In this document: positions 1 to 64,000 of the stretch, in pieces
How the letters are laid out: the number at the start of each line of letters is the position of its first letter
Position numbering within the stretch: the first letter of the stretch is position 1
Assembly: GCF_030433855.1 (NCBI RefSeq)
Contig: NZ_JARUXC010000001.1
Coordinates: 310,001 to 374,000 of the forward strand
Source of the DNA: Agreia sp. PsM10
GTDB lineage: Bacteria; Actinomycetota; Actinomycetes; Actinomycetales; Microbacteriaceae
Reading direction: 5' to 3'
Length of the DNA: 64,000 bases
The notes under the pieces: model-generated
Seen by the model: only the letters and a program-made list of their open reading frames with translations
What the model was told of the DNA's origin: nothing
Databases searched by the model: none
Position numbers and translations under genes: made by a program

Positions 1-1
1 G

Positions 2-1342
2 ATCGCCTATCGCAACCTCCGAGTCGCCCTCCTGGGAGCCGGTTCCGTCGGCGCCCAGGTGGCGACGCTGCTCACCGAACACCACGACGAGCTCGCCTCC
101 CGGGTCGGAGCCGGTCTCGACCTGGTCGGCATCGCGGTGCGCGATGTCGACGCACCCCGCTCGGCGCCACTCGATCCGGCACTGCTCACGACCGACGCGA
201 TGAGCCTCATCGAGTCGGCCGACATCGTGATCGAGCTGATGGGCGGCATCGAGCCGGCCCGCAGCTACATCCTGCACGCGCTCAATTCGGGTGCCGACGT
301 CGTCACCGGCAACAAGGCGCTCCTCGCCGCCCACGGGCCCGAGCTGCAGGCCGCAGCCGAGCAGGTCGGTGCGCAGGTCTACTACGAGGCCGCCGTTGCG
401 GGGGCGATTCCGATCATCCGTCCCCTGCGGGAGAGCCTCGCCGGTGACCGCGTCAAGCGGATCCTGGGCATCGTCAACGGCACCACGAACTTCATCCTCG
501 ACAAGATGGACGTGGAGGGCGACACCTTCGAGAACGCCCTGGCCGTGGCGACGGAGCTGGGCTACGCCGAGGCCGACCCCACCGCCGACATCGAGGGCTA
601 CGACGCCGCGCAGAAGGCGGCCATCCTCGCCCGGCTCGCCTTCCACACCGACGTTCCCGTCGAGGCCGTGCACCGTGAGGGCATCACGACGATCACCGCG
701 GCACAGGTGAGCCAGGCCCAGAAGGCCGGCTACGTGGTCAAGCTGCTGGCAATCTGCGAGCGGCTCACCGACCCGGAGACCGGCGTCGAGGGGGTCTCGG
801 CCCGCGTGTATCCGGCCCTGATCTCCCGCCAGCACCCGCTCGCGGCCGTCCACGGCGGCAAGAACGCGGTGTTCGTCGAGGCGGAGGCCGCCGGAGATCT
901 CATGTTCTACGGCGCGGGAGCGGGCGGCATCGAGACGGCCTCGGCGGTTCTCGGCGACGTCGTCTCCGCGGCTCGACGCCACGTCGCCGGCGGTCCGGGC
1001 GTGGCGGAGACGACCCACGCGAACCTCACCATCCTGCCGATCGACAGCGTGAGCACCCGTTATCAGATCACCCTCGAGGTCTCGGATGCGCCGGGCGTGC
1101 TCGCGCGCATCGCCTCGCTGTTCAGCGAGCACGGCGTCTCCGTCGAGGCCGTGCAGCAGTCGGTCGCGTCGGTGGGGCCGGATGCCGTGGCCGCGGGAAC
1201 GACGGAGGGCTCCGGCACCGCTACCCTTGTCATTGTCACCCACGAGGCCAGCGAGCGCGCACTGTCGCGCACGGTGGCCGCCATCGCCGACCAGAAGGTC
1301 GTCGTGCGGGTCGAATCCGTTCTGAGAGTTGAAGGAGCATGA
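2..1342 (+). CDS. hom: homoserine dehydrogenase, 5'-truncated by window edge
   Basis: Homoserine dehydrogenase reduces aspartate semialdehyde to homoserine with NAD(P)H, feeding threonine and methionine synthesis. The frame is already open at base 2, and the first visible residues contain the dinucleotide-binding motif GAGSVG, so only a short N-terminal piece lies outside the window and GTG 59 is not the real start. The catalytic core is recognisable (NGTTNFIL near visible residue 159, then AEADPTADIEG near 190). A C-terminal ACT-like domain (YQITLEVSDAPGVLARI, from about base 1062) suggests feedback control by an amino acid, threonine in known relatives. The TGA stop overlaps the thrC ATG as ATGA, so hom, thrC and thrB are probably translationally coupled. 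Identity is secure; the missing start cannot be judged. Confidence 0.97.
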   Translation: MAYRNLRVALLGAGSVGAQVATLLTEHHDELASRVGAGLDLVGIAVRDVDAPRSAPLDPALLTTDAMSLIESADIVIELMGGIEPARSYILHALNSGADVVTGNKALLAAHGPELQAAAEQVGAQVYYEAAVAGAIPIIRPLRESLAGDRVKRILGIVNGTTNFILDKMDVEGDTFENALAVATELGYAEADPTADIEGYDAAQKAAILARLAFHTDVPVEAVHREGITTITAAQVSQAQKAGYVVKLLAICERLTDPETGVEGVSARVYPALISRQHPLAAVHGGKNAVFVEAEAAGDLMFYGAGAGGIETASAVLGDVVSAARRHVAGGPGVAETTHANLTILPIDSVSTRYQITLEVSDAPGVLARIASLFSEHGVSVEAVQQSVASVGPDAVAAGTTEGSGTATLVIVTHEASERALSRTVAAIADQKVVVRVESVLRVEGA

Positions 1343-2445
1343 ATCCCGTGAGCACCACACGAGCATCCCGCCAGTGGCGCGGAGTGCTGCACGAGTACGC
1401 GGACCGTCTCGACATCTCGGAGGCGACCCCCATCGTGACGCTCGGCGAGGGTGGAACGCCCCTCATCCCGGCGCCCGCGCTGTCTGCTCGCACCGGAGCC
1501 CAGGTCTACGTGAAGTTCGAGGGCATGAACCCCACGGGCTCGTTCAAGGACCGTGGCATGACCATGGCCATCTCGAAGGCCGTCGAGCATGGCGCCAAGG
1601 CCGTCATCTGCGCGTCCACGGGCAACACGTCGGCGTCTGCCGCGGCCTACGCCACCCACGCGGGCATCACGGCCGCGGTGCTCGTGCCGGAGGGCAAGAT
1701 CGCTCTCGGCAAGCTCAGCCAGGCCATCGCGCACAACGCCGAGCTGCTGCAGGTCCGCGGCAACTTCGACGACTGCCTCGACATCGCCCGCGACCTCGCC
1801 GAGAACTACCCCGTGCACCTGGTGAACTCGGTGAACCCCGATCGCATCGAGGGCCAGAAGACCGCCGCGTTCGAGGTCGTCGAGGTCCTCGGCGACGCTC
1901 CCGACTTCCACATCGTTCCCGTCGGCAACGCGGGCAACTACACGGCCTACTCGCGCGGCTATTCAGAAGAACTCGTGCGCGGCGAGACCACCAAGCTTCC
2001 CCGCATGTTCGGATTCCAGGCGTCGGGCAGTGCACCCATCGTGCGCGGCGAGATCGTGCGCAACCCCGAGACGATCGCGTCGGCCATCCGCATCGGAAAC
2101 CCGGCGTCGTGGGAGCTCGCACTCGCAGCACGCGAGGCGAACGACGGATACTTCGGCGCCATCGACGACGACAAGATCCTCGAGGCCTACCGCATCCTCT
2201 CGGCCGAGGTGGGCATCTTCGTCGAGCCGGCGTCAGCCATCAGCGTCGCCGGCCTGCTCGAGCGTGCCGACGCCGGCGTGATCGGCAAGGGGGCCGTTGT
2301 TGTGCTCACCGTCACGGGCCACGGACTGAAAGACCCGCAGTGGGCTCTCAAGACGGCCGACGGCTCCGATGTGACGCCCACCTCGGTCGCCGTCGACACC
2401 GACGAGATCGCCGGCGTGCTCGGACTCTCGAAAGCCGACTCGTGA
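1339..2445 (+). CDS. thrC: threonine synthase
   Basis: PLP enzyme that converts O-phosphohomoserine to threonine in the cytoplasm. The PLP lysine lies in GSFKDRGM (about residue 61), and the glycine/serine loop STGNTSASAAAYA that binds the cofactor phosphate follows near residue 93. At 368 residues it matches the short bacterial class. The ATG at 1339 overlaps the hom stop and is preceded by GGAG, so it is a well-supported start. The stop overlaps the GTG of thrB. The hom-thrC-thrB order is the standard actinobacterial threonine operon, so expression is probably coordinated from a promoter upstream of the window. Confidence 0.97.
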   Translation: MNPVSTTRASRQWRGVLHEYADRLDISEATPIVTLGEGGTPLIPAPALSARTGAQVYVKFEGMNPTGSFKDRGMTMAISKAVEHGAKAVICASTGNTSASAAAYATHAGITAAVLVPEGKIALGKLSQAIAHNAELLQVRGNFDDCLDIARDLAENYPVHLVNSVNPDRIEGQKTAAFEVVEVLGDAPDFHIVPVGNAGNYTAYSRGYSEELVRGETTKLPRMFGFQASGSAPIVRGEIVRNPETIASAIRIGNPASWELALAAREANDGYFGAIDDDKILEAYRILSAEVGIFVEPASAISVAGLLERADAGVIGKGAVVVLTVTGHGLKDPQWALKTADGSDVTPTSVAVDTDEIAGVLGLSKADS

Positions 2446-3374
2446 GCCTTGCGGGCCGTTCGGTCACGGTCAAGGTTCCGGCCACGACCGCCAACCTCGG
2501 CCCGGGCTTCGACACCCTGGGCCTCGCGCTCGCGCTCTATGACGAGCTGACCGTCACGGTTCGCGATGAGCCCGGAGCGACGGTTCAGGTCACCGGTGTG
2601 GGGGAGGGCGAGGTTCCCACCGACGAGTCCAACCTCGTCGTGCGCGCCATCGCGCACGCCTTCGCCGCCTACGACCAGCCCCTGCCGGGGCTCGACCTCG
2701 TCGCCCGCAACGTCATTCCCCACGGCCGCGGTCTCGGATCGTCGGGCGCTGCGATCGTCTCGGGGATCATGGCCGCCAAGGGCCTGCTCGAAGGCATCGT
2801 CGACATCGACGCGCTCGGCCTGCTCGCCCTGGCCACCGAGATGGAGGGGCACCCCGACAACGTGGCGCCCTGCCTGTTCGGCGGGCTCACGATCGCCTGG
2901 GTCACCGCCGAGGGACCCCAGTTCAAGAAGCTCATCGTGCACAGGGGAGTCTCGCCCCTCGTGCTCGTGCCTCAGGCCACGATGTCGACCGCCCTCGCCC
3001 GCAGCCTGCAGCCGGAGTCCGTTCCGCACGCCGACGCGATCTTCAACGTGTCGCGGTCGACGCTTCTGATCGCGGCGCTCATCCAGAGCCCCGAGCTGCT
3101 GCTCGCGGCAACCGAGGATCGCTTGCACCAGAACTATCGCGCCGAGGCCATGCCCGACACGTCACGACTGATCGGGCTCCTGCGCGAGCAGGGGTTCCCT
3201 GCCGTCGTCTCCGGCGCAGGTCCCAGCATCCTGGTGCTGTGCAGCGATCCCGCCCAGCGCCTCGCCGCCGTCGAACTGGTCGAATCGCAATCCGCGACGC
3301 CATGGACATCGCTCGTACTGGCTGTCGACTTCAAAGGTGCTACAGTGGTCACGCATCCGGTTGAAGCGGCTTGA
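2442..3374 (+). CDS. thrB: homoserine kinase
   Basis: GHMP-family kinase phosphorylating homoserine for threonine synthase. The GHMP ATP-binding motif is visible as PHGRGLGSSGAAI (about residues 88-100), and the N-terminal VKVPATTANLGPGFDTLGLAL is typical of ThrB. The frame stays open far upstream through thrC, but homology begins only here. I place the start at GTG 2442, which overlaps the thrC TGA (GTGA); this gives 310 residues, the usual length. It is the last gene of the threonine operon: 180 bases separate it from rho. Confidence 0.96.
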   Translation: MSLAGRSVTVKVPATTANLGPGFDTLGLALALYDELTVTVRDEPGATVQVTGVGEGEVPTDESNLVVRAIAHAFAAYDQPLPGLDLVARNVIPHGRGLGSSGAAIVSGIMAAKGLLEGIVDIDALGLLALATEMEGHPDNVAPCLFGGLTIAWVTAEGPQFKKLIVHRGVSPLVLVPQATMSTALARSLQPESVPHADAIFNVSRSTLLIAALIQSPELLLAATEDRLHQNYRAEAMPDTSRLIGLLREQGFPAVVSGAGPSILVLCSDPAQRLAAVELVESQSATPWTSLVLAVDFKGATVVTHPVEAA

Positions 3375-3554
3375 TCCAAGCTCGTACCCGGTAGCAATCT
3401 CACACTCATCGCTGCCCCGCGACTTACGCGTACTGGCTCAGCACCTCTCGCCCATACGCCTCGTACACGGACAGCTCTCTGTATAGAACCGCCTGCGTAG
3501 TACCGACCCGGCCTCAGGTCAGGAGCGGACAGCAGTGGAAGGAACCCCACACAC

Positions 3555-5813
3555 GTGACTGACGTCAACCTCCGCGCCCCGGGCGCGGAAACCCGCTCAG
3601 ACCTCGCCGGCCTCAAGGTCGCCGAGCTCCAGGCTCTCGCCAATGCCCTCGGCATCACCGGCGCCGCTCGCCTCCGCAAGGGCGAGCTCGTCCAGGCGAT
3701 CACCGACCACCAGGCCGGCGATTCCGCATCGCCCGCATTCTCCGCCGACGGGACCATCGTCGCCTCCCCAGAAGAGGAGCCGACCGCGCAGCCCGCCCTG
3801 GTCGACCTCCCCTCGAACGACGCCGCGGAACCCGCGTCCGACACCGAGGCCGTCGCCGATGACGCCCCCGCTGCCGCGCCGCGCGATGACGCCGCATCGG
3901 TCGAACTCCCGCAGATCGAACTCCCCTCTGTCGACACGTCTGCGCCGCGCAAGCGCGCTCCGCGCCGTGCGAAGTCGGTCGACGGCGCAGGAGCCGTCGA
4001 GTCCGAGACGAGACTGCCCGCCGTCTCGCACGTCAACGCCAAGAGCGACGAGCTCTCGGCTCTGCTGCCCCCCGTCACCCGTGGCCGCGCCGCCGACAAG
4101 GACGCACGGTCGTCCGAGTCCCGCTCGACCGACTCCCGCTCATCGGAGAGCGGCTCGTCGGACGACACCGAGGAGCAGCGCTCCGAGCAGCCCCGCGAGC
4201 AGGGCGGCCGACAGGGTCGCAACCGCAATCGCAACCGCGACCGCGGCGGCAACCAGCAGGAGCGTCAGAACGCCCCCGAGCAGGCCGTCGACGCGCCGCA
4301 GCAGAACGAGCGCACGTCGGATCGCTCCGGCGGGGCACGCACTCAGAACGAGCGCGGCCAGAACGAGCGTGGCCAGAATGACCGTGCGCAGAACGAGCGC
4401 GGTCAGAACGAGCGTGGCCAGAACGAGAACGGCCAGAACGGTCGGGCTCAGAACGGTCGCAACCAGGGCGATCGCGTTCAGAACGAGCGCCTGCAGGGCG
4501 ACCGTCCGCAGAACGACCGCTCCGACGCCAACGGACCCTCGCTCGACGACGACGGTCGCAACGACCGCAGCGCCCGCAACCGCTACCGCGATCGCAAGCG
4601 TCGCGGACAGACCGGCAACGACGAGCTCGAGCCCGAGATCAGCGAAGACGACGTCCTGATCCCGGTCGCCGGAATCCTCGACATCCTCGACAACTACGCG
4701 TTCGTGCGCACGAGCGGCTACCTGCCGGGCAACAACGACGTCTACGTCTCGCTCGGCCAGGTCAAGAAGTACAACCTGCGCAAGGGCGACGCCGTCGTCG
4801 GCTCGATCCGCCAGCCTCGCGAGGGCGACGGCAACGGACGCCAGAAGTACAACGCGATCGTCAAGATCGAGTCCATCAACGGGCTCCCCATCGACGAAGC
4901 GGCGAACCGCGTCGAGTTCAACAAGCTGACGCCGCTCTACCCCCAGGAGCGTCTGCGTCTGGAGACCGAGCCCGGCAAGCTGACGCAGCGCATCATCGAC
5001 CTGGTCGCGCCGATCGGCAAGGGTCAGCGCGGGCTCATCGTCGCGCCGCCGAAGGCCGGCAAGACGATCGTCCTGCAGCAGATCGCCAACGCCATCTCGA
5101 CGAACAACCCCGAGGTGCACCTCATGGTCGTTCTCGTCGATGAGCGTCCCGAAGAGGTCACCGACATGCAGCGCACGGTCAAGGGCGAGGTCATCGCCTC
5201 GACCTTCGACCGTCCCGCAGAAGACCACACCACTGTCGCCGAGCTCGCCATCGAGCGTGCCAAGCGCCTGGTCGAACTGGGACACGACGTCGTCGTGCTG
5301 CTCGACTCGATCACCCGCCTCGGACGCGCGTACAACCTGGCCTCGCCGGCATCCGGACGCATCCTCTCGGGCGGTGTCGACGCATCGGCGCTCTACCCGC
5401 CGAAGCGCTTCTTCGGTGCCGCGCGCAACATCGAGAACGGCGGCTCTCTGACCATTCTCGCGACCGCGCTCGTCGAGACCGGGTCGAAGATGGACGAGGT
5501 GATCTTCGAGGAGTTCAAGGGCACCGGCAACAGCGAGCTGCGCCTGTCGCGCCAGCTCGCCGACAAGCGCATCTTCCCGGCCGTCGATGTGAACGCATCG
5601 TCCACCCGTCGCGAAGAGCTGCTCATGGGCGTCGACGAGACGAAGATCACCTGGAAGCTGCGTCGCGCCCTCGCCGGTGTCGACCAGCAGCAGGCGCTCG
5701 AGATCGTTCTCGGTCGCCTCAAGGAGACCACGTCGAACGTCGAGTTCCTCATGCAGGTGCAGAAGACGATGCCGGCTCCCGCAGGTCACAACGGACGCGA
5801 CCTGGAGAAGTAG
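3555..5813 (+). CDS. rho: transcription termination factor Rho with long insertion
   Basis: Hexameric RNA-dependent ATPase that terminates transcription. Visible in order: an N-terminal Rho_N (SAP-like) domain (about residues 14-55), a long acidic/Ala-rich then Arg/Asn/Gln/Asp-rich low-complexity stretch (about 60-355), the RNA-binding cold-shock-like domain (about 365-440), and the RecA-like ATPase with Walker A APPKAGKTIV (about 496-505) and Walker B VVVLLDSITRLGRAYN (about 577). At 752 residues it is much longer than E. coli Rho (419); the excess is the insertion typical of high-GC Gram-positives. It contains twelve tandem pentapeptides of the type QNERG (bases 4344-4523). GTG 3555 is preceded by GGAAGGA-like sequence. 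The 180-base leader before it holds no gene I can see. Confidence 0.97.
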   Translation: MTDVNLRAPGAETRSDLAGLKVAELQALANALGITGAARLRKGELVQAITDHQAGDSASPAFSADGTIVASPEEEPTAQPALVDLPSNDAAEPASDTEAVADDAPAAAPRDDAASVELPQIELPSVDTSAPRKRAPRRAKSVDGAGAVESETRLPAVSHVNAKSDELSALLPPVTRGRAADKDARSSESRSTDSRSSESGSSDDTEEQRSEQPREQGGRQGRNRNRNRDRGGNQQERQNAPEQAVDAPQQNERTSDRSGGARTQNERGQNERGQNDRAQNERGQNERGQNENGQNGRAQNGRNQGDRVQNERLQGDRPQNDRSDANGPSLDDDGRNDRSARNRYRDRKRRGQTGNDELEPEISEDDVLIPVAGILDILDNYAFVRTSGYLPGNNDVYVSLGQVKKYNLRKGDAVVGSIRQPREGDGNGRQKYNAIVKIESINGLPIDEAANRVEFNKLTPLYPQERLRLETEPGKLTQRIIDLVAPIGKGQRGLIVAPPKAGKTIVLQQIANAISTNNPEVHLMVVLVDERPEEVTDMQRTVKGEVIASTFDRPAEDHTTVAELAIERAKRLVELGHDVVVLLDSITRLGRAYNLASPASGRILSGGVDASALYPPKRFFGAARNIENGGSLTILATALVETGSKMDEVIFEEFKGTGNSELRLSRQLADKRIFPAVDVNASSTRREELLMGVDETKITWKLRRALAGVDQQQALEIVLGRLKETTSNVEFLMQVQKTMPAPAGHNGRDLEK
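4344..4523 (+). repeat. 12 tandem pentapeptide (15-bp) repeats inside rho
   Basis: Twelve consecutive 15-base units encode Q-(N/G)-(E/D/G)-(R/N)-x: QNERG, QNERG, QNDRA, QNERG, QNERG, QNENG, QNGRA, QNGRN, QGDRV, QNERL, QGDRP, QNDRS. The DNA copies diverge by several bases, so the array is in frame and protein-driven. It lies between the Rho_N domain and the RNA-binding domain, in a region expected to be disordered and RNA-binding. Confidence 0.9.
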
Positions 5814-5816
5814 GCC

Positions 5817-6899
5817 ATGTTCGAGTCAGTTGAAACACTGCTGACCGAGCATGACGAGTTGCAGGAGCAGCTCGCCGATCCGGCGTTGCACTCGGATCCC
5901 GCCCGGTCGAAGAAGGTCAATCGTCGCTACGCGGAGCTGAGTCGCATCATCGCGGCCTATCGCCAGTGGCAGCAGCTCGAGAGCGACCTCGCGGCCGCAC
6001 AGGAGATGGCCGCCGAGGACGCGTCGTTCGCCGAAGAGGTTCCCGGAATCACCGACGACCTCGCGGTCGCCGAGGAGCGGCTCCGCCGTCTCCTGATTCC
6101 TCGTGACCCGAACGACGGACGCGACGTGATCATGGAGATCAAGATGGGCGAGGGCGGCGCCGAGTCGGCGCTGTTCGCGGCCGATCTCCTGCGCATGTAC
6201 CTGCACTATGCCGAGAGCAAGAAGTGGAAGACCGAGATCATCGAGCAGACCTCGAGCGACCTCGGCGGAATCAAGGACGTTCAGCTCGCCATCAAGGGCT
6301 CCTCGTCCGACCCGGCGCAGGGCGTCTGGGCGCACCTCAAGTACGAGGGTGGAGTCCACCGCGTGCAGCGCGTTCCCGCGACTGAGTCGCAGGGGCGCAT
6401 CCACACGTCGGCAGCCGGCGTGCTCGTCTTTCCCGAGGTCGACGAGCCCGAAGAGGTGGAGATCAGCCCCAACGATCTCAAGATCGATGTCTACCGGTCC
6501 TCCGGGCCGGGCGGGCAGTCGGTCAACACGACCGACTCGGCCGTGCGCATCACACACCTTCCCACCGGCATCGTCGTGGCCATGCAGAACGAGAAGAGCC
6601 AGCTGCAGAACCGTGAGGCCGGTATGCGCGTTCTGCGCGCGCGCGTCCTCGCGCGCCAGCAGGAGGAGATCGACGCTGCGGCATCCGTGGTGCGCAAGAG
6701 CCAGATCCGCACGATGGACCGCTCCGAGCGCATCCGCACCTACAACTTCCCGGAGAACCGCATCGCAGATCACCGCACGGGATACAAGGCGTACAACCTC
6801 GACGGCGTCATGAACGGCGCCCTCGAGCCCGTGATCGAGTCGTGCATCGCCGCAGACGAGGAGGCACGCCTCCTGGAGCTCGGGGGAGCGGCGGAGTAA
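5817..6899 (+). CDS. prfA: peptide chain release factor 1
   Basis: RF1 terminates translation at UAA and UAG. The catalytic GGQ motif is in [14 protein letters not shown] (about residues 226-239), and the stop-codon recognition tripeptide typical of RF1 (PAT in [10 protein letters not shown], about residue 187) separates it from RF2 (SPF). The length, 360 residues, is normal. ATG 5817 lies 3 bases after the rho stop, and the TAA stop overlaps the ATG of prmC (TAATG). The rho-prfA-prmC order couples the release factor to the methylase that modifies its GGQ glutamine. Confidence 0.97.
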
Positions 6900-7810
6900 T
6901 GAGCACCACGCTCCTCGAACCCACCGGAATTCTGCGGCCCCCCACTGTTCGGAGCATCCTCGAGCACGGCGTCTCCGTGCTCGCGCGCAGCGGCATCGCC
7001 GACCCCCAGGTCGACGCCGAGCTGCTGGTGGGCTTCGTGCTGGGAGCGAGCCGCGGTCAGGTGCAGGCCATGACCGTCACCGACAAGGCGCTCGGCGTCG
7101 AGGATGCCGTGGCGATCAGCGAGGCGATCGAACGCCGAGCCGCGAGAGAGCCGCTCCAGCACATCACCGGCGTCGCCTGGTTCCGCAATCTCGAACTCGA
7201 GGTCGGACCCGGCGTGTTCGTGCCGAGGCCCGAGACAGAATTCGTGGCCGGCCTCGCGATCGACTCCCTGAGATCCATCGTCATCGATCCGCGCCGCGAA
7301 GACGGCCCCATCGCCGTCGACCTCGGAACGGGCAGCGGCGCCATCGCCCTGTCGCTGGCCACGGAGGTGCCGCACGCCCAGGTGGTGGCCGTCGAGAACA
7401 GCTCGGCGGCCTTCGTCTGGACCAAGCAGAACTTCCGCCGGATCGGCGCAGAGAACGCGCGTCTCGTGTTCATCGACCTGCTCGACGCGGTTCCGGAGCT
7501 GGACGGCACCGTCTCGGTGGTCGTGTCGAATCCGCCGTACATTCCGGCACGCGCGATCCCGCGCGACCCCGAGGTCCGACTCTTCGACCCGGAGCACGCG
7601 CTCTACGGCGGCGAAGACGGTCTCGACGTCGTCAGGAACGTATCCCGGACCGGACTTCGCCTGCTGCACAAGGGCGGCGTGCTGGTGATCGAGCACGGCG
7701 AGCTGCAGGGCGGCGAGATCAGGCGGTTGCTGGATGCCGACGGCTGGCACGCCACCGCGACGCACCGCGACCTCACGGGTCGCGATCGCGCCACGACAGC
7801 GCTTCGCTGA
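6899..7810 (+). CDS. prmC: release factor glutamine N5-methyltransferase
   Basis: SAM-dependent methylase of the GGQ glutamine of RF1 and RF2. The SAM-binding segment AVDLGTGSGAIALSLA is near residue 140, and the catalytic NPPY motif is seen as VVSNPPYIPA (about residue 208). The frame is open back to 6842, but the ATG at 6899 overlapping the prfA TAA gives the usual N-terminus (MSTTLLEP...) and a 303-residue protein. It is followed by a GC-rich hairpin that may end the operon. Confidence 0.95.
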   Translation: MSTTLLEPTGILRPPTVRSILEHGVSVLARSGIADPQVDAELLVGFVLGASRGQVQAMTVTDKALGVEDAVAISEAIERRAAREPLQHITGVAWFRNLELEVGPGVFVPRPETEFVAGLAIDSLRSIVIDPRREDGPIAVDLGTGSGAIALSLATEVPHAQVVAVENSSAAFVWTKQNFRRIGAENARLVFIDLLDAVPELDGTVSVVVSNPPYIPARAIPRDPEVRLFDPEHALYGGEDGLDVVRNVSRTGLRLLHKGGVLVIEHGELQGGEIRRLLDADGWHATATHRDLTGRDRATTALR

Positions 7811-7812
7811 CG

Positions 7813-7835
7813 CCGCCGCTAAGCTGAGGCGGCGG
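7813..7835 (+). terminator. GC-rich stem-loop after prmC
   Basis: CCGCCGC (7813-7819) pairs with GCGGCGG (7829-7835) around a 9-base loop, directly behind the prmC stop. There is no T-run, as is common for actinobacterial terminators. It may equally be a structured leader of the small gene at 7880. Confidence 0.4.
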
Positions 7836-7879
7836 AGGACCGAACCCGATCCGCGCCACCTCGAGAAACTGGAGTGATC

Positions 7880-8071
7880 ATGGAACCGATCAGTGCAACC
7901 ATCGGTGGCATCGTGCTGTTCGTCATCTTCGTGGCGACGGTGATCTCGATCGTGCGCAACCCGAACCACGGTTTCGTCGGCAAGCTCGTCTGGTTCATCG
8001 TGGTGCTCCTGCTGAACCTCGTCGGCTCGATCCTCTGGCTGCTCTTCGGTCGCGGCAAGGTCACGCGGTAG
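7880..8071 (+). CDS. small PLDc_N-like membrane protein
   Basis: A 63-residue protein with two hydrophobic helices (about 8-26 and 35-57) separated by a short basic turn (VRNPNHGFVGKL) and ending in a basic tail (GRGKVTR). The pattern, including the WFIVVLLLNLVGSILWLLFG segment, matches the phospholipase D N-terminal (PLDc_N) family of small membrane proteins, whose function is not established. I prefer ATG 7880 to GTG 7874: GGAG at 7871-7874 is 5 bases before the ATG but would overlap the GTG. It stands alone between prmC and the acyltransferase gene. Confidence 0.8.
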   Translation: MEPISATIGGIVLFVIFVATVISIVRNPNHGFVGKLVWFIVVLLLNLVGSILWLLFGRGKVTR

Positions 8072-8094
8072 GGCTCCGCCCTTACCCCGAAGCG

Positions 8095-9357
8095 ATGCCG
8101 AGGCTCGAGGCCGAGAGCGAGTCGACCTCTCGTCGGGCGCCGCTGATCGGTGCACTGACGGGCATCCGCGCGGTGGCCGCCTTCTGGGTCTTCCTGCGCC
8201 ACTTCAGAACCGAGATCGTCGACGCGCTGGGCCCGGGCCCCGTCACGCAGCTCGTGATCCACATATCGTCGGCCGGCTACCTGGGCGTCGACCTCTTCTT
8301 CATCCTCAGCGGCTTCATCCTGACCTACACGCACCTCACGACGATGACGACGGGATACGGCTGGCGCAAGGCCGTCGGCTTCCTATGGCTTCGCCTCGCC
8401 CGGGTCTGGCCGCTGACGGCGTTCGTCCTCATGCTGTTCGGGGCATACTTCATCGCGCAGGCCCTGACGTCGGGCGATCCGTCATACCTCGCGCAGGCCG
8501 ATCCCGGCCGTCTGCTCATGCACCTGACACTCCTGAACGGGTGGTTCCCCTCGACCCTCGACTGGAACGGGGTGGACTGGTCGGTGAGCGCCGAATGGAT
8601 GGCATACCTGACCTTCGCCGTGGGTGTCGTCGGCCTCTCGCGATTCGCGGCCGTCGCATCCCGGCGCGTGATGATCACGGTGATCGTGCTGCTGATGCTG
8701 CCCGTCCTCATCGTCGGAGCCAGCATGCAGGACGACACGATCTTCCTGTTCGCGAACGACAGCTACGTCACGGCGGCGGGCGTGCTCCCCATCAGGGTGC
8801 TGGGGGAGTTCTGGATAGGCGCCGTGCTGTCGCTTCTGCTGCATCGCCACCTTGCCTCCGCGGCCCGGTCCGGCACCACCGGCCGGGTCCGACGTCTGCC
8901 CCTGGCCAGCCTGACCGCCGCGGCCTCGATCGTGGTGCTTCTCGTCGTGGCCTACAACGATCCGCTGACCTTCATGCGCGCCGGGCAGCAGGAGTTCCAT
9001 GACGGCATCGACATGATCGCTCCCGCCGAATCGATCGTCGTGCTGCCGCTGTTCGTGGTGCTCATCGCCACGCTGGCCATCTGTCCCCGGGATCCGCTGT
9101 CCCGGCTCCTCAGCACGCGACCGCTCCTTCTCGCGGGTCGCGCGTCGTTCGCGTTCTACCTCGTGCATCCGCTGGTGATCGGAGCCGGTCTCCTCGCCGC
9201 GTCCGTCCTCGGCGCCGAGTCGGGTCCGCCACTGCTGCTCGTCGGCATCGGCACGGCCGCAGCGGCGTGGTTCAGTGCCTGGATTCTCTGGCGATTCATC
9301 GAGGAACCGGCCAGGAAACTGCTGCGTCGCATGCTGCCCGCTCACATCCGGGTCTGA
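8095..9357 (+). CDS. acyltransferase-3 family membrane protein
   Basis: A 420-residue integral membrane protein of the acyltransferase-3 (OafA/YrhL) family, which moves acyl groups onto extracytoplasmic sugars or lipids. Family features are visible: a first helix with GIRAVAAFWVFLRHF (about residues 23-37, with the conserved Arg and His), LGVDLFFILSGFILTY near residue 63, about ten hydrophobic segments, and the C-terminal WRFIEEPARKLLRR. The substrate cannot be inferred. ATG 8095 lies 24 bases after the previous stop with a weak GAAG upstream, so the two may be cotranscribed. Confidence 0.88.
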   Translation: MPRLEAESESTSRRAPLIGALTGIRAVAAFWVFLRHFRTEIVDALGPGPVTQLVIHISSAGYLGVDLFFILSGFILTYTHLTTMTTGYGWRKAVGFLWLRLARVWPLTAFVLMLFGAYFIAQALTSGDPSYLAQADPGRLLMHLTLLNGWFPSTLDWNGVDWSVSAEWMAYLTFAVGVVGLSRFAAVASRRVMITVIVLLMLPVLIVGASMQDDTIFLFANDSYVTAAGVLPIRVLGEFWIGAVLSLLLHRHLASAARSGTTGRVRRLPLASLTAAASIVVLLVVAYNDPLTFMRAGQQEFHDGIDMIAPAESIVVLPLFVVLIATLAICPRDPLSRLLSTRPLLLAGRASFAFYLVHPLVIGAGLLAASVLGAESGPPLLLVGIGTAAAAWFSAWILWRFIEEPARKLLRRMLPAHIRV

Positions 9358-9398
9358 CCCGCCAGCGAAGCCTGTCGGGCCCGCGCAGACTCTGCGGC

Positions 9399-9404
9399 TA
9401 TCAT
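9399..9404 (+). promoter_or_regulatory. -10 hexamer of tsaC promoter
   Basis: TATCAT lies 10 bases before ATG 9415, placing the predicted transcript start within a few bases of the start codon. No clear -35 is seen. A small hairpin (CGCAG-ACT-CTGCG) lies just upstream. Confidence 0.5.
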
Positions 9405-9414
9405 TGGGGTCGAT

Positions 9415-10098
9415 ATGGCTGCCCTCTATGACTGCTCGGTTCCGTCCGAGCTCCTGACGGGAATGCGACTCGCCCGCTCTGCGATCGGCCGTGGTGCCCT
9501 CGTCGTCATTCCGACCGACACCGTGTACGGCATCGCCGCCGACGCATTCAATCCCGTCGCGATCCAGGCCCTCCTCGACGCCAAGGGCCGCACCCGCAGC
9601 TCTCCGCCGCCCGTCCTGGTGCCCGGCGTCGCCACCCTCGACGCTCTCGCCGAGACCGTGAGCCAGCCCGTGCGCGACCTCGTCGACGCTTTCTGGCCCG
9701 GCGGACTCACCATCATCGTTCCCGCCCGTTCGTCCCTTGCCTGGGATCTCGGCGACACACGAGGAACGGTCGCCCTGCGGCAACCCTCCGACCCGATCGC
9801 TCTCGAGCTGCTCACCGAGGTGGGTCCGCTCGCCGTGTCGTCTGCGAATCTCACCGGACAGCCTGCGGCGACCACGGCATCCCTCGCTCTCGAGAGCCTC
9901 GGCGACAGCGTCGACGTCTACCTCGACGGCGGAGAGACCGAGACGGTGACCTCGACCATCGTCGATGCCAGTTCATTCGCCGCCGACGGCTCGATCCGCA
10001 TCGTGCGTCACGGCGCCGTGTCGGAGGTCGAGCTGCGCGCCGTTCTGGGCGATGTGCTGCTCGGTTCCGATCGGCCCGTGGATCGACTGGACGGCTGA
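9415..10098 (+). CDS. tsaC: L-threonylcarbamoyladenylate synthase (Sua5/YciO/YrdC)
   Basis: Makes threonylcarbamoyl-AMP from threonine, bicarbonate and ATP for the t6A modification of ANN-decoding tRNAs. The YrdC-like core is clear: GALVVIPTDTVYGIAADA (about residues 25-42), the basic KGRTRSSPPPVLV segment (about 58-70), FWPGGLTII near 98 and SSANLTGQPA near 142. The length of 227 residues fits the TsaC/YwlC type without a long Sua5 C-terminal domain. It carries its own near-leaderless promoter, and lies 3 bases before the next gene, with which it is probably cotranscribed. Confidence 0.94.
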   Translation: MAALYDCSVPSELLTGMRLARSAIGRGALVVIPTDTVYGIAADAFNPVAIQALLDAKGRTRSSPPPVLVPGVATLDALAETVSQPVRDLVDAFWPGGLTIIVPARSSLAWDLGDTRGTVALRQPSDPIALELLTEVGPLAVSSANLTGQPAATTASLALESLGDSVDVYLDGGETETVTSTIVDASSFAADGSIRIVRHGAVSEVELRAVLGDVLLGSDRPVDRLDG

Positions 10099-10101
10099 TC
10101 C

Positions 10102-11316
10102 GTGCGGATCTACCTGCTCGTCGCCGCGATCTCGGCCGTCGTCACCTTCGGACTCGCCCTCGTCGTGTACAAGCTGAGCCACCGTTTCAGGCTCTACCCG
10201 AAGATCCGCGAACGCGATGTGCACACGCGGCCCACACCGCGCCTCGGCGGCATCGCCATGTTCATCGGCATGGTCGTGGCCTTCGCCGTCGCATCGCAGG
10301 TCGACGGCTTCCGGCTGGTGTTCGTCAATCCCGGGCCCGTCTTCGCCATCCTCGGGGCGGCCCTGATCATCGTGGTGATCGGCGTCATCGACGACCTCAT
10401 TGACCTGGACTGGACGATCAAGCTTGCCGCTCAGATCATCGCGTCGTGGCTGCTGGTGTGGCAGGGGGTCGCGATCGTCTCGCTTCCGATCGCCGGCACG
10501 CTGGCCGTGGGATCGGGCGTCATGTCCCTCGTGATCAGCCTGTTCGCCGTCGTTCTGGTGATGAACGCCATCAACTTCATCGACGGTCTCGACGGCCTCG
10601 TGGCCGGCGTCTGCCTCATCGCCAACGGCGTGTTCTTCCTCTACACGTTCCTGTTGATCCAGGAGGGGTCGGCGACCGACTACTTCAACCTCGCCGCGCT
10701 GATCTCCGCCATCCTGATCGGAGCCTGCGCGGGATTCCTGCCCCTCAACTGGCACCCGGCCAAGCTCTTCATGGGCGACGCGGGAGCGATGCTGGTCGGG
10801 CTGCTGATGGCGACCAGTGCCATCGCGGTGACCGGCGTCATCGACCCGGCCACCTTGGGACGCCGTGAGCTGCTCCCGGCGTTCATCCCCATCCTGCTCC
10901 CGTTCGCCATCCTCGTGCTGCCGCTCCTCGACTTCGGGCTCGCCGTCTTCCGGCGCCTGCGGGCGGGAAAGAGTCCGTTCAGCGCCGATCGCAAGCACCT
11001 GCACCACCGCCTCCTCGACATGGGTCACTCGCACTTCCACGCGGTTCTGATCTTCTATGCCTGGACCGCGGTCGTCTCGGTCGGATGCCTGCTCTTCTTC
11101 CTCGTGCCCACGGGCTACGCGGTCGTCTTCCTTCTCGTCGGACTGATCGTGTGCACGGTCGTGACGCTCGCACCGCTCAGCCGTCGGAAGGTCGTCGAGG
11201 CGACGGCCCAGTCGACGGAGCCCGAGAGCCCGGAGGCGCCGATGGCGGCGTCCCTCGACCCGCTCGATGCCGCATCCGAATCCCTCTCACCCCCCGCCGA
11301 AACGAAAGGCGCCTAG
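10102..11316 (+). CDS. WecA/TagO-like undecaprenyl-phosphate GlcNAc-1-P transferase
   Basis: Polytopic membrane enzyme of the MraY/WecA family that transfers a HexNAc-1-phosphate onto polyprenyl phosphate, beginning wall polysaccharide or teichoic acid synthesis. Aspartate-rich motifs are present: DVHTRPTPRLGGIA (about residue 39), IGVIDDLIDLDW (about 95), NAINFIDGLDGLVAGV (about 155) and LFMGDAGAML (about 224), followed by KHLHHRLLDMGHSH (about 297). About eleven hydrophobic segments and a Pro/Ser/Glu-rich tail make 404 residues. GTG 10102 starts 3 bases after tsaC. WecA versus a teichoic-acid-specific role cannot be separated here. Confidence 0.9.
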   Translation: MRIYLLVAAISAVVTFGLALVVYKLSHRFRLYPKIRERDVHTRPTPRLGGIAMFIGMVVAFAVASQVDGFRLVFVNPGPVFAILGAALIIVVIGVIDDLIDLDWTIKLAAQIIASWLLVWQGVAIVSLPIAGTLAVGSGVMSLVISLFAVVLVMNAINFIDGLDGLVAGVCLIANGVFFLYTFLLIQEGSATDYFNLAALISAILIGACAGFLPLNWHPAKLFMGDAGAMLVGLLMATSAIAVTGVIDPATLGRRELLPAFIPILLPFAILVLPLLDFGLAVFRRLRAGKSPFSADRKHLHHRLLDMGHSHFHAVLIFYAWTAVVSVGCLLFFLVPTGYAVVFLLVGLIVCTVVTLAPLSRRKVVEATAQSTEPESPEAPMAASLDPLDAASESLSPPAETKGA

Positions 11317-11317
11317 C

Positions 11318-11791
11318 GTGTCGACTCCCTCCTCCCGAGCCACACCTGCTGTCACCGGCTCATCGGCACGACCCGTGTTCGTGCGCATTCTGAAACTGGG
11401 GGCGATCCTCGCCGTCGCCATCGCGGTGATCGGGGGAGTCGTCGGCTTTCTCGTCGATGGCGAACGCGGTCTGCTGAGCGCCCTGGTCGGCACGGCCATG
11501 GCCATTCTGTTCACGGGACTGACGGCCGCATCGATCCTCGTGGCCAATCGGTTCTCCGGCACGGAATTCTTCACCGCCATCTTCTTCGCCGTCGTGATGG
11601 GGGCGTGGATCGTGAAATTCGCGATCTTCCTCGTGCTCGTCTTCCTCCTGCGCGACGCCGAATGGATCAACCCGACGGTGATGTTCATCTGCATCATCGC
11701 CGGCGTGCTCGGCTCCCTCATCGTCGACGTCGTGGTGGTCGCTACATCCCGAATGGGGTATGTGAGCGACGTGACCCTGCCCGGAGAGTGA
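11318..11791 (+). CDS. AtpI-like membrane protein upstream of the atp operon
   Basis: A 157-residue protein with four hydrophobic segments (about 24-46, 54-75, 86-107 and 116-139) and no soluble domain. Its position immediately before atpB, its size and its topology resemble ATP synthase protein I (AtpI), a proposed c-ring assembly or cation-handling factor, but sequence similarity in this family is low and the assignment leans on context. The frame is open back to 11267; I choose GTG 11318, 1 base after the previous stop. Confidence 0.75.
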   Translation: MSTPSSRATPAVTGSSARPVFVRILKLGAILAVAIAVIGGVVGFLVDGERGLLSALVGTAMAILFTGLTAASILVANRFSGTEFFTAIFFAVVMGAWIVKFAIFLVLVFLLRDAEWINPTVMFICIIAGVLGSLIVDVVVVATSRMGYVSDVTLPGE

Positions 11792-11838
11792 AAATCGGCC
11801 GCCGAGAGCCCTTCTGCGGCGTGAATCCGGCCTCTCGA

Positions 11839-11869
11839 TTGGTCAGGCACCCCTAACTCTTGATAGGGT
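11839..11869 (+). promoter_or_regulatory. candidate promoter of the atp operon
   Basis: TTGGTC (11839-11844) and TAGGGT (11864-11869) are 19 bases apart in the 206-base gap before atpB. This would give a leader of about 100 bases. The rest of the gap holds no gene that I can see. Confidence 0.4.
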
Positions 11870-11965
11870 TATGAAGATCGTTCCGCTGCCTCCTTCGGGT
11901 TCTCACCCGCTGGCAGCACCCCCCATCATTCGTCGTCGCGAGAGCTTCGCTCCACGCCCCGAACC

Positions 11966-11970
11966 AGGAG
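11966..11970 (+). promoter_or_regulatory. Shine-Dalgarno that argues for a CTG start of atpB
   Basis: AGGAG sits 6 bases before an in-frame CTG (11977) and 27 bases before the first in-frame TTG (11998). No comparable site precedes TTG 11998 or GTG 12004. Confidence 0.5.
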
Positions 11971-11997
11971 ATAGCGCTGTTAGCTAACGCTCTGAAC

Positions 11998-13072
<1,075 letters not shown>

Positions 13073-13096
13073 TCCGTTTCACTCACTAACAGATAG

Positions 13097-13675
<579 letters not shown>

Positions 13676-13679
13676 GCAC

Positions 13680-14477
13680 ATGGGATCAGCGACCAGAGAA
13701 GCGATCGCCGGAGTCCGGGCCAGACTGGCCGGGCAGGGCGGTTCCGCCACCCTTGCCACGGGCGAGCAGCTGCTCTCCGCAGGTCGTGCCATCGGAGGTT
13801 CGTCGGCGCTCCTGTCTCTTCTGGCAGACCCGTCGGCCGACCAGGCATCGAAGTCCGGCGTCGTCGCCGAACTCTTCGGCTCCAAGCTCGACGCCGAGGC
13901 TGTTCGCATCCTCACCGACGTCGCGGCGAGCCGCTGGTCCAGCCACGACGATCTGCTCGAGGCGATCGAGGAGCTCGGTTTCCGTGTCCTCGCAGACTCC
14001 GCGACGAGCGCCGAATCGATCGAGGCAGAACTCGCCCGTTTCGGCGAGGCTGTCTCCACCAGCGACGAACTCGAGCTCGCGCTCGGGTCCAAGCTCGGTG
14101 CTGTCGATGCGAAGCTCTCGCTGGTCGACGCACTGCTCGACGGCAAGGCATCGCCCCAGACGGTCGCGATTGTTCGCCAGCTCGTCGCCCAGCCTCGAGG
14201 CCGCCGCATCGGCGAACTGCTTCGGGTGGCCGCCGGCATCGTGGCCGACCAGGCCGGCAAGTCGATCGCCACGGTCACCAGTGCCGCTCCCATCGCTCCC
14301 GCGCAACTGGAGCGACTCGAAAAGGGTCTGTCGGCGCTGTACGGACGTCCGCTGTCCGTGAACCAGCAGATCGATCCCGCCCTCATCGGCGGTCTTCGCA
14401 TCCAGGTGGGAGATGATGTCATCGACGGCAGCGTCTCCGCCCGCATCAACGATTTGAGACTTCAGCTCGCTGGCTAG
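13680..14477 (+). CDS. atpH: F0F1 ATP synthase subunit delta
   Basis: Delta/OSCP links the peripheral stalk to the F1 head. At 265 residues it is longer than the E. coli protein (177); the extra N-terminal helical part is usual in actinobacteria. The conserved C-terminal segment is seen as IGGLRIQVGDDVIDGSVSARI (two pieces across about residues 239-258). ATG 13680 follows the atpF stop by 4 bases. Confidence 0.94.
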   Translation: MGSATREAIAGVRARLAGQGGSATLATGEQLLSAGRAIGGSSALLSLLADPSADQASKSGVVAELFGSKLDAEAVRILTDVAASRWSSHDDLLEAIEELGFRVLADSATSAESIEAELARFGEAVSTSDELELALGSKLGAVDAKLSLVDALLDGKASPQTVAIVRQLVAQPRGRRIGELLRVAAGIVADQAGKSIATVTSAAPIAPAQLERLEKGLSALYGRPLSVNQQIDPALIGGLRIQVGDDVIDGSVSARINDLRLQLAG

Positions 14478-14537
14478 CCCCTCCCGGCTCGCTTGCTACA
14501 CGCCGGAGCGAATCCTTCGGCAGAAAAAGGAAAAACG

Positions 14538-16175
14538 ATGGCAGAACTATCGATCAGCCCCGACGAGATCCGTGGTGCTCTTCAGGACTTCGTGAAGTCC
14601 TACGAGCCCGGCAAGGCGACCAAGACCGAGGTCGGTTACGTCACCGACGCCGGCGACGGCATCGCGCATGTCGAGGGTCTTCCGGGCGTAATGGCCAACG
14701 AACTGATTCGCTTCGCCGACGGAACGCTGGGTCTTGCCCAGAACCTCGACGAGGACGAGGTCGGTGTCATCATCCTGGGCGAGTTCTCGGGCATCGTCGA
14801 GGGCATGGAGGTGCAGCGCACGGGCGAGGTCCTCTCGGTTCCCGTCGGCGACGCATACCTCGGCCGCGTGGTCGACCCCCTGGGCAACCCGATCGACGGT
14901 CTCGGCGAGATCGTGTCTGAGGGTCGCCGTGCTCTCGAGCTGCAGGCGCCCGGCGTCATGCAGCGCAAGAGCGTGCACGAGCCCATGCAGACCGGCATCA
15001 AGGCGATCGACGCCATGATCCCCGTCGGTCGCGGCCAGCGACAGCTCATCATCGGTGACCGCCAGACGGGCAAGACGGCGATCGCGATCGACACGATCAT
15101 CAACCAGAAGGCCAACTGGGAGTCGGGCGACGTCAACAAGCAGGTTCGCTGCATCTACGTCGCGATCGGCCAGAAGGGCTCGACCATCGCCTCGGTGAAG
15201 GGCGCCCTCGAAGACGCCGGAGCGCTCGAGTACACGACGATCGTCGCCTCGCCCGCATCCGACCCCGCCGGATTCAAGTACCTCGCCCCCTACACGGGTT
15301 CGGCCATCGGCCAGCACTGGATGTACGGCGGCAAGCACGTGCTCATCATCTTCGACGACCTGTCGAAGCAGGCCGAGGCCTACCGCGCCGTGTCACTGCT
15401 TCTTCGCCGTCCGCCGGGACGCGAGGCATACCCCGGTGACGTGTTCTACCTGCACTCCCGTCTGCTCGAACGTTGCGCCAAGCTCTCCGACGAGCTGGGT
15501 GCCGGATCGATGACGGGTCTGCCGATCATCGAGACCAAGGCGAACGACGTCTCGGCCTACATTCCCACGAACGTGATCTCGATCACCGACGGACAGATCT
15601 TCCTGCAGTCCGACCTCTTCAACGCCAACCAGCGCCCCGCGGTCGACGTCGGCATCTCCGTGTCGCGTGTCGGTGGCGATGCTCAGGTGAAGTCGATCAA
15701 GAAGGTCTCGGGAACGCTCAAGCTCGAGCTGGCCCAGTACCGTTCGCTCGAGGCATTCGCGATGTTCGCATCCGACCTCGACCCCGCTTCGCGCCGCCAG
15801 CTCGCTCGTGGAGCCCGCCTGACGGAACTCCTCAAGCAGCCTCAGTACTCGCCGTACCCCGTCGAAGACCAGGTCGTCGCGATCTGGGCCGGCACCAACG
15901 GCAAGCTCGACGAGGTCCCGGTCGAGGACATCCTGCGCTTCGAGCGCGAGCTCCTCGACTATCTCGCCCGCAACACCCAGGTGCTCACCACGCTGCGCGA
16001 GTCCAACGTGCTGTCGGACGAGACGGCGTCGCTGCTCGATTCCGAGGTCGACAAGTTCAAGCTCGAGTTCCAGACGGGCGAGGGCAAGCCGCTCGCCTCT
16101 GTCGGGCGCGAGGAGTTCACGGCGACCAAGGTTGAGGACGTCAACCAGGAAAAGATCGTGAAGGGTCGCCGCTAA
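14538..16175 (+). CDS. atpA: F0F1 ATP synthase subunit alpha
   Basis: Non-catalytic nucleotide-binding subunit of F1. Walker A is [13 protein letters not shown] (about residues 174-186), and the [13 protein letters not shown] and [18 protein letters not shown] segments and the alpha-type signature follow. The 545-residue length is usual for actinobacteria. The frame is open to 14493, but ATG 14538, preceded by AAAAAGGAAAAACG, is the sensible start ([15 protein letters not shown]). Confidence 0.97.
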
Positions 16176-16178
16176 CTT

Positions 16179-18562
<2,384 letters not shown>

Positions 18563-18564
18563 TC

Positions 18565-18828
18565 ATGGCTTCGCCGCTCAGCGTGAGTGTCGTCTCGGCC
18601 GACCAGGAAGTCTGGTCGGGCGAGGCGACGATGGTCATCGCCAAGACCGTCGAAGGCGAGATCGGCATCCTGGCCGGGCACGAACCCCTTCTGGCCATCC
18701 TGGCCGAAGGCGAGGTCCGTGTGACCCAGTCGTCGGGTGCTCGCATCACTGCCCAGGCCGACGACGGATTCCTGTCGGTCGAGAACAACACCATCACCAT
18801 CGTCGCGCGCAACGCGGCACTCGTTTAA
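18565..18828 (+). CDS. atpC: F0F1 ATP synthase subunit epsilon, short form
   Basis: Only the N-terminal beta-sandwich of epsilon is present (87 residues: SVVSADQEVWSGEATMV..., GEIGILAGHEPLLAILAEGEV). The C-terminal two-helix domain that inhibits ATP hydrolysis in E. coli and Bacillus (full length about 130) is missing, and the stop is not a frameshift artefact as far as I can see. ATG 18565 is 2 bases after the atpD stop. It ends the operon; no clear terminator follows before yaaA. Confidence 0.94.
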   Translation: MASPLSVSVVSADQEVWSGEATMVIAKTVEGEIGILAGHEPLLAILAEGEVRVTQSSGARITAQADDGFLSVENNTITIVARNAALV

Positions 18829-18849
18829 CCTAAGCAGGCAGTCCACCTC

Positions 18850-19602
18850 GTGCTCATCCTCCTTCCGCCGTCCGAGACGAAGCGGGAGGGGGGTGACGAG
18901 GGACCGCTCGATGTATCCCGGTTGCGGTTTCCGTCGCTGACGGCGACGAGGCGACGCCTCCTGCGTGAAGTGCGCACTCTGTCTCGCGACGAGGCCGCGA
19001 GTGTGAAGGCCTTGAAGATCAGCGCCCGCCAGCTGCCCGAGGTGGCGCGGAATCGCAGCGTGACGACCTCCCCGACCATGCCCGCCATCGACCGGTACAC
19101 CGGGGTCGTCTTCGATGCACTGGATGCGCAGAGTCTCACCCCGGAGGCGCGGTCTTTCGCGGCGTCCCACCTCGTGATCCAATCGGCCCTGCTCGGGCCT
19201 ATCGGTGGCCTGGACGAGATCCCGGCATACCGACTCTCCCACGATTCGAAGCTGCCCGGCGTGCATCTGGCGAAGACGTGGGCGCCGCTCGTGCCGGCGG
19301 AGATCGGCGCCGGTGACGAGCTCGTGCTCGATTGTCGTTCCGAGGCCTACGTCGCGCTGTCGCCTCTGACAGGCCGCACGAATTGCTGGTTCCTGCGCGT
19401 CGTCACGGAGTCCGACGACGGCAGCGTGCGTGCGCTCAACCACTTCAACAAGAAATCGAAGGGGCTTCTCACTCGGGCTCTGCTGCTGCACGCTCGAGAC
19501 CTGGTGTCGATCGACGAGGTGATCGCTGTGGCGCATACGGCCGGCATGCGCATGGAACGTGGTGGACCGGGCGAGGTTCTCCTCTACGCCCCCGCGCCCT
19601 GA
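18850..19602 (+). CDS. yaaA: YaaA family peroxide-stress protein
   Basis: DUF328/UPF0246 family protein (250 residues), in E. coli induced by peroxide and limiting free iron. Family features visible are the N-terminal LILLPPSETKREGG, the YTGVVFDALDA segment (about residue 83), and the C-terminal HFNKKSKGLLTRALL (about 199-213). GTG 18850 lies 21 bases after atpC, so it may be read through from the atp operon. The exact biochemical function of the family is not settled. Confidence 0.9.
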   Translation: MLILLPPSETKREGGDEGPLDVSRLRFPSLTATRRRLLREVRTLSRDEAASVKALKISARQLPEVARNRSVTTSPTMPAIDRYTGVVFDALDAQSLTPEARSFAASHLVIQSALLGPIGGLDEIPAYRLSHDSKLPGVHLAKTWAPLVPAEIGAGDELVLDCRSEAYVALSPLTGRTNCWFLRVVTESDDGSVRALNHFNKKSKGLLTRALLLHARDLVSIDEVIAVAHTAGMRMERGGPGEVLLYAPAP

Positions 19603-19645
19603 CTAAGCCCCGCCGATCTCCTCGTCGACGGAATCGCGGTGACGC

Positions 19646-19651
19646 TAGTCT
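19646..19651 (+). promoter_or_regulatory. -10 hexamer, leaderless promoter of DUF5684-like gene
   Basis: TAGTCT ends 6 bases before ATG 19658, so the predicted transcript begins at or next to the start codon. There is no Shine-Dalgarno in front of the ATG, which agrees with leaderless expression. Confidence 0.6.
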
Positions 19652-19657
19652 TGCTGC

Positions 19658-20224
19658 ATGACCTCGACCTATGACTCCGACGGTTCCGCGTCAGGCGCTG
19701 CCGCAGCTCTGCTCATCACCATTCTGTTCTCCGCGTTCTATGTCGTGATCTTTGCGGCCGTCTATGTGGTCTCGTCATGGTTTCTGAGCAAGATCTTCGT
19801 GAAGGCCGGGGAGCCCGCTTGGAAGGGCTGGGTGCCCGTGTACAACTCCTGGACATTCCTCGAGCTCGGGGGTCAGGCGGGGTGGTGGGCTCTGGTCGCG
19901 TTCGTGCCGTTCGTGGGCATCGCATCGACGGTGTTCCTCTGCATCGCCGCTTACAACATCGGTCTGCGGTTCGCCAAGTCCAGCGCATGGGTGGTCCTGT
20001 ACATCTTCGTTCCGTATGTATGGTGGGGCATCCTCGCGTTCGACCGCTCGGTCTGGAACCCGCAGCCGCTCGCGGGCATCTTCGTGGCTCCGGACTGGGC
20101 CAGGCCCACGAGCGCCATCCTGCGATACGTGCCCCAGGCCCGGCCTGTCTACGCGCCCCAGCCACAGCAGCAGCAACCCCAAGACCCGCAGAACCCTCAG
20201 GGCCCGCAGAACCCGATGTACTGA
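19658..20224 (+). CDS. DUF5684-like integral membrane protein
   Basis: A 188-residue membrane protein with about four hydrophobic segments (about 14-40, 65-85, 90-105 and 112-128). The motif FVKAGEPAWKGWVPVYNSW followed by LELGGQAGWW is characteristic of the DUF5684 family, often annotated loosely near signal peptidase I. The C-terminus is a Pro/Gln/Asn-rich tail (PQPQQQQPQDPQNPQ...) that is probably disordered. Function is unknown. It converges with tag, the two stops being 1 base apart. Confidence 0.8.
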   Translation: MTSTYDSDGSASGAAAALLITILFSAFYVVIFAAVYVVSSWFLSKIFVKAGEPAWKGWVPVYNSWTFLELGGQAGWWALVAFVPFVGIASTVFLCIAAYNIGLRFAKSSAWVVLYIFVPYVWWGILAFDRSVWNPQPLAGIFVAPDWARPTSAILRYVPQARPVYAPQPQQQQPQDPQNPQGPQNPMY

Positions 20225-20225
20225 C

Positions 20226-20831
20226 TCAGTGTCGGCTCGCCGCCAACTCGTCTCCTCGGGCGCAGCCGACGGCGTGGTCGTTGATAAGTCCCGCAGCCTG
20301 CATGAGTGCGTGCATCGTCGTCGGCCCGACGAATGAAAGGCCGAGGCGGCGGAGCGCCGTGCTGAGGGCCGTCGATTCGGCGGTGACCGACAGAACCTGA
20401 TCGATGGTCTCCGGGCGGGTGTGCGAGGCGGGGGCGTGGCCCCAGACGAGGCGGTCGAGGGCACCCGGATCGTCTGAGATGAGGTTCTCGACCACCCTCG
20501 CGTTCGTGATGGTGGCCAGAATCTTCTGGCGATTGCGGATGATCGAGGGGTCGCCGGCGAGCTCGTCGGCCTTCGCCTCGTCGTAGCGGGCCACACTCGC
20601 GATCGAGAAGTCGTCGAAGGCGGATCGGAAGGCCGCCCGCCGCCGCAGAATGGTTATCCACGAGAGTCCGGCCTGGAAGCCCTCGAGTGCGATCGTCTCG
20701 AACAGGGCCTGATCGCCGTGGAGAGGCATCCCCCATTCCTCGTCGTGGTAGCGCCGATATTCGGGATCGTCGGAGACCCAGCCGCATCGTGCAACGCCGT
20801 CGTCGGCGGTCGTGATCAGTTCTCGTGTCAT
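20226..20831 (-). CDS. tag: DNA-3-methyladenine glycosylase I
   Basis: Base-excision repair glycosylase removing 3-methyladenine. The family signature is complete: RCGWVSDDPEYRRYHDEEWG (about residues 15-34, with the zinc-binding Cys and His), GFQAGLSWITILRRR (about 49-63), and the C-terminal GLSFVGPTTMHALMQA with the second His/Cys pair (NDHAVGCARGD). The frame is open to 20987, but ATG 20831 gives the normal 201 residues and has a leaderless-type -10 in front. Confidence 0.95.
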   Translation of the reverse strand: MTRELITTADDGVARCGWVSDDPEYRRYHDEEWGMPLHGDQALFETIALEGFQAGLSWITILRRRAAFRSAFDDFSIASVARYDEAKADELAGDPSIIRNRQKILATITNARVVENLISDDPGALDRLVWGHAPASHTRPETIDQVLSVTAESTALSTALRRLGLSFVGPTTMHALMQAAGLINDHAVGCARGDELAASRH

Positions 20832-20838
20832 GGTTCCG

Positions 20839-20844
20839 ACAGTA
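20839..20844 (-). promoter_or_regulatory. -10 hexamer, leaderless promoter of tag
   Basis: On the minus strand TACTGT ends 7 bases before ATG 20831; no Shine-Dalgarno lies in between. Confidence 0.5.
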
Positions 20845-20977
20845 TCGCCGGACCTCGCGATCGTGCGGGGCGCCGGAGCCGCCGTGCATCGGGGAGCCCT
20901 GGTCTGGCACGCGTGGAACTCTTCGAAAACGCTCCTCCACATCGGTGGCAGTCGGTGATCGCTCCCCAGAGAGGCGA

Positions 20978-21002
20978 CTCGGTGCACCGCCCCTGCACCG
21001 AG
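20978..21002. promoter_or_regulatory. perfect 9-bp inverted repeat before the DUF4192 gene
   Basis: CTCGGTGCA (20978-20986) and TGCACCGAG (20994-21002) are perfect inverted copies around a 7-base loop, 18 bases before ATG 21021. It could be an operator or a leader hairpin. The rest of the 189-base divergent gap holds nothing I recognise. Confidence 0.55.
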
Positions 21003-21020
21003 CGGGCCATCGTTTCGGCC

Positions 21021-22106
21021 ATGACTTCAGTGGTGAAAGCAAAGAATCCAGCAGACTTCCTCATCGCGCTTCCGCGAATCCTGGGCTACACGCCCACGAA
21101 CAGCATCGTCGTGCAGACGTTTCAGAGCAGACGCACCGCGGCCTCGTTGCGGGTGGACCTTCCTCCTGACGAGAGGTCCGCCCCTCCGACCGCCGTCGCC
21201 GACGCCATCATCAGATTGATCAGCCGCGTCCCGGGCATCGACGCCGTGCTCGTGGTGATCTACACCGATGAGGAGTGGGGGCAGCCCGACCGGCTTCCGC
21301 ATGCGGCCGTCGTGGAGTCGATCGTCACGCGGATGGCGTCGGCCGGTCTCGGCATCGTCGACGCGATGTGCTGCTCCGCGGGTGGCTGGGCGTCCTACCT
21401 CGATGCCGAACACGGCGTCATCGACGAGCAGCAGACATCCCGTATCTCGACCGAGCTCGACGCCGCGGGCGCGCCGCACGATGTCGTCGGAATCACGCAG
21501 GGAGCTCACCCGATAGCTCCGATGCCGCCGGAGCAGCGCGCAGAGGTGGCCGACTCGGCCACGGCGATCACGCACGACGTGCACGAGCGGGAGCGACTGT
21601 GGGAGTGGTCCGAGGCATCCACACTCTGGGCCGACGCGATCGAATCCGCCCCGTGCGACATCCCGCCCGAGGCGATGGCAGCCCTGCTGTGGAGCATCCG
21701 GGACAAAGGGGTGCGAGATTGCGTGCTGATGTTCCTCGCGTGGGGTGGCGACGCCGGCGACCGGGCATCGGTCGACACGCAGCTGCTGCAGCGAGGCGTT
21801 CCGGTATCGTCCGGCTCCATTCTCGAGACGTTCGTCGGCGACGGACGCACCGCGCCCGACGGGCTGCGCCTCGAGGGCGCCGTGCGACTCCTCAGACACC
21901 TGGTGTCGCTTGCTCCGCGCCCCTGGCAGCTTGCACCCCTCACCATGCTCGCCTGGTTCGAGTGGGCCCGGGGTCAGGGCTCGGCCGCGGGGGACTACCT
22001 CGACGATGCCCTCTCGATCGGACCTGGGTACGAACTGGCCCGACTGTTCGAACAGCTGATGAGAACCGGGCGGGTGCCCGACTGGATCGGCAGGTCGCCG
22101 AACTAG
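21021..22106 (+). CDS. DUF4192 family protein
   Basis: A 361-residue protein of the actinobacterial DUF4192 family, function unknown. The N-terminal NPADFLIALPRILGYTPTNS (about residues 9-28) is the family signature. Part of an alpha-helical C-terminal half (LLRHLVSLAPRPWQLAPLTMLAWFEWARGQGSAAG split over about 285-325) resembles short helical repeats. No signal peptide or membrane helix is seen. The frame is open upstream to 20718, but family homology begins at ATG 21021, which has no strong ribosome site and lies just behind a strong inverted repeat. It converges with the aminotransferase gene. Confidence 0.82.
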   Translation: MTSVVKAKNPADFLIALPRILGYTPTNSIVVQTFQSRRTAASLRVDLPPDERSAPPTAVADAIIRLISRVPGIDAVLVVIYTDEEWGQPDRLPHAAVVESIVTRMASAGLGIVDAMCCSAGGWASYLDAEHGVIDEQQTSRISTELDAAGAPHDVVGITQGAHPIAPMPPEQRAEVADSATAITHDVHERERLWEWSEASTLWADAIESAPCDIPPEAMAALLWSIRDKGVRDCVLMFLAWGGDAGDRASVDTQLLQRGVPVSSGSILETFVGDGRTAPDGLRLEGAVRLLRHLVSLAPRPWQLAPLTMLAWFEWARGQGSAAGDYLDDALSIGPGYELARLFEQLMRTGRVPDWIGRSPN

Positions 22107-22113
22107 ACCTCGG

Positions 22114-23505
22114 TCAGAGTCGACTCCACGCCTCGGTGAGCACGCCACGCAGGATCTGCTCGATCTCGTCGAATTCGGGCGCACCGATCGTCAGGGGAGG
22201 GGCGAGCTGAATGACCGGATCGCCCCTGTCATCGGCGCGACAGTAGAGGCCGGCCTCGAAGAGCGCCTTCGAGAGGAAGCCCCTGAGCAGTCTCTCGGAC
22301 TCCTCGTCGTCGAACGTCTCCTTGGTCGACTTGTCCTTCACCAGTTCGATTCCGAAGAAGTATCCGTCGCCGCGCACGTCGCCGACGATGGGCAGATCGC
22401 TCAACTTCTCCAGCGTCGATCGGAAGAGCGGCGAGTTGGTACGGACGTTCTCGTTGAGCTTCTCGTCTTCGAAGATGTCCAGGTTCGCCAGTGCGACGGC
22501 GGCCGACACAGGGTGTCCACCGAAGGTGTAGCCATGGGCGAACGAGGTCGAACCGTGGCGGAACGGCTCGTAGATGCGGTCGCTGACGATCGTCGCGCCG
22601 ATGGGGGAGTACCCGCTCGTCATGCCCTTCGCGCAGGTGATCATGTCGGGCACATACCCGTACTCGTCGCAGGCGAACATGTGGCCGATGCGCCCGAATG
22701 CGCAGATCACCTCGTCGCTGACCAGCAGCACGTCGTAGCGGTCGCAGATCTCGCGCACCCGCTGGAAGTACCCGGGCGGCGGGGGAAAGCAGCCGCCGGA
22801 GTTCTGAACGGGTTCGAGGAAGACCGCCGCAACCGTGTCCGGTCCTTCGAACTGGATCATCTCCTCGATGCGGTCTGCGGCCCAGATGCCGAACGCGACA
22901 GGATCGTCGCCATGCTCCATTGCTCGATAGAAGTTCGTGTTCGGCACACGGAAACCGCCCGGCGTCACCGGCTCGAACATCGACTTCATCGCCGGAATTC
23001 CGGTCACCGCCAGTGCGCCCTGGGTGGTGCCGTGGTAGGCAACGGCCCGCGAGATGACCTTGTGCTTGTTCGGTCGTCCCTGCAGTTTCCAGAACTGCTT
23101 CGCCAGCTTGAACGCCGTCTCGACCGCCTCGCCGCCGCCGGTCGAGAAGAACACCCGATTGAGATCACCGGGCGCGTAGTGGGCCAGTCGCTCCGCGAGT
23201 TCGATGGCGTTCGGATGCGCGTACGACCAGATAGGGAAGAAGGCCAGTTCCTCAGCCTGGCGCGCCGCGGTCTCGGCCAGTCGCCGACGGCCATGGCCGG
23301 CGTTCACCACGAACAGACCAGACAGCCCGTCGATGTACTTTCTGCCACGACTGTCCCAGATGTGATGACCCTCGCCACGCGTGATGATGGGCACTCCGGC
23401 CCCGGACTCCATCACCGACTGACGGCTGAAATGCATCCACAGGTGCTCCGCCGCCTTTCGCTGCAGCTCGGCCTCATCGGCGTCGGAATAGGCATCGTTG
23501 TTCAT
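22114..23505 (-). CDS. class III aminotransferase, probably putrescine/diamine type
   Basis: PLP-dependent fold-type I aminotransferase of 463 residues. The PLP lysine lies in MITCAKGMTSGYSP (about residue 291), the DEVICAFGR segment (about 258) supplies the cofactor aspartate, and STGGGEAVETAFKLAK (about 121) the phosphate loop. Sequence style (AYHGTTQGALAVTGI, EPVQNSGGCFPPPPGYF) is that of omega-amino acid or diamine:pyruvate transaminases. With a gamma-aminobutyraldehyde dehydrogenase next door and polyamine transporters 8 kb away, putrescine is the likely substrate (inference). ATG 23505 overlaps the stop of the Lrp gene (ATGA), so both form one operon. Confidence 0.88.
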   Translation of the reverse strand: MNNDAYSDADEAELQRKAAEHLWMHFSRQSVMESGAGVPIITRGEGHHIWDSRGRKYIDGLSGLFVVNAGHGRRRLAETAARQAEELAFFPIWSYAHPNAIELAERLAHYAPGDLNRVFFSTGGGEAVETAFKLAKQFWKLQGRPNKHKVISRAVAYHGTTQGALAVTGIPAMKSMFEPVTPGGFRVPNTNFYRAMEHGDDPVAFGIWAADRIEEMIQFEGPDTVAAVFLEPVQNSGGCFPPPPGYFQRVREICDRYDVLLVSDEVICAFGRIGHMFACDEYGYVPDMITCAKGMTSGYSPIGATIVSDRIYEPFRHGSTSFAHGYTFGGHPVSAAVALANLDIFEDEKLNENVRTNSPLFRSTLEKLSDLPIVGDVRGDGYFFGIELVKDKSTKETFDDEESERLLRGFLSKALFEAGLYCRADDRGDPVIQLAPPLTIGAPEFDEIEQILRGVLTEAWSRL

Positions 23506-23969
23506 CGGGTACCCCAGTTGTAGAGCTGCTTGTGCAGCTTCAGATAGACGAACGTCTCGGTCGAGATGACGCCCTCCAGATGCCTGATCTGCGAATTGAG
23601 CAGGCTGATGAGATCGTCGTCGCTCTCGCACACGACCTCGGCCATGATGTCGAAGGTGCCGGCGGTGAGCACGACGTAGTCGACCGCCGGTATCGCCGCG
23701 AGGGCATCGGCCACGATGCGCGTGTCTCCCGAGACCTTGAGCCCGATCATCGCCTGCCTGTAGAACCCGAGCTGCAGGGGATCGGTGACGGCGACAATCT
23801 GCATCACTCCCGAGTCCGTGAGCTTCTGCACACGCTGCCGCACGGCGGCCTCGCTGAGACCGACGGCCTTGCCGATCTCGGCGTACGAACGTCTGCCGTC
23901 CACCTGCAGCTGCTCGATGATCGCCTTGGACGTGTCATCGAGATGGGTCTGTCGCGACTTCGGGGCCAT
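23502..23969 (-). CDS. Lrp/AsnC family transcriptional regulator
   Basis: A 155-residue Lrp/AsnC protein: N-terminal winged helix-turn-helix (LDDTSKAIIEQLQVDGRRSY, then EIGKAVGLSEAAVRQRVQKL, about residues 10-51) and a C-terminal RAM/AsnC ligand-binding domain (about 66-150). It is the first gene of an operon with the aminotransferase and is divergent from the aldehyde dehydrogenase, so it probably controls both in response to an amino acid or amine. A candidate operator lies between the two divergent genes. Confidence 0.92.
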   Translation of the reverse strand: MAPKSRQTHLDDTSKAIIEQLQVDGRRSYAEIGKAVGLSEAAVRQRVQKLTDSGVMQIVAVTDPLQLGFYRQAMIGLKVSGDTRIVADALAAIPAVDYVVLTAGTFDIMAEVVCESDDDLISLLNSQIRHLEGVISTETFVYLKLHKQLYNWGTR

Positions 23970-23988
23970 AGTTCGATTCTGTCAGCGG

Positions 23989-24005
23989 TTTGACCGGTCG
24001 GCAAA
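23989..24005. promoter_or_regulatory. candidate Lrp-type operator TTTG-N9-CAAA
   Basis: TTTG (23989-23992) and CAAA (24002-24005) flank nine bases in the 110-base divergent gap between the Lrp gene and the aldehyde dehydrogenase. Such degenerate palindromes are typical Lrp-family targets. A direct repeat TCGTTGT/TCGTTGT follows at about 24013-24027. Confidence 0.4.
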
Positions 24006-24079
24006 TGAATCCGTCGTTGTTCGTTGTTGCAGCCGCGAAATCGGTTGAATCGTTCAGGGGCGCGTGGCACAGTGGTGCG

Positions 24080-25516
24080 ATGGACACGTACGAGCTGAGG
24101 AACTTCGTCAATGGCCGTGAGGCCGACCCGTCGGGCGACGAGCGGCTCGAGCTGGTCGACCCTTCCACCGAGCGGGTCTACGGAACGACACCCATCTCCT
24201 CGGAACAGGAGGTCGAGGCCGCCTATCGCGCGGCATCCGACGCATTCGATGGATGGCGCGACAGCACACCGTCGACGCGTCAGCTCGCGCTGTTGCGGAT
24301 AGCGGATGCCATGGAAGCGCGCGCCGACGAGTTCGCGGATCGCGAATCGCTCGACACGGGCAAGCCCCGCGGCACTCTCGTCGCCGACGAGATCCTGCTC
24401 TCGGTCGATCAGATCCGATTCTTCGCCGGTGCCGCTCGGCACCTCGAGGGCCGCAGCGCCGGCGAGTACATGACGGATCACACGTCATTCGTGCGCCGCG
24501 AGCCGATCGGAGTCGTGGGGCAGGTCACCCCGTGGAACTACCCGCTGAACATGGCCGTCTGGAAGTTCGCCCCGGCCATCGCCGCCGGAAACACGACCGT
24601 GCTCAAGCCGTCGGACACGACGCCTCTCTCGACACTGCTTCTGGCCGAGGTCGCCGCGGAATTCCTTCCGCCGGGAGTGCTGAACGTCGTGCTCGGAGAC
24701 AGATCCACCGGTGCCGCCATGGTGGCGAGTCGGGTTCCGCAACTGGTCTCGATCACGGGGTCGGTGCGAGCGGGAATGGAGGTGGCTAAAGCCGCCGCCG
24801 TCGACCTGAAGCGAGTGCACCTCGAGCTCGGGGGCAAGGCGCCCGTCGTGGTGTTCGACGACGCCGACATCGCCAAGACCGTCGCAGGCGTCGTGGCGGC
24901 GGGCTACTTCAACGCCGGCCAGGATTGCACGGCGGCGACGCGGCTTCTCGTGCAGGAGGGGATCCACGACGAGTTCGTGGCCGCGCTCAGCGAGTACGCC
25001 CGCAGGAACGCGCGCACTGGCGCCCCCGACCGTGACGACGTGCTGTTCGGCCCCGTCAACAACGCCTCCCAGCTTGCGCAGGTCGAGGGATTCCTCGCTC
25101 GCCTGCCCGACCATGCGACCGTCGAGCTCGGGGGACACAGGCAGGGCGACACGGGCTTCTTCCACGAGGCGACGATCGTCTCGGGGCTTCATCAGAGCGA
25201 CGAGATCATTCAGAACGAGGTGTTCGGCCCCGTGATCACCGTGCAGTCCTTCGTCGACGAGGCCGAGGCGATCAGGCGGGCGAACGGTGTCGACTACGCA
25301 TTGGCATCCAGTGTCTGGACCACCGACCACGGTCGTGCGATGCGCATGGCTCGGCGGCTCGATTTCGGATGCGTGTGGATCAACACCCACATTCCGATCG
25401 TCGCCGAGATGCCCCACGGCGGATTCAAGCATTCCGGCTACGGCAAGGACCTGTCTGTCTACGGCTTCGAGGACTACACCCGGATCAAGCACGTGATGTC
25501 GTTCATCGGCGATTAG
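24080..25516 (+). CDS. gamma-aminobutyraldehyde dehydrogenase (ALDH family)
   Basis: NAD(P)-dependent aldehyde dehydrogenase of 478 residues. The catalytic cysteine is in NAGQDCTAATRL (about residue 280), the general base glutamate in HLELGGKAPVVVFDD (about 249), and VTPWNYPLNMAVWKFAPAI (about 153) is the cofactor-binding segment. The cysteine context is typical of PatD-like gamma-aminobutyraldehyde dehydrogenases, which oxidise 4-aminobutanal from putrescine to GABA; context with a diamine aminotransferase agrees. The frame is open to 23990; ATG 24080 (MDTYELRNFVNG) is the natural start. A betaine-aldehyde-type substrate cannot be excluded. Confidence 0.9.
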   Translation: MDTYELRNFVNGREADPSGDERLELVDPSTERVYGTTPISSEQEVEAAYRAASDAFDGWRDSTPSTRQLALLRIADAMEARADEFADRESLDTGKPRGTLVADEILLSVDQIRFFAGAARHLEGRSAGEYMTDHTSFVRREPIGVVGQVTPWNYPLNMAVWKFAPAIAAGNTTVLKPSDTTPLSTLLLAEVAAEFLPPGVLNVVLGDRSTGAAMVASRVPQLVSITGSVRAGMEVAKAAAVDLKRVHLELGGKAPVVVFDDADIAKTVAGVVAAGYFNAGQDCTAATRLLVQEGIHDEFVAALSEYARRNARTGAPDRDDVLFGPVNNASQLAQVEGFLARLPDHATVELGGHRQGDTGFFHEATIVSGLHQSDEIIQNEVFGPVITVQSFVDEAEAIRRANGVDYALASSVWTTDHGRAMRMARRLDFGCVWINTHIPIVAEMPHGGFKHSGYGKDLSVYGFEDYTRIKHVMSFIGD

Positions 25517-25519
25517 GCT
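25514..25519 (+). promoter_or_regulatory. -10 hexamer overlapping the ALDH stop codon
   Basis: TAGGCT begins with the TAG stop of the aldehyde dehydrogenase gene and ends 6 bases before GTG 25526. The FHA gene is therefore probably transcribed from its own leaderless start, in addition to any read-through. Confidence 0.5.
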
Positions 25520-25525
25520 CGACGG

Positions 25526-26554
25526 GTGACAGCAGTTCCCGAGACGGTCGGCAGGGTGGTGTACGAGCCCGCCTCGTCACGGCAGCAGGTGCTCCTCGTC
25601 GCCCCGGGACTGGTCGCCCTGCTGGGCGGTGCATGCACGCCGGCCGTGCTCTCGCGGGTGTGGGCGGAGCTGTCGAACGCATCCCCGTCGCTCGAGAAGG
25701 TCGTGGAGTCGATTCCCCTGCTCGGGCCCGACGGGGTAGCCTCCTTCGCCGTCGCCGCGCTCGAGGGCGGCGACACGCATCCTCTGCTCGTCTCGGTCGT
25801 CGCTCGAGGCGACTCGGTCGTCGACCTGTACTCGACAGACCGGCCGCCCCGCAGATTCTCGTCACAGGGACTCCAGCCCTGGCACCTCGCATCGTTCTCG
25901 CTGGTCTCGGGCATCCGTTTCGCGTCCGGCCCGTCGATCGATCCGGTGGCAGATGCGCCCACCGTCTCGGGAGCGGAACTTCCCCTCGTGTTCGGCGCGG
26001 CATCCGCCTCATCGGTGCTGTGGATGCTCGACGACAGTCACGCGGTCGTCGATCGTGGCGCGCGGGGCGGCCTTTCGGAGCCACTCTCGAGCGAGGCCGG
26101 CCGGGACGACGACGAGATCACCCTCGAACGGGCTCCCGAGCGGCGTCGTGCCCGACACGGCGGACCGTCCGAGGCGGCGGATCCGCCGGCGTCGAAGCCT
26201 GTGCGCAGGCGACCCAGCCGGGTGAGGATCGGATCGCAGGCCCCGTTCGAGCTTCATGTTCCGGTCTACATCGGCCGACGGCCGCGAGGGCCGCGTCAGA
26301 TGGGCGGAGAGCAGGTGATGCTGATCGAGGTACCGTCGCCCACCCGCGAAGTCTCGGCATCGCACATTCTCATCGAGCAGCGCGGCCGAGAGGTCGTCGT
26401 CACCGATCTGAAGTCCACGAATGGCACCGCCGTCACTCTGCCCGGTTCCCCTCGGATAAAGTTGAGGCAGGGGGACTCGATCGTTCTTCCCCCGTACAGT
26501 CGGATCGAAATCGGTGACGGCACCGTCATCGAGATACTTCCCGGTGCGGATTGA
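25526..26554 (+). CDS. FHA-domain protein
   Basis: A 342-residue cytoplasmic protein with a C-terminal forkhead-associated domain (about residues 238-340): phosphothreonine-binding features are YIGRRPRGPR, VSASHILIEQRG and TDLKSTNGTAV. The N-terminal 150 residues form an unrecognised, mixed alpha/beta domain (VVYEPASSRQQVLLVAPGLV..., LVSVVARGDSVVDLY). A charged Arg/Glu/Pro-rich linker (about 185-230) joins the two. It starts 9 bases after the aldehyde dehydrogenase. With a PP2C phosphatase and a second FHA protein downstream it belongs to a phosphothreonine-signalling cassette. The partner kinase is not in the window. Confidence 0.85.
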   Translation: MTAVPETVGRVVYEPASSRQQVLLVAPGLVALLGGACTPAVLSRVWAELSNASPSLEKVVESIPLLGPDGVASFAVAALEGGDTHPLLVSVVARGDSVVDLYSTDRPPRRFSSQGLQPWHLASFSLVSGIRFASGPSIDPVADAPTVSGAELPLVFGAASASSVLWMLDDSHAVVDRGARGGLSEPLSSEAGRDDDEITLERAPERRRARHGGPSEAADPPASKPVRRRPSRVRIGSQAPFELHVPVYIGRRPRGPRQMGGEQVMLIEVPSPTREVSASHILIEQRGREVVVTDLKSTNGTAVTLPGSPRIKLRQGDSIVLPPYSRIEIGDGTVIEILPGAD

Positions 26555-26627
26555 CCGTGGATGACGGCCCGCACCAGCACAGGTGCCCGTGCCTGCGCGA
26601 GAACAGCATGTCGAGGAGAAGAGTCCC

Positions 26628-27452
26628 GTGACCCAGATCGGTGACAGCAACGCCCATGTGAGCGTTGTCCTTCCCGGCGCCGCCGATACGACGCTGACCC
26701 TGACCTGGTCTTTCCAGTCAGACCGAGGAAACAAGCGCGCCGTCAACGAGGACAGCGTCGTCGCCAACCCTCCTCTGTTCGCGGTGGCCGACGGCATGGG
26801 CGGCCACTCCGCGGGCGACATCGCCAGCGCAGCCGTGGTGACCCGTCTCGGAGATATCACCGGCAGGGCATACGTCGACGCCGACACGATCGACGAGGCC
26901 CTCGAGTCCGCCCTCGCCGACATCGACCGGGTGGGCGACGAGAGCCTCCTCGGCACGGGAACGACGGTCACCGGTGTGGCCCTCACCATCGTCGACGACG
27001 CGGCGCAGTGGGCCGTCTTCAATATCGGCGACTCCAGGGTCTATCTCTACGCCGACGGCACGCTGGAGCAGATCACCACCGATCATTCCGTCGTGCAGGA
27101 GATGGTCGCGGCCGGGCTGATCACCCGTGAGCAGGCAGACGTCCATCCTGACAGCAACGTGATCACCCGGGCCGTCGGCTTCCACGAGAAGCCGGTGCCC
27201 GACTACTCGCTCATCCCCGTCGAGCCGGGCCAGCGCATCCTCATCTGCTCCGACGGACTGACCAAGGAGCTCACCGACCACGGCATCCGGCACTACCTGG
27301 CGACGACGGAGTCGGCGGAGCGCGCGGCCAGCGAGCTCGTCGCCGCATCCCTTGCGAACGGCGGCAGGGACAACGTGACCGTGCTGGTGCTGGATGTGGC
27401 GCTTGCGGTCGACGAGGTCGAGTCGACACGGCCGAGCGGGCGCACACGATGA
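26628..27452 (+). CDS. PP2C-family serine/threonine protein phosphatase
   Basis: Metal-dependent phosphatase with the PP2C metal ligands visible: SDRGNKRAVNEDS (about residues 31-43), LFAVADGMGGHSAGDIAS (about 50-67), IGDSRVYLYADGTL (about 130), ILICSDGLTKELTD (about 204) and NGGRDNVTVLVLDV (about 244). It is all soluble; 274 residues if started at GTG 26628, which has AGGAG 9 bases upstream. GTG 26583 would add 15 residues with a poorer site. It presumably reverses the phosphorylation read by the two flanking FHA proteins. The TGA stop overlaps the ATG of the next gene. Confidence 0.9.
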   Translation: MTQIGDSNAHVSVVLPGAADTTLTLTWSFQSDRGNKRAVNEDSVVANPPLFAVADGMGGHSAGDIASAAVVTRLGDITGRAYVDADTIDEALESALADIDRVGDESLLGTGTTVTGVALTIVDDAAQWAVFNIGDSRVYLYADGTLEQITTDHSVVQEMVAAGLITREQADVHPDSNVITRAVGFHEKPVPDYSLIPVEPGQRILICSDGLTKELTDHGIRHYLATTESAERAASELVAASLANGGRDNVTVLVLDVALAVDEVESTRPSGRTR

Positions 27453-27967
27453 CTCCCGTGAGATGCAAGACGTGCGGCACGGCGCTTCCCGAGGGGGCGA
27501 TGTTCTGCGGCGAGTGCGGCAGCTCGGTCCTCGCGGCCTCGGCGCTCAGCGACACCCAGCATGTGGAGCCGCTTCCCGTCGCCGGCCGGCGCGAGGCCCT
27601 GACCGCACCGGCCCGTGTGCCGACGAGGGCGAGCGCGGCCAAGGCGCTGTTCCGCCTCGTCTTCAGCACGGGGGAGAACGTCGTCGTCTCCGGGCCAGGT
27701 CTGATCGGACGCAATCCGGTGCCCGGGCCATCTGACGGGCCGCTGGAGGTCGTACGCATCGTCGATCCGCAGCTGAGCGTGTCGAAGACTCACGTCGAGT
27801 TCGGAATCGAGAACGGACTGTTCTGGGTCAGCGACAGGCACTCGGGCAACGGCACGTCCATCTCGGTGGCGGGTGAGGAGACCCTGCACGCCGTGCCCGG
27901 AGAACGGTACGGTGTCGCGCGGGGCACCCGCGTCCGCATCGGCGAGCAGTTCTTCGACATTCTCTGA
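27449..27967 (+). CDS. zinc-ribbon plus FHA-domain protein
   Basis: A 172-residue protein with an N-terminal zinc ribbon (CKTCGTALPEGAMFCGECG, four cysteines, residues 6-24) and a C-terminal FHA domain (about 75-170) with GLIGRNPVPGP, VSKTHVEFGIENG and SDRHSGNGTSI. A flexible Ala/Pro-rich linker joins them. The architecture is close to small FHA proteins next to type VII secretion ATPases and kinases. The start overlaps the PP2C stop (ATGA), so production is probably coupled. The 105 bases before the next gene hold no gene I can see. Confidence 0.87.
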   Translation: MTPVRCKTCGTALPEGAMFCGECGSSVLAASALSDTQHVEPLPVAGRREALTAPARVPTRASAAKALFRLVFSTGENVVVSGPGLIGRNPVPGPSDGPLEVVRIVDPQLSVSKTHVEFGIENGLFWVSDRHSGNGTSISVAGEETLHAVPGERYGVARGTRVRIGEQFFDIL

Positions 27968-28072
27968 CACCGCGTTCACCACCGCCTCTTCACAGCGACG
28001 ATTCACCGCGCGTTCTCCACGGCCGGCGGTTCCGCTCTCCGGCGGCAGTCCTGCGCGAGGTGTAATCGGTGC

Positions 28073-31012
28073 ATGACCCGGCGTTCCCCTCTTCCGTTCG
28101 GCGCCGATCCCACGCCCCACGACGAGGTGCTCGATGTCGACGAGGTGCTCGTCATTCCGCGGCGCGCCGATCCACCCGCTAGAGCACCGTTTCCTCTCGT
28201 CGGTTCGCTTGCACCGCTGGCGGTCGCGCTCCTCGTCTGGCTCGTTCTGCAGTCGCCACTCGCGTTCCTCTTCGCGCTCCTGTCACCCGTCATGGCTGTC
28301 GCCGGACTCCTCGATCGACGAGTGGGTGCGCGCCGGGCAAGACGACGAGATGGTGTCGAGGTCACGCGGAGGCGTCAGGCGTTCCGTCTCAGGGTGGCCG
28401 CATTCCACGCACGGGAGATCGAGGCGCTGAATCGACGGGCGCCGTCCGCCCGCACCATTCTGGAGCGCCCGGCGAACCCGTTCACCGCCACGGCACCGGG
28501 CCGGGCTGTCATCTCCCTCGGCTCCGGGCACGTCAGGAGCGGAGTGCGTGTGGAGGGGGGTCTCGACGAGGACGATCCTGATGCGCGACGCCTGCGCAGC
28601 GAAGCGCTGGTGCTGGCTCGAGCCCCTGTGCTGGCGTCGCCGCCCGTGCGTGTCGCCGTGGTCGGCGCGAGACCCCTCGCGGACGCCGTGGCCCGCGGCT
28701 ACGCCGTGCAGCTCGCGGCTGCCCTGTCGCCGCCCGCGGCCGCCTTCGTGGTGGCATCGGCAGAGCGCGACGAGAGCGCCGAGCACTGGGACTGGGCTCA
28801 TTGTCTGCCGCACTTCGGAGACGACGAGGTGCGACTCGGAGCTGTCGGCGATGCGCGGACGCCGCTTCCGTCGACGTTCGTGGTGGTGGCCGAGTCGCTC
28901 GACGAGGTGCCGCCCGAGGCGACTGTCGTCGTCGCCGCCGATTCGATCGCCCGGGTCACGGTTCTGCGCCACCCGACGCTCGCGTCGCCGCTGGCCATCG
29001 ACGGCGAGTTCGTGTCGGTCGTCCAGGCCGAGGCGTTCTCCGACCGGCTGCGACGGCAGGCGAGCGCGGTCCTCCCCTCCGCGGGGTTGCCAGGCAGTAT
29101 CTCGTCTACCGAGCTCGAGAATCTGCCGGATGCGCGCGCGCCCCGCACGGGGCCGCAGCCGTCGGCGGGCCTCAGCGCCCCGATCGGAGTGGGGGAGGAC
29201 GGCGCCGTCTTCAGGCTCGACCTCGTGGAACAGGGGCCCCACGCGGTGGTCGCGGGAACAACGGGGAGCGGCAAGAGCGAACTTCTCGTCACCTGGGTCG
29301 CTGCGCTCGCCCGGGCATACGATGCGTCAGAGTTCACGGTTCTGCTCGTGGACTTCAAGGGCGGATCCGCCTTCGATGCCCTGACCGGCCTCGAACAGTG
29401 CGTGGGACTCATCACCGATCTGGATCCGGAGGGCGCCGGACGCGCGCTCTCCAGCCTCAGGGCCGAGATTCGGCGACGGGAGACGATCCTCCGGCACGCC
29501 GGAGCCCGGGACATCGCCGATGCCCGTCTCGCCGGTCGGTTGCCGCGCCTCGTGATCGTCGTCGACGAGTTCGCCGCCATGCTGTCCGAGTTTCCGCAAC
29601 TGCACGACGTGTTCGCCGACATCGCCGCACGCGGGCGCTCCCTCGGACTGCACCTCGTGCTGTGCACCCAGAGGCCATCGGGCGTCGTGCGGGATTCGCT
29701 GCTCGCGAACTGCGAACTCCGGCTGTCGCTGCGGGTGAACAACGCGGTCGACTCCGTGGCGATCATCGGCAGCGATGCAGCGTCGACCCTCTCGGCCGCC
29801 TTTCGCGGCCGGTGCTTCGTCTCCGCAGCAGGTCGTGCACCGGTGCAGGTTCAGGTCGCTCACACCGATCCATTCAGCATCGCCGCCCGCCCCGGACGGA
29901 GGGGTGAGAGCGTGCGGGCGCCCTGGCTGCCGGCGCTGCCACGCCTGATCAAGCTCGCCGACGTGCCGACGCCCTCGTCGGGTATCGCGATCGGACGGTT
30001 CGATCTTCCTGAGGAGCAGACTCAGCCGGTCGCGCTGTACGACCCCGTCGAGCACGGGCACCTCCTGGTCCTCGGGTCGGCGAAGTCGGGCAAGTCGACC
30101 CTGCTCGAGACGATCGCCCATCAATCCGCGTCGGTGACGGTGATCGGGCCAGGGATCGAGGACTCGTGGGACGCGCTGCATGACATCGTCGAGCTGTGCC
30201 GCACACGACGGGAGCAGGGCGGAGAACACGCGCCACTGGTCGTCGTCGTCGACGACATCGATTCGGTGCTGCGTCGCTTCGATGCGGAGTACCAGACCGA
30301 GCTGACCGCAGCGCTCACGATGCTGCTGCGGGATGGCCCGTCGAGCGGCATCACATTCGTGGCCGCGGCGCAGCGGCTCGCGGCCCCGCTCAGTGCGCTC
30401 GCGCCACTCTTTCCCGAGCGCATCCACCTTCGCTTCGCCTCGCGGCAGGAGTACATCGTCGCCGAAGGCGCCGCGCACGATCACGACGCTCGACTCGCCG
30501 CCGGGGGCGGGCACTGGAGGGGTGCGCGAATGCAGGTCGCCGTCGCCGACTCCCCGCTCCGGTCGCGAGCCGGTGCGGCGCGCGACCATCGCGCACTCGA
30601 AGGCTCCTCGCCACCTCCGCGGCTGCTGGTCGTCTCGTCGCGTCCCGCGCCCTTCCTCGACAAGAGCAATGGCGCCGTTCCCGCTGCGACACGGCTGATC
30701 GACGCGGGCGATCGAGCGGCTCTGGCCGAGTTCTCGTCACGCGCCGGCGAGCAGACCTGGATCGTCGGCACTCCGGACGCCTGGGTCGCGGCCTGGACGA
30801 CCTTCTCAGCGCTGAGGACGACGACCCCCGTCTACTTCGACGGCTGCACACCGGGTGATTTCCGGTCGCTCACGCGCCGACGCGATCTGCCCCCGCCCGT
30901 CGAGCCCGGCCGCGCCGGCGGGTGGCTTCTCGACCCCGGCGGCGCGATCGCCCGATTCCGTCCTGCGGAGGTTTCCGCCCGCCAACGCCCCGAAACGAAG
31001 CGGATTTCGTGA
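28073..31012 (+). CDS. FtsK/SpoIIIE-type ATPase, EccC-like, two ATPase domains
   Basis: A 979-residue membrane-anchored ATPase. An N-terminal cytoplasmic tail precedes one or two hydrophobic helices (about residues 42-80), a central region (about 100-360) has no recognised motif, and two FtsK-type ATPase domains follow: D1 with Walker A TTGSGKSE (about 396-403) and Walker B RLVIVVDEFA (about 492), and D2 with Walker A GSAKSGKST (about 665) and Walker B LVVVVDDIDS (about 722). Mycobacterial EccC has three such domains and Firmicute EssC adds N-terminal FHA domains; here FHA domains are encoded by separate genes just upstream. Secretion of WXG100-like substrates is a family-based guess, since no substrate, EccB, EccD or mycosin gene is present. 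Confidence 0.85.
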   Translation: MTRRSPLPFGADPTPHDEVLDVDEVLVIPRRADPPARAPFPLVGSLAPLAVALLVWLVLQSPLAFLFALLSPVMAVAGLLDRRVGARRARRRDGVEVTRRRQAFRLRVAAFHAREIEALNRRAPSARTILERPANPFTATAPGRAVISLGSGHVRSGVRVEGGLDEDDPDARRLRSEALVLARAPVLASPPVRVAVVGARPLADAVARGYAVQLAAALSPPAAAFVVASAERDESAEHWDWAHCLPHFGDDEVRLGAVGDARTPLPSTFVVVAESLDEVPPEATVVVAADSIARVTVLRHPTLASPLAIDGEFVSVVQAEAFSDRLRRQASAVLPSAGLPGSISSTELENLPDARAPRTGPQPSAGLSAPIGVGEDGAVFRLDLVEQGPHAVVAGTTGSGKSELLVTWVAALARAYDASEFTVLLVDFKGGSAFDALTGLEQCVGLITDLDPEGAGRALSSLRAEIRRRETILRHAGARDIADARLAGRLPRLVIVVDEFAAMLSEFPQLHDVFADIAARGRSLGLHLVLCTQRPSGVVRDSLLANCELRLSLRVNNAVDSVAIIGSDAASTLSAAFRGRCFVSAAGRAPVQVQVAHTDPFSIAARPGRRGESVRAPWLPALPRLIKLADVPTPSSGIAIGRFDLPEEQTQPVALYDPVEHGHLLVLGSAKSGKSTLLETIAHQSASVTVIGPGIEDSWDALHDIVELCRTRREQGGEHAPLVVVVDDIDSVLRRFDAEYQTELTAALTMLLRDGPSSGITFVAAAQRLAAPLSALAPLFPERIHLRFASRQEYIVAEGAAHDHDARLAAGGGHWRGARMQVAVADSPLRSRAGAARDHRALEGSSPPPRLLVVSSRPAPFLDKSNGAVPAATRLIDAGDRAALAEFSSRAGEQTWIVGTPDAWVAAWTTFSALRTTTPVYFDGCTPGDFRSLTRRRDLPPPVEPGRAGGWLLDPGGAIARFRPAEVSARQRPETKRIS

Positions 31013-31121
31013 AGATCATGTTTCGAGATCGACGTTCTGCCCCTCTTTTTCCCCATGACGCGATGTGCTGTGCCACTATCAGACCACCCTGACGACAGCA
31101 GAGTTCGGAGACCCACTAGTC

Positions 31122-32348
31122 ATGAACCCATCACTGCCGCACGACCCGATGATCCGGCAGGCCATCGCCTATGCGCGATCCATGCAGCGCGCGAAGCAGA
31201 TCTCGCTCTCGCGCCGATCGGTGCTCGCGGGGGCGGGAATGGGGCTGGGGGCGCTGGCCCTCGCCGCCTGTTCCACCGGTCCTCGGCCCGCTCCGTTGGC
31301 CGCCGTCGATTTGTCCGACACCGACAAGAGCCTGGTGTGGGACAACTGGCCGGCCTATCTCGACGAGGACGACGACGGAAAGTACCCGACGCTGATCGGA
31401 TTCGAGGAGCAGACCGGAATCCAGGTGACCTACAACGTGGCGGTCGACGACAACAACACCTATTACGGCAAGGTCAAAGACCAGTTGGCCCTCGGACAGG
31501 ACATCGGCGCCGACACGGTCTGTCTCACGGAATGGATGGTCTCCCGACTTGTGCGCAAGGGATACGTGCAGGAGCTCGACGCGGCGAACATCCCGAACAA
31601 GAAGAACCTCCTGCCGTCTCTCGCGGAGCCGGACTTCGATCCCGGCCGCAGCTTCTCTCTTCCGTGGCAGGGCGGCTTCGCGGGAATCTGCTGGAACAAG
31701 GAGCGACTTCCGAAGGGGCTCAAGTCGGTCGACGACCTGTGGAATCCAGAGCTGAAGGGTCGAGTCGGCGTGCTCAGCGAGATGCGAGACACGATCGGCG
31801 TCATCATGCAGTCGCAGGGCACCGATATCTCGGGCGACTGGGGCGAAGGCGACTTCATGGATGCCGTCGATCTGTTCCGCAAACAGGTCGACGACGGGCA
31901 GGTGCGCAACATCAAGGGCAACGCCTACCTCAACGATCTGCAGAACGAGGACACCCTGGCGGCCATCTGCTGGTCGGGCGACATCACCCTCATCAACGCG
32001 GAGGCGGGGGACAAGTGGGAGTTCATCCTCCCCGATTCCGGCGGCACCCTCTGGAACGACACCTTCGTCGTGCCCATGGGCTCGACCCGCAAAGCGAACG
32101 CCGAGGCGCTCATGAACTACTACTACGAGCCCGAGGTGGCCGCAGAGGTGGCGGCCTGGGTCAACTACATCACTCCGGTCGTCGGGGCCAAGGAGGCGAT
32201 GGAGGCCATCGATCCCGAACTGGCGGACAACCAGCTGATCTTCCCCGACGAGACGACCCTTCGAGACGCGCACGTATTCCGAACATTGACAGCAGAGGAA
32301 GAGAAGACCTTGGGCACCGAATTCCAGAAAGTGTTGTTGGGCATCTGA
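31122..32348 (+). CDS. potD: polyamine ABC transporter substrate-binding lipoprotein
   Basis: Periplasmic-type binding protein (408 residues) for spermidine/putrescine. A twin-arginine-like signal SRRSVLAGAGMG (about residues 30-41) ends in lipobox LAAC (Cys 50), so it is probably a Tat-exported lipoprotein tethered to the membrane. Mature features include LVWDNWPAYLDEDD (about 68) and LPWQGGFAGICWNKE (about 183), typical of PotD/PotF. ATG 31122 is chosen over the upstream ATG 31065 because it gives a normal signal region. It heads potDABC; the stop overlaps the potA ATG. Confidence 0.93.
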   Translation: MNPSLPHDPMIRQAIAYARSMQRAKQISLSRRSVLAGAGMGLGALALAACSTGPRPAPLAAVDLSDTDKSLVWDNWPAYLDEDDDGKYPTLIGFEEQTGIQVTYNVAVDDNNTYYGKVKDQLALGQDIGADTVCLTEWMVSRLVRKGYVQELDAANIPNKKNLLPSLAEPDFDPGRSFSLPWQGGFAGICWNKERLPKGLKSVDDLWNPELKGRVGVLSEMRDTIGVIMQSQGTDISGDWGEGDFMDAVDLFRKQVDDGQVRNIKGNAYLNDLQNEDTLAAICWSGDITLINAEAGDKWEFILPDSGGTLWNDTFVVPMGSTRKANAEALMNYYYEPEVAAEVAAWVNYITPVVGAKEAMEAIDPELADNQLIFPDETTLRDAHVFRTLTAEEEKTLGTEFQKVLLGI

Positions 32349-33550
32349 TGGCGGCCATGGGCACGTTCGCCGAGGCGGGCGCCGATCTCGAGTTCATCGA
32401 CATCAGCAAGAGGTTCCCCGGATTCACCGCCATCGAGAACCTCAACCTCACGATTCCCGCCGGCTCGTTCTTCGCCCTGCTCGGCCCCTCGGGCTGCGGC
32501 AAGACGACCACGCTTCGACTGGTCGCCGGCCTCGAGGAGCCGTCCGCAGGACGCATCCTCATCGGCGGCACGGATGTGACGCAGACGAAGTCATTCCAGC
32601 GTCCGGTCAACACGGTGTTCCAGTCGTACGCCCTCTTCCCGCACATGACGGTGCTCGAGAACGTGGCCTTCGGGCTCCGTCGGCGCAAGATCGACGACCC
32701 CCTCGGCAAGGCGCACGAGGCACTCAGGCTCGTCGAACTCGACCATGTCGCTGCGCGCCGGCCCGCCCAGCTCTCGGGCGGACAGCAGCAGCGCGTGGCC
32801 CTGGCGAGGGCGGTCGTGAACCGCCCGGCCCTCCTGCTCCTCGACGAGCCGTTGGGCGCCCTCGATCTCAAACTGCGCAGGCAGATGCAGCTCGAGCTGA
32901 AGAGCATCCAGACCGAGATCGGCCTGACGTTCCTTCACGTGACCCACGACCAGGAGGAGGCCATGACGATGGCCGACATCGTGGCGGTCATGAACAAGGG
33001 AGAGATCGAACAGATGGGAGCTCCCGAGCAGCTCTACGAGCTCCCGCGAACGGCGTTCGTCGCCAACTTCCTCGGCCAGTCGAACCTCTTCACCGGTCCG
33101 GTCACGGGCTCGACCGCAGACGCCATCACGGTCGACATCTCGGGCAGGGGCATCGTCGTTCCCCGCACGCGCGCACAGCGGCACGCAGGCGAGGTGACGA
33201 TCGGAGTGAGGCCCGAGAAGCTCCTGCTCCACATCGAGGCTCCCTCCGCGGATGCCGGCACCAACGTGCTCGGCCCGGGCAGGGTCACGGACGTCTCGTT
33301 CTCAGGGGTCAGCACGTCGTACATCGTGCAGATCCCCGGCCTCGGGGCCGTGACCGTGTTCGCCCAGAACATGGTCTTCGGCCCCGTTGTCAACGAGGGC
33401 GCGGAGGTCTGGGTGAGCTGGACGGTCGACCACGGTTTCGGACTCGAGGACGAACCCGCGCACGGATCCCGGTTCCCGGCGGACTCATCGACGAACGCGA
33501 TCGCGGTGCAGCGTCGAGCCGATCTCGAGACAGAACTGGAAGGGGCCTAG
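32348..33550 (+). CDS. potA: polyamine ABC transporter ATP-binding protein
   Basis: ATPase subunit of the polyamine importer, 400 residues: Walker A GPSGCGKTTT (about 46-55), signature LSGGQQQRVALARA (about 144-157), Walker B LLLLDEPLGALD (about 163-174), the H-loop in HVTHDQEEAM, and a C-terminal TOBE domain (about 250-370). The frame is open far upstream (to 31055, out of frame with potD), but only the part from ATG 32348, overlapping the potD stop, is this protein. It pairs with the two permeases downstream. Confidence 0.94.
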   Translation: MAAMGTFAEAGADLEFIDISKRFPGFTAIENLNLTIPAGSFFALLGPSGCGKTTTLRLVAGLEEPSAGRILIGGTDVTQTKSFQRPVNTVFQSYALFPHMTVLENVAFGLRRRKIDDPLGKAHEALRLVELDHVAARRPAQLSGGQQQRVALARAVVNRPALLLLDEPLGALDLKLRRQMQLELKSIQTEIGLTFLHVTHDQEEAMTMADIVAVMNKGEIEQMGAPEQLYELPRTAFVANFLGQSNLFTGPVTGSTADAITVDISGRGIVVPRTRAQRHAGEVTIGVRPEKLLLHIEAPSADAGTNVLGPGRVTDVSFSGVSTSYIVQIPGLGAVTVFAQNMVFGPVVNEGAEVWVSWTVDHGFGLEDEPAHGSRFPADSSTNAIAVQRRADLETELEGA

Positions 33551-33553
33551 CCC

Positions 33554-34468
33554 GTGGCCTTCGCCGCCTTCGCCTCGACAGACGCGGCCGTCACGAAACC
33601 GGCCAGGCGGGCCTCGACGGTCGCGCTCGTGCTCCTGCTGCCCGGCATCCTGTACATGGTTCTGTTCTTCCTGACGCCGCTGATCTCGCTTGTGATCACC
33701 TCGTTTCAGGCGGAACTGCCCGGCGGCGATATCGGCGACTACATTCCGGGCCTGCAGTGGCAGAACTACGTCGACAGCGCCAGCGAGTACCTGCCCCACA
33801 TCCTTCGCGCTTTCGGATACGCGCTGGCGGCGACTGTGTTCGCCCTCGTCATCAGCTATCCCATCGCGTACTTCATCGGGGTGAAGGCTCGTCGATGGCC
33901 CCTGCTCCAGAGCCTCATGCTGACCCTGGTGATCGCGCCGTTCTTCATCAGCTTCCTGCTCCGCACCCTCGCGTGGAAGCAGATCCTGTCCGACGAGTCG
34001 CCCGTCGTGCTCGCACTCAAGGCCGTCGCCATACTGCCGGCAGACGGTCACCTGACGGGGACGCCTTTCGCCGTCATCTTCGGCCTCACGTACAACTTCA
34101 TCCCGTTCATGACACTTCCGCTCTATACGACGCTGGAGCGTCTCGACATCCGCTTCCTCGAGGCGGGAAACGACCTCTACGCGAGCCCGGCCACGACCTT
34201 CCTGAAGGTCACGGTTCCGCTGTCGATGCCGGGAATCATCTCGGGAACCCTGCTCACCTTCATTCCCGCGGCGGGCGACTACATCAACGCGAGCCGCGAC
34301 TTTCTGGGCTCGAGCAAGACGGCGATGCTCGGCAACGCCATCGAAGCCAACTTCCTCACCCTGCAGAACTACCCGGTCGCGGCGGCGCTCTCCATCATCC
34401 TGATGGCCGTGATCCTCATACTCGTCGGCGTCTACGTGCGCCGCAGCGGAACGGAGGACCTGCTGTGA
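33554..34468 (+). CDS. potB: polyamine ABC transporter permease 1
   Basis: Inner-membrane permease (304 residues) with six predicted helices and the EAA coupling loop LEAGNDLYASPATTFLKVTV (about residues 200-219) that docks on PotA. GTG 33554 lies 3 bases after potA, and the stop overlaps the GTG of potC, so subunit stoichiometry is probably held by translational coupling. Confidence 0.93.
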   Translation: MAFAAFASTDAAVTKPARRASTVALVLLLPGILYMVLFFLTPLISLVITSFQAELPGGDIGDYIPGLQWQNYVDSASEYLPHILRAFGYALAATVFALVISYPIAYFIGVKARRWPLLQSLMLTLVIAPFFISFLLRTLAWKQILSDESPVVLALKAVAILPADGHLTGTPFAVIFGLTYNFIPFMTLPLYTTLERLDIRFLEAGNDLYASPATTFLKVTVPLSMPGIISGTLLTFIPAAGDYINASRDFLGSSKTAMLGNAIEANFLTLQNYPVAAALSIILMAVILILVGVYVRRSGTEDLL

Positions 34469-35328
34469 CAGCCTTGCCCCTCGACACGGCGAACCAGGCC
34501 GGTCCCGATCACGTACCCCCGCGCCGCCCGCGCCGTGGATTGGCCGGTCTCGGACTCCCCGTCTACGTGGCCCTGGCGCTCGTGTTCCTGCTCATTCCCA
34601 TCGGCTACACGTTCGCCTTCTCGTTCAACGACTCCGCGAAGTCGAACCTGGCCTGGCGCGGCTTCACTCTCGAGAAGTGGCTGACCGTCTGCAACGAACC
34701 CGGGCTCTGCGAGGCGTTCGGCAACAGCATTCTCGTCGGGGTGGTGGCCACGGTGCTCGCCACGGCTCTCGGCACGGCGATCGCCATCGCGCTCGTGCGG
34801 TACCGGTTCCGGTTCCGGTCGAGCATCAGCCTGCTGCTGTTCCTGCCGATGGCCACGCCCGAGGTGGTGCTCGGTGCGGGCCTCGCAGCCCAGTTCCTGG
34901 CGCTCGGCACGCAGAAGGGCATCGTCACGGTGATCCTCGCCCACACGATGTTCTGCATCAGCTTCGTCGTCGTGACGGTCAAGGCACGGGTGGCGGGGCT
35001 CGATCCTGCGCTGGAGGAGGCCGGACGCGACCTGTACGGATCTGCTGCGCAGGTGTTCTGGCGCATCACATTTCCGTTGCTGCTCCCAGGCATCCTGGCC
35101 GCGGCGCTGTTGTCGTTCGCGCTGAGCTTCGACGATTTCATCATCACGAACTTCAACGCGGGGTCGGTCGACACCTTCCCGAAGTTCATCTACATCGCGG
35201 CGGCCCGAGGCATCCCTGCCGAGGCGAATGTCATCGCGTCGGCCGTCTTCATTCTCGCGATTGCGATCGTCGTCGTGAGCCAGGTCGGTCGAGCCGCACG
35301 GCAGAAGAGACTCGACCGGCTCTCGTGA
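34465..35328 (+). CDS. potC: polyamine ABC transporter permease 2
   Basis: Second permease of the importer (287 residues), six helices, EAA loop EEAGRDLYGSAAQVFWRITF (about residues 183-202). The frame is open upstream inside potB, but the real start is GTG 34465 overlapping the potB stop (GTGA). It is the last gene of potDABC and converges with the asparaginase gene 27 bases away. Confidence 0.93.
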   Translation: MTALPLDTANQAGPDHVPPRRPRRGLAGLGLPVYVALALVFLLIPIGYTFAFSFNDSAKSNLAWRGFTLEKWLTVCNEPGLCEAFGNSILVGVVATVLATALGTAIAIALVRYRFRFRSSISLLLFLPMATPEVVLGAGLAAQFLALGTQKGIVTVILAHTMFCISFVVVTVKARVAGLDPALEEAGRDLYGSAAQVFWRITFPLLLPGILAAALLSFALSFDDFIITNFNAGSVDTFPKFIYIAAARGIPAEANVIASAVFILAIAIVVVSQVGRAARQKRLDRLS

Positions 35329-35355
35329 ACGGGGCCTGCGCCGCGACCCGTCGAT

Positions 35356-36336
35356 TCAGGCGGTGACCCTGATCGTTCCGACGGGCCTGCCCCCGCCGAG
35401 CACGGTCAGATCGAATCGTGCGACAAGGGTGTCGACGTCGCCGCGGTCCATTGCTCCCGCACGCACCAGGAGCTCGAGCGCGACGAGTGCGGCCGCGCGA
35501 AGGCTGCCATCGAGGATCTTGAGTGCCACCGCCACACCGGAGAGCGTGGACATCACCATGACCCCTTCGGCGCCGAGCTTCGCGAAGATCTGCAGCTCGT
35601 CGATCACCATCGTGTTCTGTTCGCCGGGCGCGTCTACCGCCCACCCATTGGCGAGGACCGAATCGACGAGCCATTCGGAATCGGGCGTGGTGCGCTGCGC
35701 GATGCGTGACACGCCGCGGGCGAGGCCTCGCAATGAGATCGCGTGCACGGGTGCGCCGCATCCGTCGACGCCGGATGCCACGATCGTCTCGCCGGTCTCC
35801 CGCTCGATGACCTCGCGCACGCGCAGCTGCAGGGGATGGCCCGGGTCGAGGTAGTCGGCCGTGCTCCAGCCCTGCTGAACACACGCCAGCAGCATGGCGG
35901 CGTGCTTGCCCGAGCAGTTCATGAAGACACGCTGCACCCCGGCATCGGCGCGGACCACCGCGTCGCGGGCGGCCCTGTCGCCCGGCCAGTCCGCCGGGCA
36001 TCCGAGGTCGGATTCGCCGAGAGAGGCGAGCGAGAGGATCTCGCGCACGACCTCGACGTGCGCCGAGGTGCCTCCATGGCTCGCCATCGACAGGGCCGTC
36101 TGCAGGGGACTGAGGTGCACGCCCGCCTCGCGGATGGCCAGCGCCTGAAAGGGCTTGAGGCTGGAACGCGGAAACACGGGAGCACCGGCATCGCCCAGCT
36201 CGGCGATGATCGCGCCGTCGGCTGCGACCACGACTGCGGCGCCCACATGACGCGACTCTATGAACCCGCTGCGCTCGAGAACCGCCAGCTCGACGGCCGC
36301 GGCGATCGTGACGGCGCCTGCTGCCGTCGACGTCAT
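35356..36336 (-). CDS. L-asparaginase, Rhizobium-type (PF06089-like)
   Basis: A 326-residue protein of the thermolabile asparaginase II family, unrelated to the E. coli type. Conserved segments are visible: FPRSSLKPFQALA (about residues 55-67), MASHGGTSAHVEV (about 83), FMNCSGKHAAMLLACVQ (about 139-155) and ASGVDGCGAPVHAISL (about 187-202); the Ser-x-x-Lys and Cys-Ser-Gly-Lys motifs carry the active site in this family. Its ATG overlaps the stop of gabT, so it is the second gene of that operon. It would supply aspartate and ammonia to nitrogen metabolism. Confidence 0.9.
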   Translation of the reverse strand: MTSTAAGAVTIAAAVELAVLERSGFIESRHVGAAVVVAADGAIIAELGDAGAPVFPRSSLKPFQALAIREAGVHLSPLQTALSMASHGGTSAHVEVVREILSLASLGESDLGCPADWPGDRAARDAVVRADAGVQRVFMNCSGKHAAMLLACVQQGWSTADYLDPGHPLQLRVREVIERETGETIVASGVDGCGAPVHAISLRGLARGVSRIAQRTTPDSEWLVDSVLANGWAVDAPGEQNTMVIDELQIFAKLGAEGVMVMSTLSGVAVALKILDGSLRAAALVALELLVRAGAMDRGDVDTLVARFDLTVLGGGRPVGTIRVTA

Positions 36337-37688
36337 CGCAGGGTCGCCATGGCCTCGTCGATCACGCCGAGCGCGTCGGTGAGGAGCGCGTCGGAGATGG
36401 CCAGACTCGGAAGGAAACGCACGATGTTGCCGTAGGTTCCCGCATTCAGGACGAGGACGCCGTGCTCGGCCGCGTAGGCCACGATGGCGTCGACGGCCTT
36501 CGGGTTGGGCTCCTTCGTCGTCGCTCCGGTTCCGGGCTGCACCAGCTCCATCGCGATCATGGCGCCGACGCCCCGGATGTCGCCGATGATGTCGTACTTC
36601 GAGGCGAGGGTCTCGAGGCCCGAGACCAGCGTCTGCTCGATGCGTGTCGCCTCGGCCAGCAGGTCGTCGTTCTCGATCTGCTCGAAGACGGCGACGGCCG
36701 CCGCAGCGGCCACGGGGTTTCCGCCGAACGTGCCGCCCAGGCCGCCGGGAAGTGCTGCATCCATGATCTCGGCGCGACCGGTGACGCCGGCGAGGGGGAG
36801 ACCACCCGCGATGCCCTTGGCGCTCAGCACCATGTCGGGCACCAGCCCGAAGTGCTCGCTGGCGAAGTACGCACCCGTGCGGGCCATTCCGCTCTGGATC
36901 TCGTCGGCGATGAAGACGACCCCGTTGTCAGTGCACCACTGCTGCAGTGCCGGCAGATAGCCGTCGGCAGGCACGACGAAGCCGCCCTCGCCCTGGATCG
37001 GTTCGACCACGAGGCAGGCGAGGTCATACGCGCCGACGGTCTTCTCGAGGTAGTTGATGGTGCGCTCCGCCGCCTCGGCGCCGGAGAGGCCGTCGTGGTA
37101 GGGGTACGAGTTCGGCGCGCGGTAGACGGCGCCGGCGAGAGGGCCGAATCCGGTGGCATACGGCGCCGCCTTGAAGTTCATGGCCATGGTCAGGTTCGTG
37201 CGGCCGTGGTAGGCGTGCTCGAGCACGGCCACACCCGTGCGACGTGTGTACTTGCGCGCGATCTTGACCGCGTTCTCGACGGCCTCGGCGCCCGAGTTGA
37301 CGAGGACGGTCTTCTTCGCGAAGTCGCCCGGGGTGTGCTCGGCGAGCAGCTCTGCGACCCGCACGTACTCCTCGTAGGGAGTGACCGTGAAGAGGGTGTG
37401 CGTCACCTTGCCGAGCTGGGCCGTCGCCGCCTCGATGACGCGGGCCGAGGTGTGCCCGACCGTGGTCACTCCGATGCCGGCACCGAGGTCGATGAACTGG
37501 TTGCCATCGACGTCGACGAGGATGGCGCCGTTGGCCTTCTCGATGTAGACGGGAAGAGCCGTGCCGACCCCCACCGGTACAACGGCCAGTCGTCGCTCGT
37601 GCAGTTCGATGCTTCGAGGGCCGGGGATCGCCGTGACGACCTTCCGCTCCTGGGCGACGGTGTAGGAAGAACTCAGCGTGTCAGTCAT
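36333..37688 (-). CDS. gabT: 4-aminobutyrate aminotransferase
   Basis: PLP enzyme (451 residues) that converts GABA and 2-oxoglutarate to succinate semialdehyde and glutamate. The PLP lysine is in VLSAKGIAGGLPLAGV (about residue 288); VNSGAEAVENAVKIAR (about 123), YHGRTNLTMAMN (about 153) and FIADEIQSGMARTG (about 256) are GabT-typical. It would take GABA from the aldehyde dehydrogenase; no succinate-semialdehyde dehydrogenase gene is in the window. The frame is open to 37718, but ATG 37688 has a -10 hexamer suitably placed. The divergent OsmC gene starts only 52 bases away. Confidence 0.92.
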   Translation of the reverse strand: MTDTLSSSYTVAQERKVVTAIPGPRSIELHERRLAVVPVGVGTALPVYIEKANGAILVDVDGNQFIDLGAGIGVTTVGHTSARVIEAATAQLGKVTHTLFTVTPYEEYVRVAELLAEHTPGDFAKKTVLVNSGAEAVENAVKIARKYTRRTGVAVLEHAYHGRTNLTMAMNFKAAPYATGFGPLAGAVYRAPNSYPYHDGLSGAEAAERTINYLEKTVGAYDLACLVVEPIQGEGGFVVPADGYLPALQQWCTDNGVVFIADEIQSGMARTGAYFASEHFGLVPDMVLSAKGIAGGLPLAGVTGRAEIMDAALPGGLGGTFGGNPVAAAAAVAVFEQIENDDLLAEATRIEQTLVSGLETLASKYDIIGDIRGVGAMIAMELVQPGTGATTKEPNPKAVDAIVAYAAEHGVLVLNAGTYGNIVRFLPSLAISDALLTDALGVIDEAMATLR

Positions 37689-37698
37689 GATGCGAGCA

Positions 37699-37734
37699 AG
37701 TTTACCGCCGGGTCGCACGGCGCCCGGTTAGGCT
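37699..37734. promoter_or_regulatory. compact divergent promoter, gabT and osmC-like genes
   Basis: On the plus strand TAGGCT (37729-37734) ends 6 bases before GTG 37741; on the minus strand TAAACT (37704-37699) ends 10 bases before ATG 37688. Both promoters fit in a 52-base gap, so their -35 regions must overlap. Confidence 0.55.
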
Positions 37735-37740
37735 GATCGC

Positions 37741-38205
37741 GTGAAAGCGCAGCATTCCTACACGGTGACCGTAGAGTGGCTTGGAAATCGGGGCACGGGC
37801 ACGAGCAGTTACCGCGACTACGGGCGCGAGCATCTCGTGCGTGCCGAGGGCAAGCATCCGATCGAGGGCAGTGCCGACCGCACCTTCCACGGCGACGTCG
37901 ACCGCTGGAATCCCGAGGAGATGCTGCTCGCGGCGCTCAGCCAGTGCCACATGCTCTCGTATCTGCACGTCGCCGTGCTGCACGGCGTGGTGGTCACGGG
38001 ATACACCGACGAGGCGACCGGCACCCTGGCCCTCGACCGCACGGGCGGGGGTCGCTTCACCTCGGCGACGCTGCATCCGAGGGTCGAGCTCGCCGATCCC
38101 GCCCAGGCTGAGCTCGCGCAGACTCTGCACGCCGAGGCGAGCGAGAAGTGCTTCATCGCCAACTCGGTGAACTTCCCCGTACTGCACGAGCCGCAGGCCG
38201 GATGA
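37741..38205 (+). CDS. OsmC family peroxiredoxin-like protein
   Basis: A 154-residue OsmC/Ohr-fold protein with the two redox cysteines of the family in LLAALSQCHMLSYL (about residue 67) and HAEASEKCFIANSVNFPV (about 138), and the usual arginine-bearing N-terminal half (YRDYGREHLVRAEGK). The group reduces organic hydroperoxides; within it the protein looks like the general OsmC subgroup, not Ohr. GTG 37741 is supported by a leaderless -10. The stop overlaps the ATG of the phosphopantetheinyl transferase, so the two are cotranscribed. Confidence 0.88.
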   Translation: MKAQHSYTVTVEWLGNRGTGTSSYRDYGREHLVRAEGKHPIEGSADRTFHGDVDRWNPEEMLLAALSQCHMLSYLHVAVLHGVVVTGYTDEATGTLALDRTGGGRFTSATLHPRVELADPAQAELAQTLHAEASEKCFIANSVNFPVLHEPQAG

Positions 38206-38780
38206 CGACCAGCCACGTGCGGGTCGTGCTGGAACCGGCACCGGCACTCGACGGGCTCGAACGGGCCGTGGCATCCGTCGCCCGCGTTCGGGCCGACCAG
38301 GTGGTCATCGACTCGTCGTGCGACGACTGCGGAAGGCCGCACGGCAAGCCGCGGGTGTCGTCGCCCCGTGCCCCGGACGGCTCGGAGATCGTGGTGAGCA
38401 AGAGCTCGGCCGGTGGTCTGGTCGCGATCGCCGTGTCGATGGATGCGGCGGGTCGAGACCTCGGGGTCGATGTGGAGTCGCGCACGAGCGTCTCGCGAGC
38501 CCGCGTCGACGAGGTGGCGTTCTCCGACGCGGAACGCGACCTCATCGACGACGAGCCGGCCGCGAGCCGTGCCCTGCTGCGCACCCGCCTGTGGTCTCGC
38601 AAGGAGGCCTATCTCAAGGCGACCGGCCGCGGCGTGCGCCTCGACCTCACGACCGTCGATCTCGCATCCGGTTCAGCGGCCGACGCCGTCATCGTGGATG
38701 TGCCCGTGAACGACCCCGACCTGGTGCTCAGCGTCGTGCTGCTCGGCACCGGGCCCGTGATCGTCGACCTGACCGACTAG
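38202..38780 (+). CDS. 4'-phosphopantetheinyl transferase, Sfp superfamily
   Basis: Transfers the phosphopantetheine arm of CoA to a serine of carrier proteins. Both diagnostic motifs are visible: RDLGVDVESR (about residues 84-93, magnesium ligands) and LWSRKEAYLKATGRG (about 130-144). The 192-residue size fits the two-lobed Sfp type used for secondary metabolism rather than AcpS. Its natural partner is the carrier domain of the Pls-like synthetase encoded 2 kb away. The start overlaps the OsmC stop (ATGA). It converges with the M1 peptidase gene. Confidence 0.9.
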   Translation: MTTSHVRVVLEPAPALDGLERAVASVARVRADQVVIDSSCDDCGRPHGKPRVSSPRAPDGSEIVVSKSSAGGLVAIAVSMDAAGRDLGVDVESRTSVSRARVDEVAFSDAERDLIDDEPAASRALLRTRLWSRKEAYLKATGRGVRLDLTTVDLASGSAADAVIVDVPVNDPDLVLSVVLLGTGPVIVDLTD

Positions 38781-38794
38781 TCGGCGGAGCCGAC
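38773..38794. terminator. bidirectional stem-loop between converging genes
   Basis: GTCGGC-GGA-GCCGAC (38780-38794) directly behind the phosphopantetheinyl transferase stop, overlapping the 12-base palindrome CCGACTAGTCGG (38773-38784). It lies between the stops of two converging genes and could end both transcripts. Confidence 0.5.
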
Positions 38795-38817
38795 GGACCG
38801 AACGGCCGACGTCACCG

Positions 38818-40152
38818 TCAGTGCGGAAGAACCGGCAGCCGTTCGGAGAAGAGCCACGTCTCGAACAGCTCGTCGAGGTCGACAGGGCTGCGGTCGTTGG
38901 CATGAAGGTAGAAGCCCTCGGTGGTGACGTTGCCGTAGCGGTTCTCTGTCGCCCACGAACTGATCAGCTCGAAGAACGCGTCGTCTCCGACCGTGAGGCG
39001 CAGGGCGTGCAGGGTGAGCGCTCCGCGCTTGTAGACGCGGTCGTCGAACATCAGCTCGGGGCCGGGATCGCCGATGGCGAGGTCCTGCGGAAGGTGCGAG
39101 AGCCGGGCCCAGTGCTGGTGGGCGAGCCTGTCTGCCGAGAGCCCTCCCGACTCCTCCGACCACAGCCACTCGGCATAGCACGCGAAGCCCTCGTGCAGCC
39201 AGATGTCCTTCCAGGTGGTCGCAGTGAGGCTGTTGCCGAACCAGGAGTGCGCGAGCTCGTGCGCGATGAGCCGCTCCGAGCCGCCGAGGCCGTCGATGTG
39301 GTTCCTGCCGAACACGGCGAACCCGTGGGCCTCGACGGGGATCTCGAGGTCGTCGTCGGTCACGATGACCGAGTACTCGCCGAACGGGTAGGGGCCGAAC
39401 GAACGCTCGAAGAGCGCGAGCATGCGTTCCTGGTCTGCGAAGTCGCTCTGCGCCCGTGCGACGATCGCGGGCGGCACGAACACGGTCTGCGGCACGGGGA
39501 TGCGCGCCAGGACGATCTCGCGATACGCACCGATCTGGATGCTGGCCAGGTAGGTGGCCATGGGTTCGACGGTCTCGAACGTCCAGGTCGTACGGCTGGC
39601 CCGCCGCACCTTCGAGAGGAGCCGGCCGTTGGCGAGAACCGAGTACGACGACTCGGTCGTGATGCGGATGCGGAAGGCGGCCTTGTCGCTCGGGTGGTCG
39701 TTGCACGGGAACCAGCTGGCCGCGCCGCTCGGCTGCGAGGCGACCAGCACGCCGTCGCTGAGCTCCTCCCAACCGAGTTCGCCCCACGGGCTGCGCACGG
39801 GATGGGGAGAGCCGCCGTAGCGCACCGTGACGACGAACTGCTCACCGGCCGGGATCGTGCGAGCCGGCGTGATGGTGAGCTTCCTCGCCGATTCGACGAG
39901 CTTCGAGGGTGCGACGCCGTCGATGGAGACGCGGGTGGCGACGAGTCCGCAGAAGTCGACGCTGAACCGGCTCAGGTCATGGGTCGCCGTGGCGGTGATG
40001 ACGGCGGTGGCGGCGAGGCGGTTGTTCGCGACGCGGTAATCGAGGTCGAGGTCGTACGACGAGACCGTGTATCCGCCGTTGCCGCTCGAGGGCACATAGC
40101 TGTCGCCTATCGAGAGCGATCCGTGACTGGGGTGAAAAGGTGTGTGCGGCAT
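38818..40152 (-). CDS. M1 family zinc metallopeptidase
   Basis: A 444-residue gluzincin aminopeptidase with the full zinc site HELAHSWFGN...WLHEGFACY (about residues 294-322; HExxH then Glu 19 residues later). The usual exopeptidase loop GxMEN is replaced by VEAHGFAVFG (about 272). No signal peptide is evident. It is short for the M1 family because the long C-terminal helical domain is absent. It starts 7 bases after the stop of the Pls-like synthetase, so it is very likely in the same operon; from memory, epsilon-poly-lysine producers carry zinc aminopeptidases that degrade the polymer. Trimming or self-protection is the inferred role. Confidence 0.88.
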   Translation of the reverse strand: MPHTPFHPSHGSLSIGDSYVPSSGNGGYTVSSYDLDLDYRVANNRLAATAVITATATHDLSRFSVDFCGLVATRVSIDGVAPSKLVESARKLTITPARTIPAGEQFVVTVRYGGSPHPVRSPWGELGWEELSDGVLVASQPSGAASWFPCNDHPSDKAAFRIRITTESSYSVLANGRLLSKVRRASRTTWTFETVEPMATYLASIQIGAYREIVLARIPVPQTVFVPPAIVARAQSDFADQERMLALFERSFGPYPFGEYSVIVTDDDLEIPVEAHGFAVFGRNHIDGLGGSERLIAHELAHSWFGNSLTATTWKDIWLHEGFACYAEWLWSEESGGLSADRLAHQHWARLSHLPQDLAIGDPGPELMFDDRVYKRGALTLHALRLTVGDDAFFELISSWATENRYGNVTTEGFYLHANDRSPVDLDELFETWLFSERLPVLPH

Positions 40153-40159
40153 CGGTCGC

Positions 40160-43100
40160 TCAAGTATTCCACGGGGCGATGGGGTTGCCCGTCCACCGGC
40201 TGGCCGCCGGCACGACCTCGCCCCGCATCACAAGGGAGGCGGGGCCGACGGTCGCGCCGTCGTCGATGCGCGCCGCGGGCAGGATCACGCTGTGCGGTCC
40301 GAGGGTCGCGCCGGCTGCGATCGCCACGCTGTCGAGCGACATGACCCTGTCGTGGAAGAGGTGGGTCTGAACCACGCAGCCGCGGTTCACGGTCGACCCG
40401 TCGCCGAGGGAGACGAGATCGGCCTCGGGCAGCCAGTACGTCTCGATCCAGGTGCCCGCACCGATGCGGGCGCCGAGGGACTTCAGCCAGAGGGCGAGGG
40501 CCGGAGTACCCGTCGCCGCCCGAGCGAACCACGGCGCGGCCACCATCTCGACGAAGGTGTCGGAGACCTCGTTGCGCCAGATGAACGACGACCAGAGCGG
40601 ATGCTCGGTGGCGCGGATCCGGCCCACGATCGTCCACTTCGCGACGGTCGTGACCGAGGCCGCCACCGCTCCGGCTGCCAGCATCACGGGCCCCGACACG
40701 GCGATCGTCCAGCCCAGACCCCAGGCGACGAGCGCGGCCTCGAGAGTGAGCAGCACACCGAGCCCGATGGCCACCGTGACCATGACCGGCACGAGTCGAC
40801 CGAGCTCCCACAGCGCACGGGCGATGCGCAGCACGCGGGACGGTTCGTAGGTGCGGCTCTCATCGAACTCGGCCACGGCTCGGCGAAGGCGCACCGGGGG
40901 GTTGCCGAGCCATGACGATCCGGACTTCGCCTTGCGCGGCGTCGCCGACAGCACGGCCACGAGTCCGTTCTTGGGCACCGTGCGCCCCGGTCCCGTCATG
41001 CCGCTGTTGCCGAGGAACGCCCGCCGGCCGATCTTGGCCTCGTCGATGCGCATCCAGCCGCCGCCGAGCTCGTAGGAGGCCACCATGGTGTCGTCGGCGA
41101 GAAAGGCGTGGTCGGCGATCGTCGTCATGGCCGGCAGCAGAAGCACCGTCGATGCCTCGACGTTCGACCCGACCTTCGCTCCCAGCAGACGGAGCCACAC
41201 CGGAGTGATGAGACTCGCATAGAGAGGGAAGAGCATGCTGCGCGACAGATCGAGCAGGCGCTCCGTGGCCCACACCTGCCAGCCGACGCGCGAGCGCACC
41301 GGATAGTGCCCCGGGGCGAGGCCGATTCCGAGGAGACGGACGCTGCCCACCACGAGCGCCGCGAACACGAGGCCGGCGGCCAGCGTGGCGAGCGGAACCG
41401 AGGCGAGCGCACGCAGGGCGAGCTCGCCGAGCGAGTCCGAGCCCCGCACCATCGCACCCGTGACGAGCGCGCCGACCGCGAGCGCCACGAGGGGGAGCAG
41501 CGACAGCACCACCGAACCCGCGCCGTAGGCGGCGACCCAGCCGGATGCGCGCGGCGGCCGTTCGGCCGGCCAGCCCGGGCGGGCCTTGCCCATCCGTTCG
41601 GCCGGCGAGCCCGCCCAGCGCTCGCCGCCGGGCACCCGGCCCGACACCGATGAGCCCGCGGCGATCTCGGCGCCGCGACCGACCCTGGCGCCCGGAAGCA
41701 TGGTGCTTCGAGAGCCGATCGTCGCGTCCGCCCCGATCGTGATCGTGCCGATGTGCAGCACGTCGCCGTCGATCCAGTACCCCGAGAGGTCGACCTCGGG
41801 TTCGATGGCGACTCGGGCTCCCAGCTTGAGCATTCCCGTGACCGGCGGCAGCGAGTGAAGATCGACGCCCTCGCCGATGGTGGCCCCCAGAGCGCGCGCG
41901 TAGTACGAGATCCACGGTGCTCCCGCGAGGCTGGCCGCGCCCACGAGCCCGGCGACCTGCTCGGCGAGCCAGAGGCGCACGTGCACGTGCCCTCCGCGCG
42001 GATACGACCCGGGCCGCACGCCACGCAGCAGGATGCGGGCGGCGACGACGGAGACGGCCATGCGGCCGATGGGCGTGACGAGCACGAGGAATCCGACGAT
42101 CAGCCACCACCAGGAGACCTCGGGCAGCCACTCGATGCCGGCGAACGCGCCGAGGAGGAGATTGGCCGCGAGCAGGTAGACGCTCCAGCGGGCGCCCACG
42201 ATGATGTGGAGCGGGATGCCGAGGAGGGTCTGGGCCCACCGGGTGGAACGCGGGGTGGGAACGACGGTGCGGGGCTGGGCCGCCTCGCGCGGAGTGCGCG
42301 AGTCGAGTTCTGTGGCCAGAGCCCCGATGCGGGGATGGTCGTAGATGTCGGACACCCGCGCCTCGGGGAAGCGGGCCCGGATCATGCTCGTGAGCTGCGC
42401 CGCGGCGAGGCTGCCCCCGCCCACGGCGAAGAAGTCGTCGGAGGAGTCGGACACGGCCGTTCCGAGGACGTTCGTCCAGAGTTCCGCAAGCCACCCGGCG
42501 GTTCCCGTGAGCTCTGCCGTCGAACCGGGCTGACCGGTGCCGCCGCTCGCGGGCAGGGGCCACGGCAGCGCGGAGCGGTCGACCTTGCCGGAGATGCGCG
42601 TGGGAATGGACTCCACGACGGCCAGCGCCGGCACCAGTGCGGCCGGCAGCTCCTCACGGAGCCGGGCCACGGCCGCCGCGCGGTCGAAGTCCGACTCGGC
42701 GATGCTCGCATCGAGCGCGAGATAGCCGACGAGCACCTGGTTCCCCGCGCCGGATGTCTGCACGACGGCGGCGGCGCCCGCGACGCCCGGCAGCGCCTGC
42801 AGGGCCGCCTCGATCTCGCCCAGCTCGATCCTGCGGCCGCCGAGTTTGATCTGGTCGTCCGCGCGGCCCTGGAAGACCAGCCCCGCCCGCTCGAACCGCA
42901 CGAGGTCGCCGCTGCGGTAGGCGCGCGGCCAGCCGAGGCTCGGCATCGGCGCGTACTTCTCCGCGTCCTTGGCCGGGTCGAGGTAGCGGGCGAGTCCCAC
43001 GCCTCCGATGATCAGCTCGCCGACCTCGCCCTCGCCGACGGGGTCGCCGGCCGCATCGACGACGGCCAGGTCCCAGCCGTCGAGGGGAAGGCCGATGCGC

Positions 43101-44104
43101 ACGGGCGTCGATCCGTCGAGGAGGGCGCCGCAGGCCACGACCGTCGCCTCGGTCGGCCCGTAGGTGTTCCACAACTCGCGGGCCGGAGTGGCGAGCCGTG
43201 CCGCGAGCTCGGGCGGGCATGCCTCGCCGCCGAAGATGAGCAGGCGTACGTTCTCGAGCGACTCGGCGGGCCACAGACCGGCCAGGGTCGGAACCGTCGA
43301 GACGACGGTGATGCCGTGCGCGATGAGCCACGGTCCGAGGTCGGCGCCCGAGCGCACGAGCGATCGGGGTGCGGGAACCAGGCAGGCTCCGTGCCTCCAT
43401 GCGAGCCACATCTCCTCGCACGACGCGTCGAAGGCGACGGAGAGCCCGGCGAGCACCCGGTCGCCCTCGTCGAGCGGTTCCGAACGGAGGAAGAGGCGGG
43501 CCTCCGCATCGACGAAGGCGGCGGCCGAGCGGTGGGTGACCGCGACCCCCTTCGGCACTCCGGTCGAGCCGGAGGTGAAGATGATCCATGCGTCGTCGTC
43601 GGGGGTGGGCGAACCGAGCGTCGTGATCGTCCCGGTTCCGGTGCGTACGGGCTCGAGGCCGACGCTCGGTCGGCTGTCGAGCCGGCGGGTGCCGTCGGCC
43701 GAGGTCCGGGGCACGATCGTGCCGTCGGCCCCGATGAAGCCCACGACGTCGGCCTCGCCGAACACGAGCTCGGCCCGCTCCTCCGGATCGTCGGCGTCGA
43801 CGGGCACGTAGGCCGCACCGAGCACCAGAACGGCCAGGATCGAGACGTACAGCGTGCGACCGCCCGAGGGGATTCGGATTCCGACCCTGTCGCCGCGGCG
43901 GACCCCCGCGATTGAGAGCGCGACGGCGGCCTGCGAGACGAGCCGCATCAACTCGCGGTAGCTGATCGATCCGTTCGCGTCGGCCAGGGCCGCCGATTCC
44001 GGATGCCTGTTGGCCGATTCCCGAAGGATGTCGACGAGGGTGCGCTCCGGCGGCGTCCGCTCGCTGCCCAGGAGGAGTCCGCGGTCGGCGGGGGAGTCGG
44101 TCAC
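40160..44104 (-). CDS. Pls/PosA-type membrane poly-amino-acid synthetase (single-module NRPS)
   Basis: A 1314-residue synthetase with the layout of epsilon-poly-L-lysine synthetase. An adenylation domain comes first (A3 IIFTSGSTGVPKG about 174; A5 NTYGPTEATVV about 312; A10 ISGKVDRSALP about 502), then a carrier domain with the phosphopantetheine serine in FFAVGGGSLAAAQL (about 563). Three pairs of membrane helices follow (about 635-695, 855-928, 1095-1165), each before a soluble tandem domain with hexapeptide-like beta-helix repeats (about 742-838, 971-1068, 1211-1311). No condensation or thioesterase domain exists; in Pls the tandem domains polymerise the amino acid. Aligned by eye to GrsA the specificity residues read DAESLFTVVK; the acidic residue suggests a basic amino acid. 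GTG 44104 has AGGAG 6 bases upstream; ATG 44140 has none. Confidence 0.9.
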   Translation of the reverse strand: MTDSPADRGLLLGSERTPPERTLVDILRESANRHPESAALADANGSISYRELMRLVSQAAVALSIAGVRRGDRVGIRIPSGGRTLYVSILAVLVLGAAYVPVDADDPEERAELVFGEADVVGFIGADGTIVPRTSADGTRRLDSRPSVGLEPVRTGTGTITTLGSPTPDDDAWIIFTSGSTGVPKGVAVTHRSAAAFVDAEARLFLRSEPLDEGDRVLAGLSVAFDASCEEMWLAWRHGACLVPAPRSLVRSGADLGPWLIAHGITVVSTVPTLAGLWPAESLENVRLLIFGGEACPPELAARLATPARELWNTYGPTEATVVACGALLDGSTPVRIGLPLDGWDLAVVDAAGDPVGEGEVGELIIGGVGLARYLDPAKDAEKYAPMPSLGWPRAYRSGDLVRFERAGLVFQGRADDQIKLGGRRIELGEIEAALQALPGVAGAAAVVQTSGAGNQVLVGYLALDASIAESDFDRAAAVARLREELPAALVPALAVVESIPTRISGKVDRSALPWPLPASGGTGQPGSTAELTGTAGWLAELWTNVLGTAVSDSSDDFFAVGGGSLAAAQLTSMIRARFPEARVSDIYDHPRIGALATELDSRTPREAAQPRTVVPTPRSTRWAQTLLGIPLHIIVGARWSVYLLAANLLLGAFAGIEWLPEVSWWWLIVGFLVLVTPIGRMAVSVVAARILLRGVRPGSYPRGGHVHVRLWLAEQVAGLVGAASLAGAPWISYYARALGATIGEGVDLHSLPPVTGMLKLGARVAIEPEVDLSGYWIDGDVLHIGTITIGADATIGSRSTMLPGARVGRGAEIAAGSSVSGRVPGGERWAGSPAERMGKARPGWPAERPPRASGWVAAYGAGSVVLSLLPLVALAVGALVTGAMVRGSDSLGELALRALASVPLATLAAGLVFAALVVGSVRLLGIGLAPGHYPVRSRVGWQVWATERLLDLSRSMLFPLYASLITPVWLRLLGAKVGSNVEASTVLLLPAMTTIADHAFLADDTMVASYELGGGWMRIDEAKIGRRAFLGNSGMTGPGRTVPKNGLVAVLSATPRKAKSGSSWLGNPPVRLRRAVAEFDESRTYEPSRVLRIARALWELGRLVPVMVTVAIGLGVLLTLEAALVAWGLGWTIAVSGPVMLAAGAVAASVTTVAKWTIVGRIRATEHPLWSSFIWRNEVSDTFVEMVAAPWFARAATGTPALALWLKSLGARIGAGTWIETYWLPEADLVSLGDGSTVNRGCVVQTHLFHDRVMSLDSVAIAAGATLGPHSVILPAARIDDGATVGPASLVMRGEVVPAASRWTGNPIAPWNT

Positions 44105-44110
44105 GTCAGT

Positions 44111-44115
44111 CTCCT
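44111..44115 (-). promoter_or_regulatory. Shine-Dalgarno deciding the Pls-like start
   Basis: AGGAG on the minus strand, 6 bases before GTG 44104. It supports a 1314-residue protein over the 1326-residue reading from ATG 44140. Confidence 0.7.
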
Positions 44116-44230
44116 GGTGTATCGGATGCCGCGCGCCCACGCGGCGCTCGAACCATAGGGGCCACAGGTGGACGAGAGGTTAACGACCCGAATGGGAACG
44201 GATTCGCCGCGGGTGCAGTTAGCTAGGAAC

Positions 44231-45625
44231 GTGTCCACACCTCCCACCCCCGTCATGCAGCGCCTGGTGCTGATCGTCGCCGTGCTCTCCGCCTTCGTCG
44301 CGTTCCTCGACGGTACCGTCATCACGGTGGCGCTCCCGGCCATCACCAGGGAACTCGGCGGCGGCATCGTCACACAGCAATGGGTGATGGATGCTTACCT
44401 CATCACCCTCGGCTCCATCATCCTGCTGGCCGGCTCGCTGTCCGACGTGTTCGGGCGCAAGCGGGTGCTGTTCTGGGGAGTCGTCGGGTTCGGCGTGTCG
44501 TCGTTGATCTGCGCAGTGGCTCCCACGGCCGGAATCCTCATCGGGGCGCGAGCACTTCAGGGAGTCGCAGGCGCGCTTCTGGTTCCCAGCTCCCTCGCAC
44601 TGATCCTCTCGGCGTTCTCCGGCCCGGCCCAGGCGAAGGCGATCGGGTCGTGGACCGCGTGGACGAGCACGGCTTTCCTCGCCGGGCCGCTGATCGGGGG
44701 CCTCCTGGTCGACCTCGTCTCGTGGCGCCTCGTCTTCGCCATCAACGTGATTCCGATCGCCGTGACCCTCCTCTTCCTCGCCCGGCTTCCCCACGATCAT
44801 CCGGCCGCACCCGGCTCCCGCGTCGATCTTGTCGGCGCGGCACTCGGCATCGTCGGCCTGGGTCTGCCCGTCTTCGCGCTCATCGAGCAGTCGCGGTTCG
44901 GCTGGACGAGTCCCGTCATCATCGTTCCCGCATGTCTCGGTGTCGTCTCGTTCGTTCTCTTCATCCTGCACGAGCGGCGCACGGCGCAGCCGATGATGCC
45001 GCTGTCGCTGTTCCGGGTGCGCAACTTCTCGGTGGGCAACGTCTCGACGTTCCTCGTCTACGGCGCGCTCTCGCTGGGAACCTTCCTCCTCGCCGTGTTC
45101 CTGCAGCAGGTGGCCGGCTACACCGCGACCCTGGCCGGCCTGAGCATGCTCCCCACCACCCTGATCAGCATCGGCCTCTCGACCCAGGTCGGCCGTCTCG
45201 CCGGAAAATACGGATCGCGGTTCTTCATGCTGATCGGTCCGATCGTCGCGGGGGCCGGGTTCTTCCTGCTCCTGCGCCTCTCGAGCTCGGCCGACTACTG
45301 GAGCGAGGTCTTCCCCGGAATCGTCGTGTTCGGACTGGGCATGACCATCACGGTCGCGCCGCTGACCTCCGCCATCCTCGGATCCATCGAGCCGTCCAGA
45401 GCGGGCATCGCCTCCGCCGTGAACAATGCGGTCTCCCGGGTCGCCGGCCTCATCTCGGTCGCGGCCGCCGGTCTCATCGTGGGGGCGAACCTTGATGTCG
45501 ACGGCTTCCATCGCGCCGCGATCGTCACCGGCGTTCTCCTCATCGCGGGCGGCATCGTCTCGGGAATCGGCATCGTGAACCCCCGTCGTTCGGATGCGGC
45601 GGAGAAGTCGACGACCGCCGCATGA
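44231..45625 (+). CDS. MFS drug/metabolite exporter, EmrB/QacA (DHA2) type
   Basis: A 14-helix major facilitator of about 464 residues. Family motifs are LDGTVITVALPAI in helix 1 (about residues 24-36), the helix 2-3 loop GSLSDVFGRKRVLFWG (motif A), and helix 5 motif C (AGPLIGGLLVD). DHA2 members export drugs or peptides by proton antiport. It is divergent from the Pls-like synthetase and overlaps a GNAT gene (ATGA). Export of, or resistance to, the synthetase product is a reasonable inference. The start is uncertain: GTG 44231 fits a leaderless reading (TTAGCTA just upstream), while GTG 44168 has AGGGG 6 bases ahead and would add 21 residues. Confidence 0.88.
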   Translation: MSTPPTPVMQRLVLIVAVLSAFVAFLDGTVITVALPAITRELGGGIVTQQWVMDAYLITLGSIILLAGSLSDVFGRKRVLFWGVVGFGVSSLICAVAPTAGILIGARALQGVAGALLVPSSLALILSAFSGPAQAKAIGSWTAWTSTAFLAGPLIGGLLVDLVSWRLVFAINVIPIAVTLLFLARLPHDHPAAPGSRVDLVGAALGIVGLGLPVFALIEQSRFGWTSPVIIVPACLGVVSFVLFILHERRTAQPMMPLSLFRVRNFSVGNVSTFLVYGALSLGTFLLAVFLQQVAGYTATLAGLSMLPTTLISIGLSTQVGRLAGKYGSRFFMLIGPIVAGAGFFLLLRLSSSADYWSEVFPGIVVFGLGMTITVAPLTSAILGSIEPSRAGIASAVNNAVSRVAGLISVAAAGLIVGANLDVDGFHRAAIVTGVLLIAGGIVSGIGIVNPRRSDAAEKSTTAA

Positions 45626-46161
45626 CGTCACCGGACGTGCGGCTGGTCTTTCTCGGCGACGAGGTCTACGCCCTGCTGCAGGGCGGCGATCTCACCGGGG
45701 CGTCGCTGCGCGCGGGCGTCGAACTGCCGCGGCCCTTCGTGACGACCGAATCGTGGCTGTGGCCCGTCTTCCGGGCCAAGCTCGCCGCCGACCCGTCGGC
45801 GGAACGTCTTCTCGTCAGGGCGATCGTCGACCGGCAGACAGGCGTCGTCGTCGGTCATGCGGGGTTCCATGCCTCTCCGGATGCCCGGGGCATGGTCGAG
45901 ATCGGATACACCGTTCTCGAGGACCACCGCCGGCGGGGATACGCCACGGCGGCGGCCGCCCTGCTGCTTCGTGAGGCCGCCTCGCGCGGAGCCCGTGTCG
46001 TGCGGGCGAGCGTCAGTCCGCAGAACGAGGCCTCGCTCTCCGTCGTTCGTCGCCTCGGCTTCGTTCAGGTCGGGCATCAGGTCGATGAGGAGGACGGGCT
46101 GGAGCTCGTCTTCGAACGCGACCCCGTCGGCGTCCTGGACGAGACCCCTCCCAGCCGCTGA
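45622..46161 (+). CDS. GNAT family N-acetyltransferase
   Basis: A 179-residue GNAT protein. The acetyl-CoA-binding motif A is EDHRRRGYATAAAALLLREA (about residues 101-120), followed by VSPQNEASLSVVRRLGFVQVG (about 132-152, two pieces of motif B). Similar RimJ-like enzymes acetylate alpha-amino groups of proteins or small molecules. Translational coupling to the MFS gene suggests a joint task; acetylation of an amine-rich product as protection is possible but unproven. Confidence 0.87.
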   Translation: MTSPDVRLVFLGDEVYALLQGGDLTGASLRAGVELPRPFVTTESWLWPVFRAKLAADPSAERLLVRAIVDRQTGVVVGHAGFHASPDARGMVEIGYTVLEDHRRRGYATAAAALLLREAASRGARVVRASVSPQNEASLSVVRRLGFVQVGHQVDEEDGLELVFERDPVGVLDETPPSR

Positions 46162-46262
46162 ACAGGAACGCGCGAGGTCGATGGTCCAGACTGGGCGACA
46201 GTCATCCGTCGCGCGCCGTGCCGTGCGATCTCGTCATCCCCGTCACCCTGTGAGGCCCGCTC

Positions 46263-47267
46263 GTGCGCAAATTTCCCGTCATCCTCGCCGTCTCGGCACT
46301 CGCCCTGACCCTCGCCGGATGCTCCGGTTCGCCGTCGCCCAGCTCCACGCCGGATGCGAGTGCGACCTCTGCGCCCCAGGCCGAGGCGGGTTCGTGCACG
46401 GAGACGCCGAGCGGCGACGCCTCCGATTCGATCTCCGTCACGGGCGACGCCGGCACCAAGGCAGCGGCGACGTTCGATTCGCCCGTCGACATCGACACGA
46501 CCCAGCGCACCGTTCTCTCCGAGGGCGACGGAGTGAAGGCGAACATCGGCGATCTGGGCATCCTCAACTTCACCCTCTTCAACGGAACGTCCGGCGACGA
46601 GGTCTTCTCGACCTACGACGAGGGATCGGCGGGACTCAGCATGGTCGTCGACGCGACCCAGTTCCTTCCCGGGCTCGTCAAGGGCGTCGAGTGCCTCAAC
46701 GGCGGCTCTCGGATCGCTGTGGCCGTGCCGGCCTCGGAGGGCTTCGGAGACGCCGGCAACTCCTCGCTGGGCATCGCCGCCACGGACCCGCTCGTGTTCG
46801 TGGTCGACTTCGGCCAGGTCGTCTCCGTCACCGACCCCGACCAGCTGAAGGCGAACGGGGCAGTGCAGCCGGTGGTCGACGGTGTGCCGACCGTCGTCGA
46901 CGCCGAGGACGGAACCCCGACCGTGACGATCCCCGACGCCGCGCCGCCGGCCGACCTCACCGTCACCGTGCTCAAGAAGGGCGACGGCAAGGTCGTCGAG
47001 TCCGGCCAGCCGTCGATCGTGCAGTACCAGGGCAGCATCTGGGGCAGCAAGAAGATGTTCGACCAGAGCTGGGGCAAGACGCCCTTCGCTGTGCAGCCGG
47101 GCGGCACCGTCCAGGGCTTCGAAGCGGCGATCACCGGCCAGACGGTAGGGTCCCAGGTCATCGTCTCGATCCCGCCGGCGCAGGGCTACGGCGACGCGGG
47201 CCAGGCCGACGCCGGCATCTCGGGCACCGACACGCTGGTGTTCGTCATCGACATCCTCGCCGCGTAG
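46263..47267 (+). CDS. FKBP-type peptidyl-prolyl isomerase lipoprotein, two domains
   Basis: A secreted lipoprotein of 334 residues: signal peptide with lipobox LAGC (Cys 20), a Ser/Pro/Ala-rich linker, a degenerate FKBP-like domain (about 75-195) and a better conserved FKBP domain (about 235-334; VQYQGSIWGSKKMFDQSW, VQGFEAAITGQTVGSQV, YGDAGQADAGISGTDTLVFV). It probably folds or stabilises exported proteins outside the membrane. GTG 46263 has GAGG upstream. Confidence 0.9.
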   Translation: MRKFPVILAVSALALTLAGCSGSPSPSSTPDASATSAPQAEAGSCTETPSGDASDSISVTGDAGTKAAATFDSPVDIDTTQRTVLSEGDGVKANIGDLGILNFTLFNGTSGDEVFSTYDEGSAGLSMVVDATQFLPGLVKGVECLNGGSRIAVAVPASEGFGDAGNSSLGIAATDPLVFVVDFGQVVSVTDPDQLKANGAVQPVVDGVPTVVDAEDGTPTVTIPDAAPPADLTVTVLKKGDGKVVESGQPSIVQYQGSIWGSKKMFDQSWGKTPFAVQPGGTVQGFEAAITGQTVGSQVIVSIPPAQGYGDAGQADAGISGTDTLVFVIDILAA

Positions 47268-47315
47268 CTCAGCGCGCCCTGCGGGCCGGTCGCAGCCAGG
47301 TGCGAGGATAGCGAT

Positions 47316-48395
47316 GTGAAACGCGTAGTCATCCTTGGTTCAACCGGCTCGATCGGCGTGCAGGCGCTCGATGTCGTTCGCTCGAATCCCGAGAGATTCG
47401 AGGTGGTCGGCCTCGGGGCTGGACGCAATCGGGAACTCCTCGACGAGCAGGCCGCGGAGTTCGGAGTCGCCGACACGGCGCTGGGCGCCGACGAGGCCTC
47501 GCAACTCGTGCGTGACATCGACGCCGACGTCGTCCTCAACGGAATCACGGGCTCCGTCGGGCTCGGACCGAGCGTCGCGGCTCTGAAAGCCGGACGCGTC
47601 CTCGCCCTGGCGAACAAGGAGAGCCTCATCGTGGGCGGCGACCTTCTGAAAGACCTCGCTCGCCCGGGTCAGATCGTTCCCGTCGACTCGGAGCACTCCG
47701 CGATCGCCCAGGCGCTGCGTTCCGGAACTCCGGAGGAGGTCGAGCGCCTGGTGCTCACCGCCTCGGGCGGGCCGTTCCGCGGGCGGAGCCGGGCATCGCT
47801 CGTCGGCGTGACCCCCCGCGAGGCCCTCGCGCATCCGACCTGGGACATGGGGCTGGTCATCACGACCAACTCGGCCACGCTCGTGAACAAGGGCCTCGAG
47901 GTCATCGAGGCGCACCTGCTGTTCGACGTCGCCTACGGCCGGATCGATGTCACCGTGCATCCCCAGTCGATCATCCACTCGATGGTCGAATTCATCGACG
48001 GCTCCACCATCGCGCAGGCATCGCCGCCCGACATGAAGCTGCCCATCTCCCTGGGTCTCGACTGGCCGAACCGGGTGCGCGGCGTCGGCCGCCCACTCGA
48101 CTGGACGTCGGCGCAGACCTGGACCTTCGAGCCGCTCGACTCCGAGGCGTTCCCCGCCGTCGAACTCGCGAAAGAGGTGGGCAGGGCCGGAGGCAGCTAT
48201 CCCGCGGTCTTCAATGCGGCGAACGAGCAGGCCGTCGCGGCGTTCCATGCGGGCAGCATCGGATTCCTCGACATCGTCGACACCATCCGCAGCGTCGTCG
48301 AGAAACACGACGCGCCGGCCGAGATCTCTCTCGACTCGCTGGCGGCGACGGAGGAGTGGGCGCGGCGCGCGGCCGATGAGCTCATCGCAAGCTGA
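47316..48395 (+). CDS. dxr: 1-deoxy-D-xylulose-5-phosphate reductoisomerase
   Basis: Second enzyme of the MEP isoprenoid pathway, converting DXP to MEP with NADPH. The nucleotide-binding LGSTGSIGVQALDVV (about residues 7-21), metal and substrate site VPVDSEHSAIAQAL (about 121-134), LTASGGPFRGRSR (about 147) and the catalytic loop with HPTWDMG (about 171) are all present; 359 residues. Dxr, the M50 protease and ispG form a conserved bacterial neighbourhood, and ispG lies 3.5 kb downstream. Confidence 0.96.
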   Translation: MKRVVILGSTGSIGVQALDVVRSNPERFEVVGLGAGRNRELLDEQAAEFGVADTALGADEASQLVRDIDADVVLNGITGSVGLGPSVAALKAGRVLALANKESLIVGGDLLKDLARPGQIVPVDSEHSAIAQALRSGTPEEVERLVLTASGGPFRGRSRASLVGVTPREALAHPTWDMGLVITTNSATLVNKGLEVIEAHLLFDVAYGRIDVTVHPQSIIHSMVEFIDGSTIAQASPPDMKLPISLGLDWPNRVRGVGRPLDWTSAQTWTFEPLDSEAFPAVELAKEVGRAGGSYPAVFNAANEQAVAAFHAGSIGFLDIVDTIRSVVEKHDAPAEISLDSLAATEEWARRAADELIAS

Positions 48396-48456
48396 CTGAC
48401 GGCTGCAATACGGCCGGCGTCCAGCGAAACGCCAGCAGTGGAACGACACGGCGCTG

Positions 48457-48462
48457 TAACGT
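48457..48462 (+). promoter_or_regulatory. -10 hexamer, leaderless promoter of the M50 protease gene
   Basis: TAACGT ends 6 bases before GTG 48469 and overlaps the alternative start region at 48463, which argues for the downstream GTG. Confidence 0.55.
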
Positions 48463-48468
48463 GTGCAC

Positions 48469-49791
48469 GTGGAAACGGTCCTGCAGTTCATCATCGGCGT
48501 GCTCGTCATCGTCCTGGGCCTCGCCGTCTCCATCGGCCTGCACGAGGTCGGACACCTCGTTCCGGCAAAGCTCTTCGGGGTCAAGGTCACGCAGTACATG
48601 ATCGGTTTCGGCCCCACCCTGTGGTCCCGGCGCCGCGGCGAGACCGAGTACGGGCTGAAGGCCATCCCCATGGGCGGCTACATCTCGATGATCGGCATGT
48701 TCCCGCCCGCGAAGACGGGCGGCGCCGTGCGCAACGCGAGCACCGGATTCTTCAACACCCTCGTGCAGGACGCGCGGGAGGTGAGTGCCGAGACGATCGG
48801 CGACGACGACGACCGGTCGTTCTACAGACTCCCCGTGTGGAAGCGCATCATCATCATGGCCGGCGGCCCCGCCATGAACTTCGTCATCGCCATCGTGGTC
48901 TTCGCCATCGTGCTCTGCGGCTTCGGCTTGTCGACCACCACCATCGGGTCGATCAGCCAGTGCGTTCTCCCCGCCACCAGCGAGCGGCAGACGTGCGAGC
49001 CATCCGACACCCCGGGTCCGGGCGTCACGGCCGGCTTCGAAGAGGGCGATGTCATCACCGCCATCGACGGCGTTCCGGTGGCCGACTGGAACGAGTCGAC
49101 CGCCATCATCCAGAAGTCGCCGGGCAAGTCCCTCTCCGTCGACGTGCAGCGCGATGGAGAGCAGACGACGCTGACCGTCGTTCCCCTGCTCGCCGAGCGC
49201 TACGTGCAGAACGCCGACGGCGAGCAGAAGCTCGACGCGGACGGTCAGCCCGTCACGCAGAAGGTCGGCTTCGTCGGCATCGGTCCGAAGCAGGAGCTCG
49301 TACCGCAGAGCCCTGCCGCGGTGCTGCCCTTCGTGGGTGAGAACATCGCCAATGTCGTGAACCTCATCCTCCACCTGCCGCAGAGGCTCGTCGATGTGGC
49401 CAACGCCGCGTTCGGGCCGGGGGAGCGCGATCCCAACGGCCCCATCAGCGTGGTCGGGGTCGGGCGCGCCGCGGGAGAGATCGCGAGTATCGAGCAGGTG
49501 CCCCTGGGCTCCAAGGTGGCGAGCCTCCTCGGGTTGGTGGGCTCCCTCAACGTCGCGCTCGGAGTGATCAACCTCGTTCCACTCATGCCGCTCGACGGCG
49601 GGCACATCGCCGGCGCTCTCTGGGAGGGCATCCGACGCGGCTTCGCGAAGCTGTTCAAGCGCCGGGATCCCGGCCCCGTCGACACGGCCCGTCTGATGCC
49701 GCTCACCTTCGGTGTGGTCATCGTGCTGGGCGCGATGAGCGCGCTTCTCATCTACGCGGACATCGTCAAGCCGATCAATCTCTTCGGCTGA
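48469..49791 (+). CDS. rseP: site-2 intramembrane zinc protease (RseP/Rip1 family)
   Basis: M50 protease that cleaves membrane-bound anti-sigma factors or other substrates inside the bilayer. Zinc motif HEVGH is in the first helix (about residues 24-28), a PDZ domain spans about 180-270, and the second metal motif NLVPLMPLDGGHIAG lies at about 365-379 near the last helices. The length is 440 residues. GTG 48469 is chosen from the -10 position; GTG 48463 would add two residues. A hairpin behind the stop may terminate it. Confidence 0.94.
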   Translation: METVLQFIIGVLVIVLGLAVSIGLHEVGHLVPAKLFGVKVTQYMIGFGPTLWSRRRGETEYGLKAIPMGGYISMIGMFPPAKTGGAVRNASTGFFNTLVQDAREVSAETIGDDDDRSFYRLPVWKRIIIMAGGPAMNFVIAIVVFAIVLCGFGLSTTTIGSISQCVLPATSERQTCEPSDTPGPGVTAGFEEGDVITAIDGVPVADWNESTAIIQKSPGKSLSVDVQRDGEQTTLTVVPLLAERYVQNADGEQKLDADGQPVTQKVGFVGIGPKQELVPQSPAAVLPFVGENIANVVNLILHLPQRLVDVANAAFGPGERDPNGPISVVGVGRAAGEIASIEQVPLGSKVASLLGLVGSLNVALGVINLVPLMPLDGGHIAGALWEGIRRGFAKLFKRRDPGPVDTARLMPLTFGVVIVLGAMSALLIYADIVKPINLFG

Positions 49792-49794
49792 GCG

Positions 49795-49812
49795 CCGTCG
49801 TCCTCCCGACGG
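49795..49812 (+). terminator. stem-loop after the M50 protease gene
   Basis: CCGTCG (49795-49800) and CGACGG (49807-49812) around a 6-base loop, 3 bases behind the stop codon. There is no T-run. Confidence 0.5.
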
Positions 49813-49817
49813 AGCCG

Positions 49818-49833
49818 TACTCCCGAGGGAGTA
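49818..49833. promoter_or_regulatory. palindrome upstream of the two-component operon
   Basis: TACTCCC-GA-GGGAGTA is a perfect 7-base inverted repeat centred 54 bases before the predicted -10 of the histidine kinase gene. Position and symmetry fit a NarL/LuxR-type dimer site, perhaps for the response regulator encoded downstream. Confidence 0.55.
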
Positions 49834-49879
49834 TGGGCCGGCGCACCGCAGGGCGGACGACGGCGGGGTGACCGCTCGC

Positions 49880-49885
49880 TAGCAT
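49880..49885 (+). promoter_or_regulatory. -10 hexamer, leaderless promoter of the histidine kinase gene
   Basis: TAGCAT ends 7 bases before ATG 49893, with no Shine-Dalgarno between. Confidence 0.55.
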
Positions 49886-49892
49886 CGAGATC

Positions 49893-51218
49893 ATGAGCCC
49901 GCAGCGACCGCCGCACGATCCGAATCCCCGGGGCCGTGACGACTGGGGAGCGCCGGCCTGGCCGCCCGGCCCCCACGGCCGGTTCGGCGACGGGCGACGC
50001 CATCCGCACGGGCCGCATTCCGGATGGCGAGGCGCGTACGGCATCGGCCCGCGGGGCCCGTTCCTTCCGCCGCAGGCCCGGCTCTGGCTGCCGGTCATCG
50101 TGTCGCTCGTCGTGCAGTTCGCCGTCGCCACCGCTCAGCTCTCGGCGTCGTCGCCCGCCACTCGGCCTGCCGGCGCCGCCCTCGCGCTCCTTCTCTCGGT
50201 GCTGGGCCCTGCCGCTCTGATCGGCGCCCGCCGCTTCGCCGGGCCCGTCGTCGTCGTCGTGACCGTGGTCGCGGTGGCGGACGCGCTCGTCGATCCCTCG
50301 GTCTTCTCCGCCTACGTGGCCGTCCTGTTCGCCGCGGCCCTCGCCTTGGTCCGCGGCGCGGGCGTGTGGGCCGTCGCATCCGTCACCGTGGGATGGGCCG
50401 TGAGCTTCGTGGGGGCAGGGCTTCTCGGAATCGCGTGGGAGCCGGTGCCGGTGGTGCTGCTGACGGCGGGGCTCGTCGTCTCGCTCGGCTTCGGCTCGTC
50501 GATCCGATCCCGACGGGAGCGCTTCGCGCAGTTACGCACTCTGCAGAGCCGGCGCCGCGTCGACGCGGCGCAGCAGGAGCGGGTGAGGATCGCCCGCGAG
50601 CTGCACGATGTGCTCGCGCATTCGCTGTCGTCGATCAACGTTCAGGCCGGTGTCGGACTGCATCTTCTCGATTCCCAGCCCGAGAAGGCGGGAGAGGCTC
50701 TGGCCGCGATCAAGGCCACGAGCAAGCAGGCCCTCGACGAGGTTCGGAGCGTGCTCGGCATCCTGCGCGGTGACGCCGACGAGTCGGACGCGCCGCTCGT
50801 GCCCGAGGCCGATCTCGCGAGCCTGCCCCGGCTCGTCGAGAACACCCGGTCGGATTCTCTCGCCGTCGACCTCGACTCCGACGTCCGCTCGGCCCCGTCG
50901 GCGGCGGTGCAGCTCGCGCTGTACCGCATCGCCCAGGAGAGCCTCACGAACATCGTGCGGCACTCCGGAGCGACGTCCGCCCGCGTCGAACTGCGGGAGG
51001 CCGGCGACGACCTGATCCTTCGGGTGAGCGACGACGGCAGGGGAGTCGCCGACGATCTCGGCGATGTGGTGGGAAAGGGCCTCCTGGGCATGCGGGAGAG
51101 GGCGGAGCTGCTCGGAGGACGCCTCGAGGCGGTCACCCTCGACCCGCATGGCTTCGCCGTCACCGCGACCATTCCGCGGTCGACGGAACACCCTGCGCCC
51201 ATGGCAGGCAGCCGATGA
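49893..51218 (+). CDS. sensor histidine kinase, NarL/DesK class
   Basis: A 441-residue membrane kinase: a Pro/Gly/Arg-rich cytoplasmic N-terminus (about 1-60), about six hydrophobic segments (about 65-195) without a large extracellular sensor domain, then a HisKA_3 dimerisation domain with the phospho-accepting histidine in RIARELHDVLAHSLSSI (about residue 236), and a HATPase domain (about 340-435; DGRGVADDLGDVVGKGLLGM). The sensor type suggests a signal in or near the membrane, such as cell-envelope stress. The stop overlaps the ATG of its regulator. Confidence 0.92.
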   Translation: MSPQRPPHDPNPRGRDDWGAPAWPPGPHGRFGDGRRHPHGPHSGWRGAYGIGPRGPFLPPQARLWLPVIVSLVVQFAVATAQLSASSPATRPAGAALALLLSVLGPAALIGARRFAGPVVVVVTVVAVADALVDPSVFSAYVAVLFAAALALVRGAGVWAVASVTVGWAVSFVGAGLLGIAWEPVPVVLLTAGLVVSLGFGSSIRSRRERFAQLRTLQSRRRVDAAQQERVRIARELHDVLAHSLSSINVQAGVGLHLLDSQPEKAGEALAAIKATSKQALDEVRSVLGILRGDADESDAPLVPEADLASLPRLVENTRSDSLAVDLDSDVRSAPSAAVQLALYRIAQESLTNIVRHSGATSARVELREAGDDLILRVSDDGRGVADDLGDVVGKGLLGMRERAELLGGRLEAVTLDPHGFAVTATIPRSTEHPAPMAGSR

Positions 51219-51883
51219 TCAGGGTCGTGGTCGCCGACGACCAGCAGCTCATCAGGGCCGGCTTCGCGGCGCTTCTCGCCAGCGAGGCCGACATCGACGT
51301 CGTCGGCGAAGCCGCGACCGGCGCCGAAGCCGTGGAACTCGTGACGCGACTGCGCCCCGACGTCGTGCTCATGGACATCCGGATGCCCGATGGCGACGGT
51401 ATCTGGGCGACCCGGCGGATCGTGGCCGACCCCGAGAACGCGGCGACCCGCATCGTGATCGTCACCACGTTCGAGCTCGACGACTACGTGGTCGACGCGA
51501 TCCGGGCGGGCGCCTCGGGCTTTCTCGTCAAGGACACCGAGCCGGTGGAGCTCATCAGGGCGGTGCGAGTCGTGGCGGCGGGCGACGCGCTGCTGTCGCC
51601 CGGTGTGACGAAGCGGCTGCTGGGGCGGGTCGCCGGCGGCCTCTCGGCGGTCGTCGACACCGAGACCCTCGCCGTGCTGACCGATCGGGAGCGCGAGGTG
51701 CTGGCCCTGGTCGGGCACGGCCTCACGAACGAGGAGATCGCGGCGAAGCTGTTCCTCAGCCCTCTCACAGCGAAGACCCACGTGTCGAGGATCATGCAGA
51801 AACTCGGTGCCAGGGACCGTGTGCAGCTCGTCGTGACGGCCTACGAGACGCACCTCGTGCGCACCGGCTGGAGCGGCGGATAG
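51215..51883 (+). CDS. NarL/LuxR family response regulator
   Basis: A 222-residue two-domain regulator. Receiver domain: acidic pair VVADDQQL (about residues 6-13), phospho-acceptor Asp in [13 protein letters not shown] (about 54) and the conserved Thr/Lys ([16 protein letters not shown]). C-terminal LuxR-type helix-turn-helix: [20 protein letters not shown] (about 154-173) and [17 protein letters not shown]. It is cognate to the kinase by ATGA overlap. The palindrome at 49818-49833 is a plausible autoregulatory target. Confidence 0.94.
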
Positions 51884-51916
51884 GGCGAGGCAGGCTCGGG
51901 CCGTTCGGGTCACGCC

Positions 51917-51922
51917 TACACT
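51917..51922 (+). promoter_or_regulatory. -10 hexamer, leaderless promoter of ispG
   Basis: TACACT ends 7 bases before GTG 51930; no Shine-Dalgarno between. Confidence 0.55.
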
Positions 51923-51929
51923 GGATGAC

Positions 51930-53090
51930 GTGGCTGCTATCAATCTGGGAATGCCGAAAGTGCCTGAGACCCTCGCACCTCGGCGCAAGTCCCGTCAGAT
52001 CAAAGTCGGCAAGGTCCTCGTAGGCGGTGACGCTCCCATCAGCGTCCAGTCGATGACCACCACCCCGACTCCGAACATCAACGCGACTCTCCAGCAGATC
52101 GCCGAGCTCACCGCGTCTGGATGCGACATCGTGCGCGTGGCCGTGCCGAGCCGCGACGATGCGGAGGCGCTGCCGATCATCGCGAAGAAGAGTCAGATCC
52201 CGGTCATCGCCGACATCCACTTCCAGCCCAACTACGTCTACGCGGCCATCGATGCCGGCTGCGCGGCGGTTCGCGTGAACCCCGGAAACATCCGCAAGTT
52301 CGACGACCAGGTCGGCAAGATCGCTGCGGCGGCCAAGGCCGCGGGCGTCTCCATCCGCATCGGCGTCAACGCCGGGTCGCTCGAGCCATCGCTTCTGCAG
52401 AAGTACGGAAAGGCGACGCCGGAGGCCCTCGTCGAGAGCGCCGTCTGGGAGGCCAGCCTCTTCGAGGAGCACGACTTCCACGACTTCAAGATCTCGGTCA
52501 AGCACAACGACCCCATCATCATGGTCAAGGCGTACCGCCTGCTCGCCGAGCGCGGCGACTGGCCGCTGCACCTCGGAGTCACCGAGGCCGGCCCCGAGTT
52601 CCAGGGCACCATCAAGAGCTCCACCGCGTTCGGCATTCTGCTCTCCGAGGGAATCGGCGACACCATCCGCGTGTCGCTTTCTGCGCCGCCGGCCCAGGAG
52701 ATCAAGGTCGGACTGCAGATCCTGCAGTCGCTCAACCTGCGCGAACGCAAGCTCGAGATCGTGTCGTGCCCCAGCTGCGGGCGCGCCCAGGTCGACGTGT
52801 ACAAGCTCGCCAACGACGTCACCGACGGCCTCGAGGGCATGACCGTTCCCCTGCGCGTCGCCGTGATGGGATGCGTCGTGAACGGGCCCGGCGAGGCCCG
52901 CGATGCCGACCTGGGCGTCGCATCCGGCAACGGCAAGGGTCAGATCTTCGTGAAGGGCGAGGTCGTCAAGACCGTGCCCGAGTCCGAGATCGTGTCCACG
53001 CTGATCGAAGAGGCCAACCGACTCGCCGCCGAGATGCCCGCGACCGACACGTCGACCGGCAGCCCCGTCGTGACAGTCGGAGCCCGATGA
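51930..53090 (+). CDS. ispG: 4-hydroxy-3-methylbut-2-enyl-diphosphate synthase
   Basis: Iron-sulfur enzyme of the MEP pathway making HMBPP from MEcPP. Typical segments are [19 protein letters not shown] (about residues 34-52), [13 protein letters not shown] (about 91) and the [4Fe-4S] ligands in [16 protein letters not shown] (two Cys, about 281-284) and [15 protein letters not shown] (Cys about 316). The length is 386 residues. GTG 51930 is supported by a leaderless -10. It shares the isoprenoid pathway with dxr upstream. Its stop overlaps the moxR ATG. Confidence 0.96.
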
Positions 53091-54082
53091 GGCTCGAGCC
53101 TCTCACCCCGACCGAGATGGAGCGGGCGGGCACCGTGGTGCACGCCATCGAATCGTCCTATTCGGCGACCGTCGTCGGGCAGGTTACGTTGCGTCGCGCG
53201 CTGCTCGTCGCCCTCGTCGCCGGCGGCCACGTGCTCCTCGAGAGCGTTCCGGGCCTGGCGAAGACGACCGCTGCCACGACCCTCGCCCGGGCCATCCATG
53301 CCCAGTTCACCCGCATCCAGTGCACCCCCGACCTCCTGCCCAGCGACATCACGGGCACACAGGTCTATGACGCCCGCACCAGCACATTCGAGACCCAGCT
53401 GGGCCCGGTGCACTCCAACTTCGTGCTCCTCGACGAGGTCAACCGTTCGAGCGCGAAGACGCAGAGCGCCATGCTCGAGGCGATGCAGGAGCGCCAGACC
53501 ACCATCGGCGGAACCGTGCATCCCCTGCCGGAGCCGTTCCTCGTGATGGCGACGCAGAACCCGATCGAGCAGGAGGGCACGTACCAGCTGCCCGAGGCCC
53601 AGATGGACAGGTTCCTGCTCAAGGAGATCATCGACTATCCGACGATGGAGGAGGAGCTCGAGGTGCTGCGCCGCCTCGACGCCGGCGTCTTCGATGCCTC
53701 GAGCCAGCACGAGGGGTCCGTCTCTCTCGACGACGTGCTCTTCCTGCAGGACGCGGCCTCCCGGGTCTACGTCGACGACGCCATCCGCAACTACATCGTG
53801 TCGATCGTCTACGTGACGCGCAATCCGCTCAACTACATCGGCGAGGAGCTGGCAGGCTACGTCGAATACGGGGCGAGCCCGCGAGGCACGATCGCGTTCA
53901 TGCAGGCGGCCCGTGCGCTGGCCCTGCTGTCGGGCCGGTCCCACGTGGTGCCCGACGACGTCAAGGCCATCCGTCATGCTGTGCTTCGGCACCGCGTGAT
54001 CCTGAACTTCGAGGCCGACGCGGAGGGTGTGCGTCCCGAGGCCGTCATCGACGCGGTCTTCGCGTCCGTCCATACGCCCTGA
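53087..54082 (+). CDS. MoxR family AAA+ ATPase
   Basis: A 331-residue AAA+ ATPase of the MoxR group, which acts with VWA proteins as a chaperone or metal-insertion machine. Walker A is the MoxR variant [12 protein letters not shown] (about residues 53-64), Walker [18 protein letters not shown] (about 111) and sensor 1 [20 protein letters not shown] (about 151-170). The frame is open upstream inside ispG, but homology starts at ATG 53087, overlapping the ispG stop. It heads a moxR-DUF58-VWA operon. Confidence 0.93.
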
Positions 54083-54086
54083 CCCG

Positions 54087-54956
54087 ATGGACGGTCTGCT
54101 CGTGCGAATCAAGTCGCGGATGTTCATCCATGCGCATCGCAAGGCGCTGCATCTGCTCGACGGCGAATACGGCTCTCTCGTCACGGGTCGCAGCATGGAC
54201 TTCGAGGACCTGCGCAGCTACGTGGCGGGCGACGAGGTGCGCGACATCGACTGGAAGGCCACGGCCAGGCACGGCTCGACCCTCGTCAGGCGCTACACGG
54301 CCCTCCGGCGTCAGACCGTGCACTTCGTGCTCGACACCGGGCGCAACATGGCGGCCAGGGCGGCAGACGGCGAGGCGAAGAGCGACGTCGCCCTCACCAT
54401 CGTCGGCGTGCTCGGCTACCTCGCCGTGAGGCACGGCGACGAGGTCTCGCTGCTGTCCGGAGATTCCGAGCGCACGATCCGGCTTCCCGCCCGATCGAGC
54501 GAGAACCACCTCGAGCGGGTGCTGCGGGCGATCGACGCGGCCCACGGTCTCGACGCCCCGCCGAGCGACATCGATCGCGCGCTGCGGCTCGTCGCCCGCA
54601 TGGTGCGTCGGCGGGCGATCGTCGTGGTGGTCACCGATGACACCCTTCTCGGGCCGGAGCAGACCAGGCTCGTGCGACGACTGCGTGCGCAGCACGAGCT
54701 GGTCTGGGTCACCGTCGGCGATCTCGACCCGCTGAGATACGCGGGCGCCGCAGCCGTCGACGACGGCTGGCGGATCCCCGAGGCGCTCCGCGGGGACCGG
54801 CGTCTCACCGCCGAGCTCACCCGGTCGATAGACGACGAGATCCGCGCACGGCAGGAGATGTTCGACGATCTCGGCGTCTCGCACCGCCGCATCGCCCGAG
54901 TCGACGACGTCGTGCCGTCTCTTCTGCACCTGCTGAAGGCGCGGTCCCGTGCCTGA
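54087..54956 (+). CDS. DUF58 domain protein
   Basis: A 289-residue soluble protein with the DUF58 signature SMDFEDLRSYVAGDEVRDID (about residues 36-55) followed by WKATARHGSTLVRRY. The C-terminal part resembles a degenerate VWA fold (HFVLDTGRNMAARAADG). Such proteins almost always follow moxR, as here, 4 bases after it. The precise function is unknown. Its end overlaps the next gene by 8 bases. Confidence 0.9.
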   Translation: MDGLLVRIKSRMFIHAHRKALHLLDGEYGSLVTGRSMDFEDLRSYVAGDEVRDIDWKATARHGSTLVRRYTALRRQTVHFVLDTGRNMAARAADGEAKSDVALTIVGVLGYLAVRHGDEVSLLSGDSERTIRLPARSSENHLERVLRAIDAAHGLDAPPSDIDRALRLVARMVRRRAIVVVVTDDTLLGPEQTRLVRRLRAQHELVWVTVGDLDPLRYAGAAAVDDGWRIPEALRGDRRLTAELTRSIDDEIRARQEMFDDLGVSHRRIARVDDVVPSLLHLLKARSRA

Positions 54957-55410
54957 TACCGAACTCATTCCCCCGATCGGCTACGGGGGCGGTCTCCTCG
55001 TCATCGGCATCGTCCTGCTGGTTCTTGTCGTCGTCGCGATCCTGCTCATCGCACTACTGCGCCGTCGCCGGCCTGCGCCGTCACCGGTCCCCATGCGGCC
55101 GGGCGGTCTCGCCGGAATCAAGGCGGATCACCACGCGAGGGTCAGCGCCATCGAGGCGGAGTTCGCGGCGGGCACCCTGTCGGCTCGCCGTGCCCATCAC
55201 CGGCTCAGTGCCGTCGTGCGCGATTTCGGTCGGGCCGTCAGTGGAATCGATGCCCCGGTGATGACGCTCACCGAGCTGCAGTCCGTATCGCTGCCGACGG
55301 TCACCACGGCGGTCGCCGAGTACTACCCGGCTGCATTCGAACCCGAGGACCGCGCCGACATCTCCTCCGCCGTCGCACGGGCGAGGCAGGTGATCGAATC
55401 GTGGGCCTAG
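54949..55410 (+). CDS. hypothetical single-pass membrane protein of the moxR cluster
   Basis: A 153-residue protein with a short N-terminus, one hydrophobic helix (about residues 14-37) ending in RRRR, and a soluble helical domain (about 55-150) rich in Ala, Arg and Glu. I do not recognise the domain; by position it matches the small DUF4381-like membrane proteins found between DUF58 and VWA genes. It overlaps both neighbours (8 and 10 bases), so it is surely part of the operon. Confidence 0.8.
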   Translation: MPDTELIPPIGYGGGLLVIGIVLLVLVVVAILLIALLRRRRPAPSPVPMRPGGLAGIKADHHARVSAIEAEFAAGTLSARRAHHRLSAVVRDFGRAVSGIDAPVMTLTELQSVSLPTVTTAVAEYYPAAFEPEDRADISSAVARARQVIESWA

Positions 55411-56381
55411 CCAACGCCTGGATCCTCATCGGTCTCGTTCCCGTCGTCGTCGCGATCATCGTCGTATCGCGACTGGCGCGTCGTCGACGCCCATCGGATG
55501 CCGCGGTTCCGGTCGCGCACACGGGTCGCCTCACCCGGCTCCCGGGCTTCATGGCGGCCCTGTCGAGGATGCGCGCCCTCTCGATCGCTGCGATCGTTCT
55601 GGTCTCCCTCCTGGGCGCAACGGCAGCGGTGCTCGCGGCGCGACCCGTCGTGACCTCGACCGAGAAGCCGGCCACGTTCACCCGTGACGTGGTGCTCTGC
55701 CTCGACGTGTCGGGCTCGATGACCGATGTCGACATCGACGTGCTCGCGCGCTTCACCGAGCTCTCCGAGGGGTTCGAGGGAGAGCGCCTCGCGCTCGTCA
55801 TCTTCAACTCCTCGGCCGCCCAGGTGTTTCCGTTGACCGACGACTACGACTACATCGCAGAGCAGCTCGAGGCGGTACGGTCGAGCCTCGACGGCACCGG
55901 CACGTTCAGTGACGCGTTCGGCGGAACCCTCACGGGCGAGGGCGCCTCGCTCATCGGTGACGGTCTGGCGTCGTGCGTGCTCACCTTCGACAGGACCGAC
56001 GAGGAGCGCTCCCGATCCGTGGTTCTGGCCACGGACAACGACATCAACGGCACCCCCATCATGACCCTCGACGAGGCGGGCGCGTTCGCGAAGTCCCGCG
56101 ATGTGCGGGTGTACGGCATCGATCCGAGCGTCTCGAACCCGGGCGATTCGGAGGATTCCGCCGAGTTCCAGCGGGTCGTCGACTCGACCGACGGCGACTA
56201 CTTCGTGCTGGAGTCGGCCGATACGGTGCCCGCCATCGTCGACAGCATCGAGGCGACGGAGGCGGCCCTGGTCGACGACGAACCGCAGCTGCTCGTCACG
56301 GATCAGCCGACCATCTTCGCCATTCTCGCCCTCGCACTTCTCGGAGCACTGCTGATCGTGGTCTGGAGGGCGAGGCTGTGA
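55401..56381 (+). CDS. VWA-domain membrane protein 1 (BatA-like)
   Basis: A 326-residue protein: N-terminal helix (about 5-23), a second helix (about 58-80), a von Willebrand A domain (about 93-290) with an intact MIDAS motif CLDVSGSMTD (about residue 99), and a C-terminal helix (about 302-322). This is the BatA layout, a membrane-held VWA domain working with MoxR. Its stop overlaps the start of the second VWA gene (GTGA). Confidence 0.9.
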   Translation: MGLANAWILIGLVPVVVAIIVVSRLARRRRPSDAAVPVAHTGRLTRLPGFMAALSRMRALSIAAIVLVSLLGATAAVLAARPVVTSTEKPATFTRDVVLCLDVSGSMTDVDIDVLARFTELSEGFEGERLALVIFNSSAAQVFPLTDDYDYIAEQLEAVRSSLDGTGTFSDAFGGTLTGEGASLIGDGLASCVLTFDRTDEERSRSVVLATDNDINGTPIMTLDEAGAFAKSRDVRVYGIDPSVSNPGDSEDSAEFQRVVDSTDGDYFVLESADTVPAIVDSIEATEAALVDDEPQLLVTDQPTIFAILALALLGALLIVVWRARL

Positions 56382-57385
56382 CCCTCTCTCCCGTGATGCC
56401 GGTGCCCCTGCTCATCGTCGTCTTCTCCGTTCTGCTGGCCTTCGTGGTGTGGCAGCTCGTCTCGCGCGAGAACCGGAGCCGCAGACTCTCGTGGTCGCTC
56501 CGGGGCGCGATGGTCGTGCTTCTGTTGCTGGTGGCCCTGCGCCCCGGAGTCTCCGGCGGCGGCGGCAACGAGGCGACGACCGACGTCGACGTCTTCTTCG
56601 TGGTCGACACGACCACGAGCATCGTCGCCGAGGACTACGACGGCTCCGACCCGCGACTCGACGGGGTGAGGTCAGACATCGTCGACCTCGTCGAGGCCTA
56701 CCCGGGAGCGAAGTTCGCCCTCCTGTCCTTCGACAGCTCGGCGATCGTGCGGGTTCCGCTCACGTCCGACGCCACCGCGATCGCCAACGCGTCGGAGGTT
56801 CTCGCCCCCGAGATCACCATCTACTCGACGGGAAGCAGTATCTCGCAGGCGAACGAGCTGCTCGCCTCGACCCTCGAGAGGGCGGAGCAGGCCGAGCCCG
56901 ACCGCTCCCGCATCGTGTACTACTTCGGCGACGGAGAGCAGACCTCGTCGGCCCCTGTCGAGAGCTTCGAGGAATCGGCGCAGTTCGTGAGCGGCGGATA
57001 CGTCTTCGGCTACGGCACCGAAGCCGGCGGCCCCATGCGCGAGCAGACGGGGTACTACGACGATGACAAGACCGACGACGGGTACGTGACCGACGATTCG
57101 GGTTCGCCGGCGCGATCCGTGATCGACGAGCAGAACCTGCGCGCCATCGCCGACCAGCTGGGCGTCGAGTACGCCCATCGGACTGCTCCAGGGAGTACGC
57201 CCCTCGCCGAGGCCGGCTCCTCGTCGATCCGCTCCGACTCCGATCCGTCCCGGGGAGGCGTGGTCGAGTTGTACTGGATTCCGGCCGCCGCCCTCGTGCT
57301 GCTGCTGGCCGTCGAGGCCGTCGTCGTGCTGCGCCGGCTTCGCGAGATCCGCGCGGCCGCCGATCGGCAGGGGAGCGGGGCATGA
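56378..57385 (+). CDS. VWA-domain membrane protein 2 (BatB-like)
   Basis: A 335-residue protein with two N-terminal helices (about 7-24 and 37-53), a VWA domain (about 66-280) and a C-terminal helix (about 295-315). The MIDAS is altered: FVVDTTTSIVAEDY in place of DxSxS, the first serine being threonine, which can still bind metal. The frame continues upstream out of phase with the first VWA gene; GTG 56378 overlapping its stop is the start. An extended acidic insert (YYDDDKTDDGYVTDD) lies near residue 228. Confidence 0.88.
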   Translation: MTLSPVMPVPLLIVVFSVLLAFVVWQLVSRENRSRRLSWSLRGAMVVLLLLVALRPGVSGGGGNEATTDVDVFFVVDTTTSIVAEDYDGSDPRLDGVRSDIVDLVEAYPGAKFALLSFDSSAIVRVPLTSDATAIANASEVLAPEITIYSTGSSISQANELLASTLERAEQAEPDRSRIVYYFGDGEQTSSAPVESFEESAQFVSGGYVFGYGTEAGGPMREQTGYYDDDKTDDGYVTDDSGSPARSVIDEQNLRAIADQLGVEYAHRTAPGSTPLAEAGSSSIRSDSDPSRGGVVELYWIPAAALVLLLAVEAVVVLRRLREIRAAADRQGSGA

Positions 57386-58089
57386 TGCGCAGACGCACGA
57401 AGGCCGGCCTGATCGCGCTGCCCGCGACGGTGATCGCCACGGTGGTCGCCGTGAAGCTGATCGGCGTGGTGCTCGTGTCCGGACAGGTGGCCGCGGCGTA
57501 CGAACGGGAGGACTACGTCTCCGCGACGGCGTCGGCCCGGTGGCTGACCGTGCTCAACGTCATCGAGCCGTGGAAGGCCCACTTCGCCGTCGGCGACGGG
57601 CTCGCGGGTCAGGGCCTCGATGCGGATGCGCAGGCCGAGTTCGAGCGGGCGCTCGGCATGGCCGCTCCTGCAGACCAGTGCCCCGTGCGGGTGAACCTCT
57701 CGCTCGTGCTCGAGCGGCAGGGGGACGCCGTGATCGCGGCCGATCCGGCGAAGCGCGACGAGGCATCCTCGTTCTACGACCAGGCGCTCGAGGTCATCGA
57801 CGAGGCGGACGAGTCGTGCACCCGGCCGCCGGAGAACGGCGAGGACGGTACCGACGACGAGCTGTCGGACTCGGAGCAGCGGCTCACCGACAAGAAGGAG
57901 GCGCTCGAGGAGCCCTCCGAGGACGAATCCGACCCGGGCGACGACCAGCCGTCCGACGACGGTTCGCCGAGCGACGCCACCGTGGAGCAGCTCGAGGAGA
58001 AGCTCCGCGACGCCGGGCAGGACCGCAGCGACCAGCAGACCGCGGAGCGCACCCCGTCGAGTCCCGACTACGTCGACAAGCCCTGGTGA
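57382..58089 (+). CDS. hypothetical membrane-anchored TPR-like protein
   Basis: A 235-residue protein: N-terminal helix (about 9-33), a helical region (about 37-135) that looks like two or three tetratricopeptide-type hairpins (AAYEREDYVSATASARWL, AQAEFERALGMAAP, ASSFYDQALEVIDEAD), and a very acidic Asp/Glu/Ser-rich C-terminal half. A TPR protein at the end of moxR-VWA operons (BatC/BatE) is common, so a protein-binding role in that complex is likely. The start overlaps the previous stop; ATG 57385 is an alternative. Confidence 0.8.
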   Translation: MMRRRTKAGLIALPATVIATVVAVKLIGVVLVSGQVAAAYEREDYVSATASARWLTVLNVIEPWKAHFAVGDGLAGQGLDADAQAEFERALGMAAPADQCPVRVNLSLVLERQGDAVIAADPAKRDEASSFYDQALEVIDEADESCTRPPENGEDGTDDELSDSEQRLTDKKEALEEPSEDESDPGDDQPSDDGSPSDATVEQLEEKLRDAGQDRSDQQTAERTPSSPDYVDKPW

Positions 58090-58187
58090 TCGAGGCGCCG
58101 GGCGGTCTCACGCCGCGAACACAGGGAATTCCGAAGTTCACTCGCTAGTTTCAGGAACCTTGCCGACTTCCCTCCGGGGCCCGACAC

Positions 58188-58192
58188 AGGAA
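58188..58192 (+). promoter_or_regulatory. Shine-Dalgarno before an ATT codon
   Basis: AGGAA, 4 bases before in-frame ATT 58197. It is the only ribosome site upstream of the LCP gene whose spacing fits a possible start. A TAGTTT hexamer at 58146-58151 could be the matching -10. Confidence 0.45.
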
Positions 58193-58196
58193 TCCG

Positions 58197-59462
58197 ATTC
58201 TCATCAGCTCGTTACGCACCTCGTCATCCATCGCTCCGCGACACGGCCGCCTCGGCAACCGATCCAGCTTCTGGGCGGTCATCCGGCTCGTCGCGATCGT
58301 CGCCGTCGTCGGCGTCGTGAGCACGGTCTCCATCGCGGCCATCGCCGTGAACAGCCTCGCCACCGAGGTGCAGGCGAACACCGTCGACCTCGGAAACGAA
58401 GACGACGTGCAGCAGCTCGTCGATGTGGGAGCGATCGAGGGCGGAGTCAACGTGCTGATCGTGGGCAGCGACACCCGCATCGATCAGCTGGCCACGCCGG
58501 GTGACGACACCGACGGTGCCCGCAACGACGTGACCATGCTGATGCACATCAGCCAGGATCACCAGAACGTCAGCGTCATCAGCTTTCCGCGCGACACCAT
58601 GGTCGACATGCCCGAATGCACCGACCAGGGCGACGGCGAGGTCAAGCCGGCCCAGAGCTACCAGCAGCTGAACACGGCCCTCGGCAAGGGCGGCCTTCCC
58701 TGCGTCGTGTCGGCGGTCGAGCAGATCACCGGCCTCACGATCCCCTACGCAGGCGTGATCGCCTTCGACGGAGTCGCCGCCATGACGAGCGTCGTCGGGG
58801 GAGTCGATGTCTGCGTCTCGCAGGCCATCAACGATCCCTACAGCCAGCTCTCCCTCAGCGCGGGCGTGCACACGCTGTCGGGAACCGAGGCCCTGGCCTT
58901 CCTTCGCACCCGCGAGGGGGTCGGCGACGGCAGCGACCTCGCCCGCATCAGCTCGCAGCAGGTGTACCTGTCCGCCCTCGTGCGCAAGCTCCTCTCGAGC
59001 GACACGCTCACCAACCCGGTCACCCTCTACGGCATCGCGCGTTCGGCACTCACCAACATGCAGTTCTCGACGCAGCTCGCCTCTGTCGACTCGATGGTCT
59101 CGATCGCGAAGGCGCTCCAGGGCGTGCAGCTCGACAAGGTCGCGTTCCTGCGGTATCCGGTCATCGGCGATCCCGACGATCCCAACCGGGTGGTGGTCAA
59201 CGAGTCCGACTCCGAGATCCTCAACCTCGCCCTGGCGAACGACACACCGCTCGACCTCAGCCAGGTCGCCACGGCCGACTCGGCGACGTCGGCCGACGGC
59301 ACGGATGACGCGCAGGCGACCGATCCCGCGACCGACCCTGCGACGGACCCCGCGGCCGATCCGGCCGCCACGGCGACACCGGATGCCGGGGGAGCCACCG
59401 TGCTGCCCGACTCCTTCACGGGTCAGACGGCGGCCGAGGTCACCTGCTCGGTGGGCAACTGA
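58197..59462 (+). CDS. LytR-CpsA-Psr family protein, start codon unclear
   Basis: Membrane-anchored phosphotransferase family that attaches wall glycopolymers from polyprenyl phosphate carriers to peptidoglycan. The LCP domain (from about 58435) shows NVLIVGSDTR, RNDVTMLMHIS, SVISFPRDTMVDMP and LAFLRTREGVGDGSDLARIS. A Thr/Asp/Pro-rich tail ends the protein. The first usual start codon, GTG 58317, would cut the membrane helix in half. In-frame codons upstream encode a convincing cytoplasmic tail and complete helix (APRHGRLGNRSSFW, then VIRLVAIVAVVGVV) with no ATG, GTG, TTG or CTG before the stop at 58146. ATT 58197, 4 bases after AGGAA, is the best candidate (421 residues). A sequencing error is the alternative. 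Confidence 0.85.
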   Translation: MLISSLRTSSSIAPRHGRLGNRSSFWAVIRLVAIVAVVGVVSTVSIAAIAVNSLATEVQANTVDLGNEDDVQQLVDVGAIEGGVNVLIVGSDTRIDQLATPGDDTDGARNDVTMLMHISQDHQNVSVISFPRDTMVDMPECTDQGDGEVKPAQSYQQLNTALGKGGLPCVVSAVEQITGLTIPYAGVIAFDGVAAMTSVVGGVDVCVSQAINDPYSQLSLSAGVHTLSGTEALAFLRTREGVGDGSDLARISSQQVYLSALVRKLLSSDTLTNPVTLYGIARSALTNMQFSTQLASVDSMVSIAKALQGVQLDKVAFLRYPVIGDPDDPNRVVVNESDSEILNLALANDTPLDLSQVATADSATSADGTDDAQATDPATDPATDPAADPAATATPDAGGATVLPDSFTGQTAAEVTCSVGN

Positions 59463-59494
59463 CCCCGCTGGCGGGTCGACGCCGCTTCGATCAA

Positions 59495-59500
59495 TAGACT
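59495..59500 (+). promoter_or_regulatory. -10 hexamer, leaderless promoter of proS
   Basis: TAGACT ends 7 bases before GTG 59508; it makes GTG 59502 unlikely as the start because the transcript would begin inside or after it. Confidence 0.6.
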
Positions 59501-59507
59501 GGTGGGC

Positions 59508-61271
59508 GTGTCAGTCCGTCTCAGCAACTATTTCCTCCGTACCCTCCGCGAAGATCCCTCCGATGCGGAGGTCGCCAGCCATCGCCTGCTCGTGCGCGGC
59601 GGCTACATCCGCAGGCAGGCTCCGGGCATCTTCGCCTGGCTGCCCATCGGCCTGCGGGTCAAGGCGCGCATCGAGAACATCATCCGCGAGGAGATGACCG
59701 CCGCCGGCGCGCACGAGGTGCATTTCCCCGCGCTTCTTCCCAAGGAGCCCTACGAGGTCACGGGTCGCTACACCGAGTACGGCGACGGCATGTTCCGGCT
59801 CAACGACAGGCACGAGGCCGGCTACGTCCTGGCCCCGACACACGAAGAGGTCTTCACCCTCCTCGTCAAAGATCTGGTGAACAGCTACAAGGATCTGCCC
59901 CTGTCGATCTACCAGATCCAGGACAAGTACCGCGACGAAGCGCGTCCGCGGGCGGGCCTGCTGCGCGGGCGCGAGTTCACCATGAAGGACGCCTACTCGT
60001 TCGATGTCACCGACGAGGGGCTCGAGGCCTCCTACCAGGCCCAGCGCGCGGCATACGAGCGCATCTTCACAAGGCTCGGCCTCGAGTACGTCATCGTGAA
60101 GGCCGACGCCGGGGCGATGGGCGGCTCGAAGAGCGAGGAGTTCCTGCACCCCACCCCCATCGGAGAGGACACCTTCGTGCGCAGCGCCGGCGGCTACGCG
60201 GCGAACGTCGAGGCGTTCACCACGACGCCCCCCGCACCCCGTTCCTACGACGGCCTCACCCCTCCCGATGTGCACGACACCCCGGACACCCCCACGATCC
60301 AGACCCTCGTCGACGTCGCGAACGCCAACCACCCCCGTCCCGACGGACGTTCCTGGACCGCCGCGGACACGCTGAAGAACGTCGTCCTCGCCCTCCGCAA
60401 CCTCGACGGCACCCGCGAACTGGTCGTGGTCGGCCTTCCCGGCGACCGCGAGGTCGACCTCAAGCGCGCCGAGGTGGCCTTCGCGCCCGCCGAGGTCGAG
60501 GCCGCGATCGACAAGGACTTCGTCGCGAACCCCGGCCTGGTCAAGGGCTACATCGGCCCCTGGTCTGTCGAGGGCCCCGTGCTGGGCACGACCGGCAGCA
60601 CCGGCATCCGCTACCTGCTCGACCCCCGCGTCTCCGACGGCAGCGGCTGGATCACGGGTTCGAACCAGCACGGGCGTCACGTCTTCGGTCTCGTGGCCGG
60701 ACGCGACTTCTCGTCTGACGGCACGATCGAGGTCGCCCAGGTGCTCGCCGGCGACGACGCGCCCGACGGCTCCGGCCCCGTCGAGCTCGCGCGCGGCATG
60801 GAGATCGGCCACGTGTTCCAGCTCGGACGCAAGTACGCCGAGGCGCTCGGCCTCAAGGTGCAAGACGAGAACGGCAAGCTCGCGACCGTGACGATGGGCT
60901 CCTACGGCATCGGCGTCACGCGCATCCTCGCCATCATCGCCGAGCTCAACAACGACTCCAAGGGGCTCATCTGGCCCAAGGCCGTGGCCCCCTTCGACGT
61001 GCACGTCGTCGCCACCGGGCGCGACGCGGCCGTCTACGAGACCGCGGAGACGATCGTCGAGGCGATCGAGGCATCCGGTCTGGAGGTTCTCTACGACGAC
61101 CGGCCCAAGGTCTCGCCCGGGGTCAAGTTCGGCGACGCCGAACTGCTCGGCGTTCCGACGATCGTCATCGTCGGCCGGGGCGCCGTCGACGGCGTCGTCG
61201 AGCTGTGGGACCGCGCATCGGGCGAGCGTACCGAGGTGGCGGTCACGGAGCTGGTCTCCCGGCTCCGCTGA
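59508..61271 (+). CDS. proS: prolyl-tRNA synthetase (bacterial type)
   Basis: Class II synthetase charging tRNA-Pro, 587 residues. Motif 2 lies in [19 protein letters not shown] (about residues 142-160), and an editing (INS) domain (about 230-385) sits between motifs 2 and 3, marking the bacterial ProS type; [17 protein letters not shown] (about 465) is motif 3. The anticodon-binding domain is at the end. GTG 59508 is chosen from the leaderless -10. A GC-rich hairpin follows the stop. Confidence 0.96.
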
Positions 61272-61274
61272 TTC

Positions 61275-61294
61275 CTCCGGGCGGTACCGCGGAG
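61275..61294 (+). terminator. hairpin after proS
   Basis: CTCC (61275-61278) and GGAG (61291-61294) enclose the inner palindrome GCGGTACCGC (61281-61290), giving a strong stem 3 bases behind the proS stop. There is no T-run. Confidence 0.5.
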
Positions 61295-61307
61295 CCCATC
61301 CGTCGGG

Positions 61308-61313
61308 TAAATT
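61308..61313 (+). promoter_or_regulatory. -10 hexamer of the nusA promoter
   Basis: TAAATT, predicting a transcript start near 61320 and a leader of about 60 bases before ATG 61383. Confidence 0.5.
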
Positions 61314-61325
61314 GGTCTGTTGGAC

Positions 61326-61344
61326 CTGACGCCATCCGCGTCGG
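61326..61344 (+). promoter_or_regulatory. leader hairpin of nusA
   Basis: CTGACGC (61326-61332) pairs with GCGTCGG (61338-61344, one G-U pair) around a 5-base loop within the predicted nusA leader. Confidence 0.4.
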
Positions 61345-61382
61345 GGGACCACGAACTTAATACAGAAGAAGGAGGCCGGGTT

Positions 61383-62402
61383 ATGGACATCGACCTCAGC
61401 GTGCTCAGGCTCTTGGAGCGCGAGCGGGAGATCCCGTTCGACGAACTGGTGGAGATCATCGAACAGGCGATCCTGACCGCCTACATCAAGCACACCACGC
61501 CCGTTCTGCCGGCCGATGCGCCGAAGGACACCCCGGTGCCCGTCGCGAAGACCGCGCGGGTGCACCTCGATCGCAAGAGCGGACACGTCAGCATCTACGT
61601 GCCCGAGCTCGACGACGAGGGCGCGGTCATCGGCGAGAGCGAGGACAGCCCGAGCGACTTCGGCCGTATCGGTGCATTCGCCGCGAAGCAGGTCATCAAC
61701 CAGCGCCTTCGCGACATCGCCGACGACGCCGTTCTCGGCGAGTTCAAGGGTCGCGAGGGCGACATCGTGGCCGGCATCATCCAGCAGGGCCCGAACCCTC
61801 GGATGATCCACGTCGACCTCGGCACCATCGAGGCCATCCTGCCGCCCGAGGAGCAGGTGCCGGGCGAGGACTACTCGCACGGCTCGCGCATCCGGGTCTA
61901 CGTGACGAGCGTGTCGAAGGGCACCAAGGGCCCGTCGATCACGGTCTCGCGCACCCACCCGTCGCTCGTGCGCAAGCTGTTCGCGCTCGAGGTTCCCGAG
62001 ATCGCATCGGGAGCCGTCGAGATCGTCTCCCTCGCCAGAGAGGCCGGCCACCGCACGAAGATCGCCGTGCGTGCGACAGAGCCCGGCATCAACGCCAAGG
62101 GTGCGTGCATCGGCGAGCTGGGCCAGCGAGTGCGCGCCGTCACGAGCGAGCTGGGCAACGAGAAGATCGACATCGTCGACTTCTCGACCGACCTGCCGAC
62201 GTTCGTCGCGAACGCCCTGTCACCCGCCAAGGTGTCGAGTGCGTTCGTCATCGACGAGTCGTTGAAGGCGGTACGGGCCCTGGTTCCCGATTACCAGCTC
62301 TCCCTCGCCATCGGCAAGGAGGGCCAGAACGCCAGGCTCGCCGCGAAGCTCACGGGTGCCAAGATCGACATCCAGCCCGATTCGGTGATGGACGAGGCCT
62401 GA
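61383..62402 (+). CDS. nusA: transcription termination/antitermination factor NusA
   Basis: RNA polymerase-associated factor controlling pausing, termination and antitermination. N-terminal polymerase-binding domain (about 1-120), S1 domain (about 125-195; VPGEDYSHGSRIRVYVTSVS) and two KH domains (about 200-335; EPGINAKGACIGELGQRVRA, and LAIGKEGQNARLAAKLTG). The 339-residue length is usual for actinobacteria, which lack the C-terminal acidic repeats. ATG 61383 has GGAGG 7 bases upstream. rimP, which often precedes nusA, is not here. Confidence 0.96.
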   Translation: MDIDLSVLRLLEREREIPFDELVEIIEQAILTAYIKHTTPVLPADAPKDTPVPVAKTARVHLDRKSGHVSIYVPELDDEGAVIGESEDSPSDFGRIGAFAAKQVINQRLRDIADDAVLGEFKGREGDIVAGIIQQGPNPRMIHVDLGTIEAILPPEEQVPGEDYSHGSRIRVYVTSVSKGTKGPSITVSRTHPSLVRKLFALEVPEIASGAVEIVSLAREAGHRTKIAVRATEPGINAKGACIGELGQRVRAVTSELGNEKIDIVDFSTDLPTFVANALSPAKVSSAFVIDESLKAVRALVPDYQLSLAIGKEGQNARLAAKLTGAKIDIQPDSVMDEA

Positions 62403-62442
62403 GGCCGCGTCATCACAGGGATCGATTCGGGGGAGGTGTAGT

Positions 62443-62760
62443 ATGGAACCCGTAAGAACGTGCGTCGGTTGCCGCGCGCGTGCCGATCGATCCTCACTTC
62501 TGAGGGTCGTCGCCCGGATTCCAGTCGTGGTCGTCGATGAGACGGCCGTTCTGCCCGGTCGGGGCGCGTGGGTGCATCCCCGCATCGAGTGCGTCTCCAC
62601 AGCGCGAACACGCAAGGCCTTCGGCCGGGCGTTGCGCGTCACGACGGCACTCGACACGTCTCCTGTCCTCGAATTCCTCGAGCGGGAGACGACTCATCCA
62701 TCAATCCGCAGACATTCAGTTTCTACAGAACAGGCTGAAACGTACATCGTGACCAACTAA
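62443..62760 (+). CDS. ylxR: YlxR family RNA-binding protein
   Basis: A 105-residue YlxR (DUF448) protein, encoded between nusA and infB in most Gram-positives; members have been linked to RNA binding and RNase P modulation. Diagnostic segments are RTCVGCRARADRSSLLRVV (residues 5-23) and LPGRGAWVHP (about 37-46). A basic C-terminal extension follows. ATG 62443 is 40 bases after nusA. Confidence 0.92.
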   Translation: MEPVRTCVGCRARADRSSLLRVVARIPVVVVDETAVLPGRGAWVHPRIECVSTARTRKAFGRALRVTTALDTSPVLEFLERETTHPSIRRHSVSTEQAETYIVTN

Positions 62761-62810
62761 TGAGTGACAACTAATGAGCGGCTCCAAATGAGCCCCGCGC
62801 ACAACTAATG
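62755..62810 (+). repeat. three copies of AACTAATG between ylxR and infB
   Basis: AACTAATG occurs at 62755-62762 (over the ylxR stop), 62769-62776 and 62803-62810. Each contains TAATG, a stop-start overlap. A GGCTC-CAAAT-GAGCC hairpin (62780-62794) lies between the second and third copies. Confidence 0.6.
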
Positions 62811-62818
62811 GTCTGCCC

Positions 62819-62843
62819 CTGTTTGGGAGCGGATCCCAGACAG
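62819..62843 (+). promoter_or_regulatory. leader hairpin overlapping the infB ribosome site
   Basis: CTGTTTGGGA (62819-62828) pairs with TCCCAGACAG (62834-62843, one G-U pair) around a 5-base loop. The last bases of the 3' arm are the first of the AGGAG (62842-62846) before GTG 62851, so the hairpin could block initiation of IF2. Confidence 0.5.
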
Positions 62844-62850
62844 GAGAATT

Positions 62851-64000
62851 GTGGCTGCAAAACCACGCGTACACGAAGTCGCCGCCGAACTCGGCGTCGA
62901 CAGCAAGATCGCCCTCGCGAAGCTGAAAGAAATGGGTCAGTTCGTCAAGGGCCCCTCGTCGAGCATCGAACCGCCCGTCGCCCGTCGCCTGAAGGAAGCC
63001 CTTCTCGCCGACGGTGCAGGTAGTGCGACACCGACGCCCGCCCCGGCGAAGGCCGCCCCGTCGCCCGCCCGCCCCGGCGGAGCTCGTACGACGGCGACCC
63101 CCGGCCCCGCTCGTCCCGCTGCTCCGGCAGCGCCGACCCCGGCTGCTCCGGTCGTCGAGACCCCCGCGGCTCCCGCGCCGGCTGCCACGCCGGCGGCCCC
63201 CGCCGCTCCGGCAGAGGCTCCCGCCGCGGCCCCGACCCCCGCTCCCGCGGTCGAGACCAGCCAGCCCGCGGCCCCCGTCTCCACCGGTGAGACCGCACCC
63301 GCCGGAGGTGCGCCCCGTCCGGGTGCCCCGCGCCCCGGCAACAACCCGTTCGCCAGCCAGCAGGGCATGCAGCGTCCCGGTGCCCCGCGCCCCGGCAACA
63401 ACCCCTTCGCCAGCCAGCAGGGCATGGGCACCACCCCGGCACCCCGAGCGGGTACCGGCGGCGGCTCCACCGGCGCGATCCCGCGTCCGGCGGCTCCCCG
63501 TCCCGGTGCACCCCGCCCGGGCGCCCCGCGTCCCGGCGGTGCAGGCCAGGGCGCACGTCCCGGCGGATTCGGACAGCGTCCCGCAGGCGCCGGCGGCGGA
63601 TTCCGTCCCGGTGGAGCGGGCGGCGCCCGTCCCGCGGGCGGCGGCTTCCAGCGTCCCGGCGGCGCTCCCGGAGCGACTCCCGGTTTCGGCGCTCCCCGTC
63701 CCGCGGGTGGTGGCGGCCGTGGTCGTGGCCCCGGTGGCGGCACGGCCGGAGCATTCGGTCGTGGCGGCGGTCGTGCCAAGGCACGTAAGTCGAAGCGCAC
63801 GAAGCGCGCTGAGTTCGAGCTGCGGGAAGCCCCGTCGCTCGGAGGCGTCAGCGTTCCCCGTGGTGACGGCTCGACCGTGGTGCGACTGCGCCGCGGAGCA
63901 TCCATCACCGACTTCGCCGACAAGATCGACGCGAGCCCCGGAAACCTCGTGACCGTGCTGTTCCACCTCGGTGAGATGGCGACGGCCACGGAGTCCCTCG
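62851..64000 (+). CDS. infB: translation initiation factor IF-2, 3'-truncated by window edge
   Basis: Initiation factor GTPase that brings fMet-tRNA to the 30S subunit. Only the N-terminal 383 residues are in the window: a first IF2_N domain ([20 protein letters not shown], about residues 6-25), a long Ala/Pro then Gly/Arg/Pro-rich linker (about 55-310), a basic patch ([13 protein letters not shown]), and the start of the second IF2_N domain ([16 protein letters not shown]). The G domain lies beyond base 64000. GTG 62851 has AGGAG 4 bases upstream. Because no stop codon is reached, the gene runs off the right edge. Confidence 0.94.
63322..63426 (+). repeat. 57-bp tandem duplication in the infB linker
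   Basis: The unit [19 protein letters not shown] (63322-63378) is followed by a second copy of its first 16 residues (63379-63426). The copies are nearly identical at DNA level, suggesting a recent duplication. Confidence 0.85.

Follow-up and report, generated by a model that had tools for sequence, protein, structure and literature searches.

Judged from its gene content, the Agreia sp. PsM10 window (the whole stretch of DNA analysed, 64,000 nucleotides) very probably carries an epsilon-poly-L-lysine locus of the known pls–pldII type in a Microbacteriaceae genome. The gene arrangement observed at 38202–46161 is confirmed as real and lies far above chance. It is made up of the following genes (window positions):

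38202..38780 (+): Sfp-type 4'-phosphopantetheinyl transferase (PPTase), 192 aa from the ATG at 38202; PF01648, 52.3 bits
38818..40152 (-): M1 zinc peptidase, PldII-like partner, 444 aa; PF01433 and PF17900
40160..44104 (-): putative epsilon-poly-L-lysine synthetase of the pls type, 1314 aa; adenylation (A) and carrier domains, six predicted TM helices and the tandem domains C1, C2 and C3
44168..45625 (+): MFS (DHA2-type) transporter; TIGR00711, 253.6 bits (cut-off 230.2); judged not to be a conserved part
45622..46161 (+): GNAT acetyltransferase; PF13302, 62.8 bits; also judged not to be a conserved part

An earlier, sequence-only reading of this DNA had described a synthetase with a Pls-like layout, and the adenylation domain, carrier domain, six predicted helices and three tandem domains that it named were all found in the 1314-aa protein. 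The open frame spans 40160–44140 on the minus strand (1326 aa counted from the first GTG), and the GTG at 44104, which has an AGGAG box in front of it, gives the 1314-aa form. In a search against the Pls/PosA families, the NCBI model for the Pls/PosA C-terminal domain (TIGR02353), which gives the protein the name Pls/PosA, matched at 728.7 bits (cut-off 423.1) over nearly its full length (model positions 2–695 of 695), while the amino-acid adenylation model scored 334.6 (cut-off 317.4). Pfam searches (E up to 0.001) returned only AMP-binding, AMP-binding_C, PP-binding, Hexapep and Hexapep_2, that is, a single A domain and a single carrier domain, as in Pls/PosA homopolymer synthetases, and no canonical condensation or thioesterase domain; the carrier serine is held in a VGGGS motif. 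Hydropathy analysis gave hydrophobic segments at 654–705, 867–944 and 1112–1164 (the third region comprising three overlapping segments), which we read as three helix pairs, i.e. six predicted membrane helices, together with a further segment at 94–117, within the A domain. Three stretches, lying between the helix pairs and after the last of them, resembled one another, with profile–profile probabilities of 98.6, 99.1 and 97.0, versus 0.1 to 0.6 for a control segment in the same comparison. By both TIGR02353 and this comparison the tandem C-terminal domains are present, and the C-terminal region is laid out as six predicted helices in three pairs with three tandem domains, as in Pls/PosA.

The best solved relative of the synthetase was the epsilon-poly-L-lysine synthase 7WEW (615.9 bits; the next scored 372.8), whose A domain, which we take to be that of Streptomyces albulus Pls, is 65.0% identical to the one here. 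All ten residues of the substrate pocket (DAESIGTVVK) equal those of 7WEW. Four control homologues carry three other codes, DFECLSAVTK (twice) and, in Alphaproteobacteria, DLEDIGTVVK and DLEDIGSVVK; one of the two DFECLSAVTK controls (L129) precedes diaminobutyrate transaminase and aspartate kinase genes, and the frame of control L130 is only 1109 aa. In an A-domain tree of 29 rows (the synthetase here, 7WEW and 27 loci from a set of 88, comprising 80 named and 8 plasmid loci), the synthetase grouped with 7WEW at 100/100 and the four controls fell outside; apart from 7WEW the tree contains no named epsilon-PL synthase, and its four outside rows are all uncharacterised homologues. Loci L001–L044 were left out of the pocket codes and the tree, and L101 and L113, whose match started ahead of an in-frame stop, out of the pocket count. 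At pocket position 2, Ala has been assigned to lysine, Met to ornithine and Phe to the PDAP/PDAB enzymes (PMC10522769). The comparisons support a lysine-type substrate pocket, and this pocket and the position on the 7WEW side of the split bear out the Pls-type identity of the synthetase, which falls with a lysine polymerase and not with a non-polymerising NRPS-like family.

It could be argued that the enzyme makes a different cationic homopolymer, namely delta-poly-ornithine, gamma-poly-diaminobutyrate or beta-poly-diaminopropionate, since the family includes such enzymes with a C-terminal domain of this kind, and the A domain of PosA, although it prefers L-ornithine, also binds L-lysine in crystals (PMC10522769). 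A class III aminotransferase gene also lies nearby, at 36333–37718. However, the aminotransferase passes the GABA transaminase cut-offs (644.9 vs 639; 526.8 vs 506.65) and falls below the diaminobutyrate transaminase cut-off (229.7 vs 671), the pocket is the same as that of 7WEW, with Ala rather than Met or Phe at position 2, and the synthetase lies on the 7WEW side of the 100/100 split, all of which make another homopolymer very unlikely. PosA, the delta-poly-L-ornithine synthetase of Acinetobacter baumannii, resembles the synthetase in the kind of enzyme and of C-terminal domain but differs in its predicted pocket, DMEHNGTVSK (PMC10522769). Matches in A. baumannii plasmid records were ~35% identical over the matched pieces and are not necessarily PosA.

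Behind the synthetase, the proposed M1 zinc peptidase was upheld: a 7-base gap separates the synthetase stop from the start of the M1 gene, the HExxH-18-E motif is present, and pls is followed by a same-strand M1 gene in 80/80 named loci (the 80 most similar named relatives). These counts were made by tblastn, and an iterated M1 profile, which drifted (241 hits, many of them weak and in other frames), was not used. Residues H298, E299, H302, E321, E274 and Y374, which we take to be those of the M1 active site (zinc ligands, catalytic Glu, PxEA glutamate and Tyr), were invariant in 83/83 rows; the active site is complete, with HExxH-18-E, the Glu of a GxMEN-like motif and the Tyr. Loss of the GxMEN exopeptidase glutamate had been suspected because it would fit the endo-type action reported for PldII, and was rejected, as the invariant E274 aligns with the ERAP1 GAMEN glutamate (alignment judged by eye). 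Among plasmids, the M1 gene was not found in two of the four loci tested for it (L127 and L128), and in Kitasatospora and Streptomyces plasmids the pls neighbour is annotated as an M1 family metallopeptidase, with a 4-base overlap in Streptomyces. The pls–M1 pair recurs as in the published pls–pldII operon, PldII presumably being an M1 enzyme. In S. albulus, pldII is described as translationally coupled to pls (PMC9223678), and the peptidase here is likened to PldII by this gene arrangement; PldII has been placed on the exterior of the membrane (PMC9223678), whereas hydropathy found no membrane helix or hydrophobic segment in the M1 protein. We infer that the synthetase and peptidase genes are co-transcribed.

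The Sfp-type PPTase, which the sequence-only reading had also counted in, probably belongs to the gene set as well. Its open frame begins at 38148, its start overlaps the OsmC stop, and it is convergent to the M1 peptidase. This convergent arrangement was seen in 33/39 Micrococcales loci versus 0/41 other loci; a PPTase next to pls was not found in 5 of the 26 Microbacteriaceae loci, 1 of the 11 Micrococcaceae loci (where the flank is short) or any of the 41 loci outside the Micrococcales. Across 398 genomes of the family, the PPTase occurred in 163 of the 165 with the synthetase versus 18 of the 233 lacking it (raw counts). The genome has two ACPS-family matches, of which this PPTase is one, and the Pls carrier would be loaded by it as the neighbouring enzyme. 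A pls–PPTase linkage in Micrococcales was not found in the published literature (one library searched).

The comparison of neighbourhoods recovered the M1 pair and, in Micrococcales, the PPTase, but not the MFS and GNAT genes, which had been proposed to export and modify the polymer within a five-gene cluster. The two genes are indeed arranged as described, the MFS frame (44168–45625, +) being divergent from the synthetase and ~60 bases from its start, and the GNAT frame (45622–46161, +) overlapping the MFS stop. A close MFS counterpart was found beside pls in 6/7 congeners, and a more distantly related MFS gene lies divergently upstream in another two named loci (L052, 29% identity at 0.6 kb; L049, 30% at 1.5 kb). 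Nevertheless, close MFS and GNAT counterparts lay beside pls in 1/80 named loci each (upstream flank <4 kb in 3 of the 80), an FKBP gene takes the place of the MFS gene in one congener (G007), and the GNAT gene was found in 4/7 congeners and missing in the other three, including one whose Pls is 98% identical. On synteny the pair was rejected as a conserved exporter and modifier, and a five-gene cluster is highly unlikely. Least probable is a non-polymerising NRPS-like protein with an altered C-terminal domain, which broad conservation could fit in another role and for which it may be said that a polymer from Agreia was not found in the literature (one library), but which is rendered extremely unlikely by the complete C-terminal domain, with its three repeats and six predicted helices, and by a layout and operon that match those of C. 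variabile Pls, for which epsilon-PL synthesis has been demonstrated (PMC8117764).

In an epsilon-poly-L-lysine locus of the pls–pldII type, the PPTase would put phosphopantetheine on the carrier domain of the synthetase, and the A domain would adenylate L-lysine for transfer to that carrier. The three-fold C-terminal domain, embedded in the membrane, would join successive lysines, epsilon-amine to alpha-carboxyl. The product, presumably epsilon-poly-L-lysine, would be a cationic isopeptide some tens of lysines long, probably exported by Pls itself, and the M1 peptidase would cleave the polymer, either in self-protection or in turnover.

The 7WEW-type synthase with PldII shares with this locus its A–T–six TM–three tandem domain layout (PMC8117764, PMC10522769), the pocket DAESIGTVVK and a peptidase gene directly behind; the system here differs in its A domain (65.0% identical, compared over that domain), its convergent Sfp-type PPTase nearby and its Microbacteriaceae host. 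C. variabile Pls, from another genus, and its coryneform homologues, Microbacterium included, match in architecture, lysine-type pocket and peptidase operon, and a PPTase neighbour goes unmentioned for the coryneform homologues in the available part of that paper (PMC8117764). The C. variabile operon comprises pls and a peptidase as here. Synthesis of epsilon-PL by its Pls has been demonstrated, but only with the S. albulus pls promoter driving expression in S. coelicolor; C. variabile itself gave no detectable epsilon-PL, and induced expression of C. variabile Pls in C. glutamicum yielded protein but no epsilon-PL (PMC8117764). Because C. variabile and C. glutamicum gave no epsilon-PL, the Agreia locus may, by analogy, be silent.

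The nearest named relative is Agreia sp. VKM Ac-1783, in agreement with the Microbacteriaceae background first proposed. Such loci are less unusual than had been implied: a pls-type synthetase gene is present in 165 of the 398 genomes sampled from the family, and Jiang et al. described Pls homologues from Microbacterium and other coryneforms in 2021 (PMC8117764); an epsilon-polylysine-type cluster from Subtercola is also in print. The locus is an addition to a known Pls kind, with a gene set already widespread among relatives, and it adds an Agreia genome to the known spread of epsilon-poly-lysine genes and shows which neighbours are conserved. Epsilon-poly-lysine is an antimicrobial polymer and commercial food preservative for which non-filamentous producers are of interest (PMC8117764), and the PPTase beside pls in Micrococcales offers a practical hint, namely to co-express it in heterologous hosts. 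The set was present in 8/8 genomes searched of the genus, so that the natural role of the polymer is testable in Agreia. The genome yielded no other NRPS condensation domain. Tentatively, and with some doubt, we suggest that epsilon-poly-lysine biosynthesis in Micrococcales is a three-gene module (pls, M1 and a convergent PPTase) with its own dedicated PPTase and, in the Agreia group, a fixed chromosomal place; if so, this would suggest a standing physiological role for the polymer rather than occasional antibiotic production.

Above its cut-off, the NCBIfam model TIGR02353 ('Pls/PosA family non-ribosomal peptide synthetase') matched a single protein in the genome carrying the window (4.01 Mb, 106 contigs; the window lies on contig C20), namely the synthetase of the following locus.

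40160-44140, minus strand: open frame of the synthetase (pls), 1326 aa
38818-40152, minus strand: M1 peptidase
38202-38780, plus strand: Sfp-type phosphopantetheinyl transferase (PPTase)
44168-45625, plus strand: MFS gene
45622-46161, plus strand: GNAT gene

A GTG start at 44104 with AGGAG upstream gives a synthetase of 1314 aa, whose nearest named relative, among at least 591 in named records, is that of Agreia sp. VKM Ac-1783 (90% identity). The TIGR02353 match scored 728.7 bits (cut-off 423.1) over model positions 2-695 of 695, and Pfam matches comprised AMP-binding, PP-binding and hexapeptide repeats. In the C-terminal half, hydropathy analysis showed three double regions of hydrophobic residues, read as six helices; one more stretch lies within the A domain. 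By profile comparison, three C-terminal segments were mutually alike (98.6, 99.1 and 97.0% probability, versus 0.1 to 0.6% for a control segment). This agrees with the three helix pairs and three tandem domains that excerpts of PMC10522769 describe. Taken together, these data support the Pls-type synthetase proposed in the sequence-only reading.

The best PDB match of the synthetase was the epsilon-poly-L-lysine synthase 7WEW (615.9 bits; runner-up 372.8). With positions placed by eye after the GrsA numbering, the substrate pocket (D238, A239, E242, S281, I302, G304, T326, V334, V335, K519) reads DAESIGTVVK, identical to that of 7WEW. The same pocket was found in 78 of the 80 most similar named loci, the remaining two having been misread by the script, and in all four plasmid homologues fetched first. 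All four control homologues had other pockets: DFECLSAVTK in L129 and L130, DLEDIGTVVK, and DLEDIGSVVK. In an A-domain tree of 29 rows, a 100/100 split placed the window and 7WEW together against the four controls. Excerpts of PMC10522769 assign Ala at pocket position 2 to lysine enzymes, Met to PosA and Phe to PDAP/PDAB enzymes. Diaminobutyrate transaminase and aspartate kinase genes come next in L129, and L130 lies in an unannotated stretch. The other two controls, L131 and L132, are alphaproteobacterial (Rhizobium, Azospirillum), and their pockets differ from both the lysine and the ornithine code.

The M1 peptidase gene (444 aa) begins 7 bases past the synthetase stop, and this proposed partnership was supported across relatives: an M1 homologue lay downstream on the same strand in 80/80 named loci (the best 80 of at least 591 relatives). 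Measured from the stop codon of pls, the tblastn match began <130 bases away in 75 of these; in the other five (L065, L066, L077, L083, L091) the gap was 0.6 to 2.2 kb. Active-site residues were invariant in 83/83 rows; the top PDB match was 6A8Z ('zinc metalloprotease, putative', 195.9 bits), and no membrane helix was seen by hydropathy in the window's protein. Excerpts of PMC9223678 describe S. albulus pldII as translationally coupled to pls, its product being an endo-type aminopeptidase outside the membrane. According to Jiang et al. (PMC8117764), C. variabile and Streptomyces both carry pls and a peptidase gene as an operon, with self-protection postulated as the role of PldII. Among the plasmid loci fetched first, two of four had the M1 homologue downstream; one Streptomyces plasmid carries an annotated M1 family metallopeptidase gene that shares 4 bases with pls. 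Not every plasmid copy has the pair: the Pls-type genes of L128 (plasmid of Rhodococcus opacus B4) and L127 (plasmid of Streptomyces viridifaciens) have a lysine-type pocket, yet an M1 neighbour was neither annotated nor found.

The PPTase, too, probably belongs to the set as proposed. In a profile search, with loci sorted into families by genus names in record titles, a convergent PPTase lay ≤4.5 kb downstream of pls in 21/26 Microbacteriaceae loci, 10/11 Micrococcaceae (in the one exception the flank covers only 2 kb) and 2/2 Intrasporangiaceae, versus 0/41 other loci. Among 398 sampled Microbacteriaceae genomes, it was present in 163/165 with the synthetase and 18/233 without (Fisher p 9e-88, uncorrected for kinship), counts biased towards pls-adjacent PPTases, from which the profile was built. 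The window's genome has two ACPS-family matches, the PPTase and a 121-aa frame taken for AcpS, and no condensation domain was found in it; given these and the lone TIGR02353 match, we infer that the PPTase is the natural activator of the synthetase. Its start overlaps the stop of an OsmC-like gene by four bases (38202-38205), so it is probably co-transcribed with OsmC, not with pls.

By contrast, the proposed MFS exporter and GNAT modifier were set aside as parts of the set: among the 80 named loci (the best 80 of at least 591 relatives), close counterparts beside pls occurred only in L045, an Agreia locus (85% and 67%, respectively). The MFS negative is not clean, because distant MFS genes lie divergent to pls in L052 (Antrihabitans; 29% identity, 0.6 kb) and L049 (Rhodoglobus; 30%, 1.5 kb), and 3/80 loci hold <4 kb upstream; the two distant genes may be either chance neighbours or independent exporters. 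Among seven congeners, one of which (G005) is probably the same record as L045, MFS was present in six and GNAT in four. In the congener G007 (L139) there was no MFS match and an FKBP gene adjoins pls; MFS was therefore gained or lost within the genus.

Within the genus, the synthetase gene itself keeps one chromosomal position, as the same flanks (window 35356-38205 and 46263-48395) recurred in 7/7 congeners: genes for asparaginase II, GABA transaminase and OsmC lie to one side of it, and FKBP and a gene we take to be dxr to the other. It was present in 8/8 genomes of the genus, the window's own included, and in 165/398 genomes and 41/85 genera of the family. Excerpts of Jiang et al. 2021 (PMC8117764) list Pls homologues in Corynebacterium, Brevibacterium, Arthrobacter, Microbacterium and others, with cheese and skin sources, and report proven epsilon-PL production by C. 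variabile Pls in S. coelicolor, and none in C. variabile itself or in C. glutamicum with the gene. A 2024 Antarctic study, in the part excerpted, states epsilon-polylysine-type clusters for all its actinomycete strains (PMC11078813).

The locus is genuine, is well conserved and belongs to a known kind, to which modest additions are made here: in Micrococcales the PPTase often joins pls and the peptidase gene as a third member, and MFS and GNAT are demoted. The synthetase would be loaded by the neighbouring PPTase and would make epsilon-PL, a polymer that would in turn be subject to turnover.
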